Shown: piece by piece, positions 1-56,613 of the stretch
Numbering within the stretch: position 1 is the stretch's first letter
How the letters are laid out: every line of letters starts with the position of its first letter
Origin: a virus
DNA: 56,613 nucleotides
Virus record (IMG/VR): IMGVR_UViG_3300021137_000017
Coordinates: 1 to 56,613 of that record
Strand: one strand, 5' to 3'
Notes under the pieces: model-generated
Told to the model about the DNA's origin: nothing
The model's input: the letters and a program-made list of their open reading frames with translations, nothing else
The model's database searches: none
Translations under genes and position numbers: made by a program

Positions 1-100
1 CTGCTAATTTATCGAGCAAGTTATTAACACAATACTTAACTGAGTATTCGTAGGTATTACCGCAATCTCCGCATTGCCAAATTAATTCGTCTAGGTTCAT
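1..100 (-). CDS. Small CxxC protein, 3' end outside window
   Basis: Reading leftwards from an ATG at 98-100, the frame stays open to the window edge (33 codons). The product begins MNLDELIWQCGDCGN and has a CxxC pair (C10, C13) and a third Cys near residue 24, which suggests a metal-binding or zinc-ribbon micro-protein. Its ATG overlaps the TGA of the upstream gene (ATGA), so it is probably translationally coupled to it. The function is not recognised. Confidence 0.6.
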   Translation of the reverse strand, partial: MNLDELIWQCGDCGNTYEYSVKYCVNNLLDKLA

Positions 101-330
101 CCCAACTCCTTCTCAATTGCTTGGATAGTTGGGCAGGGATAGATTTGGTTGTACTGCATATACTCAGAATCAAGCCCACACGCTTCACACCCAATGTTTT
201 CGTATTCATCTGGACCTTCGCTTGGCCTATGTAATTCCACTACTGCACGGAGGGCATGATAAAGCGGCGGTGCTTGGTAATAATCTTCATTCCAAGCATC
301 TATTCTTGCCAGCAATTCATCGTGAGTCAT
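97..330 (-). CDS. Small Cys-containing actinophage-type protein, unknown function
   Basis: 77 aa. The ATG at 330 is preferred over an in-frame start at 348 because AGGAGG lies 6 nt upstream and the ATG overlaps the previous stop as TAATG. The second half has a CxxC pair followed by a pattern ending CPTIQAI, which resembles small proteins common in actinobacterial phages whose role is unknown. It sits in a chain of overlapping minus-strand micro-genes. Confidence 0.7.
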   Translation of the reverse strand: MTHDELLARIDAWNEDYYQAPPLYHALRAVVELHRPSEGPDEYENIGCEACGLDSEYMQYNQIYPCPTIQAIEKELG

Positions 331-470
331 TACCAGCCTCCTAGACACTTATCCGAATGGGTATGGATAGAATATTGAAGTAGATATTCGCCCTTGGTAG
401 GGGCAAAGAGCTCAACGCCGCAGGCGCCACATTTACCTGACCATTCTTCAGCATGCCAGTCATATGTCAT
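330..470 (-). CDS. 46-aa CxxC protein, unknown function
   Basis: 46 aa starting MTYDWHAEEW. The start at 470 overlaps the upstream TGA as ATGA, which decides it over a longer frame starting at 539. A CGAC pair near residue 14 and another Cys near the C-terminus suggest metal binding. No family is recognised. Confidence 0.65.
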   Translation of the reverse strand: MTYDWHAEEWSGKCGACGVELFAPTKGEYLLQYSIHTHSDKCLGGW

Positions 471-853
471 TCGTAACCACATCCCCCTACATGCTCTGCG
501 GATAAGTTGTGCAACCAGTGCCAGAAGCGCTGACGCCATGAAAGTTTAGCAGGGACATAAGGAGTCGCGTTTGTATCTTGTGAAAGTATCGAATACCAGT
601 TTAATGAGGTGAACGGAAGCACGCCCTTAGCAGTTCCGTAATGCGCGAGTGAAATTGTGTGATAAGGAGATTTGGGAAGATCTTTTATATTGTTTTCATT
701 TTTGACAATACGGTTCATTCCCGTCCCACAATCGGGGCAGTCACCCTTAATGACCTCGCGGCCGCTATCGGTGAGGCGCACGTAGGGGTTGACCATTGTT
801 TTTGTATCTTTGCACTTTACGCAAAACGCTTCGTAAAGTTTGGTCGCCCTCAT
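467..853 (-). CDS. DUF5679-like zinc-ribbon protein
   Basis: 128 aa. The N-terminal ~50 residues (MRATKLYEAFCVKCKDTKTM..., then GDCPDCGTGM) carry two CxxC pairs separated by a short strand-rich stretch, the pattern of the DUF5679 family of small phage and bacterial zinc ribbons. The remaining ~75 residues form an unrecognised tail rich in aromatics. The start at 853 is chosen because it overlaps the upstream stop (ATGA) and because the domain begins there, not at an in-frame start 27 nt upstream. The biochemical role is unknown. Confidence 0.7.
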   Translation of the reverse strand: MRATKLYEAFCVKCKDTKTMVNPYVRLTDSGREVIKGDCPDCGTGMNRIVKNENNIKDLPKSPYHTISLAHYGTAKGVLPFTSLNWYSILSQDTNATPYVPAKLSWRQRFWHWLHNLSAEHVGGCGYE

Positions 854-954
854 GCTTTTTCCTTCGGGCCCCTGATCCAACAGTCCTTACAGACGTATAG
901 GTGCGTTACACCGTAGAGTTCGGTCTTTTCCGATGACCCACATATATGGCACAT
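850..954 (-). CDS. 34-aa zinc-finger micro-protein
   Basis: 34 aa beginning MCHICGSSEKTE. Two CxxC pairs (C2/C5 and C22/C25) fit a single small zinc ribbon. It is linked on both sides by overlapping codons: TAATG with the upstream gene and ATGA with the downstream gene. That spacing and the Cys pattern are the evidence that it is real despite its size. The function is unknown. Confidence 0.6.
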   Translation of the reverse strand: MCHICGSSEKTELYGVTHLYVCKDCWIRGPKEKA

Positions 955-1121
955 TAGATATCAAACAAATCTTCTACTTCGATGTCCAAGTCAAAGTCAT
1001 CAAATTCGTCTTGCAAGTACAACCAGTAGCGACCTTCACGCACGTATCTAATAACGTAGTTCGCGACGCAGGTAATGATTACACCGGATAGGATGAGAAG
1101 GGCTATTCCAAGAAGTTTCAT
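954..1121 (-). CDS. Small single-pass membrane protein
   Basis: 55 aa. Residues 1-25 (MKLLGIALLILSGVIITCVA...) form a hydrophobic segment that could be a membrane anchor or signal; the C-terminal half is strongly acidic. AGGAG lies 5 nt before the ATG at 1121, and the ATG overlaps the upstream TGA. An inner-membrane phage accessory protein is plausible, but no function is recognised. Confidence 0.6.
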   Translation of the reverse strand: MKLLGIALLILSGVIITCVANYVIRYVREGRYWLYLQDEFDDFDLDIEVEDLFDI

Positions 1122-1270
1122 GCACACTCCTGACAGTGGTTCTGCGCTCGTAGGTTGGATCGGCTAGTTTCGTACGTATGCCCACAGTGTGAGCAAGGAA
1201 CAAAGATAACTTCGGTTGGATCTGGGTACTGCTTCTTAAGCATGCCAAACATGGCGCTTAGTAGGCTCAT
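1118..1270 (-). CDS. 50-aa zinc-ribbon protein
   Basis: 50 aa starting MSLLSAMFGMLKKQYPDP. It has C26/C29 (CSHCG) and C46/C49 (CQEC), a compact two-knuckle zinc-ribbon arrangement. It lies between the DUF2061-like gene and the small membrane protein in the minus-strand operon. A longer alternative frame across this region (1048-1248) lacks such features and is rejected. Confidence 0.6.
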   Translation of the reverse strand: MSLLSAMFGMLKKQYPDPTEVIFVPCSHCGHTYETSRSNLRAQNHCQECA

Positions 1271-1273
1271 GGG

Positions 1274-1480
1274 TCACTTCTTTCTAATTTTACTCCAGAG
1301 ACGTTCATGACCATAGAATAGTCCACTTTCCCAGATAATCTCAAATGACGCGATGGTTCCTGCCATTTTGGCAGATCCAGTTATTACCCATGCCGCGCCC
1401 GTAGCCACGGTCAGGTGGCAGGCATACCAGCTCAGGGTCTTGAGCAAACTTCGCTTATGGCTATCGTGGTTGTGGGTCAT
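1274..1480 (-). CDS. DUF2061-like membrane protein
   Basis: 68 aa with the DUF2061 layout: a basic N-terminus, LLKTLSWYACHLTVATGAAWVITG, a second hydrophobic segment, and a C-terminal HERLWSKI motif. Two short membrane helices are expected. DUF2061 proteins are small predicted membrane proteins of unknown activity found in bacteria and phages. In a phage it could affect host membranes, but nothing in the sequence shows this. Confidence 0.75.
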   Translation of the reverse strand: MTHNHDSHKRSLLKTLSWYACHLTVATGAAWVITGSAKMAGTIASFEIIWESGLFYGHERLWSKIRKK

Positions 1481-1496
1481 GCCATAAGTTTACTCT

Positions 1497-1757
1497 TTAA
1501 GAAACTCTTATGGTCTCAACTGCTTCGATAGGAGTGCTGACCCTAAGGTGTTGCTTGCCGTCGATATCTGTCCAGTAAAACTGTAGACCAGCCTCTTCGT
1601 CCGCGATATTGACCAATGCGTCGTATGGATGCCAACCCCCGTCGTTTTCCAACTGAGAAGCGTGCGTCGATGCCCATCGAATGAATTCCTGTCGATCCAT
1701 GTCGAGTAGATACACAGTCTCACTTGCCGTCGATACCTTGATAATTTCTCTTGTCAT
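1497..1757 (-). CDS. Hypothetical protein
   Basis: 86 aa, no recognised family. It is mildly acidic with evenly spaced aromatics and looks like a small globular fold. Its ATG overlaps the stop of the upstream gene (1754-1757, ATGA), which places it second in the leftward operon that starts near 1936. Confidence 0.65.
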   Translation of the reverse strand: MTREIIKVSTASETVYLLDMDRQEFIRWASTHASQLENDGGWHPYDALVNIADEEAGLQFYWTDIDGKQHLRVSTPIEAVETIRVS

Positions 1758-1936
1758 GACATTGTCCTTTCATGGGATTTACAGTAACTACCTCCCGGTA
1801 GTGGTGCACTAGCACATGGGTAACCACGTCTATTCTCTGCTAGACAATAGTTTCTTGTTGGAGGATTGAGAATCTTCTGAACAAGCAGCCATTGCCGATC
1901 GAAATCATTCGGATCAATTTCATCGATGTACAGCAT
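1754..1936 (-). CDS. Small Cys/His protein, first gene of the left operon
   Basis: 60 aa. The C-terminal part (RRGYPCASAPLPGGSYCKSHE) has a C-x(n)-G-x(n)-C-x2-H arrangement seen in short bacterial metal-binding motifs. It is the first gene of the minus-strand left operon. A TTGACT/TAAGAT promoter ends 6 nt before its ATG, so its mRNA may be leaderless; the nearest Shine-Dalgarno-like GGAGG is 12 nt away. The function is unknown. Confidence 0.65.
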   Translation of the reverse strand: MLYIDEIDPNDFDRQWLLVQKILNPPTRNYCLAENRRGYPCASAPLPGGSYCKSHERTMS

Positions 1937-1942
1937 CCCACG

Positions 1943-1972
1943 ATCTTACCTCCGCCAAAACCTCACAGTCAA
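1943..1972 (-). promoter_or_regulatory. Candidate leftward promoter, possibly leaderless
   Basis: On the minus strand, TTGACT (1967-1972) and TAAGAT (1943-1948) are separated by 18 bp. The ATG of the first left gene begins 7 nt after the -10 box, where a transcript would normally start, so a leaderless mRNA is predicted. The -35 box lies inside one copy of a 17-bp direct repeat. Confidence 0.45.
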
Positions 1973-2028
1973 ACCTCACCACGGGGCGCCAAACCTCATC
2001 AGGCCGATTCTAAAACCTCACAGTCAAA
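1957..2028. repeat. 17-bp direct repeat pair and four AAACCTCA units
   Basis: AAAACCTCACAGTCAAA occurs at 1957-1973 and again at 2012-2028. AAACCTCA alone occurs four times (1958, 1971, 1991, 2013). Read on the minus strand, each long copy holds TTGACTGTGAGG, a -35-like hexamer next to a half CRP-like site. This is a probable operator or duplicated promoter region controlling the leftward operon. Confidence 0.6.
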
Positions 2029-2083
2029 AGGCTACTATCTCGATTCCTAGATCACACCTATTACTGAAACCTGGCCCCGTTTG

Positions 2084-2193
2084 TGTGGCGTGGGTCATTT
2101 AAGGGTGGGGGGGTGTTGATTCCCGGAGTGTGGCGTAGCTCACAGCTCGAACACCTGTTCGTGTGACGTACGCGACATGTGACGTCCGTCACT
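2084..2193. promoter_or_regulatory. CRP/GlxR-like site cluster A
   Basis: Four matches to TGTGA-N6-TCACA with 1-3 mismatches lie at 2084-2099, 2129-2144, 2162-2177 and 2178-2193. The 2129 and 2178 copies are the best, each with one mismatch. The last two abut, and the cluster ends 16 bp before the -35 box of the first plus-strand unit. The TGTGA-N6-TCACA consensus is that of CRP and the actinobacterial CRP/GlxR family. The role here is inferred. Confidence 0.55.
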
Positions 2194-2209
2194 TGAGCGT
2201 GTTTGGTGC

Positions 2210-2238
2210 TTGACCACGCATGGCGGGAGGTATAGGTT
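2210..2238 (+). promoter_or_regulatory. Candidate promoter of first plus-strand unit
   Basis: TTGACC (2210-2215), a 17-bp spacer and TAGGTT (2233-2238, a TAnnnT-type -10) lie about 44 nt upstream of the first start codon at 2282. Confidence 0.5.
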
Positions 2239-2281
2239 GCTCTTAGTGGGGCGAACGTCCTCACACAAGGAGGCAAACCTT

Positions 2282-2446
2282 ATGAAACTCACACAACGCG
2301 GGCGGGTGGTGGTGGCTATCGCTTACCTCGCTCTCCTCGTTGGTATCTATTCCCTCGGCTCGTGGGTCAATAGTAACCAACACATCACACATTGCGGTCA
2401 GACTGATGAAGGCTGGGCGTGTTCTTATGGCTGGGGGAAAAAATGA
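2282..2446 (+). CDS. Small membrane protein
   Basis: 54 aa. The start at 2282 follows AGGAGG by 8 nt; the frame can be extended upstream to 2210, but that would run across the promoter. A basic N-terminus (MKLTQRGR) is followed by one hydrophobic helix (about residues 8-27), then a short outside-type tail with two Cys (HCGQTDEGWAC). It resembles the tiny membrane proteins frequent in actinophage early regions. The function is unknown. Confidence 0.65.
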   Translation: MKLTQRGRVVVAIAYLALLVGIYSLGSWVNSNQHITHCGQTDEGWACSYGWGKK

Positions 2447-2688
2447 ACCTTCTCCTACGCGTTAACGCTGGAAACGACACGAACGGAAACCCCCGCCGTG
2501 GCTGGATTCAGTACGGATTCAACGGCGCCGTGCTCTCCTTCATTGATGAGGGATACCAAGGACGGGACGCCATCACCAGTAAGTTGGGAGTCGGCTGGGA
2601 TACTGAGGACGGTTGGGTCGAGTCGGCTAACGTCCTCTACATCACCGCCAAGCAGTACCGGGACTACAAGAAAAACTTCACGCTCTAA
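2443..2688 (+). CDS. Hypothetical protein
   Basis: 81 aa starting MNLLLRVNAGNDTNGNPR. The ATG overlaps the previous stop (ATGA). The Gly-, Asp- and Trp-rich sequence with alternating hydrophobic positions suggests a small beta-rich fold. No family is recognised. Confidence 0.65.
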   Translation: MNLLLRVNAGNDTNGNPRRGWIQYGFNGAVLSFIDEGYQGRDAITSKLGVGWDTEDGWVESANVLYITAKQYRDYKKNFTL

Positions 2689-2849
2689 TGAAGGAATATT
2701 TTACGGTTGCTGTCTGGCATGAGGAGTGCCAGACAGAAATCGAAACACTCGCGGAATACGAACACGTAACAGACTCTATTGAGTACACCTGCCCAAGTTG
2801 TGGCGAAAAAGGCTCGGAAGGAAACTGGCTAGGAGGAATGGAAGAATGA
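2688..2849 (+). CDS. 53-aa protein with CxxC motif
   Basis: 53 aa (MKEYFTVAVWHEECQTEI...). The start overlaps the upstream TAA as TAATG. YTCPSCGEKG near residue 33 gives one CxxC pair; the upstream Cys14 could contribute. It is a likely metal-binding micro-protein of unknown role. Confidence 0.6.
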   Translation: MKEYFTVAVWHEECQTEIETLAEYEHVTDSIEYTCPSCGEKGSEGNWLGGMEE

Positions 2850-3028
2850 AGAAGACAAAAACCGTACACACCGCCCAAGTGGAGATTATCCACGAGGGAA
2901 GCGGAGCATCACTCACTTATGAATTCGAGTCCGATGAGTACAAATCAGAAGCGGACATATTGGCGGACTTTCAGTATTACCTGTCCATAATTGTAACCGA
3001 CCGAGAAGAAGTGGAGGTTGAAGCATGA
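2846..3028 (+). CDS. Hypothetical protein
   Basis: 60 aa. The ATG at 2846 overlaps the previous TGA and is preceded by AGGAGG, which decides it over an in-frame start at 2798. The product is acidic, with VEIIHEGSGASLTYEFESDEYKSE-type alternating strands. No family is recognised. Confidence 0.6.
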   Translation: MKKTKTVHTAQVEIIHEGSGASLTYEFESDEYKSEADILADFQYYLSIIVTDREEVEVEA

Positions 3029-3246
3029 CTCTGTACATGTGCAACGAAAACGGAGATTGGTGGGAGTTCTCATCCGACAGCGCTATCTTCATTATCGACG
3101 ACGAGAACGCTGGTATCAAGGCTCTTTTAGAAATTGAGGAGGTCGAACCGGGAGATGACAAGTTCGAGAAGTTCATCCGACAGAACGCCCTCTCAGTTAT
3201 CGAACTCACCGACGGAGAGTTTAAGGAGCGTGAGGTCCATGACTAG
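3025..3246 (+). CDS. Acidic hypothetical protein
   Basis: 73 aa, strongly acidic, starting MTLYMCNENGDWWEFSSD. It is coupled to the previous gene by ATGA. Such acidic small proteins are often inhibitors or DNA mimics in phages, but nothing specific supports that here. Confidence 0.6.
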   Translation: MTLYMCNENGDWWEFSSDSAIFIIDDENAGIKALLEIEEVEPGDDKFEKFIRQNALSVIELTDGEFKEREVHD

Positions 3247-3418
3247 CGTTATCTACAACCTATGCGTTATGAAGTATGAACAAGGCGGGCAAAGCGCCGT
3301 GTTAGATTTCGTATCGCGCAACTTTCCTGAAATTAAGTGGTCATGGTGTGAGCCGTGCGAGAGTGAATCTCCTATCGAAGATAGTACCTGCCTAGTATGC
3401 GGAGGCGCGACCACTTGA
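3239..3418 (+). CDS. 59-aa zinc-ribbon protein
   Basis: 59 aa. The start at 3239 (MTSVIYNL) lies 8 nt inside the previous gene, with AAGGAG upstream, and is preferred to a longer frame from 3134. Near the C-terminus, CEPC and CLVC pairs about 14 residues apart form a probable zinc ribbon. It is the last gene of the first plus-strand unit and is followed by a terminator. Confidence 0.6.
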   Translation: MTSVIYNLCVMKYEQGGQSAVLDFVSRNFPEIKWSWCEPCESESPIEDSTCLVCGGATT

Positions 3419-3456
3419 TTGCGAAGTTCGAACTTTAGGTTGCCTCCTAAAACATG

Positions 3457-3508
3457 AAGCCCTGGGTCTCTACGGTCTGGGGCTTTCGTGTGCCCGCGCA
3501 CATTTTTT
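3457..3508 (+). terminator. Terminator ending unit 1
   Basis: An imperfect hairpin pairs AAGCCC (3457) with GGGCTT (3480-3485). It is followed by a short hairpin, GTGTG-CCCG-CGCAC (3488-3501), and then A plus six T (3503-3508). Confidence 0.6.
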
Positions 3509-3542
3509 AAGGGCGCCAAATATTATTTCCCGATGCCTAATT

Positions 3543-3571
3543 GTTTGTGTTGGCCCACCCACCCCGTTGGG
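3543..3571. repeat. Conserved upstream block, copy 1 (diverged)
   Basis: GTTTGTGTTGGCCCACCCAC matches the blocks at 5361 and 6801 but lacks the TATCCC/GGGATA hairpin half. It occupies the same place, between a terminator and a CRP-like site cluster. Confidence 0.55.
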
Positions 3572-3577
3572 AGTTGT

Positions 3578-3690
3578 TGTGAGAGAGATCACATGAGATC
3601 CAGGTCACGTGATAGACATCACACGTCCGGGTACTTGACAAAGAGAGAATGTGAGCTGCGTCACGGCCGGTCAATGTGACCAAAGACACA
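3578..3690. promoter_or_regulatory. CRP/GlxR-like site cluster B
   Basis: Sites with the TGTGA-N6-TCACA pattern: 3578-3593 (perfect, N6 = GAGAGA), 3594-3609 (two mismatches, N6 = TCCAGG), 3608-3623 (one mismatch), 3650-3665 (one mismatch, N6 = GCTGCG) and 3675-3690 (one mismatch). The first two abut. A TTGACA at 3635-3640 lies inside the cluster without a convincing -10 box. The cluster sits upstream of the unit that begins at 3777. Confidence 0.6.
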
Positions 3691-3776
3691 CGCTGAAATG
3701 CTCGAAATGTCGGAGAGAGAGTGTAAGTTTGGACATGTCCCAAACGGGATGAACTAAACGAAAGAGGGGGCAGTAA

Positions 3777-4118
3777 ATGGAAGACGTAGTAACCACCCGT
3801 CCACTGTACGCGATTGCGTACGAAATTGAAGCCAATTGGAAAGGCTTAGCAACCACGGCGCAACGCCAGCAGTATGACCGCGATTACACTTTCCCAAAGG
3901 GTGTAAGTGTCACTTCAATGAATGCTCGCATGAATATTGACGCTCTCAAGACCCTTGAGTCTATCCGCGACAACTTCTATGCGGATTCTGCCGTGAGTGT
4001 GCTCTCGTATCTTCTCGGCGACCTAAGCGCATTCACCAAGCGCAATTCGGTCGACCCTGAAGCGCCAGCACGTATCAAGGCTGAAATCAAGCACCTTCTC
4101 AAGTGGACTGACAACTAA
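3777..4118 (+). CDS. Hypothetical protein, first gene of unit 2
   Basis: 113 aa, preceded by GAGGGGG. It is probably mostly helical (for example residues 47-70, then a second Ala/Leu helix). No family is recognised. It opens the second plus-strand unit, downstream of CRP-like cluster B, and overlaps the next gene by TAATG. Confidence 0.65.
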   Translation: MEDVVTTRPLYAIAYEIEANWKGLATTAQRQQYDRDYTFPKGVSVTSMNARMNIDALKTLESIRDNFYADSAVSVLSYLLGDLSAFTKRNSVDPEAPARIKAEIKHLLKWTDN

Positions 4119-4315
4119 TGCTAGTAACGCGAACCGATTCACTGCAGGAGCGCGTGACGCTCCTGCTAGTGGAAACTAATGTCCGACTTCGCAACCTCGA
4201 CTCCTCGCTTCAATTCGAGGAGTACGAGGACACCCTGGATCGCTTCGAACTTCAGGGACGCGCCAAGGCGCTCTACCAAGTATTACAACTAATCAAAGGA
4301 GAAAAGAATGCTTAG
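4118..4315 (+). CDS. Helical hypothetical protein
   Basis: 65 aa, predicted mainly alpha-helical with heptad-like Leu spacing (SLQERVTLLLVETNVRLRNL). It may dimerise through a short coiled coil. It is coupled to its neighbours by TAATG at the start and an 8-nt overlap at the end. The function is unknown. Confidence 0.6.
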   Translation: MLVTRTDSLQERVTLLLVETNVRLRNLDSSLQFEEYEDTLDRFELQGRAKALYQVLQLIKGEKNA

Positions 4316-4577
4316 CGACAATCTGATACTCGACCCTTATCTTCAGAGAATGGTCGAATTGGGAATGGACGGCGCGGATATCCTGCACGGTCACCTGAAG
4401 ACACTCATGCTCGAAGCAGAGAAACAACTCGACCTCGCGCAAGCGGACGAAGACAAGTCGGGAGAAGCCATGGATTCCATGGAGCGCAAGTATTGGGAAG
4501 GCGTGATTGAAGCGTATGGAGAAATCTATCGCCTGACCTACGCCATAGCATTCGCCAAGGGAGAGAAGAATGTCTGA
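4308..4577 (+). CDS. Helical acidic hypothetical protein
   Basis: 89 aa, acidic and helical, with AAAGGAG 7 nt upstream. It ends in AKGEKNV, like the previous gene (IKGEKNA), because both tails encode the Shine-Dalgarno sequence of the next gene; this does not imply homology. No family is recognised. Confidence 0.6.
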   Translation: MLSDNLILDPYLQRMVELGMDGADILHGHLKTLMLEAEKQLDLAQADEDKSGEAMDSMERKYWEGVIEAYGEIYRLTYAIAFAKGEKNV

Positions 4578-4860
4578 GATCCAGGGACTCATAGAAGAAC
4601 GCAACGCACAAGTGCTCGCCATTACGGACGAAAACCGGGAGAAGGGGGACGACTCGAACCCGATTCTGTACGCTGAGCAGGGACCGAACCGATTCGCACT
4701 CATGTCCCTATTCTTCACCGATACGGACGGCGTGCAGATTCAAGAAGATATAGAAGAACGCGAGATAGCCGTCAAATTCTTCACCGACACTGAAGAAATT
4801 GAACTAACCGAAGGCGCACTGTATTCATGGGCGCTCGATTTCTACAAGAACAACTACTAG
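4570..4860 (+). CDS. Acidic hypothetical protein
   Basis: 96 aa, strongly acidic, starting MSEIQGLIEERNAQ. GGGAGAG precedes the ATG, which overlaps the previous gene by 8 nt. No family is recognised. Confidence 0.6.
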   Translation: MSEIQGLIEERNAQVLAITDENREKGDDSNPILYAEQGPNRFALMSLFFTDTDGVQIQEDIEEREIAVKFFTDTEEIELTEGALYSWALDFYKNNY

Positions 4861-4870
4861 GGAGAATGCA

Positions 4871-5185
4871 ATGACTAATGACAACGTGTTGAGAGAAATG
4901 CTTGCGAGCGCCAAGGGGATTGCATGGGACACCTGCCATAAGATTTATGTCCTCATGACTGACGAGCAGGTCGAGAAGATGAGGGAGTATGAGTATGATC
5001 CAATTCACACCGACCTGGATCCACAAGAGATGTACGCCACGGTCATGGATTGGTGGGACAACTCCTGCAGCTTGAGATTCATTCAAGGAGTGGGCAACGC
5101 AATTGGTGGGGGTAATGAAGCAGACTTCTACTCCATTGTCCCACAAGGGGAGAACCTGTTCGACCGGGCTGAGGTAGACGCATGA
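4871..5185 (+). CDS. Hypothetical protein
   Basis: 104 aa starting MTNDNVLREMLASAKG, with GGGAG 7 nt upstream. Acidic and aromatic-rich in the middle (YEYDPIHTDLDPQEMYATV). It overlaps the following micro-gene by ATGA. No family is recognised. Confidence 0.6.
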   Translation: MTNDNVLREMLASAKGIAWDTCHKIYVLMTDEQVEKMREYEYDPIHTDLDPQEMYATVMDWWDNSCSLRFIQGVGNAIGGGNEADFYSIVPQGENLFDRAEVDA

Positions 5186-5274
5186 ACGAATACGAGGAGT
5201 ACGAAAAGGCGCGAGCTGAGGGCAAAGAGTACCTAGAGCTTTTACCGCATGAGACAGACGAAAGCCACGCCTAA
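5182..5274 (+). CDS. 30-aa acidic micro-protein
   Basis: 30 aa (MNEYEEYEKARAEGKEYLEL...), a single charged helix. Support is the ATGA overlap with the previous gene, the GAGGT ribosome-binding site and its position directly before a strong terminator. It could be a spurious tail of the operon. Confidence 0.45.
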   Translation: MNEYEEYEKARAEGKEYLELLPHETDESHA

Positions 5275-5286
5275 AGATTGTCAAGT

Positions 5287-5328
5287 AACCGCTCGTGTGA
5301 GATACATCACGCGGGCGGTTATTTTTTT
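5287..5328 (+). terminator. Strong terminator ending unit 2, built on a CRP-like palindrome
   Basis: A 14-bp stem (5287-5300 with 5307-5320, two G-T pairs) closes a GATACA loop and is followed by A and seven T (5322-5328). The upper stem and loop (5296-5311) read TGTGA-GATACA-TCACG, a one-mismatch CRP-like site. Confidence 0.85.
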
Positions 5329-5360
5329 ATAAGGGGAATGCCATTACCCAAAGCCAGAAT

Positions 5361-5402
5361 GTTTGTGTTGACCCTCCCACCCCTCATCCCTTCGGGATAG
5401 GG
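5361..5402. repeat. Conserved upstream block, copy 2
   Basis: This block starts GTTTGTGTTGACCC, continues with a C-tract and ends with ATCCC-TTC-GGGAT (hairpin, 5386-5398) followed by AGGG. It aligns base for base without gaps with 6801-6842. The minus strand has four G-runs (GGG, GGGG, GGG, GGG) with short loops, a quadruplex-capable pattern. Confidence 0.7.
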
Positions 5403-5514
5403 TGTGAGAGAGATCACATGTGATTTATCTCACATTGTGAGGCCGGTCACAGTGAGCTGCGTCACATGAGATCCAGGTCACACCAGCTCGGGAGAGAGTG
5501 TGACTAGTATCACG
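5403..5514. promoter_or_regulatory. CRP/GlxR-like tandem array C
   Basis: Six TGTGA-N6-TCACA sites lie at 5403-5418, 5419-5434 and 5436-5451 (all perfect), 5451-5466 and 5467-5482 (one mismatch each) and 5499-5514 (one mismatch). The first five are almost contiguous, with starts 15-17 bp apart. The N6 cores GAGAGA, GCTGCG and TCCAGG recur in other clusters, which points to duplication of cassettes. Confidence 0.75.
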
Positions 5515-5531
5515 TGCAGAATGGTATGAAT
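5499..5531 (+). promoter_or_regulatory. Candidate promoter overlapping last site of array C
   Basis: The last CRP-like site ends at 5514, and ATGGTAT starts at 5521. The same arrangement, with identical spacing, is found at 7118-7150. An extended -10 of the form TGG-TATGAA is possible, with the palindrome covering the -35 region. No -35 consensus is seen. Confidence 0.35.
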
Positions 5532-5598
5532 TGGAGAGAGAGAGTGAGAGACTTCTCTTACTAGGTACTCTCCTAGTTATTAGATATGGGGGCAAGAT

Positions 5599-6303
5599 AT
5601 GGACATGGCACTGAAGCCTAGTAAGGACAGGAAAGTTGCTAACTCACTCACACCGTCGGGAGGGGTACGCATTGCGAACTCTTTCGGATTACCTGCAGGA
5701 TTAAATTATTCATGCCCTAGCGCCACAAGTGTATGCTCGAAAGTCTGCTACGCGGGCAAGTTGGAGAAGATATATAAAGGGGTCAAGATTAATCTCACGC
5801 ATAATTGGGATTTGGTTAAGGACGCCGATATGGATCACGTCACTAATCTACTTAACAGCATGATTATTGATTTCATTACTGAATGCGAGCGAAAGGGTTC
5901 GGCTAAGTTATTCCGTATCCATTGGGACGGCGATTTCTTCTCAGACACCTATATTGGCGCATGGCGTCATGTTATTGAAAGTCATCCCGACGTCCGCTTT
6001 TGGGTGTATACCCGCGTGATTCGCGCGACGGTATTACTTAAGGGGATTGATAATCTCGCGCTCTATTTCTCCACTGATAAGGATAATTTCGCGCTCGCTA
6101 AGATTGCGCTTAAGAATGGCGCACGATTGGCGATGTTAGATGAGACTTTCGAAGCAGGACGCGAGCGCCTAGCGTCGATTGGTGAGCGTGGCGCGATGTG
6201 TCCTGAACAGCGTGGTCAGATAGATCTAAACGGCGCGTGCGTCGCGTGCGGGTTATGTATTAAAGGTAAGACTAATATTCTATTTTCAATTACTAAGAAA
6301 TAA
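5599..6303 (+). CDS. GP88-family protein
   Basis: 234 aa. It resembles the phage and plasmid GP88 family (named after a mycobacteriophage gene 88 product): an N-terminal LTPSGGVRIANSFGLPAGLNYSCPSAT segment with clustered Cys (C39, C46, C50), a central FRIHWDGDFFSD stretch, and a C-terminal Cys cluster (CPEQRGQ...CVACGLC). Four C-terminal Cys plus the N-terminal set suggest metal or Fe-S binding. The activity of the family is not established. GGGGG lies 7 nt before the ATG. It opens unit 3 downstream of array C. Confidence 0.65.
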   Translation: MDMALKPSKDRKVANSLTPSGGVRIANSFGLPAGLNYSCPSATSVCSKVCYAGKLEKIYKGVKINLTHNWDLVKDADMDHVTNLLNSMIIDFITECERKGSAKLFRIHWDGDFFSDTYIGAWRHVIESHPDVRFWVYTRVIRATVLLKGIDNLALYFSTDKDNFALAKIALKNGARLAMLDETFEAGRERLASIGERGAMCPEQRGQIDLNGACVACGLCIKGKTNILFSITKK

Positions 6304-6313
6304 GGAGAAGATC

Positions 6314-6598
6314 ATGGGACGTATTTTTGCAGAAGAATTGGCAAGCGGTATTGGTGGCATTACCTTAGAAAGAGGGGTTGCCATTCATATGGCGGGTAAT
6401 CTCTACCCTCCTCCTCCTTCTTACATGGTTCCCGTCGCGATCGAAGCGCTAAATTCGATCTTAATCGAAGATGATTGGGAGAAGGAGATTGATCTTCCCG
6501 ACGGCGTGGAATGGCGTGGGGAGAAGAAGGTTCCCGCTCGATTCGTAATCGACGCGTTCCGGTTAGAAGCTTTTCTAGATGGGGAGGATGAAGAATGA
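6314..6598 (+). CDS. Hypothetical protein
   Basis: 94 aa with AAGGAG 6 nt upstream. The N-terminal part is Gly-rich; the centre has a Pro run (YPPPPSYMVP) followed by acidic strands and helices. No family is recognised. It is cotranscribed with the GP88 gene. Confidence 0.6.
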   Translation: MGRIFAEELASGIGGITLERGVAIHMAGNLYPPPPSYMVPVAIEALNSILIEDDWEKEIDLPDGVEWRGEKKVPARFVIDAFRLEAFLDGEDEE

Positions 6599-6717
6599 CC
6601 AAGCCTAAGAATGAATTTGAAGAGGCTATGAATAACGTACTGATCGAAGGCTTGAAGAGAATTGATAGGTTGACGATCATCCCAGTAGGATTCGACGAGG
6701 ATCCTCCCAAAGAATAG
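6595..6717 (+). CDS. 40-aa micro-protein
   Basis: 40 aa (MTKPKNEFEEAMNNVLIEGL...). ATGA overlap and GGGGAGG upstream support translation. It is one amphipathic helix followed by a short acidic, Pro-containing tail, and the last gene before a terminator. The function is unknown. Confidence 0.55.
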   Translation: MTKPKNEFEEAMNNVLIEGLKRIDRLTIIPVGFDEDPPKE

Positions 6718-6746
6718 ATTTCCTTGCCCCCGCTCGGAAAACGAGA

Positions 6747-6777
6747 ACCCTCAGCGCCGATCCGCTGGGGGTTTTTT
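6747..6777 (+). terminator. Terminator ending unit 3
   Basis: A 10-bp stem pairs ACCCTCAGCG (6747-6756) with CGCTGGGGGT (6763-6772), loop CCGATC, followed by a T-run to 6777. Confidence 0.85.
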
Positions 6778-6778
6778 A

Positions 6779-6796
6779 TTCGAACACGTGTTCGAA
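6779..6796. repeat. 18-bp perfect palindrome
   Basis: TTCGAACACGTGTTCGAA is fully self-complementary with a CACGTG core, directly after the terminator. It could be an operator or a cruciform site. It shares the CACGTG core with the parS site 140 bp downstream but is otherwise different. Confidence 0.7.
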
Positions 6797-6800
6797 AAAT

Positions 6801-6842
6801 GTTTGTGTTGACCCACCCTCCCCTTATCCCTTCGGGATAGGG
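6801..6842. repeat. Conserved upstream block, copy 3
   Basis: This block aligns without gaps with 5361-5402: GTTTGTGTTGACCCACCC, a C-tract, then TATCCC-TTC-GGGATA (6826-6840) and GGG. The opposite strand holds four G-runs (GGG, GGGG, GGG, GGG). Confidence 0.7.
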
Positions 6843-6879
6843 TGGAGAGACTTGTCAACTCGACACGCCCGGAGCTGCA

Positions 6880-6921
6880 TGTGAGATTCGTCACACTGCG
6901 GCCGGTGTGATCCAGGTCACA
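6880..6921. promoter_or_regulatory. CRP/GlxR-like sites D1 and D2
   Basis: Two perfect TGTGA-N6-TCACA sites lie at 6880-6895 (N6 = GATTCG) and 6906-6921 (N6 = TCCAGG), starts 26 bp apart. They are immediately upstream of the parS site. Confidence 0.7.
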
Positions 6922-6922
6922 C

Positions 6923-6938
6923 TGTTTCACGTGAAACA
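6923..6938. promoter_or_regulatory. Consensus parS (ParB-binding centromere site)
   Basis: TGTTTCACGTGAAACA is identical to the 16-bp parS consensus recognised by chromosomal ParB proteins from Firmicutes to Actinobacteria. No ParA or ParB gene is visible in this window, so any ParB would come from the host or from the unseen part of the genome. It starts one base after a perfect CRP-like site and lies between units 3 and 4. Confidence 0.85.
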
Positions 6939-6941
6939 AAT

Positions 6942-6984
6942 TGTCGACAAATCTACAAAATCAATGCCCCTGGAAATGTCGACA
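6942..6984. repeat. Pair of TGTCGACA palindromes
   Basis: TGTCGACA occurs at 6942-6949 and 6977-6984, exactly 35 bp apart, each followed by AA. They could be paired half-sites for a dimeric repressor. They sit just downstream of parS. Confidence 0.45.
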
Positions 6985-7085
6985 AAGCGATAAGGCTACT
7001 ATGGAGAGAGAGAAGAGAGAGAGCAGTCGCGTAACCAGATGAGAGACGCCTTCGGCGATCTCCTATCATGATGAGAGAGTTCAGC

Positions 7086-7133
7086 TGTGATGCAGATCAC
7101 ATGGCTAAATGGGGGTATGTGACCTATATCACG
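7086..7133. promoter_or_regulatory. CRP/GlxR-like sites D3 and D4
   Basis: A perfect site lies at 7086-7101 (N6 = TGCAGA) and a one-mismatch site at 7118-7133. The latter ends 7 nt before ATGGTAT, the same geometry as at 5514/5521. Confidence 0.65.
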
Positions 7134-7161
7134 CTCTAAATGGTATCTATTCACCTATACA
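7118..7161 (+). promoter_or_regulatory. Candidate promoter region of unit 4
   Basis: Downstream of site D4 are TGG-TATCTAT (7141-7150) and TATACA (7156-7161). If TATACA is the -10 box, the CRP-like site would be centred about 42 bp upstream of the start, the position of class II CRP activation. If TATCTA is used, the site overlaps the core promoter. The sequence alone does not decide between them. Confidence 0.35.
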
Positions 7162-7218
7162 TAAATTAGGCTTGCCTCACTAGGGAATCCTCTATCCCTC
7201 TCTAGTAGGAGGCATTAA

Positions 7219-7674
7219 ATGACGAATCTATCGGGCGCAGTTTCCCCTACAAAAGACGTCGTAGAAGTGCAAGGAGTGGAGTATCACGTTACTTCTGCAC
7301 CTTGCTTGAATTTCGTTGAACATCCCCACATCGTAGACGGTCAGGGTTGCTATACCTGCCGATCTTCTTCATCCGCATTGGGCGAAACTAACTCAATTGC
7401 AGTCGCTCTCGCTAAGGAGGGTATTGAGTGCCATGTCGCCCAGACTGGCGGTTTCTGCATGGTGGTATATGTCGTCTCAGAAGATAAGACTCGCGCAATT
7501 GGTGCGAACGCTGAGTGCGTTGTATTCGAATCTGACTGGCAGGAGGGTGGCGAAGATCAAGAAACACTTCTTGCCTCGACTGACTGGGATGGTGGCGACC
7601 TCACACCTGAGCAAGTTGCCGAAATTGTTGAAGTCTTCAAGTCTAATCTCTACCGTTTGGAGGTCACCAAGTGA
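7219..7674 (+). CDS. Hypothetical protein, first gene of unit 4
   Basis: 151 aa with AGGAGG 7 nt upstream. The N-terminal half has three Cys and paired His (PCLNFVEHPHIVDGQGCYTC), a possible metal site; the C-terminal half is acidic. No family is recognised. It opens the longest plus-strand unit, behind parS and the CRP-like sites. Confidence 0.65.
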   Translation: MTNLSGAVSPTKDVVEVQGVEYHVTSAPCLNFVEHPHIVDGQGCYTCRSSSSALGETNSIAVALAKEGIECHVAQTGGFCMVVYVVSEDKTRAIGANAECVVFESDWQEGGEDQETLLASTDWDGGDLTPEQVAEIVEVFKSNLYRLEVTK

Positions 7675-8114
7675 TCCAATGCAAGAAGTGCCTATCAGAA
7701 GTTATCTGGGACGGAATTCAGAACATCTGCCCAACCTGTAACGAGACGGATGCAAAGCCAGAGAATCACTACGAGTGGTTTGACAAGAAGGGCAAGAATC
7801 ATGTCTCTCTTACTGAGATCTTGCTTGCCCTACGTGCCTCATCGCCCGCCGAATGCGAAGGGGTTGCCTATGGATGGACATCACATCTGGATATCTATTA
7901 CAAGTTTCCAGAGTCTTTCGGTTATGCCGAAGATGAGAAATGGATTGGTTTCGGAGTCGACCAAGAGACTGATATCGGATACACCTACAACGGTGTACAT
8001 AACGATTTCGTCGGAGACATTCCGAATCTAGAAACTGCTGGAGAAATCGCTCAGGAGTTCTGGGCGCAATTGAAGAATCGGATCAATGAATTGGAGACAC
8101 ATAATGCCCGCTAA
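7671..8114 (+). CDS. Zinc-ribbon-headed hypothetical protein (GTG start)
   Basis: 147 aa. The start is GTG at 7671, overlapping the previous stop (GTGA) with GGAGG 8 nt upstream. CKKC (residues 4-7) and CPTC (20-23) make an N-terminal zinc ribbon. The rest is an acidic, aromatic domain without recognised family. Confidence 0.6.
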   Translation: MIQCKKCLSEVIWDGIQNICPTCNETDAKPENHYEWFDKKGKNHVSLTEILLALRASSPAECEGVAYGWTSHLDIYYKFPESFGYAEDEKWIGFGVDQETDIGYTYNGVHNDFVGDIPNLETAGEIAQEFWAQLKNRINELETHNAR

Positions 8115-8292
8115 ATACACAATCACACTCTCGTTCTTCGCTGATCGGGGACTCACATCCTCAGAGAAGAAGGATCTTATGGACACGATCATGCTCCAAT
8201 TGGAAGAACCGTATGTCCAAACCGAGGACGGATTTTACGAAAGTGCAGAATATTCAACAAGTCAGATTGAAGGAGATATTACAAATGGATAA
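8104..8292 (+). CDS. Hypothetical protein
   Basis: 62 aa starting MPAKYTITLSFFADRG. It overlaps the upstream gene by 11 nt and is chosen over an in-frame ATG at 8086. The sequence suggests strand-helix-strand. No family is recognised. Confidence 0.55.
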   Translation: MPAKYTITLSFFADRGLTSSEKKDLMDTIMLQLEEPYVQTEDGFYESAEYSTSQIEGDITNG

Positions 8293-8533
8293 TGAGACAA
8301 AAGCTGCGGAAATGTACACATACGACACCGCCGATATAGAAAGCATTACCTGCCTGATGTGCAACCACGTAATCAATGACCGCTTCAACATGGAGACGCT
8401 CAATTACTACTCACTTAATTGTTTCAAGTGCGACGAGGATCTATTCCTCTGGAAGCGCTATGACGGCACTGTATTCATAACCGCCGAAGACGGAGAGAAG
8501 AGAATCGATTACAAGGAGGAGATCAATGAATAA
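8285..8533 (+). CDS. Zinc-ribbon hypothetical protein
   Basis: 82 aa. AAGGAG lies 9 nt before the ATG at 8285, which is preferred to an in-frame start at 8213. CLMC and CFKC pairs about 22 residues apart form a probable zinc ribbon, followed by a short beta-rich tail. Confidence 0.6.
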   Translation: MDNETKAAEMYTYDTADIESITCLMCNHVINDRFNMETLNYYSLNCFKCDEDLFLWKRYDGTVFITAEDGEKRIDYKEEINE

Positions 8534-8792
8534 GAAGATGTACATCGGGCTGGAGTTACCAGTAGCCACCGCGCCGAAAGTGTTGGCGTTCAATGAAACC
8601 TTAAAAAAGGGAGAGGGTTCATATGACTCATGGCTGGTGCTTGCGGTAAGGGAGAGAACTATTCACCCGTTCGCCGTTTGGTTGGTTGCTGATCGTCCCG
8701 AGGGGTTGTACGTTTACTCAGGGACTTATTGCCAGACGCTTGAAGAGGCTCGCGAGTCCTTCATGTATCGCGGAGGAGTGTTGACCGCATGA
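8526..8792 (+). CDS. Hypothetical protein
   Basis: 88 aa, preceded by AAGGAGGAG. Basic N-terminus and aromatic-rich centre; no recognised family. It overlaps its neighbours on both sides. Confidence 0.6.
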   Translation: MNKKMYIGLELPVATAPKVLAFNETLKKGEGSYDSWLVLAVRERTIHPFAVWLVADRPEGLYVYSGTYCQTLEEARESFMYRGGVLTA

Positions 8793-8947
8793 CTTACGGA
8801 TGTGGGGCAGAGAGTTGTTTAGTCTGTTATCCGTATCAGTATGCCTGTGCGGATTGTGGAACTCGATGGGAGAAACCTATCGAGAATGGCGTCACTCATG
8901 AGTGCGATGAGTGCGCTTACATTAATAACAATAAGGAGATGGCATGA
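8789..8947 (+). CDS. 52-aa multi-cysteine protein
   Basis: 52 aa with eight Cys or so in CxxxxCxxC, CxxC and CxxC arrangements (MTYGCGAESCLVCYPYQYAC...). It could bind two zinc ions. The ATGA overlap with the previous gene supports the start. The function is unknown. Confidence 0.55.
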   Translation: MTYGCGAESCLVCYPYQYACADCGTRWEKPIENGVTHECDECAYINNNKEMA

Positions 8948-9090
8948 AGCAGTGCATTATTCATGAGGCAAGAGACGTTCGGATCCAAAACCGGGCGGGC
9001 AAGTGGTTCGTTCATCACGTGTGTGACAAGTGTGACTATCACATGTGCCCGCCGAATTGCGAGATTGCAGCTGAGAGGAGAAAAGCATGA
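8944..9090 (+). CDS. 48-aa Cys/His micro-protein
   Basis: 48 aa (MKQCIIHEARDVRIQNRAGK...). CDKC followed by HMCPPNC, with His residues nearby, suggests a zinc site. It is linked to its neighbours by ATGA overlaps on both sides. Confidence 0.55.
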   Translation: MKQCIIHEARDVRIQNRAGKWFVHHVCDKCDYHMCPPNCEIAAERRKA

Positions 9091-9419
9091 GCATTACAAC
9101 ATATTACGAGTTCACCTACAACGGTGAAGAGATCTATTACCCATCCCAGATTGTAGACAGCGAACTAGTCCGGTGTTTGGATGTTGAGCAGACTTTTATC
9201 TCTAATGAGATGAAGTACTACCAAGTCTTGCAAGAGGCAGAGACTGCCGTCGAGATCATTACTGAACATGGGATCACTACCCAAGCAATTGGAGAGTGCT
9301 GGAAGTGGGCAGAGGTTTGGGCGATGGTGTTCCTAGCCAGAGGTACAACCATGTACAACGAATATGGAAATAAGATTGACGCAGAGAAACTTGACGTCAC
9401 AGTAAAGGAGAGAGACTGA
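9087..9419 (+). CDS. Hypothetical protein
   Basis: 110 aa with GAGAGGAG upstream. The N-terminus is aromatic-rich (YYEFTYNGEEIYYPSQ), then come long amphipathic helices. No family is recognised. Confidence 0.6.
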   Translation: MSITTYYEFTYNGEEIYYPSQIVDSELVRCLDVEQTFISNEMKYYQVLQEAETAVEIITEHGITTQAIGECWKWAEVWAMVFLARGTTMYNEYGNKIDAEKLDVTVKERD

Positions 9420-9634
9420 TGAGTGACCTAGAGATTGCATTCCTTAACACAGAGAACAATGGATTGACCGTAGATCAAATGGAAGAGATCACTGACGCCA
9501 TAGATCTTGCCAACACAAACCGCGGGTTTGAGGAGGCTTGGGAGGCTATTCGAGTCTTATCACGAGCCTTGGATATAGATCTTTACTTCCCCGCTAGTGA
9601 CGTTTACCCCAAGCCAAAGGAGATAGAAGTATGA
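9419..9634 (+). CDS. Hypothetical protein
   Basis: 71 aa, acidic. The start overlaps the previous stop as TGATG, with AAAGGAG upstream. Predicted as three short helices. The function is unknown. Confidence 0.6.
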   Translation: MSDLEIAFLNTENNGLTVDQMEEITDAIDLANTNRGFEEAWEAIRVLSRALDIDLYFPASDVYPKPKEIEV

Positions 9635-10005
9635 AGCGCTGGTTACCTGTAGGAATTCGTGTTAGCACTGAATCTGATCGATCAGACAGCCTGATTGGGT
9701 TAAACTTTGAAAAATGGCGAATGCATACCCCATTTGGGTACGAGCTTCATAAAGAAAACATTTATGAACCCTCAATTAACGTAATGTGGCGTAAATACTC
9801 TTTGTGTATCGAATTTCGATACATAAAAGAATCAGAACGTTGGGCGTGGCTCAACTCTGATGAAGATCCAGAGTTATTCAATTACGTATTGAAGAAGGTT
9901 TTTGGATCTAAAAAGGGGATTGAGGAAAGCATCGACCCTGGAATTGAATATGAATACGAAGAGGAGGAGGAGGAGTCAAATGACCCACTTGAACGACAAT
10001 ACTAA
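9631..10005 (+). CDS. Hypothetical protein with acidic C-terminal tail
   Basis: 124 aa with AAAGGAG upstream. The first ~95 residues look globular and aromatic-rich. The last ~25 are almost entirely acidic (EYEYEEEEEESND), part of which arises because GAG repeats encode the ribosome-binding site of the next gene. The family is unknown. Confidence 0.6.
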   Translation: MKRWLPVGIRVSTESDRSDSLIGLNFEKWRMHTPFGYELHKENIYEPSINVMWRKYSLCIEFRYIKESERWAWLNSDEDPELFNYVLKKVFGSKKGIEESIDPGIEYEYEEEEEESNDPLERQY

Positions 10006-10177
10006 AATGAAACCAGATCCATGCATTATGTGCGGGGCCGAAGCCCGGCGCGTCAGTTTCAAAGCCGAGATCTACGAATACTTTGCCGAGGGCAAATGCT
10101 TTACCTGTTACATGAAATTCGATACCGTTGCTTGGACACCCAAGCACGCCAAGGGCACCGCTGGTAGCTGGAACTAG
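9980..10177 (+). CDS. 65-aa zinc-ribbon protein
   Basis: 65 aa starting MTHLNDNTKMKPDPC. GGAGGAG lies 4-5 nt upstream of this ATG; a second candidate start (10007) follows the upstream stop. CIMC and CFTC pairs about 25 residues apart form the likely zinc ribbon. Confidence 0.55.
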   Translation: MTHLNDNTKMKPDPCIMCGAEARRVSFKAEIYEYFAEGKCFTCYMKFDTVAWTPKHAKGTAGSWN

Positions 10178-10193
10178 AAAAGAGAGATAGGAT

Positions 10194-10361
10194 ATGACAC
10201 AGAACGGATGGACGGAAAACGATGGGTTCTTGTACGCGGATTGCCTAAAGTGCAATGATCGTACGGTACACATTGTGCTTAAACCAAAGGAAGGTTTTCC
10301 ACCGTACGAGTGTGTGCAGTGCACATTCAACTGGGAGAGAGTAGAGAGTGAGGGTCGATGA
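10194..10361 (+). CDS. 55-aa zinc-ribbon protein
   Basis: 55 aa (MTQNGWTENDGFLYADCLKC...). CLKC and CVQC pairs define a small zinc ribbon. Its stop overlaps the methyltransferase ATG (ATGA), so translation of the two is probably coupled. Confidence 0.6.
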   Translation: MTQNGWTENDGFLYADCLKCNDRTVHIVLKPKEGFPPYECVQCTFNWERVESEGR

Positions 10362-11083
10362 AAGCCGTTTCATTATTTGCTGGTGTAGGTGGGTTTGATC
10401 TTGCGCTGCACCGAGCAGGTGTTGAAGTTGTTGCGTCATGCGAAATTGATAAGCATGCACGCGCTGTATTAGAAAAGCAATTCCCAAACGTTCCACTAAT
10501 CAACGATGTAAAGGATGTGACAGGTGATCAACTTAGAGAACTCGGATTCGAAGGTTCTAACGGAATTATTGTCGGAGGATTTCCATGCCAAGATTTGTCC
10601 GTTGCAGGAAAGAGAGCCGGACTTGCTGGAGCTCGATCTGGACTCTTCTGGGAAATCTGCCGTATCCTCGAAGAAACGCAAACGAAGTGGTTCGTCCTCG
10701 AAAATGTCCCTGGATTGTTGTCATCCAACAACGGAGCAGACATGGGAACCGTTATCCAAGCGTTGGTTGAGCTCGGGTATGGGGTCGCCTACAGGATTCT
10801 TGACGCTCAGTTCTTCGGAGTCCCCCAGCGTCGCCGTCGAGTCTTCATTGTTGGATGTCTTGGAGACGACGGGCGATCACCTGCAGAAGTACTTGCTCTC
10901 ATCGAAGGCATGCGAGGGCATTCTGAGAAGAGCGACAAATCGCGGAAAAACTCTACCTTCGCAACTCCACTCAGCACTTCAGGCGAGGGCAGAGATGTAG
11001 CGAACACGATCTCGGCTGAGTTGTATCACCGATCAACGATCGTCAATCAGGATATTAATAATGGTCACCTCGTGGTGGGTTAA
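10358..11083 (+). CDS. C5-cytosine DNA methyltransferase, N-terminal part (motifs I-VIII)
   Basis: 241 aa. It carries the AdoMet-binding FAGVGG (residues 7-12), the catalytic PCQ loop with Cys77, the ENV motif (115-117) and QRRRR (157-161) of the Dcm/HaeIII class. It lacks motifs IX and X, which are in the overlapping downstream frame (11061-11801). The frame ends GHLVVG and a TAA. A +1 shift at GGT-TAA would continue directly into KSRRAQSVHDFE of the next frame, restoring a normal full-length enzyme. It may protect phage DNA from host restriction. Alternatives are a genuine two-subunit enzyme, as in M.AquI, or a sequencing error at the T/A run. Confidence 0.85.
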   Translation: MKAVSLFAGVGGFDLALHRAGVEVVASCEIDKHARAVLEKQFPNVPLINDVKDVTGDQLRELGFEGSNGIIVGGFPCQDLSVAGKRAGLAGARSGLFWEICRILEETQTKWFVLENVPGLLSSNNGADMGTVIQALVELGYGVAYRILDAQFFGVPQRRRRVFIVGCLGDDGRSPAEVLALIEGMRGHSEKSDKSRKNSTFATPLSTSGEGRDVANTISAELYHRSTIVNQDINNGHLVVG

Positions 11084-11801
11084 AAGTCGGAGAGCGCAAA
11101 GCGTTCACGACTTTGAGACATGGGTAGCGGAAGGAGTAGTGCCGACATTGAATGCATTCGAGAATAACGGAGACACACGAGCAACAGTTCTTGTGTTTTA
11201 CAGCGGTACGTTTGGTGAAGTAAGAATTCAGGGAAAGGTGATTAATACGTTGCCAGCAAAAATGGGTACAGGCGGTAATAACACACCGATGGCTGTCTAT
11301 CCGATTCAGGATGGTCGCGAGATGGAGAAGAAACAAAACGGTCTTGGTTTAGGAGAAGATTCTGCACCTGCTTACACAGTTGATACAACTGGTGGGCAAG
11401 CGGTAGCGTATCCAATCCAAGGAACGATGGTTGGTCGTAGTGATACGGCTGGCCCTAATGGAAAAGGTTATGGGGATGTTCAAGATCCCATGTTCACTAT
11501 GGATACTGTTGGAGGTAATGCTGTGGCAATGGTTGGTAACTTTGAGCTTTACGACTTTCCAAAGGAAGAAGTATCACCAAGCCTCAACGCCCGGCGGGCA
11601 AAGGACACGATGGTATATGAAGATGTGCCGTCAATGGTTCGCCGCCTAACTCCTATGGAGTGCGAACGCCTTCAAGGATTCCCAGATAACTGGACAGAAA
11701 TCGGATCCGATTCTCAACGTTACAAGCAAATGGGTAATGCTGTTGCTGTGCCTGTTGTTGAGTGGATCATTAATCGGTTAGTGGAGGTCAATAACAGATG
11801 A
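11061..11801 (+). CDS. C5-cytosine DNA methyltransferase, target-recognition and motifs IX-X part
   Basis: The 246-aa frame begins at a weakly placed ATG (11061), but the natural junction is near 11083. Residues 25-160 contain repeated blocks (AYTVDTTGGQAVA, MFTMDTVGGNAVA) typical of the target-recognition region of phage C5 methyltransferases. RRLTPMECERLQGFPDNW (194-211) is motif IX, and GNAVAVPVVEWI (225-236) is motif X. It overlaps the N-terminal frame by 23 nt in the +1 frame. It is either translated by frameshift fusion or as a separate subunit. Confidence 0.8.
   Translation: MVTSWWVKSRRAQSVHDFETWVAEGVVPTLNAFENNGDTRATVLVFYSGTFGEVRIQGKVINTLPAKMGTGGNNTPMAVYPIQDGREMEKKQNGLGLGEDSAPAYTVDTTGGQAVAYPIQGTMVGRSDTAGPNGKGYGDVQDPMFTMDTVGGNAVAMVGNFELYDFPKEEVSPSLNARRAKDTMVYEDVPSMVRRLTPMECERLQGFPDNWTEIGSDSQRYKQMGNAVAVPVVEWIINRLVEVNNR
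11077..11086 (+). other. Candidate +1 frameshift site in methyltransferase
   Basis: In-frame codons are GTG-GGT-TAA-AAG. Skipping the T of TAA after GGT gives AAA-AGT-CGG, joining ...HLVVG to KSRRAQ. A slow stop codon in the A-site is the classic setting for +1 shifting (as in release factor 2 genes). A strand-specific T insertion error would look the same. Confidence 0.5.
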
Positions 11802-11947
11802 CACTAGCAACATTTATTTACTGGACGATCCTGTTGGGAACGTACTACATCTTTGCAATTGGAATTTACATAATCTTGCGATTAACTGGTATTACCAAGT
11901 TATTCCCTCAACCAGTACAGGCGGTGCTACATGATCTCTTCTTCTAA
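11798..11947 (+). CDS. Small membrane protein
   Basis: 49 aa with one long hydrophobic stretch (residues 4-30, FIYWTILLGTYYIFAIGIYI) and a short polar C-terminus. The start overlaps the methyltransferase stop (ATGA), with GGAGG upstream. The function is unknown. Confidence 0.6.
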   Translation: MTLATFIYWTILLGTYYIFAIGIYIILRLTGITKLFPQPVQAVLHDLFF

Positions 11948-12287
11948 ATACGATTACGCAGTTCATGATCTATTGGGTAAACCGATCACTATTGCTGAAT
12001 GGGTCAAACTTACCAAAAACCCATGGAGCAAGGAAAACTACGTGGGACCTAATCGCGTTCTCACTATATGGACAGGTGTGGATGCCCCAGATTATGATCC
12101 AAACAATGAGCGCATGACTAAGACCAGCCGGGTACCTGAGATCCCCATGATCTATGTAACTTACGCGTGGAATGCTGACCTTCGGATCACCCATAGCAAG
12201 CGCTACAAGAGTATGCATGATGCCGAACTTGGACACGCACGAGTGCTCGAACTATTGAGCAAGTCGCTAGCACTAGTGACAGTCTGA
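11931..12287 (+). CDS. Hypothetical protein
   Basis: 118 aa starting MISSSKYDYAVHDLLG and overlapping the previous gene by 17 nt. Basic and aromatic, mixed alpha/beta by pattern. No family is recognised. Confidence 0.6.
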   Translation: MISSSKYDYAVHDLLGKPITIAEWVKLTKNPWSKENYVGPNRVLTIWTGVDAPDYDPNNERMTKTSRVPEIPMIYVTYAWNADLRITHSKRYKSMHDAELGHARVLELLSKSLALVTV

Positions 12288-12299
12288 TAAACTCCGACC

Positions 12300-12695
12300 A
12301 TGGCTAATCTAAATACTAATCATCTAAACATCACATTCAAGTTGCCAGCACGTGAGGATAACGACAACCGTCGCCTCTTTACCTTTAACGTGATCCGCAA
12401 CGATGAGCGCAATGGTAAATGGCTCGCTGCTGTTATCGCTGCTGACGTTGACAATCGTCCTGAAACTATTGGTGCATCTTCATGGTCTAACGCAGCTCCA
12501 GCAAAGCGTTGGTGTGAGAATATTGTAGGACGTAAAATCGACTGGGTATCCAGCGACGACGGTAAGTTCGCCACCGCTAGCGTAGAACTTGACTACGAGC
12601 ATGCCCCACTTATGGAAAACGTATCAATCCCAGAATCAGAAGGAACTGCGTACCAAGAAAATGTAATCGAAGACGCAGAAATAGTGGAGGAATAA
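12300..12695 (+). CDS. Hypothetical protein
   Basis: 131 aa without a clear Shine-Dalgarno. The central segment (GKWLAAVIAADVDNRPET...SSWSNAAPAKRWCENIVG) pairs with a similarly styled next gene. It overlaps that gene by TAATG. The family is unknown. Confidence 0.6.
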   Translation: MANLNTNHLNITFKLPAREDNDNRRLFTFNVIRNDERNGKWLAAVIAADVDNRPETIGASSWSNAAPAKRWCENIVGRKIDWVSSDDGKFATASVELDYEHAPLMENVSIPESEGTAYQENVIEDAEIVEE

Positions 12696-12910
12696 TGGCT
12701 AAGAAAATATACACATTCAAACTCGATAAGAACCCACTTGATGGTGGAGGCTTCATGCTTCATATCCATGTGGATGGCGTAGAAAACACAACAGCATGGA
12801 AGTCTGCACCAAAGGCTAAGAAGCACGCGGCGGCCGCTGTTGGTAAAAAATTCGTTCGTTGGGTAGAAGTAACTGAGGGCGAGAAGTTCACCGCTGAGGG
12901 TTCTTTCTAG
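12695..12910 (+). CDS. Small basic hypothetical protein
   Basis: 71 aa, basic, with GGAGG 4 nt upstream. WKSAPKAKKHAAAAVGKKFVRW recalls the WSNAAPAKRWCENIVGRKIDW stretch of the preceding protein, so the two may be diverged paralogues. Possible nucleic-acid binding. Confidence 0.55.
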   Translation: MAKKIYTFKLDKNPLDGGGFMLHIHVDGVENTTAWKSAPKAKKHAAAAVGKKFVRWVEVTEGEKFTAEGSF

Positions 12911-12916
12911 TACTTA

Positions 12917-13759
12917 ATGAACATGCAAGATTGGTTTCTTTATGGAACCAAAAGAAAGTTTATTAGCACCGAGGTCGATTACAGTCTCTGTAATATGGGG
13001 ATTAGATTAGTCGAAGACCCCGGTGCTAATTCTTTTTACACCCTGGATCCAAGTGATTCTACGTATACAGCTATTCGTGGATCACGTAAGTGGGCATCTT
13101 ATGGTGCAGAGCGGGGCTGGTTACTTCAAGTCGGCTGCATGAAACATGAGTTACTTGAATGCCATGGACGAGTGTTGCAAAGCGAAAGCGAAATCGTACC
13201 AATGGATTTGGATTATGTATCTGATGTGTTCCTTGCCGAGTATGAACGTGAAGCTGAGGAACTTGGTATTAAAACTGGTGGTTGGTCTAATTCAGTAAAC
13301 AAGAATGAGGTTGGGTATCTTGCCTCACACATAGCTGATGCTCAACGCCTGATCGATGAAGCATGGTCTATGCGTGTGGCTCATACGTTTATTGATATTG
13401 GTTGCGGACTTGGGTTGCCTTTAGCGCTAGCACAAGAGGATGGTCGTTATGCTGCGATTGTTGGTGTGGAACATGATATTAATATTCTCAGCAATTGCGT
13501 GGATAATGCTCCGTATGCTGAGTTACTTCGTGAAGATGCGAGCACATTTAAATTGCGTGGCAATTACCCAAAGCATATATATTTGTATAGCCCGTTTAGC
13601 AATCAAGTATTTATTAATTTTATGGACAACAATGTGGATCATATAAAGTCTACTGGTTCCATTATTTTGTACAACAACAGTTACGCCGTCAATCATTTGA
13701 TGCCATTGTACGGTTTCAATTCCCGTCATATCGATGGGATATCTAGCATTTATTATTGA
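12917..13759 (+). CDS. Class I SAM-dependent methyltransferase
   Basis: 280 aa. Residues ~156-172 (HTFIDIGCGLGLPLALA) form the AdoMet-binding motif I, followed by an acidic residue in GVEHD (motif II). YSPF near residue 226 is in the motif IV position. The N-terminal ~130 residues are unrecognised. The substrate cannot be read from the sequence (nucleic acid, protein or small molecule). The ribosome-binding site is weak. It is the last gene of the plus-strand arm; its stop overlaps tail-to-tail with a minus-strand micro-gene. Confidence 0.7.
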   Translation: MNMQDWFLYGTKRKFISTEVDYSLCNMGIRLVEDPGANSFYTLDPSDSTYTAIRGSRKWASYGAERGWLLQVGCMKHELLECHGRVLQSESEIVPMDLDYVSDVFLAEYEREAEELGIKTGGWSNSVNKNEVGYLASHIADAQRLIDEAWSMRVAHTFIDIGCGLGLPLALAQEDGRYAAIVGVEHDINILSNCVDNAPYAELLREDASTFKLRGNYPKHIYLYSPFSNQVFINFMDNNVDHIKSTGSIILYNNSYAVNHLMPLYGFNSRHIDGISSIYY

Positions 13760-13872
13760 TCGTTGTCTACCTGCGAAACTTCACCACGACAGATGAAACA
13801 AAAGTTCTGGTTAGACTCATACTCAGCCTCAACCTCAATAGCATCTTTACAAATAAAGCAGTGTGTTGTCAT
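13753..13872 (-). CDS. 39-aa zinc-finger micro-protein
   Basis: 39 aa (MTTHCFICKDAIEVEAEYES...). CFIC and CFIC pairs about 20 residues apart make a symmetrical small zinc ribbon. The ATGA overlap with the upstream oxygenase gene supports it. It is the last gene of the minus-strand arm here. Confidence 0.6.
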   Translation of the reverse strand: MTTHCFICKDAIEVEAEYESNQNFCFICRGEVSQVDNDQ

Positions 13873-14459
13873 TTTGCGCTCCTTGAATAGTAGTCCCGAG
13901 ACTTATCAGTAGTAAAGCATAGATTAAGTAAAAACTTTTCGCCCTTAGTAACTTTGCGAGCGCCATGGTTATACGCGTAGTTCTTGGGTGGAAACATCAC
14001 TATGGATCCGCGCTTGTTCTTTTGCTCTAGCCCCAACTCTGGAAAGTAAATCTCTCCGCCCTCAAAGTCGTCGTTGAAGTAGGCGACAATTACCAACTCA
14101 TCTGAAACATGGTTAGCGGTGACTATGTCTGAATGTGCTTCTAGATCCGACCCGGTAAGGGAGTGGGTCGCATAGATCTCATGAAGGTACAGTCCAGTTG
14201 TATAGGGGGCAACCAGTTTTACTACGTCGTCTATGGCGTCAGAAAATAGTAGGCTTTTAGGGGAGTTATAAATAAACCTCAACCCGTCTTTAGTTTTGAA
14301 ATCAAATAGTTCTTCTGCTTGACCATGCTTGAACCAACGAACGAATAGCTCGCACAGTTCTGGTGGTACAACGTTATCTACGGTAACAACACGATTGACC
14401 CCATCCCAATTTGAGACGGGGTCAACCCATTGTTGATAACTGTATTCGATGATTACTAT
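13869..14459 (-). CDS. 2OG-Fe(II) oxygenase, probable ATA start
   Basis: About 196 aa if begun at ATA (14459). The prolyl-4-hydroxylase-type core has AHSD (iron ligands His and Asp, near residues 109 and 111), a GGEIYFP strand, and NHGARKV with the second His near 165, followed by GEKF. The in-frame reading upstream of the first ordinary start codon (TTG at 14282) encodes a normal family N-terminus (VVTVDNVVPPELCELFVRWF), yet no ATG, GTG or TTG exists there. ATA at 14457-14459 overlaps the reductase stop as ATAG, exactly like the ATGA junctions of neighbouring genes. Such enzymes hydroxylate proteins, nucleobases or small molecules; the substrate is unknown. Confidence 0.65.
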   Translation of the reverse strand: MVIIEYSYQQWVDPVSNWDGVNRVVTVDNVVPPELCELFVRWFKHGQAEELFDFKTKDGLRFIYNSPKSLLFSDAIDDVVKLVAPYTTGLYLHEIYATHSLTGSDLEAHSDIVTANHVSDELVIVAYFNDDFEGGEIYFPELGLEQKNKRGSIVMFPPKNYAYNHGARKVTKGEKFLLNLCFTTDKSRDYYSRSAK

Positions 14460-16486
14460 GCGTTCTTGATTAGTTTGATTTCACAAGCATCGGTTGTGCA
14501 GTATGCCTCTCCGATAGCATCGGATGCCATTCCTGCGTACACTCCAGCGAAATCGATTGGGAATAACTTCATAGTAGCGTCTTCATATTCTTCTGCGGTG
14601 ATCTGCGTATATGGCATTTGCAGGTAGGTCTCGTTCCCCATCGGTAGGAAGGAAACGGTTTTGAGCTTCCCGTCAAACATATGTAAGGTTTTTCCAACTG
14701 CGTTTTTTTCCGTCTTTGCGTTAAAGGATACAGTTACAGAAACCGAGTTGTCTGACCATTCGTACTGAGCGGTCGCCGCAAGATTAACCTTTTCATAAAT
14801 GGAAACGTCTTTCTCTGAGCGCTTAGCCATCGACTTGATCGGGAAGAACACGACAGAGGTTGTCTCTGGTGATTCTGCAGCTGGCTCTACACGATAGTTA
14901 GCCATCTTAAATAGCGGAAGCATAGGATCGTCGTTTCCAAAACGAATTGCACGATCGAAGTACTCTCCACCCGGTGTCCAATGAACCCCTGGACTTTCAC
15001 CTGCAAGGATCGATACTGTTCCTGAAGGCTTGATGGTTGTGGTTTTAATTGATTCACGAATTCCAAGCCACTCTGAGTAACCCTGATCGTAATTCTTAAT
15101 AACCTTGTAACCGTCATCCATCCACTTACGAAGTACTGGCAAACCATGGATATCTGAGAAGTTAGCAACTCCAGACATCGAAGTTCCAATACGACGGTTT
15201 CGTTGCATGATCGCGTTGGTTTCTTCCCAGTGAGTAGGAAGCAAGGTGACAGTCTTTGCGTATAGATAAGCAAATTTCAATGTGCGCTTGTAGTCTTCAA
15301 TGCTTTCGTGACGATTGAGGTATGTCTCAACGAGCGTACACATTTCGTAGGACTCTAGTGACTGCTCAGCGCAAGGGTTGTATCCCGATACACGCCAGTC
15401 CTTGTTATTGACTGGATCCTTGAGGCGACCATAGGCACGAGTAACGTCCATCCAAACCACACCCGGCTCACCGTTGATCGAGATGTTGTCAACGATCTTG
15501 GATAGGTCATCGCCCACGTTAGCAATAACAGAGTTATTGGACATCCATGCCCAACCCGGCTCCTTCTTACTGTATGAGTTGCGCTCTGGGAACACCTTGG
15601 CGTTCTTGAGGTTGAGGAAGTTCTCGTCGTCTAAACGACCAAGCAACAGTTCAGCCGAACGGCGCACGTTACCTGAAACCACGCAGACACCGATCATGTT
15701 TCCAATATCAGCGATGTCTACTCGAGTCAGTGTTGTACCAGCGCGACCCTTGAACATCTTGCGTATATGGTTATGAAGTTTTAAGAGGGGTTCGTGTCCT
15801 GCGGCTGTTCCGCCGAAGGTTTTGATTGGGGTGCCTGCTGGCCTAATTTCGCTGTAACTATAGACTGGAGCCTTCGTATCTGGCTTGAGGTGAGCATTGA
15901 TGAGAGCTCCGACGGAATCAACCCATCCTTCTCTGGTGTCGGGGATGACATATGTTTCTCCTTCTGTAGGTTCGTAAATAGTGAAGTCTTTGTCTGCGCC
16001 CTTATCGTCGAACCCGACGCCGACGCCCAACATGGAGGCTTCCATGAGGAATTCAAATGGCTTGGCTGGATCGTTCTTAGTCATCGAACCAGTCGATACG
16101 AACGCACAGTTCTGAAGCGCCGCTGAGTTCTTTTGCTCATTAACAATCTGGGTACCCATGACCCAAAGCCCACGACCGGGAGGTGACCACTTCAGGTGGA
16201 ACAGGCGATCGAATGCTTCCTTGGCTGAGGCTTGAGCCTTCGAGTCATTCCAAGGTAGGCGGTTAGATTTACAGTGATCCTTCTGCAGGGAGTACATGCC
16301 GTTGATCACTCGCTCGCAAACGTCTACCCAAGTCTCCTTGGTTCCGTCCTGCTTGAGCCGGGAATAGGTTCTTAAAAATGTAATCTCGCCGACTGAATTA
16401 CCAGCGGCGTCTTGATAACCCCAAGGTACTTTCTTTGACTTGTAACCTGAAACAAATTCTTCTGCCAAACGAAAGCTGAGGTTCAT
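14456..16486 (-). CDS. nrdJ: Adenosylcobalamin-dependent (class II) ribonucleoside-triphosphate reductase
   Basis: 676 aa, the monomeric class II type known from Lactobacillus leichmannii. All five functional Cys can be placed: C127 and C383 (the redox pair), C372 in NPCAEQ (thiyl radical, with Glu374), and the C-terminal shuttle pair C663/C668. SPPGRGLWVMGT and SGNVRRSAELLLG are further family motifs. It makes dNTPs for replication using host or scavenged vitamin B12, without oxygen dependence. AGGAG lies 5 nt before the ATG. A hairpin precedes the gene. Confidence 0.93.
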   Translation of the reverse strand: MNLSFRLAEEFVSGYKSKKVPWGYQDAAGNSVGEITFLRTYSRLKQDGTKETWVDVCERVINGMYSLQKDHCKSNRLPWNDSKAQASAKEAFDRLFHLKWSPPGRGLWVMGTQIVNEQKNSAALQNCAFVSTGSMTKNDPAKPFEFLMEASMLGVGVGFDDKGADKDFTIYEPTEGETYVIPDTREGWVDSVGALINAHLKPDTKAPVYSYSEIRPAGTPIKTFGGTAAGHEPLLKLHNHIRKMFKGRAGTTLTRVDIADIGNMIGVCVVSGNVRRSAELLLGRLDDENFLNLKNAKVFPERNSYSKKEPGWAWMSNNSVIANVGDDLSKIVDNISINGEPGVVWMDVTRAYGRLKDPVNNKDWRVSGYNPCAEQSLESYEMCTLVETYLNRHESIEDYKRTLKFAYLYAKTVTLLPTHWEETNAIMQRNRRIGTSMSGVANFSDIHGLPVLRKWMDDGYKVIKNYDQGYSEWLGIRESIKTTTIKPSGTVSILAGESPGVHWTPGGEYFDRAIRFGNDDPMLPLFKMANYRVEPAAESPETTSVVFFPIKSMAKRSEKDVSIYEKVNLAATAQYEWSDNSVSVTVSFNAKTEKNAVGKTLHMFDGKLKTVSFLPMGNETYLQMPYTQITAEEYEDATMKLFPIDFAGVYAGMASDAIGEAYCTTDACEIKLIKNA

Positions 16487-16506
16487 GTGTGCTCCTAAAT
16501 TAAAAT

Positions 16507-16522
16507 TCCCGCTTTGGCGGGA
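16507..16522 (-). terminator. Hairpin upstream of the reductase gene
   Basis: On the minus strand, TCCCGC-CAAA-GCGGGA is followed by ATTTTAATTT and then the AGGAG ribosome-binding site. It may be a weak terminator or attenuator between the TGT-like gene and the reductase. The rest of the 16487-16599 gap is AT-rich, with no clear promoter. Confidence 0.5.
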
Positions 16523-16599
16523 GGACGATTAGTTTACTGAAACGTAGTCTGCTGGGGGAAGTCAATCCAAGTGGGTTTTACCACTTCTATAATATATAA

Positions 16600-18051
16600 C
16601 TACTCTTCTATAACTCCTTTAATTATCTGGGTAGTTTGCTCTTCTGTTAGTCCTCCATTAGGTATTTCGTTTAGATTTTTAGCCTTCTCTCCAAAGATCT
16701 GTGACAGTACGCCAGCACTTCCCTGACGTTCAACAGTCATCCTAATAAACTCTCTTGAATCGTCCAATTCCTTAACAATTTTGAGTAACTTAAAGAGGCG
16801 ATCAACCTCTTGGGAAAGGTTTGGATCAGCGTAGCCGCCGTTCAGTTCTTCCGCAAACCGCATAAAAGCAACGCGCTGGGCTTGCATTTCAACCATTGCA
16901 TTGATTAAACTCTTAAGTTGATCTTTAGTCTTTACCGCAACTGGTAATTTAAATGAGCACACAGATTGAGGTTTAAAAGCGGGGCAATTAGCTGCAACAA
17001 AACATGTATCGCATACACGCAAACTGACCTGCTGTGAGTGTACGGTCTGTACATCTTTGATGGTTCCGTCTTCATCAATTTCAGTTTTTACTTCGTAACC
17101 GAATACTGGTAAGTTGCCCATTTCAGCCTCTTCACGAGCCAAAAGTTTCCGCATCTCTACCCCTTTCCTATCATGTATTTGAGGGGTAGTTTCCACATAA
17201 TCCTCACCTAGTGGATCATCAAAACTATCATGATAGGAGTTCTTATCCATGGTCATCCTTTGTTCTAATTGGTCAAATGACCATAGTGCCAAACGACAAA
17301 CCTCTTGGGCGTCGTCTTCCATAATCAAATCAAAATTTAAACCCGCTTTTTCAATTGTATTTTTATGTCTAGATCGGGCTTGCTCTTTCATGTCTTTTGG
17401 GTACCGTACAAGGCGGTTGTTATCCCAAAGAATAGTTTCCCCGTTCATCATAGGCGATAGCCATGACAGGGTTGTAGCGCTCTGTAGGGGCACCTGACGG
17501 GTGTTATCTGGGCGGGCTATACCCAACCCATGAAAACGCGTCCCGTCGACTCTAGCGTGCGTCTGAGTGGCTCCAGCAAGCCATGTAGCGCTCTCTAGGG
17601 AGTCTCCTGAGATGCCAATGTCTAGGTACTTGGATGTAAGATCAGCAAGACCTCGTTGCCCAGTTTCTGGGCGCCAAACGGGAAGGAACTTTGACGGGGG
17701 GAGTTCTGCCCAAACTGTGTCTCGTTGGTTCTGGACAAAGTCTTTGCTTATCTGTGAGTGATCAACCTCGGTGTAACGATAAATGGCGTCGATATTCTCA
17801 ACCACAAACTCTTCGTAATTGGCGGCAAATTCTTCCAATTCATCCTTACCAAGTAGTTGCTTGCGAGGAATTCCAGGGTGTACAAAGACCTTTACCTCTG
17901 GCTCAAAATAGTTTTCAATTAAGTATGCCTTGGTTTTTGGTAAACCACGCTTCACTAAACGCCAATAACTCAATCCCATATATTGGACATTGGCTGATCC
18001 TAGAAGTAGGCGATTAGAGGGTACCTCAGCACCCAAGTAAATAAATTCCAT
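16600..18051 (-). CDS. TGT-like (tRNA-guanine transglycosylase / DpdA-related) protein
   Basis: 483 aa. Residues ~50-200 follow the TIM-barrel pattern of phage TGT-like proteins: ELEEFAANYEEFV, EVDHS (Asp97), a KFLPVWRPETG strand, YLDIGISGD, and FHGLGIARP (173-181) followed by SATTLSWLSP at the position of the SVDST-type strand. The C-terminal ~280 residues are extra, with C347, C350, C356 and C365, probably a metal site. Family members exchange guanine for 7-deazaguanine in tRNA or DNA. No 7-deazaguanine biosynthesis genes are visible here, so a host precursor or another reaction would be needed. It lies upstream of the reductase and downstream of the HAD-like gene. Confidence 0.6.
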   Translation of the reverse strand: MEFIYLGAEVPSNRLLLGSANVQYMGLSYWRLVKRGLPKTKAYLIENYFEPEVKVFVHPGIPRKQLLGKDELEEFAANYEEFVVENIDAIYRYTEVDHSQISKDFVQNQRDTVWAELPPSKFLPVWRPETGQRGLADLTSKYLDIGISGDSLESATWLAGATQTHARVDGTRFHGLGIARPDNTRQVPLQSATTLSWLSPMMNGETILWDNNRLVRYPKDMKEQARSRHKNTIEKAGLNFDLIMEDDAQEVCRLALWSFDQLEQRMTMDKNSYHDSFDDPLGEDYVETTPQIHDRKGVEMRKLLAREEAEMGNLPVFGYEVKTEIDEDGTIKDVQTVHSQQVSLRVCDTCFVAANCPAFKPQSVCSFKLPVAVKTKDQLKSLINAMVEMQAQRVAFMRFAEELNGGYADPNLSQEVDRLFKLLKIVKELDDSREFIRMTVERQGSAGVLSQIFGEKAKNLNEIPNGGLTEEQTTQIIKGVIEE

Positions 18052-18510
18052 TTATTGAACGCGCTTGTCTTCTAACAGTAGATCATCTTGGCGATCAAGT
18101 TCTGCCTTGATATCCGCCCAACTTTTTTTGCCCTCTCGACTATCAGGACGAAACTTGTGATCCAAATAGGTTGGCTCCAAAAACATTAAAACCCTGAAAC
18201 CAGCATTGAGTAACCGGGTGGATAGATCTAAGTCTGCTGTGATTACATAGTCAACGGGACCTTGCGAACGAATGTAATCCGCCGCACGAAATTCCCAATC
18301 AGCTGCGGGGGCTGGGACATTTTTGTCTACAATGTTGTCAATCTTGCCAAGTTTATTTTCACGCAACCACTGATCGGTTAAGGCTTTGTCTTCACCAATA
18401 ATAACAACGCTTTGAACTTGCTGTAGTACACGGAACAACTTTAACCCAGAAGGAATTGCGACGCGCTTTTGATTTCTCAATACGCCATCCATGTATAAAA
18501 CAATTGCCAC
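18052..18510 (-). CDS. HAD-like protein, probably degenerate
   Basis: 152 aa. The overall alpha/beta pattern and N-terminal LYMDGVLRN resemble motif I of haloacid dehalogenase phosphatases (DxDGxL), but the first, nucleophilic Asp is Tyr. Later acidic ITADLDL and a basic RPDSREGKKSW segment could stand for motifs IV and III. If it is HAD-like, phosphatase activity is doubtful and a binding role is more likely. It is adjacent to the TGT-like gene in the same operon. Confidence 0.45.
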   Translation of the reverse strand: MAIVLYMDGVLRNQKRVAIPSGLKLFRVLQQVQSVVIIGEDKALTDQWLRENKLGKIDNIVDKNVPAPAADWEFRAADYIRSQGPVDYVITADLDLSTRLLNAGFRVLMFLEPTYLDHKFRPDSREGKKSWADIKAELDRQDDLLLEDKRVQ

Positions 18511-18536
18511 GATTTAATTCTCCAGTATCTCTAAGA

Positions 18537-19469
18537 TTAAAAGTCTCTAGTTGCTGCTCTTCTGATTAAGGTGGATACGTCCGGTAACTCTATACCATAT
18601 GTGGCTGACGCAAAATCCTTTTGAGCGGCGTCCTCCAGCTCCTTTAACTTGGCGAGCGCTTGAACCACACCTGAGGCTTTGCCCTCTTGCCAACGGTAGT
18701 TTGCGTAATCTAAGTAACCCTCGCCAGATTCACTAAACGCGTAACTTCTACTTCCATGGATATCGTTATATAGTGCTACGCCTTGACTGATTGCAAGTTT
18801 TAATGCGCGTTCCGCATTAACTCTTGCTGCTGGATTAGTAGCGTTATGGATCTGATCAAGAGCTACGCCGTAGCGAACTATAATTTCAGCCGCCATAGTT
18901 TTATCGCGGTCAATCTTTTTATCGAACTCTGGATTAGGGAGTGCTTCATCCATAGTAGGCGCCACCGACCAATCATCGCTGATTAATGAATACGCAGCAT
19001 AAGGCTTGATCTTTCTGATGTCTGTTTGGACATTCACATAAAATGTAAGTTCGAAGGCGCCCATGTAGTCAGCCGTTTGTGGCCATAATGACAAACGGAA
19101 TAACTGGTTGAACATGCTGGAAATTTCTTTATCGCTCAAACCTTTGTAAAGTTCGTTAGCCATTCTAAACTTTGGATATTGAATACCTACTAGGCAGTCT
19201 AGATCTCCCGGTGTGCGATCGGCGGCCCATTGGTGTGAAACTCCAGAACCTGCTAGCCAAACGTAAGACCAGTCAGCGGGTGACGTAAAGTGCTCTTCTA
19301 AAAAGTTAAACAGGGTTGCAAGTATTCCCTCGCGAACTGAGGGAATTAACTTTTGATTGCGAAATAAGCGGGGGTCAAGTATTACCTGAGGCTTACTAAA
19401 ATATGAGGTGGATGAAGGACTTATACCGACAGGTTGAGCCTTAGAGGCAAGGGCGTCGTATAGATCCAT
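18537..19469 (-). CDS. Nucleotidyltransferase-fold protein
   Basis: 310 aa. GSGVSHQWAADRTPGDLDCL (74-93) fits the polymerase-beta-type nucleotidyltransferase signature GS-x(n)-DxD, with the metal ligands Asp89 and Asp91. The rest is helical with no recognised effector domain. Possible roles include nucleotide transfer to RNA, protein or a small molecule. The sequence does not distinguish these. It is placed between the HAD-like and HslV-like genes. Confidence 0.6.
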   Translation of the reverse strand: MDLYDALASKAQPVGISPSSTSYFSKPQVILDPRLFRNQKLIPSVREGILATLFNFLEEHFTSPADWSYVWLAGSGVSHQWAADRTPGDLDCLVGIQYPKFRMANELYKGLSDKEISSMFNQLFRLSLWPQTADYMGAFELTFYVNVQTDIRKIKPYAAYSLISDDWSVAPTMDEALPNPEFDKKIDRDKTMAAEIIVRYGVALDQIHNATNPAARVNAERALKLAISQGVALYNDIHGSRSYAFSESGEGYLDYANYRWQEGKASGVVQALAKLKELEDAAQKDFASATYGIELPDVSTLIRRAATRDF

Positions 19470-19485
19470 ACACCTATTGTATTAC

Positions 19486-20031
19486 TTATTCGGCGTACTG
19501 TTCTAGCGTAATGAAAGGACCTGAGGTATAAACATCAAGTTTAGAAGCAATGTCCAAAGCTTTGTTTATTTTTGCTCCTGCATGAAGGGCACCAAGTGCA
19601 TACGCCGCACCATTTCCAACCCCGTAAAATCCTGAATCTGTTCGACAAACTGAAAGGTCATCTCCTACGTCAAATAATTGACCATTTACAGCAATAATAA
19701 AGTTAAAACGCTGACCTGAATCCGACTCTTGCTTTTCATCAAAATTATATCCTCCTGCTTTTAAACACTCACGAAGTGACGGCATGGCTTTAGTAATCAT
19801 AAAATGATGAATGTCTAATTTATCTTTGGCGGTAACACGTGGCGGGATCCACGTGTGCTGAGCAAGATCGCATGGTTGAACCTCTCCACTGCCCGCAATT
19901 AAAAATGCACCGCGTTCACTTATTTTTGCCATATCCTTGTGACGATAGATGCGACCAGTCTCGCTGGTAACTTGGTTATCTGCCCCAATTACGCAATGAT
20001 CTTCGTATTGCACTGCTACGATTGTGGTCAT
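19486..20031 (-). CDS. HslV/proteasome-beta-like Ntn hydrolase
   Basis: 181 aa, about HslV size. After Met removal the N-terminus is Thr (TTIVAVQ), with Asp at mature position 17 (GADNQVT) and a Lys near 33-35 (KDMAKI), matching the catalytic Thr1/Asp17/Lys33 set. FNFIIAVNGQLFDVGDDL, GVGNGAAYALGAL and KALDIASKLDVYTSGPFITLEQ follow the second half of HslV closely. It should be an oligomeric threonine protease. No partner ATPase (HslU type) is seen, and most actinobacteria use a 20S proteasome instead. GAGG precedes the ATG. Confidence 0.8.
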   Translation of the reverse strand: MTTIVAVQYEDHCVIGADNQVTSETGRIYRHKDMAKISERGAFLIAGSGEVQPCDLAQHTWIPPRVTAKDKLDIHHFMITKAMPSLRECLKAGGYNFDEKQESDSGQRFNFIIAVNGQLFDVGDDLSVCRTDSGFYGVGNGAAYALGALHAGAKINKALDIASKLDVYTSGPFITLEQYAE

Positions 20032-20032
20032 T

Positions 20033-20323
20033 TTAATCCTCTGTAGTTACGGGGGCTTTTCTCTCTTGCAAAGCATGCCTTACTGCCTCGGCGGTGCGCT
20101 CGCTATCCGTCTTGCGACTTTCAGATAACTTGGAAACAATGAGGTTTGATAGGTCATCTTCAGCCAGAAAATCTGTCATTTCTTTGGTACCAGTACGAAT
20201 GTCAGTACGGGAGGCTAAACGATCGACAGTAAATACTTTGTCTAGTTCAACAACGGCACGCCAAGTACCATCCCATTCTTTAACCATAATAAAAGCGGTC
20301 TGAGCATCCGCACGATCTGTCAT
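20033..20323 (-). CDS. Hypothetical protein
   Basis: 96 aa. The first half is strand-rich (TAFIMVKEWDGTWRAVVEL); the second half is a charged helix. No family is recognised. It overlaps the upstream gene by ATGA and precedes the HslV-like gene by one base, so it could be a partner or substrate adaptor, but this is speculation from position only. Confidence 0.6.
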   Translation of the reverse strand: MTDRADAQTAFIMVKEWDGTWRAVVELDKVFTVDRLASRTDIRTGTKEMTDFLAEDDLSNLIVSKLSESRKTDSERTAEAVRHALQERKAPVTTED

Positions 20324-20874
20324 GTGTAAAGTTTTTTCGCTTGGTTTGATTTCATCATGTTAAAGCTCTTTACTGGGCAGAAATCGCACAAATAAAATGA
20401 AGGTAGTTCTGAGGTTGATAATCCAGCCTCTCGACGTTCTTCTTTCATCACTTCAATCTTGATTAACTTTGGACCTGACTTATAGTCTGGGCAAGCGCCT
20501 TCTGGACGTAAGTGTGTTTGGAAACACTTCATAGCATCGGCAGAGTAGTTATCTTTAGCGGCGTAAACTTCTGGACCAAGACCCTCTGATTGTGTGAACA
20601 ATTCTGCGGACATCCTCCTCTTACCACTGTCGCTGTTCCATACGGCAAAGTCAACGTCTACAAGCAAACCCATGTGAGGTTGCGGACGTTGGTGTGCTTC
20701 AAGTGCGCGCTTAAGGAAAAGGTTTTGTTCTTGATGATTGATTGGCCAACGTTCATCAACTGGGATCTCTTCAAATGAACGGCAAGTTTTACATGCCAAA
20801 ATAAGGACCTTATGTTCGTCCTTTTTAGTTGCTAATTGGGACAGGTCAAACGCTTTATAGGGATCGATAGCCAT
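20320..20874 (-). CDS. Cys-rich hypothetical protein
   Basis: 184 aa. CKTC near residue 29 and CDFC near residue 163, with two more Cys between (CFQTHLRPEGAC), suggest a metal site formed across the chain. No family is recognised. A perfect CRP-like site lies 18 bp upstream of its ATG, making it a candidate regulated first gene. Confidence 0.6.
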   Translation of the reverse strand: MAIDPYKAFDLSQLATKKDEHKVLILACKTCRSFEEIPVDERWPINHQEQNLFLKRALEAHQRPQPHMGLLVDVDFAVWNSDSGKRRMSAELFTQSEGLGPEVYAAKDNYSADAMKCFQTHLRPEGACPDYKSGPKLIKIEVMKEERREAGLSTSELPSFYLCDFCPVKSFNMMKSNQAKKLYT

Positions 20875-20891
20875 GCCCAGATCCTACCCTA

Positions 20892-20907
20892 TGTGAGGTA
20901 GGTCACA
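20892..20907. promoter_or_regulatory. Isolated perfect CRP/GlxR-like site
   Basis: TGTGAGGTAGGTCACA lies in the 42-bp gap between two minus-strand genes. It is the only perfect copy noticed outside the plus-strand early control regions. Confidence 0.6.
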
Positions 20908-20916
20908 AAATCGGGA

Positions 20917-21105
20917 TTAGTCCCCTGCGGCGTTAGTGGTATTAATTCCTGAATCTTTTTTATCGGCTAAAGCCTGCTTGTAAGACTCGGACAAAGGCTG
21001 TGAAGCTTCCCAACTGCCGGGACCGTTCCATGTAGGAACCTTATCCCAATTCATTTTAGGCTGACGTTTTGGATTGGTTGAGCGATCTGGATTTCCTGAT
21101 GCCAT
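20917..21105 (-). CDS. Small disordered-type protein
   Basis: 62 aa, rich in Ser, Asn, Lys and Pro with scattered Trp (PTWNGPGSWEASQPLSESY). It looks mostly unstructured. It is coupled to the upstream gene by TAATG. The function is unknown; it is one of several such proteins up to 25073. Confidence 0.6.
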   Translation of the reverse strand: MASGNPDRSTNPKRQPKMNWDKVPTWNGPGSWEASQPLSESYKQALADKKDSGINTTNAAGD

Positions 21106-21578
21106 TATGCGCGTCCTCCTGGTTTGCTTGAATCAATTTTAATAACTTGGACAGGCTTGTAATTAGGATTACCTTTTAAGGCTTCCTCACGAGAAGTCTT
21201 TATCCACTCGTTATCTGCAGGGTTACCTTTGCCAAACTCACCGCTTTTTAATCCTTCAGTTCGCTTAGTTGAAGCGTTATTAAATGCTTCTTTATAAGTT
21301 TTACCTTTACCAATAGCGACATGAGTACCGTGTCCTGCAACACCTCGGTTATCAATTTTATTATTTTTATCTGGAACTTTTGCAACGGCTGTAAATCCGT
21401 TACCTCTATGAACATACGTGTTGCTGATGTCCGCTATTCCTGATGAGTCTTTGCCGCCAGTTTGCATAGTTGTACCCATAACAGTCGTTTGGCGCACTTT
21501 GTTAACGTGGCTGATTGGCTCGCTAATACCTAAAGAAGGTACGCGCTTTGGGTCTTTTTCTCTGCGGCGAACCCCCAT
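21105..21578 (-). CDS. Basic hypothetical protein
   Basis: 157 aa, basic, Gly/Asn/Lys-rich. A central segment (TYVHRGNGFTAVAKVPDKNN then HGTHVAIGKGKTYKEAFNNAS) could be a small alpha/beta domain that binds nucleic acid. No family is recognised. Confidence 0.6.
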   Translation of the reverse strand: MGVRRREKDPKRVPSLGISEPISHVNKVRQTTVMGTTMQTGGKDSSGIADISNTYVHRGNGFTAVAKVPDKNNKIDNRGVAGHGTHVAIGKGKTYKEAFNNASTKRTEGLKSGEFGKGNPADNEWIKTSREEALKGNPNYKPVQVIKIDSSKPGGRA

Positions 21579-21579
21579 G

Positions 21580-21789
21580 TTAGTTACCTGCTGGGTTAAC
21601 TTGATCAGCCTCTTCAGAATTGATAAAGCCGTAGTTCATGTATGGATGTAGTCCAGCGCGATTCTTCTTAACTAACTGATCTCCCATGCCGGGAGCAACC
21701 TCTGTGTTAGGGCGTGAACGACGGTACTTGCCGTCTGTTGCACCCTTTTCGAGTGACTCTACGTTTGAGCGAACTTTACGAACTGTCAT
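21580..21789 (-). CDS. Basic hypothetical protein
   Basis: 69 aa, strongly basic N-terminus (MTVRKVRSNVESLEKGATDG). It overlaps the upstream gene by ATGA. It looks disordered. The function is unknown. Confidence 0.55.
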   Translation of the reverse strand: MTVRKVRSNVESLEKGATDGKYRRSRPNTEVAPGMGDQLVKKNRAGLHPYMNYGFINSEEADQVNPAGN

Positions 21790-22025
21790 TTGTTTACCAC
21801 CTTGACGTTGTTGGAATCTGAAGATATACCCGTTTCACCCTCAACGCTCTTAGCGGCATGGTGAAATACTTCTTTGCGTGACATATTAGGGAGGTAACCT
21901 TTAATCTCAGACGCTACCTTTACAGTTTGCTCACGCTCCTGAACATTGCTGTCGGATGCTTTGTACTTTGACTTAGCCTTTGAAGCTTTAAGCGCACGCT
22001 TGTTTGCGCGATCTTCTTTAGCCAT
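21786..22025 (-). CDS. Lys-rich hypothetical protein
   Basis: 79 aa. The first ~30 residues are a Lys/Arg/Ala helix (MAKEDRANKRALKASKAKSK), suited to DNA or RNA binding. The remainder is a short mixed domain. It is coupled by TAATG and ATGA to its neighbours. Confidence 0.55.
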   Translation of the reverse strand: MAKEDRANKRALKASKAKSKYKASDSNVQEREQTVKVASEIKGYLPNMSRKEVFHHAAKSVEGETGISSDSNNVKVVNK

Positions 22026-22258
22026 TATGCCATCCCACCCTTCACAATGTTGGTCTGCTTGCGACGGGTACAGTTGGGGCAGTAACCGTTAGAAAACAGA
22101 GCCTCAGCGGGGTTCATGGTGAGTCCACAATCGACGCAAGGCTTAGACCCATTGTAATACGTTTTCTTCAACTTTTGTTGTGTTTCTAGCGATACATCTG
22201 TGGCGCCGGACATGCCGTCTCCTGTTGCATCTGTTAATAATCCTGGGTCATATGCCAT
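22025..22258 (-). CDS. Zinc-ribbon protein
   Basis: 77 aa. CVDC and CPNC pairs about 18 residues apart (CVDCGLTMNPAEALFSNGYC) form a typical zinc ribbon, with basic residues at the end. It is coupled to both neighbours by TAATG overlaps. A DNA-binding or transcription-related role is possible. Confidence 0.65.
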   Translation of the reverse strand: MAYDPGLLTDATGDGMSGATDVSLETQQKLKKTYYNGSKPCVDCGLTMNPAEALFSNGYCPNCTRRKQTNIVKGGMA

Positions 22259-22617
22259 TAGATTGTGGTTCCTAACGTGTTTCGGCTCGATGATTCCTGT
22301 GTATTAGGAGTCTGTGAGTAGTCGGCTTCGTTGCGCTGGGCTGGGCGACCCTTCATTTCAACGATATCTTTAATTCCATATTGTTCTTTTACGTACCCAA
22401 ATCGTGAAGGGAATAGGTTCTTTACCTGAGGCATAGGTGGGCGAACGTGTTGTTGGATCTCAGCACCTGTCATAGTATGAACAGCCAGTGATTGACTGAG
22501 CAAGCGCTCTTGATTACTTTGGAAGGGTCCAATGTATGCCTGTGGTGGATAAGCGGCTTGTGGAGCTGCTTGCCAAGGCTTACGTGAGTAAACGCCGTCT
22601 GCAAATTTACCGGGCAT
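22258..22617 (-). CDS. Pro/Gln-rich hypothetical protein
   Basis: 119 aa from the ATG at 22617, which overlaps the stop of the upstream zinc-knuckle gene (TAATG). An in-frame start at 22656 lies inside that gene and is less likely. The N-terminus is Pro/Ala/Gln-rich (AAPQAAYPPQAY). No family is recognised; a virion-associated or scaffold role is only a guess. Confidence 0.55.
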   Translation of the reverse strand: MPGKFADGVYSRKPWQAAPQAAYPPQAYIGPFQSNQERLLSQSLAVHTMTGAEIQQHVRPPMPQVKNLFPSRFGYVKEQYGIKDIVEMKGRPAQRNEADYSQTPNTQESSSRNTLGTTI

Positions 22618-22739
22618 TACTGGCAATCCTCTGTCGGGTGATCCCCCGCCCCACAACGCTCACAAGAATGTGGGCTTAATGGAATAGGGTATTTAGATAC
22701 CGTTTTTACAGGAGCAAATTGATCTTTATTTTTATCCAT
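22617..22739 (-). CDS. 40-aa CCHC zinc-knuckle protein
   Basis: 40 aa starting MDKNKDQFAPVKTVSKYP. The C-terminus, CERCGAGDHPTEDC, matches the retroviral-type zinc knuckle C-x2-C-x4-H-x4-C exactly. Such knuckles bind single-stranded nucleic acid. The TAATG overlap with the next gene and 1-nt spacing from the upstream stop support it as real. Confidence 0.65.
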   Translation of the reverse strand: MDKNKDQFAPVKTVSKYPIPLSPHSCERCGAGDHPTEDCQ

Positions 22740-22740
22740 A

Positions 22741-23280
22741 TTACTGCCATCCTGGTTTCATGCGTTGCATCTGACTGACGCGACGACCGTTGATCAACAT
22801 TGGTGAATCGCTTCGTACGTTTGGACCAGCCTTACCATCATTAGGAAGGTGAGGTGCTGGTGCAAACTTTGACTTATCTGCGTTGCGTCGAGTAACAATA
22901 GTGCTACCCACTTGAACGCCTTTCATCTGACGCTTGATACCGCGGTCGGCTTCAAACCCTGAAGGATAGTAGTAATCACTTGGATCAATGCGCTCGCCGC
23001 GGTGAACACCACGTTGGTAGGAACGCTGTCCTACACGTGACTTCATGCTGTCTAATACTTTTTCCGATGTACCGTTTGGACGACCGCGATCATCACGACG
23101 TGTACGAATGGTTCCTAAATAACCATCCGGATATTCTGCGCTAGGTTCCCGACCAACGCCCATGCGTAGGAAATCGAGCTCGGAACGTGCGGTAGGTTGA
23201 CCACCTGCGCCATAAGCGGCGTAGGTTCCATACATACCATTCGCACCGAGCGACTGGACGTTTTGATGTGGACCTGGCAT
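22741..23280 (-). CDS. Arg/Gly/Tyr-rich hypothetical protein
   Basis: 179 aa, basic, rich in Arg, Gly and Tyr (SYQRGVHRGERIDPSDYYYP), probably largely disordered. It could bind nucleic acid or coat DNA. No family is recognised. Confidence 0.6.
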   Translation of the reverse strand: MPGPHQNVQSLGANGMYGTYAAYGAGGQPTARSELDFLRMGVGREPSAEYPDGYLGTIRTRRDDRGRPNGTSEKVLDSMKSRVGQRSYQRGVHRGERIDPSDYYYPSGFEADRGIKRQMKGVQVGSTIVTRRNADKSKFAPAPHLPNDGKAGPNVRSDSPMLINGRRVSQMQRMKPGWQ

Positions 23281-23294
23281 ACCTACATTGTAGG

Positions 23295-24464
23295 CTAGCG
23301 AGTACCTGCTAGCACAGTTAACTCTCTACGAGGGTCAAAACCTTGACCAATTAACATAGAAACAATACCTGGATCGCTTTCTAAGCCCGCTTTGTCGCGC
23401 CACCAACTAGAACCGTTGTCCATTGCTGGGTTTTGTACAAATAAACGACGACCTACATTTTGAGTGTGGTAATGGTGTAGGTGACCAACGTTAAGGATAT
23501 CTGCGTTAGCGACTGAACAACGACCCATTACTTGACCGTTCCACCACTTAATCATGTTAGGCGCCTGATGTCCGTGAGCCATTCCGTACAAAACACCGCT
23601 TAATTCAACAGCCAAGGTGCTGTCATCTGCTGCTGGGTAGCGAAACTCAACACGATCTTTGAGAAAATCATTAAGCAGTACTGCGTCCTCTGCTTGACGA
23701 ACGATGTCAATCTGCCATGAATCTTCAGGACGACTTACTAGAAAACGTTGAACCTCGTCATGGTTACCGGGAACAACTGGAATAATTAACTTAGAGGTAA
23801 GCGGAGCCAACTCTTTGATCCACGTAAGTAGCATACGGCGACCGACCTGTACTTGCTCTGAAACGCCAATATCATGGCGACCCATTACCTTTCCCTTTTG
23901 GCTGGTCATTCCTTCAATGCAATCGCCAAGTTGAGGTAACGCAATCTGTGCAATGTCATACCGCTTTGACATGCGTTCATAATGAGCAATAACTTCTTCA
24001 AGTGCGCGATGCATACGATCTACAATTGCTGGGGTATCGTCTTTACCATATTGAGTATCACCTACACTGTAAACAGCGGTTAGGTTTCCTGCAGTCTCTT
24101 TAACCTTGCCCGGCTTCCACTTTTCCATGGACTTCTTAAGGGAATCTAAATCATAATCACGTGTTGCGTTCCCAGCTGCGGGCTGTAAGTTAACACGAAG
24201 GGACTCTAACCATTCACCGTCAAACTTTTGCCAACGACCTCGACGAATGGATAGGACTTCCCACTCATCTGCGTTTAATCCCGCCTCTTCAATTGCTTCG
24301 CGAGCGCCCGGTAAGTTACCGTCCTTGCGTGGGGTTGTGATAACAAAACCGCCGTCGGTGCCAACCTCTGATCGGGGGCGCCATGTATCTGGAATATCTT
24401 TTGTAACATCATCTGATCCACGATTTGTTTTAATAAAAGAATTAAAATCGTCTTTTATGGACAT
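23295..24464 (-). CDS. Calcineurin-like metallophosphoesterase
   Basis: 389 aa from the second ATG (24464), which has AGGAAG 6 nt upstream; the first ATG (24470) directly abuts that motif. Metal-site motifs are in order: SVGDTQYGK, LGDCIEG, VPGNHDE, GMAHGHQ and NVGHLHHYH, the set of SbcD/Mre11-type phosphoesterases. The N-terminal ~110 residues are separate and could include a DNA-binding part. Likely a phage nuclease or phosphatase in DNA processing; no SbcC partner is seen here. Confidence 0.75.
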   Translation of the reverse strand: MSIKDDFNSFIKTNRGSDDVTKDIPDTWRPRSEVGTDGGFVITTPRKDGNLPGAREAIEEAGLNADEWEVLSIRRGRWQKFDGEWLESLRVNLQPAAGNATRDYDLDSLKKSMEKWKPGKVKETAGNLTAVYSVGDTQYGKDDTPAIVDRMHRALEEVIAHYERMSKRYDIAQIALPQLGDCIEGMTSQKGKVMGRHDIGVSEQVQVGRRMLLTWIKELAPLTSKLIIPVVPGNHDEVQRFLVSRPEDSWQIDIVRQAEDAVLLNDFLKDRVEFRYPAADDSTLAVELSGVLYGMAHGHQAPNMIKWWNGQVMGRCSVANADILNVGHLHHYHTQNVGRRLFVQNPAMDNGSSWWRDKAGLESDPGIVSMLIGQGFDPRRELTVLAGTR

Positions 24465-24700
24465 GAACATCTTCCTAATCTGTGCATTCGGAATGTAGTT
24501 AACCCGAACTCGACGTCAGGATAACTTTGATCTATGAATTCGTACAGCCTTAACGTGGAAACTTTTTCATCCGCAAGTAATTCTAAAAACTCTTGTACAA
24601 ACTTGTCGTCCTTGGACTTAAGCCACCATCCTACAAAACAGGTGCCCCGTTTGTTATAAGGTTTGTCTTCTGGAATTACCATGGTGTTATTCAACCACAT
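24455..24700 (-). CDS. Hypothetical protein with helical C-terminus
   Basis: 81 aa. The second half (FVQEFLELLADEKVSTLRLY...FGLTTFRMHRLGRC) resembles a small helix-turn-helix of phage regulatory or endonuclease-associated proteins. No Shine-Dalgarno precedes the ATG. It overlaps the phosphoesterase start by 10 nt. It is the first gene after a terminator. Confidence 0.5.
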   Translation of the reverse strand: MWLNNTMVIPEDKPYNKRGTCFVGWWLKSKDDKFVQEFLELLADEKVSTLRLYEFIDQSYPDVEFGLTTFRMHRLGRCSCP

Positions 24701-24712
24701 ATGACCAAATAG

Positions 24713-24750
24713 TGCAAAAAGGAAAACCTCCCAGCGCGTGCTTGGGAGGC
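24713..24750 (-). terminator. Terminator on minus strand
   Basis: CCTCCCA (24743-24749 read on minus) pairs with TGGGAGG (24727-24733), and is followed by TTTTCCTTTTT. It ends the transcript arriving from the 25073 side. Confidence 0.75.
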
Positions 24751-24767
24751 TTCCGTTTTGGTAAAAG

Positions 24768-25073
24768 TTAGCGAGATAGGTCGCTTACGCCAGCCTTGAA
24801 GTTAGGGCGGGTACGATTAACAGATGCAGGGACGATCTTACCGTTGCTCTGTGTGGCGCCAGCTTCTGGGGCTATTTGCTTTTGGAACTTGACCTTAACG
24901 CCGTAGGAGGCGCCAGCCTTTTCAGTAACGTTTGAACGATGCTCGGTTGAGCCTGTAGCTCCACCTGAAGCGGTGTTCTTCTTCTTTACTAATGTTCCTT
25001 TTTCAACGCCTGCAACCTTTGGGTGTGCGGCGTTCTTTCCCATTGTAGGGAACTTGCTCTTTGGTTCTGACAT
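24768..25073 (-). CDS. Basic low-complexity protein
   Basis: 101 aa from the ATG at 25073 (AAAGGA 7 nt upstream), chosen over an upstream start at 25121. Lys/Gly/Ala/Ser-rich (VKKKNTASGGATGSTEHRS), probably disordered. It lies between the SpoVS gene and a terminator. The function is unknown. Confidence 0.55.
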   Translation of the reverse strand: MSEPKSKFPTMGKNAAHPKVAGVEKGTLVKKKNTASGGATGSTEHRSNVTEKAGASYGVKVKFQKQIAPEAGATQSNGKIVPASVNRTRPNFKAGVSDLSR

Positions 25074-25124
25074 ATTTAAATCCTTTGGCCGAAGGTGAAT
25101 TACAGGATACTGTGTAATCAAGCG

Positions 25125-25400
25125 TTACAGTGCCTTAACATCAAAAACGATGGCAGAAATCTGACCATCATGGCTTTCAATGTTAGTAAACCCAGTAACA
25201 AAAACAAGGTCGATACCTCGTGGAGCGGTATAACCGCGGGCAATAGTGATGGCTTTTACAGCCTGATTTACAGCTCCAGCACCCACCGCACGCAATTTTG
25301 CTGAGCGTGTTTCGTACATGCTGTGGGCAATTGCGGATGCTACGGATTGTGGGTTGGATCCAGCGCCGACGCGCAGGATTCCTTCTTCTTTTTCTGACAT
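25125..25400 (-). CDS. spoVS: SpoVS-family protein
   Basis: 91 aa, full length for the family. ILRVGAGSNPQSVASAIAHS, then LRAVGAGAVNQAVKAITIAR and GIDLVFVTGFTNIE, align with Bacillus stage V sporulation protein S and its actinobacterial and Thermus relatives along the whole length. SpoVS is an Alba-related, probably nucleic-acid-binding dimer that affects sporulation and septation. In the phage it could modulate host gene expression or cell division (inference). GAGG lies 8 nt upstream, inside the arm of an inverted repeat. Confidence 0.85.
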   Translation of the reverse strand: MSEKEEGILRVGAGSNPQSVASAIAHSMYETRSAKLRAVGAGAVNQAVKAITIARGYTAPRGIDLVFVTGFTNIESHDGQISAIVFDVKAL

Positions 25401-25401
25401 A

Positions 25402-25460
25402 TTTTAGACCTCGGGTTACGTGTGTTGGGATCTCCCTACGTAAAGTATGCGGGTCTAAAA
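25402..25460 (-). promoter_or_regulatory. Nested inverted repeat in the spoVS leader
   Basis: TTTTAGACC (25402-25410) is complementary to GGTCTAAAA (25452-25460). Within this, TTACGT (25416-25421) and ACGTAA (25438-25443) also pair, and GGGATCTCCC lies inside. On the minus-strand RNA the proximal arm includes the GG of the spoVS Shine-Dalgarno. Possible translational control or operator. Confidence 0.5.
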
Positions 25461-25473
25461 GTTGGGTGTAAGG

Positions 25474-25689
25474 CTAAACTAGCCGATCTAATGGGGTAGG
25501 AGCAATGGCAAAAGTGCCACAAATAGCGCACTCCATCTCCAATAAGTATTGGGCGATTTCGTAGTCTGCAAAGGACACCTTTAAATTCCACAAGTTTGAT
25601 TCGCAGTGTGGGCACTCTTGGCAGACCTGATCCGCGTAATCTAAAGTACCTGTGTAATCAGGTTTCAGTTCTCGTATTGATCTCGGCAT
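25474..25689 (-). CDS. Zinc-ribbon protein
   Basis: 71 aa. CQECPHC and CAIC form a four-Cys ribbon (C23, C26/C29, C53, C56 approx.). It overlaps the upstream gene by 25 nt. No specific family is recognised. Confidence 0.6.
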   Translation of the reverse strand: MPRSIRELKPDYTGTLDYADQVCQECPHCESNLWNLKVSFADYEIAQYLLEMECAICGTFAIAPTPLDRLV

Positions 25690-25913
25690 TTTTCCATAAA
25701 ATCTGATAGAACGTGACCACCAATTTCAAAATACGTTTGAGTATTCATCATAAGATCCATTGGGTGCAACAGTTGTTGCTTATCTTTACCCCAGTTATGC
25801 CCAAGGTATTCTTTTAATCCAGGGGTAAACGTGTCAACAAATTCCTCCGCTGTCATGTACCCAAGATTGCGGTTATCCCGTTTTGTAAACTTATCCTTGG
25901 CCACCCCAACCAC
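25665..25913 (-). CDS. Hypothetical protein (GTG start)
   Basis: 82 aa. The first codon is GTG at 25913, with GGGGG nearby; a second GTG three codons in is equally possible. Helical and acidic/aromatic. It overlaps the FmdB-like gene by 23 nt. No family is recognised. Confidence 0.55.
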   Translation of the reverse strand: MVGVAKDKFTKRDNRNLGYMTAEEFVDTFTPGLKEYLGHNWGKDKQQLLHPMDLMMNTQTYFEIGGHVLSDFMEKCRDQYEN

Positions 25914-26061
25914 CCCCTTTAAAATGTGCTGGGTTGGCTTGAAATACCTTAATCATCTGGTTACCGCAATGCTCGCATTCAACACGGTGATTTTCTTCAA
26001 AAGTAAAGTACCGTTCGATTTGAGTGTCGCATGCTACACAGGCAAAGTCATAACTAGGCAT
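25891..26061 (-). CDS. FmdB-like zinc-ribbon protein
   Basis: 56 aa from the ATG at 26061. MPSYDFACVACDTQIERYF, a second CEHC pair and a C-terminal GGGWGGQG reproduce the FmdB/CxxC_CxxC_SSSS layout of small putative regulatory zinc ribbons. The longer frame from 26124 lies inside the RuvC-like gene and is rejected. Confidence 0.75.
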   Translation of the reverse strand: MPSYDFACVACDTQIERYFTFEENHRVECEHCGNQMIKVFQANPAHFKGGGWGGQG

Positions 26062-26644
26062 AAACGTCAATCTCTCTATATTCAGGGGACTGAAGTTTAT
26101 CGTAAACTTCCTTTTCGTACTCAAGGCTTGCGTTTCCAGATATCAACTGAGCAAGCGCAAAGGAGTCAGCTGCGTTGTCGTCTTTAAATTCCACGCCCCA
26201 CTTCTTGTATACCTGCAAGAGCATCTGATTCTTTTGAACGTTTCCCTTGCCTGTGGCGTACTTCTTAAGCATGCTTGGGCTAACTATGTATGGGTAGCAC
26301 GCATTTTCTGCCATATATGCACGCGCTTTAACTAATGACAACTTAACAGTGCCACCCAATTCTCCTAACATATTAGCCATCTGCGAACCGTAAGCGTACC
26401 CTTCGATCGCAGTGGCTTGAATAACATGACCCGTTGAGCGCTTGACCATGATGTTTTCAATAATATAATTTTGAATGTTTAATAACCGGGTAACCCCCAT
26501 AGAATCAAACTTAGCAACGCTAGTTTGGTAGGAACCATCTTCCCCTAGGAAAGTCATACCAAAGCCTGTGTAAGATTGATCTATACCAAGGTATACGTTA
26601 GTTGAAGTAAGTTCTCCTCCAACTAATTTAACACGTGCGGTCAT
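26054..26644 (-). CDS. RuvC-like Holliday junction resolvase
   Basis: 196 aa. The RNase H-fold acidic residues are visible: Asp22 (YLGIDQSYTGFG), Glu81 (AIEGYAYG) and Asp160 with Asp156 (DDNAADSFALA); KKYATGKGNVQKNQM matches the RuvC helix before the last acidic pair. It probably resolves branched DNA from recombination-dependent replication or before packaging. It is coupled (ATGA) to the next upstream gene in the recombination cluster. Confidence 0.8.
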   Translation of the reverse strand: MTARVKLVGGELTSTNVYLGIDQSYTGFGMTFLGEDGSYQTSVAKFDSMGVTRLLNIQNYIIENIMVKRSTGHVIQATAIEGYAYGSQMANMLGELGGTVKLSLVKARAYMAENACYPYIVSPSMLKKYATGKGNVQKNQMLLQVYKKWGVEFKDDNAADSFALAQLISGNASLEYEKEVYDKLQSPEYREIDVYA

Positions 26645-27144
26645 GCAAATAACCGATTGTTTCCACGAGTAGTAGCGCTTTGTCCACCAATTCTTCGACT
26701 TAACTCTCGGCTAATCAAGGCGGTATCCTTTTCTACATTGTTGGTCATTACTTCAATGATCTTGCGGTAGGCATACTTCTCACTAAACTCCGCTTGCAAC
26801 CTCATTACTTTAGGATCTGTTTTAATGCGTGCTTTAATAAGGGCTACAGTTTCTTTTTTACCCGCAGAACTTGAGTCAATGTAACTTAGGCTTTCTTCAA
26901 ACTCAAGGCTGTTTTCCGCGTTGCGCTCATCAATAAAAGCGCAAGCAAGTTGGGCGCTAAGGAAGTTGCTGTAAGCGGTTAACTTTGCAAATAAATGCAT
27001 TAAACCATTGTCATCTAATTCTGTTACATCCTCAGGTATCTCTGGAATGTCTAACTCTTTAGAGGTTTGAAATAAAAATCCTTGCAAACTTACTGATTGA
27101 ATTAATGGTTGGCTTGCGCCTTGTTTAATCTGAAGTTCGCTCAT
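26641..27144 (-). CDS. Hypothetical recombination-cluster protein
   Basis: 167 aa, largely helical with a coiled-coil-like centre (NGLMHLFAKLTAYSNFL...). It lies between RuvC-like and Cas4-like nuclease genes and overlaps both, suggesting a role with DNA recombination. No catalytic motif is recognised. Confidence 0.6.
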   Translation of the reverse strand: MSELQIKQGASQPLIQSVSLQGFLFQTSKELDIPEIPEDVTELDDNGLMHLFAKLTAYSNFLSAQLACAFIDERNAENSLEFEESLSYIDSSSAGKKETVALIKARIKTDPKVMRLQAEFSEKYAYRKIIEVMTNNVEKDTALISRELSRRIGGQSATTRGNNRLFA

Positions 27145-27994
27145 TTACCTGCTCCTCTGTATAGGATCTGCACTTCGTGCAACCTGCGGTACCGTTAATA
27201 TTACACAGAGGGGGCGTGTTTTGCGAAATCGCGTCAAGGATTGACTGGGCTTGAGCAAACTTATCAAGCACTGAAAAATCATTTTTCTTAACAACAAATT
27301 CTTTAAGAGCATGGCTACCCTTTGCCTCGTAAAGCAGTAGGGCTTCCTGTGGTGCATTTTTCATACCCATAAGTTCCATAAGTTTCATATAAATCTGAGC
27401 TTGGTTGATGTGATCAGAAAATGGGTGCTCTAAAGAATCAAAGGCTTTATCAAAATTATTGTTATGTTCGATCAAACGACCCCGATCATACCAACCTAGG
27501 GTTCCTACCCCCACTGATTTGATCTCTAGTAGTAGGGGATCACCGAAGCCAAGCAATAGCCCATCTGCACTTCCGCTAATGCGGAGTGGTTCATGGCTTA
27601 ATGGGATTTCATTGTAATGAAGGTGTCGTGGATCTACCTTATGGTCACTGGGTAAACCTGTGAAAGTCTCCCGGCAATCGTCGCAATAGTATTTGCCGTA
27701 CAACTTGTTCATATCTTTAAACCAGTTTTGCCAGCGATCATGAATCATGTGTCCAGTAGCAAACACAATTTCTCGTTGTAGGCTAGTTACTTCCGGGGCT
27801 TTAGGAGCACCTTGTAATAAAAAGTATTGTTCTCTATGGCACCACTTGTTGCTTGCCATTGCTGAGGGGTGAATGACGTCTTGACGACGTGAGGTATCTT
27901 TTTCTTTAGCAATAAGCCATCGTTCAACTGGGCCAATTACTCTGGTGCTTTTGTCAACATTTAAAAACGCTTTCAGTGCACCAGTTGGCTTCAT
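27125..27994 (-). CDS. Cas4/RecB-like PD-(D/E)XK exonuclease
   Basis: 289 aa. The nuclease core is GSADGLL (Asp144), LLEIKS (Glu157, Lys159) and INQAQIYM. Fe-S cluster ligands of the Cas4 type are C52 (WCHREQYF) and C264, C272, C275 near the end. An additional C104/C107 pair may bind zinc. Likely a 5'-end-resecting nuclease working with the phage RecA. No CRISPR array is present. Confidence 0.8.
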   Translation of the reverse strand: MKPTGALKAFLNVDKSTRVIGPVERWLIAKEKDTSRRQDVIHPSAMASNKWCHREQYFLLQGAPKAPEVTSLQREIVFATGHMIHDRWQNWFKDMNKLYGKYYCDDCRETFTGLPSDHKVDPRHLHYNEIPLSHEPLRISGSADGLLLGFGDPLLLEIKSVGVGTLGWYDRGRLIEHNNNFDKAFDSLEHPFSDHINQAQIYMKLMELMGMKNAPQEALLLYEAKGSHALKEFVVKKNDFSVLDKFAQAQSILDAISQNTPPLCNINGTAGCTKCRSYTEEQVNERTSD

Positions 27995-28305
27995 CTTTTC
28001 CTAACCCACTCTTCCAATGTCTTATCGTTCTTCTTGGCTTTACGCTTAAGAGCATTGCGTTCACGATGGCTGAGTCCTCCCCAGATACCGTGTTGCTCGT
28101 TGTTGCCTTCGGCGTACAACATGCACTCAATTCGTACGGGACATTCTGCCTTACCGTCTTTGCCAAAGCAAATCGCTTTAGCCTTGTCGGCAATCAGTTT
28201 GTATTTGGCTTTATCGCGTGGGGGAAACCAAAGTTCTGTGTCCATAGATCGACACTTGGCTTTGTGGCGCCAACCTTCTATTCCTTCGTCTTCGTACAAG
28301 AACAC
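27991..28305 (-). CDS. WhiB-family transcription factor
   Basis: 104 aa with the four iron-sulfur Cys, C18, C46, C55 and C61, and the GIWGG turn followed by basic RERNALKRKAKK. The second and third Cys are separated by eight residues instead of the usual two. WhiB proteins are restricted to Actinobacteria and their phages; they bind the main sigma factor and alter promoter use. This is the clearest host marker in the window. Confidence 0.92.
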   Translation of the reverse strand: MFLYEDEGIEGWRHKAKCRSMDTELWFPPRDKAKYKLIADKAKAICFGKDGKAECPVRIECMLYAEGNNEQHGIWGGLSHRERNALKRKAKKNDKTLEEWVRKR

Positions 28306-28616
28306 TCCTGGAGTCTGTGGCGCAGCTCCAGAAAGTCATCCTCCGTTAACATTATGTAATTCTCACCGTTAAGGTGGAAACCGAGGACAGGCATACGATT
28401 GTCAAGAATCGCTTCAGTAACAATCTTCTCTAGAACCGCAGCCTTTACGGATACGGATTGCTTGCCAGTCCACTTGTGTTCTACAAGTAAATCGCTACTT
28501 CTGACGTCGCCTTTACGGCTCCAAAAAGCACCGCTAGCCGCGTTACGCTGACCACCGATAGCTTTTGCAAGCCTATCCTCATGCTTCCTTGACTCTTGCT
28601 GTCCTTTACTCCTCAT
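28278..28616 (-). CDS. Hjc-like PD-(D/E)XK nuclease
   Basis: 112 aa from the ATG at 28616. ESRKHEDRLAKAIGGQRNAASGAF, KGDVRSSDLLVEHKWT and a helix after it follow the small archaeal-type Holliday-junction resolvase/VRR nuclease pattern, with Asp in KGDV and E-x-K in VEHKWT as catalytic candidates. It overlaps RecA's 3' end by 11 nt and the WhiB gene by 28 nt. It would be a second junction nuclease beside the RuvC-like one. Confidence 0.6.
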   Translation of the reverse strand: MRSKGQQESRKHEDRLAKAIGGQRNAASGAFWSRKGDVRSSDLLVEHKWTGKQSVSVKAAVLEKIVTEAILDNRMPVLGFHLNGENYIMLTEDDFLELRHRLQECSCTKTKE

Positions 28617-29679
28617 CGGTGGTGGCTTCAACAATGTACTTTGAGCCAGCCTTGATGGTTTCTAGGACGTCCTTCTCCAGACGCTCTCGGAGGTCGATCT
28701 CCTCCTTGATAGAGCTAACCATAGCATCTCCTCCTTGCCATTTTCTATCGCCGTAACTATAGAAGGCACCAGCACGAGTAATAACCTTGTTAAGGACCCC
28801 AAGTGAAGCAATCTGCTTAGCAAAGTCGTATTCACCGGGAGGAACTGATCCCCCGTCAGCAAAATAAAAGTCTAGGTATGCCACTTGCGATGGTGGGGCA
28901 ACCTTGTTCTTGAGGGTACGAACCTTGATAGTCTGACCGATACGGCGCTTGCTATCTCCTGAACCAACCTCTAACCACTCATCACGCTTGATCTCAAGAC
29001 GAGTAAAGAAGGCATAGTCTTTGCCTAATCCGCCGGGGGTGGTTCGTGGATCTCCGTACATGACGCCGATCTTTGAGCGCCACTGATTGATGATCAAACC
29101 AATAAAAGGTCGTTCCTGTTCAGTAAGTGAACGCTTGCTAGCGGGACCTACCTTACGGAAAAACTTATTAGTTAGGAGCGCTCCCTTTCCGACGGTGAAC
29201 TCATCCATGTCTTTCTCATCTTCTGCACCTGGAACCAGAGCAGGCAAGGAATCAACAACAATACAATCGATAGACTTACTTTCAGCAATTTTGATAACTG
29301 TTTCAAATGCTTCCTCCATAATATTCGTGGATACTACGTAAACGCGTGATAGATCCACTCCGCATAATTCTGCATAAGAAGGAACCCATTGTTCTGCAGC
29401 TACCCAAACTGCTGTAAAATCTGGATCTTTTTCTTGATTGGCTGCAATAGTTTTTAGGGCAATAGCGGTTTTACCATTACTGGCTTCTCCTACTAACTCT
29501 GCCCATTGGTTGGTCGGCCATCCGCCACCCAAAATTACATCAAGTGATAATGAACCTGTTGTCATGTGAGAAATTAGATCTTCTCTAATCTCTGATCCTA
29601 GGACAATAGCCCCTGGATTCTTCTTATTAACTAATGCGATGGTTTTTAAAAGTTCTTTGTTCTTCTCCGCTGTTGTCAT
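28606..29679 (-). CDS. RecA/UvsX-type recombinase
   Basis: 357 aa. Walker A is GEASNGKT (64-71); IDCIVVDSLPALVPG is Walker B; SLTEQERPFIGLIINQW is the core strand region. It drives homologous pairing and recombination-dependent replication. It is flanked by zinc-ribbon and nuclease genes. TAATG couples it to the upstream gene. Confidence 0.92.
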   Translation of the reverse strand: MTTAEKNKELLKTIALVNKKNPGAIVLGSEIREDLISHMTTGSLSLDVILGGGWPTNQWAELVGEASNGKTAIALKTIAANQEKDPDFTAVWVAAEQWVPSYAELCGVDLSRVYVVSTNIMEEAFETVIKIAESKSIDCIVVDSLPALVPGAEDEKDMDEFTVGKGALLTNKFFRKVGPASKRSLTEQERPFIGLIINQWRSKIGVMYGDPRTTPGGLGKDYAFFTRLEIKRDEWLEVGSGDSKRRIGQTIKVRTLKNKVAPPSQVAYLDFYFADGGSVPPGEYDFAKQIASLGVLNKVITRAGAFYSYGDRKWQGGDAMVSSIKEEIDLRERLEKDVLETIKAGSKYIVEATTDEE

Positions 29680-30062
29680 TATTCGAGTTTACCAATAATC
29701 GTCGTAGGATTCCAACCGCCAGTTGGCACTTGAAAGGCTTTCTGTGTAGGACCTGCGGATGGGATATTTACTCCACCTGCACCACTACCTGATTGAACTT
29801 TAGGGTACCCACAGTCATAGCACCGCCATGCATCTTGTGGACCGTTCTGCGTGGCAATTGAACCCACTTTCATGTAATTTCCACTACGGCATTCTGGGCA
29901 AGCGCCTGAACTAGAAACACTTCCCATTGGACGACCAGTAGGTTGTTGTTGTGGTTGTTGATATGTATCCATAGGTCGTTGCGAGGGAGCCAACGGCAGA
30001 TCGGATGACCGTGTTGTGGGCGTAGCATTACCACCCGCATGTTTAGACCAGAAGTTACTCAT
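29679..30062 (-). CDS. Zinc-ribbon protein with disordered arms
   Basis: 127 aa. A central ribbon (CPECRSGNYM...WRCYDCGYPK) is flanked by Pro/Gln- and Ser/Gly-rich arms. It lies between DNA polymerase-linked genes and RecA, so it may bind ssDNA or act as a replication accessory. The role is inferred from position only. Confidence 0.6.
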   Translation of the reverse strand: MSNFWSKHAGGNATPTTRSSDLPLAPSQRPMDTYQQPQQQPTGRPMGSVSSSGACPECRSGNYMKVGSIATQNGPQDAWRCYDCGYPKVQSGSGAGGVNIPSAGPTQKAFQVPTGGWNPTTIIGKLE

Positions 30063-30501
30063 CTCTTATTATTCCTCCTATAGCGTTTATATCTATTAAG
30101 CCCAATTCTACTCCTGAGGACAGGGTAGAAATAATCCCAGACATAGAAATCATCTTGTAAATATCTTCTATCTTATGGTATTCAGAGTGAAGGTCTTCAG
30201 AATCTAAATCTATTCCTGCCTCACGCATTCTTTCAAATTGAACGGCGGCCATAGCTTGAGAATTAATATCGGCCATTGCCTCGATAAAGGGAAGTAACCC
30301 CATGATCTCCGATAGTCGATCTTCGCTACCCTGTAGTTCGGTTTGCTTACCCTCTTCACTAACCGGAAGCATTCCTACGGCTTTGGCAACATAGTTTGGA
30401 TCTTCTATAGAAGCGTCATAAAAATACCAGCGAAGTAAGGTGGCAACAGACACCTCAATAATTTGAGGTTCAAATTTAGGTTGCCAAAATTTCCAACTCA
30501 T
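30055..30501 (-). CDS. Helical hypothetical protein
   Basis: 148 aa, mostly acidic helices after a Trp-rich N-terminus (MSWKFWQPKFEPQ). It overlaps DNA polymerase by ATGA and the zinc-ribbon gene by 8 nt. No family is recognised. Confidence 0.6.
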   Translation of the reverse strand: MSWKFWQPKFEPQIIEVSVATLLRWYFYDASIEDPNYVAKAVGMLPVSEEGKQTELQGSEDRLSEIMGLLPFIEAMADINSQAMAAVQFERMREAGIDLDSEDLHSEYHKIEDIYKMISMSGIISTLSSGVELGLIDINAIGGIIRDE

Positions 30502-32504
30502 TGATCTTTAGCCTCTCCCCACCGCTCTACAACTTTAATATCTGCAATTAAAGGAACCTCTAAAAGATCAATATCTTCCATGGCTCTTCTAATAGCGGAT
30601 ACAGTTTCCTCCACCAGATTGTCTGGGGCTAGGGTAACCAATTCATCGTGAACTGTGAGGATTAGTTTAGCCTCTTTAGGCAAAAACTCATAAGCGCGAA
30701 CCATAGCCCACTTAATAATGTCGGCCGCAGTTCCTTGAATACGTGTATTAAAGGCTTGACGCTCCGCCCCAGCCCGCTCTCCTTTATCCGAGGAGTTTAA
30801 TTCTGGCAAAAACCGTTTACGTCCTAGGCGGGTCTTGATGTACGGGATAGGCTCCTTTTGCCGGGCGTATTGAATAACGGTTTTCTTATACGACAAGATG
30901 GCGGGGAACTCTTTACCAAAGTCTTCTAGTAGTTGCCGAGCCTCGGGAACCGTCTTATTAATCTTCTTAGCAATCTTTTCGGCTCCAACACCATAAGCAA
31001 TTGATAACACTAATTCTTTTCCCGCCTTGCGATCCACGCCAACTCTATCGCCTACGGTGGTGTACAAATCACGCTTCTCTTTATACGAAAGTATCATGGT
31101 TTCTTCTTTAGCCAAAGAAGCAATAACTCTAGGTTCAATTTGACTGTAGTCCGCTACAATTAATTTGTAACCTTCGGGAGCAATAAATAGGTTTCTAATC
31201 GCCTTGCCGTTAGGGGTATGCGGTGCTGGAACATTTTGAAGGTTTGGGTTACGGCTGGAAAAACGACCTGTCTCGGCCCCGTGCTGAATAAAGTCACAGT
31301 GCAATCGACCATTGATAAGCATGCTGTCTTTGGTTTCTAATTTAGCTTTGCCGCCTGTGGTACGAACTACCTCACCACCCAAGTATGGAATAACATACGT
31401 GCTACGCAATTTATTTAAATCAGAGTAATTAAGTAGGGCATTTACTAAAGGATCTTCTTCTCTAAACTCTTCTAATGCTTCGGCTGATACAGAGTAGTCA
31501 CTAATACTACGTTCCTTTGCCAATTTTCCTTTACCCTTACCCGTCAATAACTTTGGCTTAAGTCCCCGGTTTCCGTCTTTTACTGACCCGTATAAAAGCT
31601 CTTGCTTCTCGGGGTTTGAGTTTAAATTAAATTGACGACCAGCAATCCGAAAAATATTTGCCTTTGCTTCTTCAATATCCGCGTCTAAACGCTTGTCTAA
31701 TTCAAAAAGCGCTTCTAGATCCAAGGGTGCACCTGTAAGTTTCATGTCACAAAGTACTCGGAGCACCTTCATCTCAAGGTTCATTGTGGCTTGAACATCA
31801 GCCTCAATGACCTTCTTACTAATAATCTTCCACAATTCCCATGTGTACTTGGCATCAAGTTTGGCATATAGGGCTACCTCTTGAAAAGAGTACTTCTCTA
31901 CTTCTGCTCCCACACCCTTTTCCATCTCAAAACCCATTTCTCGCTTTAAGCAATCCGCTAAACCACAACGATTCTTGTTACGGTTGTCGGATATAAAAGA
32001 AGCAATCATGGTGTCAAAATAAGGCTCAGCTGGTACGCGACCACCGTAGTACTTAGCAACGGAGGTTAAATCAAAAATAAGGTTGTGACCTACTTTTAAA
32101 ATATTTTCGTTAAACATCAAAGGCTCTAACGCTGCAAATACTTCTGCGGGGTATAATTGCTTTGGTGGATCAGTAAAAACCTTAGTTGCTAATTTGGATG
32201 AGCGTGAATAATCAGCATCTCTAATGGTCAACCCAGAGTCCGCACGCTTCTGTCCTTGCCCAGTTAAGGGCTTCACAACCTCTTTTAAATCACCGTTTGG
32301 ATGACCCATAGGAATAACATCCGAACGCCCCCAAGTAGAAAAACTAATCCAAAGCACCTCATTAACAGGCGTGTCTCCGCGTCGATCGCCAACGGTTTCT
32401 ACGTCATAAGCAAAGGCATCTTGCTTCATGTAATAAGCGATCATCTCATCAAGCGCTTCTTTAGTTGTAATTGCTTTTACTTCGTGTATCAACTTATCCC
32501 CCAA
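30498..32504 (-). CDS. Family A DNA polymerase with 3'-5' exonuclease
   Basis: 668 aa. The exonuclease site has Asp34/Glu36 (YDVETVG). The polymerase domain has motif A (VADYSQIEPRVIA), motif B (RQAFNTRIQGTAADI) and motif C (VHDELV). No 5'-nuclease domain is present, as is usual for phage enzymes. It is the replicative DNA polymerase of the phage. A hairpin precedes it at 32513-32538. Confidence 0.95.
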   Translation of the reverse strand: MGDKLIHEVKAITTKEALDEMIAYYMKQDAFAYDVETVGDRRGDTPVNEVLWISFSTWGRSDVIPMGHPNGDLKEVVKPLTGQGQKRADSGLTIRDADYSRSSKLATKVFTDPPKQLYPAEVFAALEPLMFNENILKVGHNLIFDLTSVAKYYGGRVPAEPYFDTMIASFISDNRNKNRCGLADCLKREMGFEMEKGVGAEVEKYSFQEVALYAKLDAKYTWELWKIISKKVIEADVQATMNLEMKVLRVLCDMKLTGAPLDLEALFELDKRLDADIEEAKANIFRIAGRQFNLNSNPEKQELLYGSVKDGNRGLKPKLLTGKGKGKLAKERSISDYSVSAEALEEFREEDPLVNALLNYSDLNKLRSTYVIPYLGGEVVRTTGGKAKLETKDSMLINGRLHCDFIQHGAETGRFSSRNPNLQNVPAPHTPNGKAIRNLFIAPEGYKLIVADYSQIEPRVIASLAKEETMILSYKEKRDLYTTVGDRVGVDRKAGKELVLSIAYGVGAEKIAKKINKTVPEARQLLEDFGKEFPAILSYKKTVIQYARQKEPIPYIKTRLGRKRFLPELNSSDKGERAGAERQAFNTRIQGTAADIIKWAMVRAYEFLPKEAKLILTVHDELVTLAPDNLVEETVSAIRRAMEDIDLLEVPLIADIKVVERWGEAKDQ

Positions 32505-32512
32505 TGAGTAGA

Positions 32513-32538
32513 GGCGCTAGCCTATAAGTACTAGCGCC
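32513..32538 (-). terminator. Hairpin between ssDNA-binding and polymerase genes
   Basis: GGCGCTAG and CTAGCGCC (8 bp) flank a 10-nt loop in the 50-bp gap. There is no T-run, so it is more likely an attenuator or RNA-processing site than a full terminator. Confidence 0.45.
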
Positions 32539-32554
32539 CCCACGTCCAATTTGA

Positions 32555-33217
32555 TTACTTAAGCTTGTCAGCCAACTCTTGAAGATCCTTTAAGCTAGAA
32601 CGTGAAATCAAACGCTCTGAACTGTATGGGGTGATGGTCTTTGCAAACGCCTGAACGTCTGCTTCGTTGACACCAAAGTCTTCCTGAAGGTCGCGCGCCT
32701 TCACTGGAATCATTTGATAGCTTGTATTCTGCTTAACGCCTGTACGGGAAAGTGTCCAGTATCCGGCGCTCAATGGACCAAAGCTGCCTGATGCGTGCTG
32801 TTGCAAAGTTTCGTAAAAACGAACAGACGATACGGTCATTACTTGATGGAGGAAAGGCTTAACTCCGAGGTTGATAACGTTGAACTTATGCTTTGAGACT
32901 GGCTTATGAACAACATCAAGACAGAGTGGGCAATTACTGCCGAGACAGACGAATGTTCGACGACCCTCAGTGATTTCGTTGATCCAGTGCTCTTTATAGT
33001 TAACGACTGGTGCGTCGTCGATAAAACGGACAAGCGTACGAGTTTCTGAGTATTTGAAGTCATCTGGATATTCTCCTCCTGAGCGCTCTTCTGTTTGCCA
33101 GCCTGATGTGATGCCAATTGAAGAAGCATCTACTGTTGTTGCTGGACGAGCATCTACTGAGAACTCGTCGTCTTCTGTTACGAAGCTTGTTGCATCTAGA
33201 TTTTGGTTGATTCCCAT
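32555..33217 (-). CDS. Putative ssDNA-binding protein
   Basis: 220 aa. The pattern of a beta-rich core with an inserted Cys group (CLGSNCPLC, C91/C96/C99, plus nearby His) and SKHKFNVINLGVKP resembles T4 gp32-like phage ssDNA-binding proteins with zinc. The position beside DNA polymerase fits. Classification rests on pattern and context, not on a definite signature. Confidence 0.5.
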   Translation of the reverse strand: MGINQNLDATSFVTEDDEFSVDARPATTVDASSIGITSGWQTEERSGGEYPDDFKYSETRTLVRFIDDAPVVNYKEHWINEITEGRRTFVCLGSNCPLCLDVVHKPVSKHKFNVINLGVKPFLHQVMTVSSVRFYETLQQHASGSFGPLSAGYWTLSRTGVKQNTSYQMIPVKARDLQEDFGVNEADVQAFAKTITPYSSERLISRSSLKDLQELADKLK

Positions 33218-33240
33218 TTATTTTTATCCTTAGTTTATTT

Positions 33241-33260
33241 ATGGTTATTTATGGTTATTT
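33241..33260. repeat. Two tandem ATGGTTATTT units
   Basis: A 10-bp unit is repeated exactly twice in the short AT-rich gap before the putative ssDNA-binding gene. It overlaps the stop codon of the upstream gene by two bases. Confidence 0.5.
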
Positions 33261-33714
33261 AGTTTTGTTCGTGCTGTCTTATCTCTTCCCACGTTTCCGT
33301 GAGTTTTGATGTTATACCCCTGTGCTTAGCCCACTCTATACGGTTAGCGTGTAAAACACCAGCCTTGGCAAAGATATTAATCGCCGCCTCAATCATGGCC
33401 CGTGTATATAAACGCCGACCTTCTCTCATCTCACCGTTCTTGTCAGGTTTGGCTGGCAAGCGGTAAGGCGACAGAGGAATGTAGCCTTCCTTCATCCACA
33501 ATCGTATCGTAATGATCGGCCGATTCAAAGCCGACGCGAGCGCCCCAATTGTGAACATTTCTATGTCCTTGCCGTTGGGCAGGGTCCGCATCTTGGGGTG
33601 CTTATCCCAAGCAACTTTTTCTGGAGTTTCTTTTACTGGGGGAGTTTTGATCTTTTTTTTGCTTCCCGGATAAAAAAGGTCTCCAAAGGAGTCTTCAATA
33701 AAATCTGAGGTCAT
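33259..33714 (-). CDS. MerR-like helix-turn-helix protein
   Basis: 151 aa. Residues ~50-110 (MFTIGALASALNRPIITIRLWMKEGYIPLSPYRL ...GRRLYTRAMIEAAINIF) follow the winged helix-turn-helix pattern of MerR/excisionase proteins. It is a likely DNA-binding regulator or replication accessory. The N-terminal 45 residues are basic and unstructured. Confidence 0.7.
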   Translation of the reverse strand: MTSDFIEDSFGDLFYPGSKKKIKTPPVKETPEKVAWDKHPKMRTLPNGKDIEMFTIGALASALNRPIITIRLWMKEGYIPLSPYRLPAKPDKNGEMREGRRLYTRAMIEAAINIFAKAGVLHANRIEWAKHRGITSKLTETWEEIRQHEQN

Positions 33715-34097
33715 AGTATGAAAGCGTACGTTACCTTAGTATCAACAAGCGAATCGATCTCTTCTTCAGTGATCTGACCCTTGTAATGGGCCGCCATAAT
33801 GGCGTCGTCTTTAATAACAGGTACGTATTCAACGCAGTCTTCCCAGATACCCTTAGCCTTAAGCATTTCCTCAGCTTCTTCGAGCTTAATGGATTTACTT
33901 TCTTTACGCTGGTATGTGAGTTTAAGATCGTCGTTAAGTTCTAAGCGGAGGTGACCGCTATCGTCCTCTGTGCCTTCAGCTTGCAACACAGCGACTAATT
34001 TGTCGCGCAAAAGTTTCTTGCGATCAGCAAGTAATTTTTCTTGATCTTTAATGGCTCGGTACTGTCGAGCGTCTTCTACATAGTCTTGAAGTGCCAT
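33711..34097 (-). CDS. Hypothetical protein
   Basis: 128 aa. An N-terminal coiled-coil-like helix (DQEKLLADRKKLLRDKLVAVLQ) is followed by a small mixed domain. GGGAGG lies before the ATG within a short hairpin. Similar helical proteins occur near recombination genes in phages; the function is not known. Confidence 0.6.
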   Translation of the reverse strand: MALQDYVEDARQYRAIKDQEKLLADRKKLLRDKLVAVLQAEGTEDDSGHLRLELNDDLKLTYQRKESKSIKLEEAEEMLKAKGIWEDCVEYVPVIKDDAIMAAHYKGQITEEEIDSLVDTKVTYAFIL

Positions 34098-34103
34098 GTA
34101 AGC

Positions 34104-34117
34104 CTCCCTTTTGGGAG
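34104..34117 (-). promoter_or_regulatory. Hairpin containing a ribosome-binding site
   Basis: On the minus-strand RNA, CUCCC-AAAA-GGGAG includes the Shine-Dalgarno of the 34097 gene. It may modulate translation, or may simply be a weak end signal for the upstream CopG-like gene. Confidence 0.35.
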
Positions 34118-34128
34118 TAACTTAGGGC

Positions 34129-34287
34129 TTAGTTGTGGGTCTTGTCAACTTTAATGTAGTGCTCAAGCGCCTTGATAATCACGCTTGTGACGGTAACCTT
34201 TTCAGCAGCAGCTTTCTTCTGCACAGCAAGCCAGAGGTCATCGGAGACCCGGATTGTGCGCGTAGGCGTCTTAGGTGCGTTAGGCAT
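34129..34287 (-). CDS. Ribbon-helix-helix (CopG/Arc-like) protein
   Basis: 52 aa. TPTRTIRVSDDLWLAVQKKA followed by a second helix (VTVTSVIIKALEHYIK) is the ribbon-helix-helix DNA-binding fold. A dimeric transcriptional repressor is likely. Its target is unknown; the short palindromes noted in the plus-strand control regions are candidates. Confidence 0.7.
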   Translation of the reverse strand: MPNAPKTPTRTIRVSDDLWLAVQKKAAAEKVTVTSVIIKALEHYIKVDKTHN

Positions 34288-34296
34288 TAGATAAGT

Positions 34297-34536
34297 CTAC
34301 CCGTTTGGGCGCTCTTCTAGGTTCGAAACGTAGGGTGTTTGTATGTGAGAATCTGGGGCTACATTTGGCTTGTTCTGTGAATTTGATGGCATAGCCAACC
34401 CAGCCGTTGCTGCCGTTACCGCCATGCCTATGTGCATTGGATCGGTAGCAAAGTTACTTGATTTCCAAGCGGCTAGTCCAGCCAAGGAAGACAAGATAAC
34501 TGATTTAGGATCTTTGATCGGGAATTTGAAGGACAT
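34297..34536 (-). CDS. Small membrane-type protein
   Basis: 79 aa with a moderately hydrophobic stretch (residues ~12-55, Ala/Gly-rich) and a polar C-terminus. AAGGAG lies 7 nt upstream. Adjacent to the DUF1003 membrane protein and endolysin, it could be a holin component, but the hydrophobicity is modest. Confidence 0.5.
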   Translation of the reverse strand: MSFKFPIKDPKSVILSSLAGLAAWKSSNFATDPMHIGMAVTAATAGLAMPSNSQNKPNVAPDSHIQTPYVSNLEERPNG

Positions 34537-34864
34537 TCATAATCTCCTTTACATTGCGACGAATCTCCTCAAGATGGTCATGAGACGCTTGATCCAGTTT
34601 AAGATCTTTTTCAATAATGCGTCGGTCTTCATTTCCAGATCTATTGGTTGCATTAAGAATTAACCCAGAAAGCAAAATAGATTCTAAAGAAACAATAAGT
34701 GTTAAAAGCCCATAAGGAAACGCTTCAAACCTAAACGCTACCCAAGATCCCCACCAAACAGCGTGAAAAAGCATAAACCAGTAAGAAGCAAAAGCCGTTG
34801 ATGCCCAGTCCGAAACAGCCTGAAACTTAACAGCAATTCCTTTTTTCTTTCTATACTTTGTCAT
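34505..34864 (-). CDS. DUF1003 membrane protein, possible holin
   Basis: 119 aa. FMLFHAVWWGSWVAFRFEAFPYGLLTLIVSLESILLSGLIL contains the DUF1003 signature with two membrane helices, followed by a charged helical tail (ATNRSGNEDRRIIEKDL). Its stop/start overlap (ATGA) with the endolysin gene makes a holin-like role plausible. DUF1003 itself has no settled function. Confidence 0.7.
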   Translation of the reverse strand: MTKYRKKKGIAVKFQAVSDWASTAFASYWFMLFHAVWWGSWVAFRFEAFPYGLLTLIVSLESILLSGLILNATNRSGNEDRRIIEKDLKLDQASHDHLEEIRRNVKEIMNVLQIPDQRS

Positions 34865-35727
34865 GAACCCGCCTTAGCTGTCATAGATGTGTATGTCCAA
34901 ACGTCAATGCCTTTTCCTATAGAGGCTTTTAATCCTGGGTATTGTTTTTGATACACAGGTATGAGAGCAATCTCTTCTGCTGTTAAAACATTAGATACAA
35001 GATTTGCTGGGAGTAGTCCTGCATTAGCCAGTGCTCTAGCAACAATGAGTTCTGCTGTTCCCTTTGCGCCAACTTTAAAAGCCGAAGATCCTGGAAAAGG
35101 TGGAGCAACAATCACGGTTGTTTTTGTTGCAGGAGGTGTTGTAGAAGACGTGTGAGTTGCTAAAGCTGCCCCGCCTCCACCTAAAGCAGTTACAGCGGCG
35201 GTTCCAACAGCAACTGGCTTAGTAGCAAGTTTGCTGACGGCGGGTGCGTGAACTGCGGCATAGGCTGGACGAACGATAGCCATAACGCCTAGGTAAGGGC
35301 GATGTCTACGGAATACGCCAATACCATCTGCCTGTGATCCAACAGCATGATCGGCGCTTGTGTTTGCCTCAATAGTTGTTATGCCGTCTGCGGAAGCGCC
35401 CTCAATAATACCCACGTGTTGGGGAACGCCTGTACCGTCCCAGCAAAAGAACACGATGTCGCCGGGCATACCTTTGTACTTGTCTACAACAGCGCCCTTT
35501 TTCTGAAACCAGCGAAGGCCTTCTGGGCAGTAACTAAAACCTTTAGCGGTAGACGCCGCTACTAAACTTGACGCCCCAGCTTGGTCAAATACCCAGCTAA
35601 CAAACATCGCACAGTAAGGATCGTTATCTAGACCATACCACTGCCCGTACTTTGTCTCGTTGTTTGGACCCTCTACATAGCCAATTTCTTTGGCGGCAAT
35701 ATTTACTATATCTAAACCTGTTGCCAT
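34861..35727 (-). CDS. CHAP-domain endolysin
   Basis: 288 aa. Residues 1-150 form a CHAP amidase/endopeptidase with Cys39 (PYCAMFVSW), His104 (QHVGII) and Glu120/Asn122 (IEANTS). An Ala/Thr/Pro linker (~175-205) leads to a C-terminal domain ending in YTSMTAK that may bind the cell wall. No signal peptide. It cleaves peptidoglycan at lysis. GGGGG precedes the ATG by 5 nt. Confidence 0.85.
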   Translation of the reverse strand: MATGLDIVNIAAKEIGYVEGPNNETKYGQWYGLDNDPYCAMFVSWVFDQAGASSLVAASTAKGFSYCPEGLRWFQKKGAVVDKYKGMPGDIVFFCWDGTGVPQHVGIIEGASADGITTIEANTSADHAVGSQADGIGVFRRHRPYLGVMAIVRPAYAAVHAPAVSKLATKPVAVGTAAVTALGGGGAALATHTSSTTPPATKTTVIVAPPFPGSSAFKVGAKGTAELIVARALANAGLLPANLVSNVLTAEEIALIPVYQKQYPGLKASIGKGIDVWTYTSMTAKAGS

Positions 35728-35798
35728 TATTACCCCCTATATTTTCAAGATACAACAAAAAGGCAAAAAGTTCAGCACATATGTAGTTACTGTGTTTG

Positions 35799-35804
35799 TA
35801 ATAC
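35799..35804 (+). promoter_or_regulatory. Candidate -10 box for a leaderless transcript
   Basis: TAATAC ends 7 nt before the ATG at 35812, and no Shine-Dalgarno is present, so transcription would begin about at the start codon. No good -35 match is seen. The 78-bp divergent gap also serves the endolysin side. Confidence 0.35.
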
Positions 35805-35811
35805 TGTGCTA

Positions 35812-36294
35812 ATGGCTTATACACCTGCACCCGGCGATTATGGCGTCGTACACACAAATGGATTCTTTGGCAAGTTAATTAGACTTGGAACATTGAGTCG
35901 TTGGAACCATGCTTTTGTTTACATCGGTAACGGACAGATCGTTGAAGCAAACCCGTCTGGCGTTGCTATTAGCCCAGTTGATAAGTACCCAGCCTATTAT
36001 GTAGCGTGGAACCAGCACGAAAAACTAAACGAAGAACAGCGGATGCAAATTGTTGCTCACGCTAAATCTATGGTTGGTGTGTCTTATGGTTTTGTTGATA
36101 TTGCTAATCTAGCATTTCGTATTCTTGGTTTAAAAGTTATTGCTAATACAAAAATATTTAAAACTGCAAGTAAGCGCTATGGAGTTATTTGCTCTGAATT
36201 AGTAGCGGAATGTTACGGAGCTGCTGGTATTGACTTTGGTAGCCCAATTTCGGTTACGCCGGGCGACTTGGCTTACCGCCTTGTTTACCAGTGA
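35812..36294 (+). CDS. Permuted NlpC/P60 (YiiX-like) papain-fold hydrolase
   Basis: 160 aa from ATG 35812 (an in-frame GTG lies two codons upstream). PGDYGVVHTNGFFGKLIRLGTLSRWNHAFVYIG, with His near residue 31, and a C-terminal YGVICSELVAECY with the Cys form the circularly permuted NlpC/P60 pattern (His before Cys). These act on cell-wall peptides or lipids. It is the only plus-strand gene between 13760 and the right edge. Its TGA directly abuts the stop of the SNF2 gene (TGATCA) with no terminator between. Confidence 0.75.
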   Translation: MAYTPAPGDYGVVHTNGFFGKLIRLGTLSRWNHAFVYIGNGQIVEANPSGVAISPVDKYPAYYVAWNQHEKLNEEQRMQIVAHAKSMVGVSYGFVDIANLAFRILGLKVIANTKIFKTASKRYGVICSELVAECYGAAGIDFGSPISVTPGDLAYRLVYQ

Positions 36295-37890
36295 TCAAAC
36301 GTAAGTATTAACCATAAACTGACGAAGGCTTCCCAAAGTCAGGTTAAGTTCTCCCTCTTTATCAATACCCTCACCGTCCACGATAGCGGCAGCTACTGAG
36401 TTCTTTTGCTGAAGCATCTCGTGTTGACGTTGTTCAATTGAGCCAGCAATTAAAATATCTTGAATAACTATTGATGGCCATTTGGACGAGGCTCGTTTGA
36501 TTCGACCGTTTCGTTGAACCGCGCCTCCCGACGACCAAGGTAGGTCATAATTAATAAGAAGATTAGCCGCTGGCAAATCAACACCATAGCCACCGGCATC
36601 AGAACTAACAAGAACGCGTACATCAGGTTCGGTATTGAAAGCAATTTTATTATCTTCTTTCGTCCTAGCGTTAAGACGACCAGTGTACGTCCGACACCCA
36701 TACGATTTCAGTGCTTCTGAGATCTTATCTACCATCTCAATGTATGTTGCAAAAATTACAACTTTATTTTCTGGATCCGTGTCAAGGAAATCCTTAACGT
36801 ACTCGTCAAGCACCTTTAATTTAATACCCTCTGGCAAGTTATCGAGAAGACCTTGCTCCTGCAAACCAGCTGCATAAGAGGAACCTTCTCCCGTATCCCC
36901 AGCTATGTACTTTTTAGCACTGCTAATTAGCAAGTCTGGGTGCGAGGAAAGCATCTTTAAAGCGCCAACTCGTGACATGATTTTTCCACGCCATTCGTTT
37001 TCTAAGTAGTTATTATCGCCTTTATCTAAACCATAGTGAGTAAAGACATTAAAGTTTGATCCAAATAGGTTTTGTGCTTCGTCAAGTTCTCGAATCAAAT
37101 CATCTTTAATGTGCTCGTATAACTTTGCGGTCTTCTTGTCTAAAGTTACATATAGAGGTTCCGCATGAAGAGAGTCTGGCAAAAAGGGAGCCACATCTGG
37201 GTCTTTTTGGGCTTTGCGTACGCAGGCTTCCGCTAACCGCTCGTGAAGAACAGGTAAATTACGATAGCGGGAAACACCACCAAAGTTATTTCTAACAATA
37301 AAAGCCTTATCAAAGATATCAAAACGACCAAGAACTGAGTCATCTACAAATTGCATGATGCTGAAGAGTTCTTCTGGTTTACCGTTCTCAATTGGGGTTC
37401 CTGTAAGGGCAAACTTGTATTGAACGTTGCTGAGTCGCTTTACAGCCTTTGAACGTTTAGATCTAAAGGATTTGATAGCGGTGGCTTCGTCAAGTACTAC
37501 AAACCCCCGTGGAAGTCTTTTAACGCTCTCCCAGTCGTTTACTACCTGCTCGTAGTTCATAATCACGTAATCAACGTGTGATTCTTTCCAGTTGTACGCC
37601 TCCTCGTATTGAGCGGCGCGTTGCTTAGGGGTTCCATCAATAACTATAGTTTTAGAGGATCCCTCAGTAAACTTATCAATCTGGTTAGCCCATTGATATT
37701 TAAGGCTGGAAAGACAGATAACCATTCCCGGCTCCCGGATAGATCCTCTGTCCATCAGCTTCTCAAGCGCAGCAATAGTAATTACTGTCTTTCCTAGCCC
37801 TAAATCGTAAGCAACAAGAATCTTATTACGAGCAATCATCTTGTCAACTGCGTAGGGTTGGTAAGGAAGCAGGGAGCCTTTAAATGTCAT
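36295..37890 (-). CDS. SNF2-type DEAD/DEAH helicase
   Basis: 531 aa from ATG 37890, which has AAAGGA just upstream; an in-frame start at 37932 overlaps the previous gene more. LLPYQPYAVDKM (Q-like motif), DLGLGKT (Walker A), VVLDEATAIKS (DEAT box), ALTGTPIEN (motif III), and C-terminal VIFATY and YDLPWSSGGAVQRNGRIKR (motifs V-VI) make an Swi2/Snf2 translocase. Phage SNF2 proteins remodel branched or protein-bound DNA during replication. Confidence 0.88.
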   Translation of the reverse strand: MTFKGSLLPYQPYAVDKMIARNKILVAYDLGLGKTVITIAALEKLMDRGSIREPGMVICLSSLKYQWANQIDKFTEGSSKTIVIDGTPKQRAAQYEEAYNWKESHVDYVIMNYEQVVNDWESVKRLPRGFVVLDEATAIKSFRSKRSKAVKRLSNVQYKFALTGTPIENGKPEELFSIMQFVDDSVLGRFDIFDKAFIVRNNFGGVSRYRNLPVLHERLAEACVRKAQKDPDVAPFLPDSLHAEPLYVTLDKKTAKLYEHIKDDLIRELDEAQNLFGSNFNVFTHYGLDKGDNNYLENEWRGKIMSRVGALKMLSSHPDLLISSAKKYIAGDTGEGSSYAAGLQEQGLLDNLPEGIKLKVLDEYVKDFLDTDPENKVVIFATYIEMVDKISEALKSYGCRTYTGRLNARTKEDNKIAFNTEPDVRVLVSSDAGGYGVDLPAANLLINYDLPWSSGGAVQRNGRIKRASSKWPSIVIQDILIAGSIEQRQHEMLQQKNSVAAAIVDGEGIDKEGELNLTLGSLRQFMVNTYV

Positions 37891-38095
37891 TTCCTTTTCT
37901 CCAATGCAGATAGGAGCGTATGTATACAGCACTATAGGCTAGGGAGGCAAATATGAAGCCGTACTGGTGGGAAGTAACAGCATAGATAGACCAAAGGCAC
38001 TCATTAAACAGTAACAAAAACCAACCCCAAATAGTCTTGCTACCTACGACAAAGATGCCTGTGGTTCCTACAATAGCAAGTACCCATGACCACAT
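37880..38095 (-). CDS. Two-helix membrane protein
   Basis: 71 aa, nearly all hydrophobic and aromatic (WSWVLAIVGTTGIFVVG, then SLAYSAVYIRSYLHWRKG). The pattern is like half of a PnuC-type transporter and like small actinophage membrane proteins. A holin-like role cannot be excluded. It is coupled by TAATG to the kinase gene. Confidence 0.6.
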   Translation of the reverse strand: MWSWVLAIVGTTGIFVVGSKTIWGWFLLLFNECLWSIYAVTSHQYGFIFASLAYSAVYIRSYLHWRKGNDI

Positions 38096-38625
38096 TAGTT
38101 TTGCGCCGCCAAAGTAAAAGACGTAATTTTTTCTTTGAGGTCTTCAATGGAACCATCGTTAACAATAATCTGGCTAAACCCATGATTATCCAAAGCCGAT
38201 TCTGATATGTGACTGTTGGTAGCAATAACTTCGGGGCGTTCTACTCTCCAAAGTTGACCCTCAAATTGATCAATCATGTTTGCTTCGTTAAGGAACCGGA
38301 CATCACTAATAACGTAATTCTTTCCGTATTCCATTTTGCGTAAAGCCGTTTCAATCCAAATCTCGGAATCAACAACCTCTCGCATGGAAACTCCAAGGGA
38401 CTGAAGTAAGCGTCGAACTTCTGGGTGCGCCTTTGCTAACTCCCAACCGTTTTCTTCAACGTAGTCGTAAATACGAGTATTATCAATAACAAAAGGATTG
38501 ATTTGTAAAAGTAATTCTCTAATAGGATCAGCAAACGCTATGCGTTCAAACGCATAATCTTCTACAAGGATATTTGCTACTGTATCTTTTCCGGAACGTG
38601 CATAACCAGATAATCCAATAATCAT
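38095..38625 (-). CDS. Deoxynucleoside monophosphate kinase-like
   Basis: 176 aa. P-loop GYARSGKDT (7-15), FADPIRE, and YVISDVRFLNEA match phage dNMP kinases related to T4 gp1. It would phosphorylate dNMPs (possibly including modified ones) for DNA synthesis, complementing the class II reductase. Confidence 0.82.
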   Translation of the reverse strand: MIIGLSGYARSGKDTVANILVEDYAFERIAFADPIRELLLQINPFVIDNTRIYDYVEENGWELAKAHPEVRRLLQSLGVSMREVVDSEIWIETALRKMEYGKNYVISDVRFLNEANMIDQFEGQLWRVERPEVIATNSHISESALDNHGFSQIIVNDGSIEDLKEKITSFTLAAQN

Positions 38626-39548
38626 AATAGTGCTCTTCTCCCGTGTAGTGAATGCTTAGCGTTTGCTAAACCTATCTCAATCTCTTCCTTGCTCATACCA
38701 CCTACGTCTTTCTGATCAGTGTGGCGGTAGTTAAAAAACCAACATTCAAAATTAAACTCTTTAGACTTCTTCAGCATTTCCTCAGACGAGGCTTTACCAG
38801 CGTCGTCGTTGTCTAAAGCAAAAATAATCTTGCCTGCCCCACGAATAAGGTTTAATTGATCAATAGAAATAATTGAGCCGTAGGTGGACACGCCCCCGTG
38901 CACACCTACGGACATCAACCTGGCCGCATCGAGTGGGGACTCGACAACTACCATCTGATCAAACTGTTGAACGTTCTTGTAACCAAAAAGAGCTTTGCTT
39001 TTATGGATACCTGCGGGAAAATTTTTAAAGTAACGATTAAAGACCCCCTTCTCTTGCCAACCCCACAACTTATTAGTATGCGGGTCGCGTATAGGAAGGA
39101 TCCATGACTCTTTCTGATTGTCGTAAAGGATCTCGTAAAAAGTTGTTGCGGAGGCAGTTAAGCCTCGTGACTTCCGAAGTTCTAGGGGTACGTCAACAAA
39201 TGCTGCAAGGTTTGCCTCAGTCAAAGAAAAATATTCTTCTTTGGGCTTTGGCTTAGGTTTTAACGCTGCTTCTAATCGCTTGCCTAATGTGGATGTCACC
39301 CAATCGTCTGATTGCTCTATCGGTGTTCCATTGAGGTAAGCGATTAGAAAGTTAAGTCCGCCTTTAAAGCCACATGAAAAACAAATATGTGCTCCAGTAT
39401 CGGCGTTGATCCACCATGAGGGATTACGATCTATATGACCTGTACGACCCAAGTGACCGGGGCAATAGCCATTGACCTCAGACCCTCTGGTATTGGTAGT
39501 TTCAATATTAAGGGTGTCAAGGATGCGGATTAGTTCGTCGGTGGTCAA
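38622..39548 (-). CDS. DnaG-type DNA primase
   Basis: 308 aa. A CHC2 zinc finger (C29, H32, C56, C59) is followed by a TOPRIM core with Glu203 (VVVESPLDAARL) and DNDDAG (246-251). It is short compared with bacterial DnaG, lacking the helicase-binding domain. It synthesises RNA primers with the adjacent DnaB helicase. Confidence 0.9.
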   Translation of the reverse strand: MTTDELIRILDTLNIETTNTRGSEVNGYCPGHLGRTGHIDRNPSWWINADTGAHICFSCGFKGGLNFLIAYLNGTPIEQSDDWVTSTLGKRLEAALKPKPKPKEEYFSLTEANLAAFVDVPLELRKSRGLTASATTFYEILYDNQKESWILPIRDPHTNKLWGWQEKGVFNRYFKNFPAGIHKSKALFGYKNVQQFDQMVVVESPLDAARLMSVGVHGGVSTYGSIISIDQLNLIRGAGKIIFALDNDDAGKASSEEMLKKSKEFNFECWFFNYRHTDQKDVGGMSKEEIEIGLANAKHSLHGRRALL

Positions 39549-40780
39549 ATGTCGTCCTCTTCAATAACCAACTCACGGAACGTTGCGTTCGCCCAGTCCC
39601 AACGGAGGTCAACCTCCCCAGGTCCTGAGTTACGGCTTGCCACAATAGAAAGTTTGCGGGTGGTATCTGCCCATGTATCGTCTACTTCAAGGGCAAAGAC
39701 AACGTCGGCGTCTTGGAAAAACGATGAAGAGTAACCAATTGAGTTAGCGGTAACGCGACCGTTCTCTTTCTTCTTCTCTAGCGCCTGAGTAGTCAAAATA
39801 ATCGGAACTTTATACTTTTGAGCAAGCAATTTAAACCCACGAGTCAAGGCAGTTAATGCACGTGGAGTGTCACGTTCTCCGCTTATTTCGTCTGTCATCA
39901 AGTAAACACCGTCAATGACAACAATGTCTGGTCGGTGGATTTGCATCTTTGCAACTACCCCGGACAAGGTTGTGCCAGAAGCAGAACCCACCAACCAGAA
40001 CCCGTTGTGAAAGCGAGACGCTGTGTCATAGGTTCGCTTTAATCGCGCTTCGTCAGGAGCGTTAAGATCACCCGTAAGTAAACGAGATTGAGAAACACGA
40101 GCTGCAATAGCGTCATATCGATCGGCCTGCTCGTTGTTATTCATTTCAAAAGAATAAAACATAGGAACCATTTCAGTAGTTCTATGGATGTTATATGCCA
40201 TCTGCATAGCCAAGGTTGACTTACCTGTTTTAGGTGTAGCAGTAATAACAATCAACTGACCGGGTTGTAGACCAAGAGTCGCCTTATCAATTGTAGGAAA
40301 ACCTGTTGGAAGACCTAGAAGCCCGCCGGGATTCTTCTTTCGATCTAAGTAACGTTGCCAACGAGCCTCGCCAGTCTTTGTAATATCTACGTCATCGGTT
40401 TTACTTAGTCCATCAAGTTCCAACTTGATAAGGGAATTCTGCATTGCGTTAAGGGCGTTTGCATAATCTTTACCTTCAATACTGCTAACGATCTCTCCAG
40501 CGGCTGAAGCAATGACGTTTTCGCGTCGACGTTGTAATAGGGTGTCCAAAAGATAGTGAATGGAGTCTTCGCCCGGTACGGGGGTATAAGTAGGAAAGTT
40601 AGTATTAATTACTTCGAGGCTTGGTGATTCACCATATGTAGAAAAGTGTTGCTTAACAAAAATCCAAATCTTCTTGTCGGTCTCATCGTTAAACCAACTA
40701 GTTCCTACACCGCGTTCAAACAGCGTTGTTAGGTCGCGATCAATAATCGCTTTACTGAGTAATCTGCTTTCAATATTCAT
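39545..40780 (-). CDS. DnaB-like replicative helicase
   Basis: 411 aa. The N-terminal ~125 residues are the DnaB N-domain type (ESRLLSKAIID). The RecA-like motor has ATPKTGKST (181-189), PDIVVIDGVYLM (Walker B) and an arginine-finger region toward the end. It unwinds DNA at the phage fork. It overlaps the primase by ATGA. Confidence 0.9.
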   Translation of the reverse strand: MNIESRLLSKAIIDRDLTTLFERGVGTSWFNDETDKKIWIFVKQHFSTYGESPSLEVINTNFPTYTPVPGEDSIHYLLDTLLQRRRENVIASAAGEIVSSIEGKDYANALNAMQNSLIKLELDGLSKTDDVDITKTGEARWQRYLDRKKNPGGLLGLPTGFPTIDKATLGLQPGQLIVITATPKTGKSTLAMQMAYNIHRTTEMVPMFYSFEMNNNEQADRYDAIAARVSQSRLLTGDLNAPDEARLKRTYDTASRFHNGFWLVGSASGTTLSGVVAKMQIHRPDIVVIDGVYLMTDEISGERDTPRALTALTRGFKLLAQKYKVPIILTTQALEKKKENGRVTANSIGYSSSFFQDADVVFALEVDDTWADTTRKLSIVASRNSGPGEVDLRWDWANATFRELVIEEDDI

Positions 40781-41193
40781 AAACGTGTCATATCCATTCC
40801 CCAGTGTCCGTATCTGAGCAATCTATCAGGTTTATCTATCACCCCCAAAACTTCTGGTCTATATGGGAGGGTCTTGATTAACTGATCCATTGAACTGTAG
40901 GACGTAAAGTACCTGAAAGGATTGGTTCCTGCAACATCGAGTTGTTCTTCTAGTTTTATCATCTGCTCGGCGTCAAACGTGTAGGAGACGCACTCGAGCG
41001 TGTAAGGTGTGCGATCGTTATAAAGCCATAAACGGCTTAGAAGGTCGGCTCGTACTTGAGCATGGGTTTTGCGTGTGATCTTTGTTTTAAAAAGTTTTTT
41101 TTCTTTTACGTCTGAAATCTGCGTGTCAATAAATAGATCGGTTGTTACTAGTACACGCATGGGGATTTCATTGCTTATATCCCCCTTGTACAT
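40777..41193 (-). CDS. Hypothetical replication-operon protein
   Basis: 138 aa. Distinctive C-terminal PYRPEVLGVIDKPDRLLRYGHWGMDM. No family is recognised. It is coupled on both sides by overlapping codons between DnaB and the SWIM-type gene. Confidence 0.6.
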   Translation of the reverse strand: MYKGDISNEIPMRVLVTTDLFIDTQISDVKEKKLFKTKITRKTHAQVRADLLSRLWLYNDRTPYTLECVSYTFDAEQMIKLEEQLDVAGTNPFRYFTSYSSMDQLIKTLPYRPEVLGVIDKPDRLLRYGHWGMDMTRL

Positions 41194-41507
41194 TAGAACA
41201 CCTCTATTTTTCCAAATTTAATAATGAAGTCCCTAAACGCTTCGTCAGAGTCCTCTGCTTTTTGTGCATCTTCTGGAGTTGTGCGCGTAGAAATCTCGTG
41301 AGGATAAGTTCCTCCGTGTGAATCTATCCTACTCTGAACAAAACGGGTGTGCTTACATGTCTTTCTACCGTTGTAACCTGAGCATGTACAGGTTAAAGCA
41401 CCGCCGGGTTTAATACAAACCTCAAAGATTCCAGGGCCAGGATTACCTGTTGGACTTAAAAAGATCTGTAACAGGCGTATGCCCTCTTCCACAGGTACTC
41501 CCCTCAT
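41193..41507 (-). CDS. SWIM-type zinc-finger protein
   Basis: 104 aa. LTCTCSGYNGRKTCKHTRFV gives C-x-C-x(n)-C-x-H, the SWIM zinc-finger signature (Cys near 40, 42, 50; His 52). SWIM domains mediate DNA or protein binding, often with recombination factors. Embedded in the replication operon. Confidence 0.65.
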   Translation of the reverse strand: MRGVPVEEGIRLLQIFLSPTGNPGPGIFEVCIKPGGALTCTCSGYNGRKTCKHTRFVQSRIDSHGGTYPHEISTRTTPEDAQKAEDSDEAFRDFIIKFGKIEVF

Positions 41508-42184
41508 CGCGCTCGTAGATCTCCTTGCGTAGATTTTACCTGAATATTGACAAACGCTTCTTGTGCAAAGCTAGCCAGTGCTGAATTATATTTCACCCAC
41601 TCAGCCGTTGGAAGATTTGAAGTAATAATTGTTGGAAGACAGTTTGAGTATCTAGAACGAAGAACCTCATCTATGATGGAACGTTGCCACCCAGATGCAG
41701 ATTGAAATTCTTTTCCGAGGTCATCAATAACAAGAACTTTAATGTTTCTAGACTCTGTTTTTGACTCACCCATAATGCTTTCCCATAGGGCTTCTTTAGT
41801 ACCCTCAACGTAGTCGCTCATCAAATACCCGCGAAGGTTTACTAACTTAACGTAAGTAGTAAAAAACACTGGTTGGGTAGCATTAAACGGGAATACATCA
41901 AGGCTAACGGTACGCATAAGATCTTGAACAAGGGCGGCCGCTACGGTCGTCTTTCCTTGACCGGGCGCTCCAAAAAGCGCAAGCCCTTTACCCGCAAGAT
42001 CGGTGCCCATAACATCAATAACTTTCCCTGACTTAACAAGATCCATCCATGTCAAAATGTCATCCATGTCGTTGGGAGAAATCTCGGTGCAGTCGCTTAG
42101 TTCTCTGCCAATGTACTTTGGAGGAATCTGAGAAGACTGTACCCATGATTGTCTACGAAACTTTAGATCGTCAAGGTTATACAT
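41504..42184 (-). CDS. DnaC/IstB-like AAA+ helicase loader
   Basis: 226 aa. Walker A GAPGQGKTT, Walker B VLVIDDLGKE and sensor-like ITSNLP match DnaC-type loaders. It would deliver the phage DnaB helicase to DNA with the upstream winged-helix protein. Confidence 0.85.
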   Translation of the reverse strand: MYNLDDLKFRRQSWVQSSQIPPKYIGRELSDCTEISPNDMDDILTWMDLVKSGKVIDVMGTDLAGKGLALFGAPGQGKTTVAAALVQDLMRTVSLDVFPFNATQPVFFTTYVKLVNLRGYLMSDYVEGTKEALWESIMGESKTESRNIKVLVIDDLGKEFQSASGWQRSIIDEVLRSRYSNCLPTIITSNLPTAEWVKYNSALASFAQEAFVNIQVKSTQGDLRAR

Positions 42185-43130
42185 TTTCTCCCCGTGCCTT
42201 CGCTAGTTCTGCCTTCAACTTCTTAGATTGAATCTCGCGCAAGCGATCATACTCAACCTGTTGATCAGGGGAAATGTACTCGTCTTTAGCCATAGACGCT
42301 AGTTGGCTGAACTGATAAATGAAAAACTTCCAAACAGCATCCGCGGTCTTAAATTGATCGATCTCGATTTGGGTAAACAGAATTTCCAGCATTCTGCATT
42401 CGATTTCTCCGTTAGTGCTGTACTTAGTACGGGCTAGGCGTAGCGCTGAAACAAAGCCAGTTTTGTTAACTTCAGTGATGCTAATGTTGAAATGGTTTCG
42501 ACATTCATCCATGAAGTGGTAGAAAATATCCTGGGTTCCCCAAGTGTTTCGTGGTTTCTTATAACGCGTGTCTTTTGCGCTTTCGTGCTGTCGCTCTTGC
42601 TTATACCGCCATGCATCCGCTTTCTCCTTTTCACGTTGCAAAGCCGACTTTTTAAAAGAATCCTCCTGCTCAAGTTGCCAGTCGGATTTGGCGCGGGCGG
42701 AACTTAATAATGGATCAGGCATGAATCGCACCTCGAATTCGTCGTTTTCCTCATCGCGAACTTCGTTCGCGTGCTTTTTCTTTATAGATTCATAAGAACT
42801 ATAAAGTTCTATAGACCCCATTGAACCTATCGGTTGGTTTTGAACATTTGCAACAAGTTCGGAAACTTCCACAGGTTGAAAGATCACCTCGGCCGTTCCA
42901 AACAAAATCTCCGTGGCTTGAGTAAAAATGTTTTGCCGGATAAACCCATCATTGACTTTATTGGTCAAAAGTTTAATGTAACCCTTTTCTCGGATCCCCT
43001 TAAGCAGCTTCCTCGCCTTGTAGGTAGAAAGCTCATACTCCTTGCTAACAGAAAACTCGTTGATCACCGTGGGCTTATCCGCCCATAGGAGATGGAGAAG
43101 TCCATGCTCCTCTACGGTAAGTCTGCTCAC
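42177..43130 (-). CDS. Winged-helix replication initiation-like protein
   Basis: 317 aa. The N-terminal ~60 residues (LTVEEHGLLHLLWADKP...YELSTYKARKLLKGIREKGYIK) form a winged helix. A charged linker (~150-200) and a C-terminal helical domain of DnaD/replisome-organiser type follow. Position upstream of a helicase loader supports a role in origin recognition or replisome assembly. Confidence 0.6.
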   Translation of the reverse strand: MSRLTVEEHGLLHLLWADKPTVINEFSVSKEYELSTYKARKLLKGIREKGYIKLLTNKVNDGFIRQNIFTQATEILFGTAEVIFQPVEVSELVANVQNQPIGSMGSIELYSSYESIKKKHANEVRDEENDEFEVRFMPDPLLSSARAKSDWQLEQEDSFKKSALQREKEKADAWRYKQERQHESAKDTRYKKPRNTWGTQDIFYHFMDECRNHFNISITEVNKTGFVSALRLARTKYSTNGEIECRMLEILFTQIEIDQFKTADAVWKFFIYQFSQLASMAKDEYISPDQQVEYDRLREIQSKKLKAELAKARGENV

Positions 43131-43735
43131 AGGGCCTCTTCGATTTCCTTAATAGCTTTCTTGATGACCTTCAGGCGCTCGCTGATGTAGTCCATAGCAA
43201 CTTCTGGGGTGGTCTCTGGCAGGGCGAAATCTAGCACCTCTGGCTTTGTGAGCGCTTCAGGCTCCTCATCTAGGGTTGGATCCTCAACAGGCTTCTCAAA
43301 GGCTTTAACGCCCTCTACAGGGCTAATTTCAGCCAAACCTAGGCAAAGGTCTAATGAAGGGATCCCAGCCTCTTGGCACGCGGAAAGGGTGGCTAAGCAA
43401 TGTGGGTCACTTTCCGACCACAGAATAAACGCCTCAGCTTCCTCCCCAGAAAAGTCGTCCACAATGGCTTGGTATGGGTCAGACGTTTCCGACAGGGTCG
43501 CCCCGCCGATCTGAGTCAAGTTGGTATTTGGTTTTGAGAGCACCACGGTTGGGATGTTAAGCCCAGTAGCAATCTGGTGGGCATATATCTGACCTTGGCT
43601 TGGTCGATCCTCAAATGGCAACACTAAAACGTGCGAACGTTTGTACGCCATGAAATAGTCTTCTAATAAGGCTTCTACGTTAGTTCTGGTTGTTTCCCCA
43701 TAACCAGCAACAATGATGAACTTCTCTTTTGCCAT
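43127..43735 (-). CDS. Rossmann-like hypothetical protein
   Basis: 202 aa. KFIIVAGYGETTRTNVEALLEDYF and alternating strands/helices up to ~135 look like a nucleotide-binding alpha/beta fold without a standard P-loop; the last ~65 residues are acidic, Pro-rich and then helical. GGAGG precedes the ATG. It heads the replication operon. The function is unknown. Confidence 0.6.
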   Translation of the reverse strand: MAKEKFIIVAGYGETTRTNVEALLEDYFMAYKRSHVLVLPFEDRPSQGQIYAHQIATGLNIPTVVLSKPNTNLTQIGGATLSETSDPYQAIVDDFSGEEAEAFILWSESDPHCLATLSACQEAGIPSLDLCLGLAEISPVEGVKAFEKPVEDPTLDEEPEALTKPEVLDFALPETTPEVAMDYISERLKVIKKAIKEIEEAL

Positions 43736-43791
43736 GCTTCCTCCTCTGAGAGGTGGTCAGCATACATAGGTCAGCCCATTGCGTCTAATTC

Positions 43792-46314
43792 TTAGCCTAG
43801 GACTCCCGGCTGTGCTATCAAAAGGCGGAAAGTAGTGCCATTCATAACATAATTTGGCAAATCCAACTTAAGGCGTCCGTAGGAGGACGTATAGTTCCTG
43901 TAATAGTGGCTTCGGCTGGCCGCCACTGTTCCCTCCCAAAATAGATCCGACGGAGAACTAAATCCGCCTGAACCGTCAAAATAGTCAGACATTACAGACG
44001 CTTGTTCAAACAGTACTGAGTCAACCCAAAGGTTATTTGCTGGCGAAGTTCCTGTTGTTGGGTTAGACCACACAAGCGCAGCTTTTGCATATGCCGCATT
44101 ATTCGGAGCTTGCTGGGAGTAAGAGAACCGAGAAAAATCACCAGTTTTATTTTGGATTAATTCTCCGTTCGTTCCTGTTGTTAAAGGTAGATCTGCGTGA
44201 GATACGTACACTGTTATGTAGTCAACGGTTGTAGAAACAATGGAGTAATTTCCATTAATACCACTAACAAAATTAATAAGGCTAACTGACATCCCAGCTG
44301 CTAGATCATTTTCAAAGTATATAGTCATCAATCCACCACTAATACTATAAGTAGTAGGCGTGTAGTATTCCGACCAAGGATGAACAGTATCATTTACTGT
44401 ATTAATAAGCGCATTAGACGAGTCATACCAAGATATAGACATATACCCAAGTTTGTCAGAGGTATAAATTCCTGTGTAGTTTGTTTGTACATAGGCACTT
44501 AGTGTGTAGTACAACCCACCAAGAATAGGGATGTAATTATCATATTTAAAAGTAAGGGGAGAAGTACTAGTAGCAGTAAGTTTTGCTGATTGATAGCTTG
44601 CGCTAGTGTCAGACTCAAAGTTTGTTAAATCAACAAGCGCAGTGCCGTTAGTTACTGTCCAAGGAGCAATTCCTGATACAAAACTAGGATTAGTTATTTC
44701 ATTAACTCGGTTTGCTTTTAGTGTGATCAATAAACCTCGAGCATCTTTAAATGACGTTGCGGATGACCCAAGTTCAAATTGACCCGCGTCAAAGTAATGG
44801 TATTCACTTCCGACGCCGCCGTAGATCTTTATAGAAGGTACGGCGTAGTATGCAGGACTAGTAGTAGCAGAGATAATTACTCCATTAACCGTTTGAGCAG
44901 TACTTACTGTGCTAGTAACTGCATATGAAATAGTATTACTTGTTACAGCAGTAATTGTTTGGGATCCATCAAATGGTGCACCTATAGCACTTACTTTTAC
45001 AATAGAGCCTACAGTTAAATTATGGTTTGCTGAAAGCGTAAGCGTAGCAACATTAGTTAGGGTAACGGCAGCTGAAATAACGCTACCCTTGAATCCCGGA
45101 GCAACGCCTGTCACGCTTAGACGAGTTCCCCAATAACCTGTGGTGTTATTGACTTTTACTTCGGAACTAGCGCCCAATGAAACACCGTTTTGATCAAACC
45201 AATAGAGCTTTGTTCCAATGCTTCTTGGGGTTGACCCAGCAAAGGTATACATAGAGAACGTGTAGGTGCTACCAGCAGTAATTGGGATCCCTTGATTTTT
45301 TGGATCTGTGTAGCCACATGCAAATTCTGCGTCTTCAGGGTAATTAAGTTCTACTTGTAGAACACCCAAATTAGAGTTAGGGCTACCAACAGCAACTAGC
45401 GTTCCTTCTTGGAAAGGTGGTACCGAAGGAGTTTCGTTTGTTATTGGCCACTGATTTAAACTAGGGCCAGTAATACTCGTATCAAAAGCGTTCCAATGTC
45501 CGACGCCACTTTCAAACGAGGAGTCGTCATAACTAAGCATCAGATTGTTGTTAACATTAATAATTGGTTCATAAGCACTAAAAGTTTTAATGTAATTGCT
45601 AATGCCGTTTGTTGATCCTTTAAGTTGGTTAATCAACGCCACGTTTGCTAGTTCTGCACGGGAACGCTGGTAACCTAATTCAGGTTCAAACTTTAAACCA
45701 AATTGTTGAAACATCACTGGAAGCAACGGGTAATATGTACTATTAATATCATACGTATTCCATGCAAAATCAGCATGCGTGTGTAAAAAGTCTAAATAAA
45801 AATCAAAGATATTTAAGTAACTTTGCAAGTCTGTATTATCTACCCCGCCTAATCCAGACGTCAGATCTGTTGTTTTGTAAATATTTGGCAACATGTCATA
45901 ACTTGATTGACCGTTATACTGTTTTACCGAAACACCAGAAACTTGACCGGATAATTGCCACTGCTTTAGGGTAGTCGAATAAACAAAAATACTATAGTAA
46001 TACGCAGCGCCAGACTGTAAACCAACATTATTTGGCACCTGACCTTTATCAGTATACGTATTTGGAGTTCCTGATTTAGTGGCAGTAAGAATCACATCAC
46101 CGTCTTCAATAGACAGTGGAAAACCATATTTGTTTCTTACTAACTTTAAAAGAGACCAATCCGCAGCAGTGCTACTTGTTGGGACGTTCCAACTAAGGTT
46201 AATAGTGTTATAACCAATAGAAGCAGAGGTAAAAGGCTCAGCACTGTAGGCAACGCTAAAGTTGCTAGTACCGTAAACTCCTGTTCCATAATAGGAAACG
46301 CCATAAATTGCCAT
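43792..46314 (-). CDS. Tail protein / putative receptor-binding protein
   Basis: 840 aa. Residues ~25-130 look like a fibronectin type III domain (SASIGYNTINLSWNVP). Residues ~135-240 (YDMLPNIYKTTD...LLPVMFQQFGLKF) resemble the tail protein I/T4 wedge family. The remainder has several Gly/Ser/Thr-rich beta-sandwich repeats of carbohydrate-binding style (SFESGVGHWNAF, NPSFVSGIAPWTV). Such layouts attach fibres to the baseplate and bind host sugars. Confidence 0.7.
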   Translation of the reverse strand: MAIYGVSYYGTGVYGTSNFSVAYSAEPFTSASIGYNTINLSWNVPTSSTAADWSLLKLVRNKYGFPLSIEDGDVILTATKSGTPNTYTDKGQVPNNVGLQSGAAYYYSIFVYSTTLKQWQLSGQVSGVSVKQYNGQSSYDMLPNIYKTTDLTSGLGGVDNTDLQSYLNIFDFYLDFLHTHADFAWNTYDINSTYYPLLPVMFQQFGLKFEPELGYQRSRAELANVALINQLKGSTNGISNYIKTFSAYEPIINVNNNLMLSYDDSSFESGVGHWNAFDTSITGPSLNQWPITNETPSVPPFQEGTLVAVGSPNSNLGVLQVELNYPEDAEFACGYTDPKNQGIPITAGSTYTFSMYTFAGSTPRSIGTKLYWFDQNGVSLGASSEVKVNNTTGYWGTRLSVTGVAPGFKGSVISAAVTLTNVATLTLSANHNLTVGSIVKVSAIGAPFDGSQTITAVTSNTISYAVTSTVSTAQTVNGVIISATTSPAYYAVPSIKIYGGVGSEYHYFDAGQFELGSSATSFKDARGLLITLKANRVNEITNPSFVSGIAPWTVTNGTALVDLTNFESDTSASYQSAKLTATSTSPLTFKYDNYIPILGGLYYTLSAYVQTNYTGIYTSDKLGYMSISWYDSSNALINTVNDTVHPWSEYYTPTTYSISGGLMTIYFENDLAAGMSVSLINFVSGINGNYSIVSTTVDYITVYVSHADLPLTTGTNGELIQNKTGDFSRFSYSQQAPNNAAYAKAALVWSNPTTGTSPANNLWVDSVLFEQASVMSDYFDGSGGFSSPSDLFWEGTVAASRSHYYRNYTSSYGRLKLDLPNYVMNGTTFRLLIAQPGVLG

Positions 46315-46317
46315 TTG

Positions 46318-46806
46318 TTATCCAAAAATTCCAAGAACTAGGGCATTGTTAATATCATTGGAAGTAATTGCAGACGCATATAAAGATCCATTAGCTGAAA
46401 TGGAAGCAACTACTGTTCCAGAACTATTTGTCCAGTTTTGCAGGTTTGCAGTCTGACCAGACGCACCAGTAACAGTTAAACCGACATTTGAAGCCGATGA
46501 ATTAGTAATAACGTCTCCACCAGTTCGGTGCACGTACTGCGTGTGAACGTCTTGAACAATACCCTGCTCAATATTTGCTAAGCGAGCAGTTAATGATGGG
46601 TAAGTAAACGCTGTTGGGTTATAAACTGGGTTAGATCCTGTTGGATTTGCATATGTGGTAACAGATGTTCCTGGGGTTAAGCCAACAACGCTTTCAATTG
46701 CCATAACTTCATTTTGAATGTTATTAATATCGGCAGCGTAAATGGTTTCAGTGTTGTCTACCTTGGTAGTAAACGGAAATACGGATCCTGGGTATGTGGC
46801 TGTCAT
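46318..46806 (-). CDS. Putative tail fibre/spike protein
   Basis: 162 aa. The N-terminus (YPGSVFPFTTKVDNTETIYAADINNIQNEV) is a motif common at the head of phage fibre proteins. The Gly/Thr/Ser-rich second half has VHRTGGDVI and ISANGSLYASA, typical fibre beta repeats. It lies between baseplate J and the large tail protein. Confidence 0.65.
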   Translation of the reverse strand: MTATYPGSVFPFTTKVDNTETIYAADINNIQNEVMAIESVVGLTPGTSVTTYANPTGSNPVYNPTAFTYPSLTARLANIEQGIVQDVHTQYVHRTGGDVITNSSASNVGLTVTGASGQTANLQNWTNSSGTVVASISANGSLYASAITSNDINNALVLGIFG

Positions 46807-46817
46807 TTATTTATCCT

Positions 46818-48302
46818 TTACGAGTTGATTCCGCCAGTAGAGACGATATTTAAGGTTCCAGTTTGTGGAATTTCATTTACAGCAAAACTTAGGTCGCCAA
46901 CACCACTTTGCAGGGAGGCGTCCGCGCGTACAAGTAGCCCAATATTTGAAGAATACACACCGTCTACTGCTGATAAGACCGCATAAATATCATGAACTGT
47001 GATCTTGTCATTAAACGTCACATTATCAAAAGCAAGAAGGCTTTGAAGCGCTGCCGTAACACTAGTAACAATAGATGAGTTTCTGTATTGTGGGAGCGCC
47101 TGTACGATTACAGTAATATTTACGCCAACAAACGTAGGTGGCTGTAAAGTAATAGACACATTTGGAGGAGTTTTTCCTGTAAAGAATGTATTTAATTTAG
47201 TTCCTAGGTTTGTAAACGCGGTACTCACGTTTCCATAAGCGTCTAAACCAGTGTCACCATTTGGCGCAATAAAAAGGTTGATACTTGAATAAACCGATCC
47301 CGAGGCACTAGCCTTTGCAACACCTGATACCTGAACAGCAAGAGCTGCATAATCGTTGAGTGTCACAGCCCGGTTAACTGCGCTTGTTGCAAGGGGAGCG
47401 TTAACTCGAATAGAGTCTGTGGACTCGGCATCTGCGCCACCTGTTGCCGCTGCTGGGTTAGTTACTGTCACACCAGAAATTGGTGAAATAAAGTTTGTAA
47501 TTGTTGCAGCATTTACGTTACCAAAAGAACCACCGCCATAACGGTAGGTAACAAGGATACTTGAGTTTGCTGGAGGGACTCTACCGCTTACGCCATCACC
47601 AAATACAACGCTTGTTACACCATTAGCATCTACTGTAGTTGTAAACGCGGGGTCTGTTCCCGCCGATTCAAGGAGGTATTGAACGTAGTTATACTGCGTC
47701 CCACTAACATTTACGTTAATACTTCCTTCAATAACTGGTTGATTCAGTAAAGAGTACGTTTGATCAGCGGTTCCGTCAGATGGCCCGATAGATTCGTTGT
47801 ATGCAGTTTGACCCTGCACCGCGGTAACTGAGGCTGATCCAGAAACAATGGTCACACCATCGCCAGCATATGTCGCTGCTGGAATAACCACATCAGAAGA
47901 GGTCTCAAAAACTACTTCCGTGTTAGAACCATTAACAATTGCTGTACTAGATATTTGAGTTCCCAACGGGATATCAACGGCAGAAAAGGTACTATTTGTA
48001 AAATACAAAGTGGTAGACGCTGGGTTCGTATTTGTTGGCGTATACCCAAGCATTTTGGCAATGGCAAGTACGCTAGTTCTTTGGCTTGCCGTGCTAATAA
48101 ACGCCTCGTTTGCTGCACGGTCAATATAAAAGTTTAATACGTCGCCCATATGAGCAAAAACCTCAAGGATGGCAATAGCCAAATCTGCTGGGTCTCTGGT
48201 TGTTAGATTTGGGGCAAAGATAGGGATCAACGCGTAGAGATCATCGCGAATTGCTGGGTAATCGCGCGAGGTAAAGTCTACTTGCGGGATGTAATTAGCC
48301 AT
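46818..48302 (-). CDS. Baseplate J-like wedge protein (T4 gp6 type)
   Basis: 494 aa. An N-terminal wedge region (FTSRDYPAIRDDLYALIPIFAPNLTTRDPADLAIAILEVFAHMGDVL) and a core with VRVNAP and AVTLNDYAALAVQVSGVAKA are the classic Baseplate_J features. It forms the inner ring of the contractile baseplate. Confidence 0.9.
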   Translation of the reverse strand: MANYIPQVDFTSRDYPAIRDDLYALIPIFAPNLTTRDPADLAIAILEVFAHMGDVLNFYIDRAANEAFISTASQRTSVLAIAKMLGYTPTNTNPASTTLYFTNSTFSAVDIPLGTQISSTAIVNGSNTEVVFETSSDVVIPAATYAGDGVTIVSGSASVTAVQGQTAYNESIGPSDGTADQTYSLLNQPVIEGSINVNVSGTQYNYVQYLLESAGTDPAFTTTVDANGVTSVVFGDGVSGRVPPANSSILVTYRYGGGSFGNVNAATITNFISPISGVTVTNPAAATGGADAESTDSIRVNAPLATSAVNRAVTLNDYAALAVQVSGVAKASASGSVYSSINLFIAPNGDTGLDAYGNVSTAFTNLGTKLNTFFTGKTPPNVSITLQPPTFVGVNITVIVQALPQYRNSSIVTSVTAALQSLLAFDNVTFNDKITVHDIYAVLSAVDGVYSSNIGLLVRADASLQSGVGDLSFAVNEIPQTGTLNIVSTGGINS

Positions 48303-48709
48303 TACTGGATCTCCTGAATCAGCGTGCCAGATCGAGTAAACGATCCAACTTTAAGCGTTACTTGGTCATTTACTTTTGTTGGAAGTTTATAGTCTACCGT
48401 TATTATAAGAACCATATCGTCTGTATTCACAGTATCCATTTTTGTATCTACATGGATCAAAGTAAGGTCAGTTAAAAATGTAGCGAAAGCTGCGGTCACC
48501 GCTTCGGTTGCCCTGATTAAGGCATCGCTCTCGTTATCAAATACAAGATTTGGAATCTCTGTCCCAAACGTTGGGCGCTGGACGCGTGTTCCTACAGGAG
48601 TCATTAAGGTAGCAATGACTCGATCCATAACTTGCTTTCGTTCATTGTCAGTGACGTTTGTTCCGCCACCAGAGTTAACTGCAAACGGTAAAGAGAATGC
48701 AACACCCAT
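48302..48709 (-). CDS. Baseplate wedge protein gp25-like
   Basis: 135 aa. QVMDRVIATLMTPVGTRVQRPTFG and the following strand match the GPW/gp25 family, in which the EPR-type loop nucleates sheath assembly; here the loop reads QRPTFG. Typical size and place, next to baseplate J. Confidence 0.88.
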   Translation of the reverse strand: MGVAFSLPFAVNSGGGTNVTDNERKQVMDRVIATLMTPVGTRVQRPTFGTEIPNLVFDNESDALIRATEAVTAAFATFLTDLTLIHVDTKMDTVNTDDMVLIITVDYKLPTKVNDQVTLKVGSFTRSGTLIQEIQ

Positions 48710-49206
48710 TAGAAAACCCCTAACCAGACGGGATGATTTGGATCTCCGCCTTCAAACATAACCCAAACTCCTTGTTTGAGATCCGGAACAGTTCTATGTG
48801 GTGTGTGCTCGTATGTATTAGCCGCATCGTTGTACGCTTGCCCTGACGCAGAGTTCCATTTTTTAGACGGGGTTGCCGTAGTTTGATGTGGATGCTTAAG
48901 AGTTCCTGCCCCAGCTTTTGCAACTACCGTTAATGCGGGAATTGAATGCGTATGAGACGGGCTTCCACCAGAGCCTGTATTAGAAACTGATGTTGTAAGC
49001 AACGCCGCTACGTCAGAGGCTAAGTGTGCTACATGGTCAGGGTGATTAGAGTTGTTAGTTACTGGAAGACATGGGTAAGCCCAATCAGTAACGGCCTGTC
49101 CCAAAACTTGAGGTACTTGTAACTTAATTCTATTTTTAAGTAAAGGATCATTATTTTCTTGACAAATCCCGCGGTAGATACCATAAAAAAGTTTAGATGT
49201 ATCCAT
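48709..49206 (-). CDS. Baseplate spike OB-fold protein (gp5/Phage_base_V-like)
   Basis: 165 aa. An OB fold (FYGIYRGICQENNDPLLKNRIKLQVPQVLG ... GVWVMFEGGDPNHPVWLGVF) is interrupted by an insert of His/Ser-rich sequence (GSPSHTHSIPAL). It probably forms the central puncturing spike with the hub protein. Confidence 0.8.
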   Translation of the reverse strand: MDTSKLFYGIYRGICQENNDPLLKNRIKLQVPQVLGQAVTDWAYPCLPVTNNSNHPDHVAHLASDVAALLTTSVSNTGSGGSPSHTHSIPALTVVAKAGAGTLKHPHQTTATPSKKWNSASGQAYNDAANTYEHTPHRTVPDLKQGVWVMFEGGDPNHPVWLGVF

Positions 49207-50530
49207 TGGCTTTTAGTCTCCTAACTACCGACGCGGGCCTAGAATTTACAACCGTTGTAGTGTTTAAACTTCCAGACGGATTAGTCCATTTGCTTGCCAC
49301 TACAGCCTGACTTGCATTAACAGCAGACCCAGCGTTTCTATTCATAACTTTACCAAAACCAACTGAAGAATTTTTAGAGGGGCTAGGAATTCCTTGCTTA
49401 AGCTGGTTAACTGGTTTAATAGAAGTTTGACGAACCCCAGGAACAATGTTCCTAGCAACCATATTTGTAAAAACGCCACCTTGGTTTGCGGTTTTTCCTA
49501 ATGAATCTGATCCCAGTTGCAAAATAGTTGTGTATTGCTGAACGTTGTAGGCTGTAGAAATAAGTTTGTGTTGAACGCCTAGGACAACCCAATAGCCCGA
49601 GTAATCTTTTCCAACACCATCCATGTAGACAGGTTGATCGGGAGAAAGGTTTGGGGTTCCAATAACTTCGGCTTCTGCACGGTAGGCAAACCTAGTTCTT
49701 TCATCTACAGCCTCAGCCTCAGACTTTGCCATAGCAATATCAGACGCGACGGTGTTATGAGCAAAAGCATCAAAAAATTCTGGTTGAAACCGGGGACGAA
49801 GCGGTGTCTTTCTAGCTTGGTTGGTTACTTGAATAACCTTTGCTGTGTTTCTATCTACACCGCTTACAGCAGTCGCTGCTTTCATTTCCCCCGCTTGATC
49901 TAGGGATTCACCAGCAATAAGTTTAAAAGAGTAAAGGGTAGATCCTGCAGGGTTAGACTGAGAGCGCATATTAAACGTTGGGGCTGTTATTTTATTTTGA
50001 TTAAACTGTGTAGTTACAGGTTGAAAATGAATAGTTGTATTTTCTACACGGAGTGAATAGCCCGTATGATGAGCCAACTTTTTTAAAAAGTCCCATGCAC
50101 TAACTCCAGCGTGAGCAATCTGAGGGAACACCCGAGGATGAGGTACTGTGTTCCAAGCAAAGTTAAAATCCTTAGCAATGCTCTGTACAATTTGATCCGC
50201 GGTACCATTTTTGTAAACTTTTTGTGAAGGCTGTTTTAACGCATAAGAAGCACTAATAAAAAATACATCGGTGTAGTTTAAACCCGGTGCAAAGTTGTGC
50301 TCTATATGGTGAACATAACCTACAAATTCCTTAGAAGATGTACGGTCTTTAAAAACTAATTTCATAGGTGAGCCCGGTCGAATGCTGTCATAGGCGGTGT
50401 TCCAGTCACGAAAACGAACACGCGCATAGTCATGCTTAAAGCGCTCTTGAAAAAGATCAACTTCGGCTACACGGGAGGCTGGCATATCCGAAGAAGGAAA
50501 GTTAACGGTAAAATAATTAGCTGCTGACAC
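49193..50530 (-). CDS. Baseplate hub protein (gp27/VgrG D-like)
   Basis: 445 aa. FPSSDMPASRVAEVDLFQERFKHDYARVRF, KEFVGYVHHIEHNF and SAWDFLKKLAHHTGYSLR follow the late-control D/VgrG hub pattern. It overlaps the spike gene by 14 nt and the LysM-like gene by 14 nt. It links the tail tube to the spike. Confidence 0.82.
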   Translation of the reverse strand: MSAANYFTVNFPSSDMPASRVAEVDLFQERFKHDYARVRFRDWNTAYDSIRPGSPMKLVFKDRTSSKEFVGYVHHIEHNFAPGLNYTDVFFISASYALKQPSQKVYKNGTADQIVQSIAKDFNFAWNTVPHPRVFPQIAHAGVSAWDFLKKLAHHTGYSLRVENTTIHFQPVTTQFNQNKITAPTFNMRSQSNPAGSTLYSFKLIAGESLDQAGEMKAATAVSGVDRNTAKVIQVTNQARKTPLRPRFQPEFFDAFAHNTVASDIAMAKSEAEAVDERTRFAYRAEAEVIGTPNLSPDQPVYMDGVGKDYSGYWVVLGVQHKLISTAYNVQQYTTILQLGSDSLGKTANQGGVFTNMVARNIVPGVRQTSIKPVNQLKQGIPSPSKNSSVGFGKVMNRNAGSAVNASQAVVASKWTNPSGSLNTTTVVNSRPASVVRRLKANGYI

Positions 50531-50804
50531 TTGGAATCCTCAGTACCGTTCCAGCAGGTATGTTGCTTGGGTCTTTTACCTCAGGGTTTGCTTCCATGAT
50601 GTACCACCAAAGGTCCGGTCGATGGTAAAACTGGTGGGATACAAGATCAATTCGATCTCCAAAAACCCATGTATATTCTCGATATGAAATCTTTCCAATT
50701 GGTTGAAACTCATAGAAAACAACTGGGTTCTCGTTTCCGCCTTCAGTAACAGAAAAGAAGTCTACTGTGGAGTACTCATATCTAGATCCTTGATAAATAG
50801 TCAT
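50517..50804 (-). CDS. LysM-like baseplate/tail protein
   Basis: 95 aa. WVFGDRIDLVSHQFYHRPDLWWYIMEANPEVKDPSNIPAGTVLRIP is a LysM-type fold as found in the small T4 gp53-like tail components. It probably connects hub and tube rather than binding peptidoglycan. Confidence 0.75.
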   Translation of the reverse strand: MTIYQGSRYEYSTVDFFSVTEGGNENPVVFYEFQPIGKISYREYTWVFGDRIDLVSHQFYHRPDLWWYIMEANPEVKDPSNIPAGTVLRIPSVSS

Positions 50805-50813
50805 CGTAACTCC

Positions 50814-51866
50814 TTATTTTGTTGGAATAACGTTAGAGGTATTTCCGTTAGCAACGGAAGCAGAAGCCATAATATTGATACCAAGATCAATGTCAGTTCT
50901 AATAGGCGTCATGTCTTGACTAAACGCAGAGTGATTTACGGCTAGAGAGTTAATGTAACCAACATAACTTGCTGGCCCTAGGTCAAAACGAATTAAGGTT
51001 GCAGGTAGATATCCAATATCTGACGTTTCAACTCCAGCAACGTTAAACCACCCACCACCATTAACTACACGGTATAGGTACTCGATGTCAGCCATGGTTC
51101 CACGTTTCATCAAGTCTAACAACTGATTTTGAACGTCTTCAGCGCTAGCCTGAAAGCCCCCATTGTAATAGGAAGCCATTTTTGAAAGTTCTTGTTTTGC
51201 TGTACCTGTTAAATTTCCAGTTGAATAATCGGCTGTGTACAAAGACCGCATGCAAGCAAAATCGTTTGTTCGATCAAGGCGAAGGCTTAAAGATACTGAT
51301 TGATTTGCTGGGTATGCTCCAACAGCACCTGCCCATTGATCCATGGGGGTAGGAGTTACCGAAGTATTTAGGCTAACACTGTTAGACCATGTCTCTGGGT
51401 TCCATAAAAACTGAAAGCCATACTTTCTGTCATTAAGTTGCTCAGAGGCACTGGCACCATGAGAAGTCACATATGGGTCACTTTCACTGTACCACCACCA
51501 GATTCGACCACGTCGATACTTATCGTCGTTTCCTCCCGGCTTAGCAGTTGGGTTAGAGACTCCCGGGGTATTACTTCCAGAGTTATCCTCAGCAAAGTTA
51601 TTTATATAAGCGGGTGTGACAGGAAGACTCCACTGATGGGGCGGAAGGTTCCACTTATAGTTAACATCTGGGGCAGACGGAGGAGTCACCTTACCAGTTC
51701 CCGCATTTGCAACCACGCTCTTTGAGGTTACAGCTGCAGCCGCTTTTAACGACGCTTGCTTTTTTGCAGCCAAGGATAGCGCAGAAGAGTTTGATGCAAC
51801 TTTTGTTTTTTTAAGGTTTGCAGCTCCCGCTGTTGAACTTGTTGTTAAAGTAATTTTGCTAACCAT
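50814..51866 (-). CDS. Baseplate/tail structural protein
   Basis: 350 aa. A Lys/Ala/Ser-rich N-terminus (~1-65), then a domain with YGFQFLWNPETWSNSVSLNTSVTPTP and ANQSVSLSLRLDRTND, similar in style to tube-initiator proteins of contractile injection systems. It lies between tape measure and LysM-like genes, where such initiators are found. Confidence 0.6.
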   Translation of the reverse strand: MVSKITLTTSSTAGAANLKKTKVASNSSALSLAAKKQASLKAAAAVTSKSVVANAGTGKVTPPSAPDVNYKWNLPPHQWSLPVTPAYINNFAEDNSGSNTPGVSNPTAKPGGNDDKYRRGRIWWWYSESDPYVTSHGASASEQLNDRKYGFQFLWNPETWSNSVSLNTSVTPTPMDQWAGAVGAYPANQSVSLSLRLDRTNDFACMRSLYTADYSTGNLTGTAKQELSKMASYYNGGFQASAEDVQNQLLDLMKRGTMADIEYLYRVVNGGGWFNVAGVETSDIGYLPATLIRFDLGPASYVGYINSLAVNHSAFSQDMTPIRTDIDLGINIMASASVANGNTSNVIPTK

Positions 51867-53797
51867 TAATTACCCATTGCCTTTGCTCTAATGTTGTCTG
51901 CATCAAGAATTGTTTTAATATCCGCAGCAAGTTGCTTAGGATCAACTTTCCCTGTTCCATTAATATTGATTGTTACACCACCATAGTTATTAACAACACT
52001 TCCAGCCGTAGATTTTGTTGGGGCTGGTGTTGACTTTCCAGCATGTGGTGCTGGGGTAGTTGCGGCCGCGTGTGCTTGAGGCGTAGCCTTTTCAACGTGT
52101 GAAGCAACCGCTGGCGCAATATGTGCTGTGGCTGCAGGATGGTTTGCTGGCACAGGTACAACATGTGGAGGAGGAGGTGTTACCTTTGGAGTTGCTGGAG
52201 GGGTGATGTGTGGCTTTACTGGGTTTTTAGCCTCAGCAGCTTTTTTCTCAAGATCCTTTTTATGCTTCTTGTCTAACTGTTGTTTTGCAAACCACGCTGC
52301 AGTACCAGCAGCAAGTGCGGTAGCAGCAACGGTTCCTCCACCAAACGTAACCGTATCAGCAACGGCTCCTACGGTCTCTTCACCAGCAATAGCAACGCCT
52401 TCTTCAATTGCTGGAAGCGCTTCTTCCGTAGCGCTAACTCCCTCTTCACCATATTTGGCAACTTCTTTACCAATATTCTTGGCTTCTTTGCCAATTTGTT
52501 TGCCTTCTTTTTCAACAAGTTTTTCCGCGCTTTTTCCACGATCTTTAAACCAGTTAACAATTCCTTTACCCGCTTTAAAGATTCCCCCGGCACCGAGCGC
52601 TAATGCAGCGCCACCAGCAGCAATAAGTCCGCCACCACCGTTGGCTCCCATGGTATCCATAAAGCCCTTGCCTTCAAGAAGCATCTTTACAAGAGGATTT
52701 TTAGAAAGTTTTTCAAAGGCATTATTGATATCAGAAATAGCAGTATTTGCTTTACGATATCCAGACAAAATATCTGATCCAGCGCCACCAGAACCGGATC
52801 CATATTTAGAAGCTTCTCGAGCAGCGCCAGATTCAAGATTAGCGTTGTTAATACCAGATTTCATAGCGCCAGCCTTAGTTAGTGGCGCACCCATAGCCTT
52901 GGCACGTAACATGTTAACAATGGCTGTTCTGGTGTTAGCGTCTGTTCCGCTAAAATAAGTATTAAGGATAGAGTCAAGTGCTCCACCCGGTTGAAGAGAC
53001 TCATCTAAATCAAACGGGGTGATTGCTCCAGCAGATCTTTTATTTGCCTCTAAGTACTTCCACAGATCATTAACAATGTCTGGGATTGGGCGCATCATGC
53101 CCTTTTTATCACGGATGTTAATTCCAATAATGCGCGCCATGTTAACGTTGGCGCCTTGATTCATTCCCGTTACAGTAGACGCCATCTGCCCACCAGACAT
53201 GCCGGGGCTAAATAAAGATAATGCGTTATAACTTTTAGCAGCATTTCCATACGCCATACTTTGACCGTATGCTCCACCAGACATAGCAGCTTGAGCAGCG
53301 TCGTTCATGTTCATGTAGGTTCCTTGACCCATCATTTGCATGATTCGACTACGCGCACCACCGTAACCGCCACCCATAGCAGCGCCTACTTGACCAGTTA
53401 AAGTCTGGGCATCAAGTGTGTCATTGACGCTTGGGAGAACTCCCATAGCACCCATGGTAAGACCGCCAGCGATCTTTCCAATGCCGCCAATAATTTTGGC
53501 AACCGCGCCCAATTTTCCAAGAATGTTGGAACTACCATTATTGGTATCACCCTCAGGAGTTTGAGTTCCCGTAGATTGTTGCAGGGAATTTTCAAGAAGG
53601 TTTCCACCATCTCCACCGCCACCGGGAAATGAACCCTTCATGTTCTTTGCTATTTGAGCAGAAAGATCACGAGTCTTTGTAAGTTCTGCGTTTAGTGTTT
53701 TAAAGGCAGAAGTGAGGTCGGCAACAAGCTCGGTCTTACGGCTAAATAAGCCGCCCGAGCCACCGATACCCATTGCTGAGCCAACGTCACCAGCCAT
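51866..53797 (-). CDS. Tail tape measure protein
   Basis: 643 aa. An N-terminal coiled coil (TELVADLTSAFKTLNAELTKTRD), Gly/Met/Ala-rich helical region, hydrophobic segments near 390-410 and 490-515, a Pro/His/Ala-rich stretch (~535-600), and the end NNYGGVTININGTGKVDPKQLA. The length would set a fairly short tail if the usual length rule applies. The long open frame on the opposite strand (52128-52958) is a shadow of its GC-biased codons. Confidence 0.82.
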   Translation of the reverse strand: MAGDVGSAMGIGGSGGLFSRKTELVADLTSAFKTLNAELTKTRDLSAQIAKNMKGSFPGGGGDGGNLLENSLQQSTGTQTPEGDTNNGSSNILGKLGAVAKIIGGIGKIAGGLTMGAMGVLPSVNDTLDAQTLTGQVGAAMGGGYGGARSRIMQMMGQGTYMNMNDAAQAAMSGGAYGQSMAYGNAAKSYNALSLFSPGMSGGQMASTVTGMNQGANVNMARIIGINIRDKKGMMRPIPDIVNDLWKYLEANKRSAGAITPFDLDESLQPGGALDSILNTYFSGTDANTRTAIVNMLRAKAMGAPLTKAGAMKSGINNANLESGAAREASKYGSGSGGAGSDILSGYRKANTAISDINNAFEKLSKNPLVKMLLEGKGFMDTMGANGGGGLIAAGGAALALGAGGIFKAGKGIVNWFKDRGKSAEKLVEKEGKQIGKEAKNIGKEVAKYGEEGVSATEEALPAIEEGVAIAGEETVGAVADTVTFGGGTVAATALAAGTAAWFAKQQLDKKHKKDLEKKAAEAKNPVKPHITPPATPKVTPPPPHVVPVPANHPAATAHIAPAVASHVEKATPQAHAAATTPAPHAGKSTPAPTKSTAGSVVNNYGGVTININGTGKVDPKQLAADIKTILDADNIRAKAMGN

Positions 53798-53803
53798 TTA
53801 AAA

Positions 53804-53941
53804 TCACCTACGTCCCGTTCGTTGAATCCAGTTTTTACGTTCTCTACTTGACAATGATCGGATATCCGTCAATGTCCATCCTGTATAGCTCCGTGTTAGT
53901 GCTTCAAATTGGTCCAATAGGTTTACGTAATCTGCTTCGCT
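53804..53941 (-). CDS. Frameshift extension of tail assembly chaperone
   Basis: 45 codons open in the +1 frame after the chaperone stop: SEADYVNLLDQFEALTRSYT then TLTDIRSLSSRERKNWIQR. No ATG, and no good start with a ribosome-binding site. The tryptophan- and RER-containing ending is of the kind seen in the frameshifted half of phage tail chaperones. A shift at GTA-TAG would give a ~313-aa fusion. Position between chaperone and tape measure is the classic place. Confidence 0.6.
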   Translation of the reverse strand, partial: SEADYVNLLDQFEALTRSYTGWTLTDIRSLSSRERKNWIQRTGRR

Positions 53942-53945
53942 ATAC
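53940..53945 (-). other. Candidate +1 frameshift site in tail chaperone
   Basis: Codons GTA-TAG (53945-53940) followed by C. Skipping T gives GTA then AGC-GAA-GCA, entering the extension frame. It has the same stop-codon-associated geometry as the GGT-TAA site in the methyltransferase. Confidence 0.5.
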
Positions 53946-54746
53946 GCGAAACATTGCGGCTAGGGTCAACGACAAAGTAATATCCTCGCCGCATGACTCA
54001 CAGCCCTTTTTCACCTCCCCAAGTCGTGGACCTGGGTTGCGTTCTAAGATTTGATCTACGATCATTTCTCGATCTTTCCAGCCAAGCTTTAGCACAGTTG
54101 AAGCGCCCATCGAAGGGGTAGTTCCAACTGATGTAATACATCCCGCTAGTAAAATTGTATTAAGTTCCGCTGCAGTTTTCTCGGAATTCTCTAACAACTT
54201 ACGTTGTGTGACTCCATTAGGAAGGCTAACGCGAACAGGTCCCCACTTTGAGGATTCATGAATCCAAGAACGATCTTCAATAGGATCTTTAAGTTCTTTA
54301 ACTGGGATGTCCTTGCTGATATCCACTTCTACTGGTTGACGGATACTGCAATGTGGGCAAGTGACCTCAAACGTAATATCCTTACCAAAAGTAGCGCGTC
54401 GAATACCTAGGAGGATTGCATCACGGTCTCCCGCAAGCAACGTATCTAAGTCTTCCTTTGTAGTTGGTTCTTGACCAAGCGCGATAAGTCCTCGCTGAAG
54501 CATCACCGATAAGGCGCGTCCAGTAGTTCCTGCTCGTGCAATAGTCTCTTCGTCTGCACCGTTTAATTCTCGAACTTCTGCATACTTGACTAAAGCACCC
54601 TCCCGGTTAATAAAACCACCGGGTAGGGCAACTTCAGTATCAGAAGGCGTTTCAGTTATTACGGATTGAACTACGATTTCTTCGGACTCTAAAGCCTTTA
54701 CCGCTGCGTTAATAGCGGCGGCGCTTGAGTTTAATTCTTCTGCCAC
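53940..54746 (-). CDS. Tail/baseplate assembly chaperone (T4 gp26-like)
   Basis: 268 aa. PGGFINREGALVKYAEVRELNGADEE, then CPHC with CESC (probable zinc site) and LENSEKTAAELNTILLAGCI follow the T4_baseplate (gp26) family. Its frame ends AAMFRV-TAG; the +1 frame remains open for 45 codons. It probably guards the tape measure before tube assembly. Confidence 0.78.
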   Translation of the reverse strand: MAEELNSSAAAINAAVKALESEEIVVQSVITETPSDTEVALPGGFINREGALVKYAEVRELNGADEETIARAGTTGRALSVMLQRGLIALGQEPTTKEDLDTLLAGDRDAILLGIRRATFGKDITFEVTCPHCSIRQPVEVDISKDIPVKELKDPIEDRSWIHESSKWGPVRVSLPNGVTQRKLLENSEKTAAELNTILLAGCITSVGTTPSMGASTVLKLGWKDREMIVDQILERNPGPRLGEVKKGCESCGEDITLSLTLAAMFRV

Positions 54747-54771
54747 GTTTTATGCTCCTTGTTTGTGTTGG

Positions 54772-55404
54772 TTACGCTAGTGCGATTGGCTTGTAATCTG
54801 AGGTTGTATAGAATACGGACAAGCCCTCGTGAACTAAGCCCATGGTTTCTACCATGATGCTATTGCCACCTGCGTCAAGATCTGAGTAGTTCAATGTTGA
54901 GATCCACGCGTTGTGTACGTAGAAGCCCATCATTGGCTTATTACCATCAGAAGATGTTGCTCCCGCGACTTCGGTATTTGCAGTAGATCCTGCTGCGTTT
55001 GGGTGATCCAAAACGTAGATCTTAAGGTCGCAACGGAAGTCCGTATTGGTTGTAGTATCCAAGTTTAGACCATCTCCTGCAGCCGCTGCGAAGAGGTACT
55101 TCATCCAGCGGATTGCTTGATCATTCTTGTAGACAACTCCACGACCCAAAGTAATTGGGTTAAAGGTTGTCATGCCAGGGATCTGATGGATAGTGGTGTT
55201 GTAGCCACCTTCACGGTAAGCGATTGCCTGGGTGTTGATTCCCAAACCGCTAACGTTCACAAAGCCTCCGCTGAAGTCAGCGATCTTTGAATCCGCTTTT
55301 CCGCCGCCGCTGGCATTGTTGAAGAACTCTACATAGAACCTAAACGAGCGTAGCGGATCTGTAGCTGCGGACGAGAAGCGATTAATTACGCTATCTGTTG
55401 CCAT
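54772..55404 (-). CDS. Tail tube protein (T4 gp19-like)
   Basis: 210 aa. DPLRSFRFYVEFFN, FVNVSGLGINTQAIAYREGG and TFNPITLGRGVVYKN are the tube-protein signature strands. It polymerises into the inner tail tube beneath the sheath. Confidence 0.9.
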   Translation of the reverse strand: MATDSVINRFSSAATDPLRSFRFYVEFFNNASGGGKADSKIADFSGGFVNVSGLGINTQAIAYREGGYNTTIHQIPGMTTFNPITLGRGVVYKNDQAIRWMKYLFAAAAGDGLNLDTTTNTDFRCDLKIYVLDHPNAAGSTANTEVAGATSSDGNKPMMGFYVHNAWISTLNYSDLDAGGNSIMVETMGLVHEGLSVFYTTSDYKPIALA

Positions 55405-55419
55405 TATTTATTTCCTTCC

Positions 55420-56613
55420 TTAGGAGACAGTAACGGTGGCGCCACCGTCGAACTGACCGATTTTGATGATTACGAATTCAGCAGGACGCTGTAGTGCCAC
55501 GCCAATTTCAATATTAAGCTGACCAGCATCAACCAAAGAGATTGGGTTAAGTTCTGCGTCGCACTTTACAAAGAACGCCGTTGATGGAGTTGATCCATTA
55601 AGACCACCTTGACGCCAGAAGTCTGTTAAGAAACTTGCTACTGTTGCTTCAACTTTACGCCACAACTTTGCGTCGTTAGGCTCAAAGATGGCAAACTGAG
55701 TAAGATCCTTAAGTGCTTTTTCCAAGTAGATAAGTGTGCGACGAACAGGTACATACTTAGCAACTGTTCCTGGAAGCAATGTGCGAGCGCCCATTACAAC
55801 TACACCAGAACCTGGAATATAACGAATTGCGTTAACAGGTACGGCCGCTGAGTTCAAGGAATCTAGGTCAGCGTTCTTGATTGGGGCTACACCAATTGTT
55901 CCAGCAATTCGAGCCTGAAGACCCGCAGGAGCCTTGAACACGCCACGTGAAGCATCCGTATTCATATAAAGACCAGCAACAGCAGCACCATTACCTACAG
56001 TTAGGGTCGCTCCAGCAACTGAAGTTGTTGGATCCTTAATGTAAAGGGGTGGGTAATAAACAGCACCGTAATTAGTTGCTGTGTATTGCTGAGCAAGTGC
56101 TATTTGATTTGCAGGTGTGTCGTTGATTCCATCAATAACGACAAACACATCTCCTCGATTTGAAGCATAACTAAGAGCAGAGTTGACATCTACATAATCA
56201 GTTACGCCCGGAATGTTAAGAACCAAAGAGCTGTTAATAATATCCAACTTAGACAAAGCATTTGTAATATCAGATGCTGTAGGCATTGCTCCACCTGTGT
56301 TGTAATCCAAGCCTCCAGCCAAGAAGATATTGCTGGCTGTAACAGGGTTACGAAGGTTAGTAGGTGACAATGGTGCAGAGGAACCATTATCAATAGCAAC
56401 AATATAGTTAGATTGAGAATTAATAACTTGAATAATGTAACGATTATCGGTTGAATCCATGCTTAAATCTGTGTAATACTCAAGAACTGTTACGGCTGTT
56501 CCGATTGTTTGAGCAACTGTAAGGTTTACATACCCTGTTGTAACAGAGTTAGTAATCGTTACAGAAAGGGTATTTCCCCATGCGCCGGGGTTAGCGGCTT
56601 GAATGGTAAGGGT
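55420..56613 (-). CDS. Tail sheath protein, N-terminus outside window
   Basis: The frame is open to the right edge (397 codons visible), extending upstream of the internal ATG at 56460 with AANPGAWGNTLSVTI, a sheath signature. The C-terminal domain shows GSGVVVMGARTL, VRRTLIYLEKALKDLTQFAIFEPND and FLTDFWRQGGLNG, typical of contractile tail sheaths. It defines the phage as a myovirus. The start codon lies beyond the window. Confidence 0.92.
   Translation of the reverse strand, partial: TLTIQAANPGAWGNTLSVTITNSVTTGYVNLTVAQTIGTAVTVLEYYTDLSMDSTDNRYIIQVINSQSNYIVAIDNGSSAPLSPTNLRNPVTASNIFLAGGLDYNTGGAMPTASDITNALSKLDIINSSLVLNIPGVTDYVDVNSALSYASNRGDVFVVIDGINDTPANQIALAQQYTATNYGAVYYPPLYIKDPTTSVAGATLTVGNGAAVAGLYMNTDASRGVFKAPAGLQARIAGTIGVAPIKNADLDSLNSAAVPVNAIRYIPGSGVVVMGARTLLPGTVAKYVPVRRTLIYLEKALKDLTQFAIFEPNDAKLWRKVEATVASFLTDFWRQGGLNGSTPSTAFFVKCDAELNPISLVDAGQLNIEIGVALQRPAEFVIIKIGQFDGGATVTVS

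Follow-up and report, generated by a model that had tools for sequence, protein, structure and literature searches.

How does a phage in which no partition gene can be recognised come to carry a perfect copy of the bacterial chromosomal parS site, and what might it gain from it? The question is raised by a 16-bp element in a virus record of 56.6 kb. In what follows, the window is the whole stretch of DNA that was analysed, 56,613 nucleotides with a GC content of 45%.

The parS site, its surroundings and its phage

An earlier note on this DNA had described positions 6923–6938 as an exact match to the parS consensus of a kind that would be very rare by chance, and both statements were confirmed. 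The element has the 14–16-bp consensus palindrome by which parS sites are recognised, and it was the sole match at up to 3 mismatches in a pattern scan of the 56,613 bases of the window. The number of exact matches expected by chance is 1.3 × 10⁻⁵ for uniform bases and about 1.8 × 10⁻⁵ for the base composition of the window. Shuffled sequences averaged 0.47 matches when 3 mismatches were allowed, and the weight of the finding therefore rests on the exactness of the match. A chance origin of the site was ruled out by the expectation of about 10⁻⁵ together with the recurrence of the site in relatives, described below. The same site is present in IMGVR_UViG_3300021138_000014, which is 99.6% identical to the window over 6.1 kb.

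The site lies in a control region bounded by a plus-strand ORF that ends at 6598 (after which a short ORF may run to about 6717) and by the ORF that starts at 7219. A 62-aa minus-strand ORF called mechanically at 6751–6939 overlaps parS and is probably spurious. The features of the region are as follows:

5599–6303, plus strand: GP88-family gene (PF17338) upstream of the control region, used as the query for fetching relatives
6748–6777, plus strand: terminator-like hairpin and T run that closes the upstream unit, read by eye
6779–6796, no strand: perfect 18-bp palindrome TTCGAACACGTGTTCGAA, presumably of the actinobacterial LexA/SOS-box form, unremarked in the earlier note
6797–6843 (about), plus strand: promoter/leader repeat with a UUCG hairpin, common to the phage group; putative promoter
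6906–6921, no strand: palindrome TGTGATCCAGGTCACA, which we take to be of the CRP/GlxR type, ending 1 bp upstream of parS
6923–6938, no strand: orphan parS, TGTTTCACGTGAAACA, exact consensus at 16/16 bases
6941–7002, plus strand: TGTCGACA elements and TAAGGCTACTAT, promoter-like by sequence and alignment, as judged by eye
7219–7674, plus strand: first ORF of at least 60 aa past the control region, without a match in Pfam

The perfect CRP-like site that the earlier note had seen adjoining parS is thus in place. The note had also put parS upstream of the longest early unit; a block of plus-strand ORFs does run from 7219, and its early expression is presumptive. Further CRP-type palindromes are found near parS at 6880–6895 and 7086–7101, and the window contains eight exact TGTGAN6TCACA palindromes in all (3578, 5403, 5419, 5436, 6880, 6906, 7086 and 20892). 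Besides the perfect LexA-form palindrome at 6779–6796, the core of this form also occurs at 2148–2161, and SOS control of the phage is possible from these two palindromes. A second copy of the UUCG-hairpin promoter/leader repeat is located at 5361–5403, matched by 6801–6843 in the copy near parS, and one relative, IMGVR_UViG_3300042511_000631, has five copies. Part of the repeat was searched against cellular genome contigs and gave no match there. Several relatives have TAGGCTACTG as the counterpart of the promoter-like TAAGGCTACTAT.

Among the gene products of the window are a ribonucleotide reductase (RNR), a protein resembling queuine tRNA-ribosyltransferase, a DNA polymerase, helicases and RecA, as well as baseplate and tail-tube proteins. 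A joint scan of further window ORFs and of the continuation of a near-identical contig (G001) added portal, tail sheath, terminase and head proteins, and this set of proteins identifies a contractile-tailed phage. A search of 14 records for a tyrosine integrase gave no match (records may be incomplete). Streptomyces phages account for the six best polymerase matches and for the tail-protein matches, and the 376 GP88 matches include 270 Mycobacterium phages and 101 Streptomyces phages, with CRB1 and RedRock among the nearest GP88 relatives (49–50%). The closest RNR (76%) is that of “Actinomycetia phage DSL-LC01”, from a lake, and a megablast search of window positions 1–25000 against GenBank phages found no relatives. 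An actinobacterial host for the phage is well supported. Two other genes were observed in passing. The sequence of a C5 cytosine methyltransferase is divided between two ORFs (10358–11083 and 11061–11801) that overlap by 23 bases; the two parts overlap in the related stretch L371 too, and the arrangement may represent a bipartite enzyme or a frameshift. A batch scan gave a SpoVS match, and inspection of the translations by eye assigned it to a 91-aa SpoVS-like protein at 25125–25400.

The earlier note had seen no ParA or ParB gene in the window, and this was upheld by Pfam profile searches, in which ParB_N (PF02195) matched 0 of 15 records and the ParA-type ATPase profile AAA_31 matched 0 of 14, the window being included in both sets (records may be incomplete). 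In 14 genomes used as positive controls, ParB_N matched 10/14 and AAA_31 14/14. For the records searched, a ParABS system of the phage's own, with ParA and ParB on the same replicon, was rejected on these counts.

Recurrence and turnover among relatives

Scans with the promoter repeat gave 14 records, or 15 including the window, which we divided into lineages A–F; the division is our own. Seven of the 15 have parS at 0–1 mismatch, always in the corresponding control region, and they fall into four lineages: A (the window and G001, both with exact TGTTTCACGTGAAACA), B (G002, G006 and G012, with AGTTTCACGTGAAACA), C (G013, with TGTTTCACGTGAAACT) and D (G008, with TGTTCCACGTGAAACA). The remaining eight, some of which are fragments, are without parS: G003 (lineage E), G004, G010 and G011 (lineage F), and G005, G007, G009 and G014. 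Each record holds at most one site with up to one mismatch; G001 has an extra match with 2 mismatches.

Counted from where the promoter repeat starts, the core of the site begins at 123–125 bp in lineages A and B and at 290–303 bp in C and D. The existence of two alternative positions suggests that presence rather than spacing is what matters, as would be expected of a clamp-loading site more than of a fixed operator. An alignment of seven control-region sequences had a mean column identity of 51%, with the promoter repeat as its main conserved block. Matches to parS at 15–16 of 16 bases are conspicuous against this mean, and the flanking intergenic DNA can hardly be aligned. The odds that at least three of the six other lineages would carry the site by chance are about 4 × 10⁻¹⁵, a rough figure that assumes uniform bases, 500-bp regions, independence and our own lineages.

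By GP88, lineage A is 60–62% identical to B and C and 62–65% identical to the site-free lineages E and F. The RNR of A is 78–85% identical to that of B, C, D or F, with D at 78.5%; a GP88 or methylase match was absent from both stretches of lineage D examined. Since the site-free E and F are as close by GP88 as B and C, presence of the site is not tied to relatedness, and parS has been acquired or lost repeatedly between lineages. These data support the earlier note in part. It had held that loss or degradation of the site in relatives with conserved flanks would refute its reading, and here the outcome is mixed: 8 of the 15 records do lack the site, the equally close E and F among them, and lineage F has another palindrome at the position of the lineage B site, but 7 keep it at 0–1 mismatch with poorly alignable flanks. 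It had also described a phage that carries parS with no visible ParB gene, which is supported, and the site recurs at 0–1 mismatch in three further lineages. Segregation, titration and silencing, which it had suggested as well, are possible uses of the site.

When 44 records were scanned at up to 2 mismatches, 11 matched, namely the seven above and G028, G031, G034 and G036; a reversed-pattern control matched 1 of the 44. G028, another GP88-bearing record, has an exact parS inside a small ORF, while the sites in G031, G034 and G036 have 2 mismatches and may be due to chance. Among wider relatives parS is rare, which counts against a shared need for it: sites at up to one mismatch were found in 2 of 80 GP88 stretches, 1 of 13 next-ORF stretches and 2 of 17 methylase stretches, all belonging to lineages A–C, with loci that overlap between the sets. 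No parS match with fewer than 3 mismatches was present in seven named phages, namely five that infect Streptomyces together with Gaia and DSL-LC01.

Candidate hosts and possible roles of the site

GP88 relatives in cellular genome contigs were found at 12 loci. Five are in bins labelled as a cyanobacterium (the best match, 56%), Phycisphaerae, Variovorax, Actinomycetota (L398) and Acidimicrobiaceae, and the other seven are in Mycolicibacterium, Geodermatophilus or Blastococcus genomes. The relative at L398 is 60% identical over residues 3–130 and resides in a small binned actinobacterial genome of 1.3 Mb. The low-GC actinobacterial order to which L398 belongs is a plausible, tentative host group for the phage; from its genome sizes (1.1–2.2 Mb) and GC, and helped by PMC10202952, we infer that it is Ca. 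Nanopelagicales. The parS core GTTTCACGTGAAAC was present in 69 of 81 genomes (1.1–2.2 Mb) drawn evenly from this order, with one copy in 58, two in 10, three in one and none in 12. In a second actinobacterial order, 31 of 59 genomes had the core. Six fetched stretches of the candidate order (GC 42–51%) all hold parA and parB homologues, and in one of the loci, L412, ParA, ParB and RsmG (GidB) were confirmed by Pfam, with one parS site at the start of parA and another at that of rsmG. The chromosomal sites thus have the same core as the phage site, but there it goes with parA and parB homologues, whereas here it stands in a phage intergenic region.

The other palindromes of the control region were also looked for in the candidate host. 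The LexA form TCGAACN4GTTCGA occurs in 12 of 12 genomes, against 1 of 12 for a reversed control. The exact CRP-type motif gave 2 matches in 2 of 12 genomes and its reversed control 4 matches in 3 of 12. Since the motif does not rise above its control, a host CRP regulon as the target of these sites is unsupported in the candidate order, and the eight sites of the window are probably read by another protein, or the host is another group.

Host identity, the binding and spreading of ParB and the benefit to the phage are all deduced here from sequence. Once bound to parS, ParB forms a closed CTP clamp, which slides onto the DNA alongside and activates ParA (PMC12704722). A phage with parS should therefore gather host ParB, and recruitment of host ParB by the phage site is likely. 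We propose, with a probability of roughly 0.62, that the orphan parS recruits host ParB and that coupling to host segregation is one of possibly several benefits. Host ParB, as a CTP-dependent clamp, would bind the site, load and spread over the adjoining phage DNA, after which host ParA, and perhaps SMC, would treat the phage genome as they do an origin region. The likeliest use would be to position phage genomes or to share them out during a time when lytic development is on hold or proceeds slowly, as is reported for phi29 in sporulating Bacillus. Competition for ParB between many phage copies and the host's few own sites would be a by-product, possibly a selected one. As the main benefit, coupling to host segregation or positioning ranks first, at somewhat less than even odds. 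If ParB does bind, a tiny DNA tag would give the phage the chromosome-moving machinery of the host without a gene of its own. The phi29 mechanism of spore formers would then extend to actinophages, and the use of ParB by phages could be tested for its part in persistence in dividing cells, in disabling host segregation or in reading the cell cycle.

Two other benefits overlap with recruitment, and segregation coupling, titration and transcription could act jointly. The site might serve mainly as a decoy that strips ParB from the host chromosome after replication and so disturbs segregation and division. With one core parS in 58 and two in 10 of the 81 genomes of the candidate order, the host sites would be outnumbered even at a modest phage copy number, and carriage of two parS sites by a plasmid is reported to be lethal in Caulobacter (PMC5815017). 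A decoy should, however, favour many copies, whereas the records here have one site each at up to one mismatch (phi29 has four), and a decoy could sit at any place, whereas this site is in the control region; as the principal benefit we consider it rather unlikely. That place would suit a local transcription switch, in which host ParB at parS, or spreading from it, represses or times the adjacent promoters and lets the phage read the host cell cycle. The site has the promoter repeat on one side and the TAAGGCTACT element on the other, and is beside CRP-type and LexA-type palindromes; promoters next to parS3 and parS4 are reported to be repressed at raised ParB in Pseudomonas (PMC5521831), and phages that use host CtrA, LexA or Spo0A have been described (PMC9437464). 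The shift between 123–125 and 290–303 bp past the repeat start speaks against such a switch, as does the retention of the promoter elements without parS in E and F, and we regard it as unlikely to be the chief function.

The remaining alternative dispenses with ParB: the palindrome would be read by some other factor, or would form an RNA hairpin in the leader, and its likeness to parS would be coincidental. In lineage F (L371 at 4284, L372 at 4166, and L138), AATTCCACCGGGAATT occupies the position homologous to the parS of B and differs by compensatory changes, and by eye other inverted repeats stand in an alignment of relatives at the position of the lineage C site. The inverted repeats of B, F and C form short hairpins on folding (z −1.9, −1.7 and −1.3), and selection at the position shared by B and F may act on a palindrome or an RNA hairpin and not on parS itself. 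The site of the window itself is unremarkable as an RNA hairpin (z −0.25), however, and by our rough estimate four lineages at 0–1 mismatch are far beyond chance for arbitrary stems, which leaves this explanation improbable.

Known systems and a wider survey of viral contigs

Recruitment of host ParB by a phage parS has a reported precedent in phi29 (Salasvirus), whose lytic cycle is stated to be halted by Spo0A, which allows its chromosome to be entrapped in spores by host Spo0J (PMC9437464, citing Meijer et al. 2005). Phi29 has four TGTTCCACGTGAAACA sites, identical to the site of lineage D, and the Bacillus phages BSTP6 and TBA3 have four each. In phi29, two are inside the late genes 10 and 15, one is just after gene 16 and one is in gene 17. 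According to its annotation table phi29 has no ParB gene, and the window likewise carries parS with no ParB of its own found (records may be incomplete). The phages differ in that phi29 has a 19-kb genome, four sites and a spore-forming host, whereas the window belongs to a larger, contractile-tailed actinophage with one intergenic site in a control region, and the spore benefit of phi29 need not apply to it. The genomic island SGI1 offers a second parallel, as a mobile element whose parS mimics hijack the ParABS of another replicon, the IncC plasmid, in a competition that harms the owner (PMC10954446). There the partners are an integrative element and a plasmid, two sites are involved, and binding and stability have been demonstrated by experiment (PMC10954446). 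Some extrachromosomal cluster A mycobacteriophages, such as RedRock and CRB1, are also actinophages with a partition site, but they encode their own ParA and ParB, and the parS of RedRock consists of repeats of an 8-bp motif (PMC7157519), in contrast to the host-type palindrome of the window, for which Par genes were not found. A report of orphan chromosomal-type parS in actinophages was not found in the titles and abstract openings of the open-licence literature, where the paper on parS in actinophages, PMC7157519, concerns phages with their own ParABS and another kind of site. The kind of arrangement is thus already known from phi29; what is new is the phage group, the single intergenic site in a control region, its turnover between lineages and the neighbouring host-type palindromes.

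Raw counts from IMG/VR were rejected as evidence, with at least 120 matches for exact parS and at least 120 for a control palindrome of the same composition. In 120 exact-parS stretches listed, tblastn with positive controls found no ParA or ParB homologue within the stored stretch. Among the matches listed, an apparent excess of parS outside long ORFs (84/146, against 29/120 for the control) was gone after related loci were merged (51/102 against 19/34, p = 0.69). An excess of loci with several copies persisted after merging (16/102 against 0/34, p = 0.012, among the matches listed); the control set is small and skewed, with one cluster of 75 loci dominating it, and we treat this excess as a lead and not as a result. 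A broader proposal would be that phages of abundant freshwater actinobacteria, presumably non-sporulating, ride the host ParABS by means of a single parS in a hub of host-type control signals, so that lysis is put off and daughter cells each receive phage genomes, and that parasitism through orphan parS is a general strategy that arose several times, in the group of the window, in the phi29 group and in an unrelated set of terminase-bearing contigs (L017, L044 and L053). We hold this extension to be tentative and on the doubtful side.

L017, L044 and L053 have 5, 5 and 3 exact parS copies, respectively, within 0.7–0.9 kb. The terminase large subunits of L044 and L053 are 84–88% identical to that of L017, and no ParA or ParB homologue was found in the stretches. 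Three other contigs, L010, L051 and L071, are phi29-like by collar, polymerase and terminase matches. Two stool phage records are related to L010, of which L425 has no site and L426, phi29-like as well, has two exact sites and two with 1 mismatch. L010, L051 and L071 themselves have 3, 2 and 2 exact and 4, 3 and 2 core copies of parS, and in L010 and L051 there are pairs of sites 24–29 bp apart.
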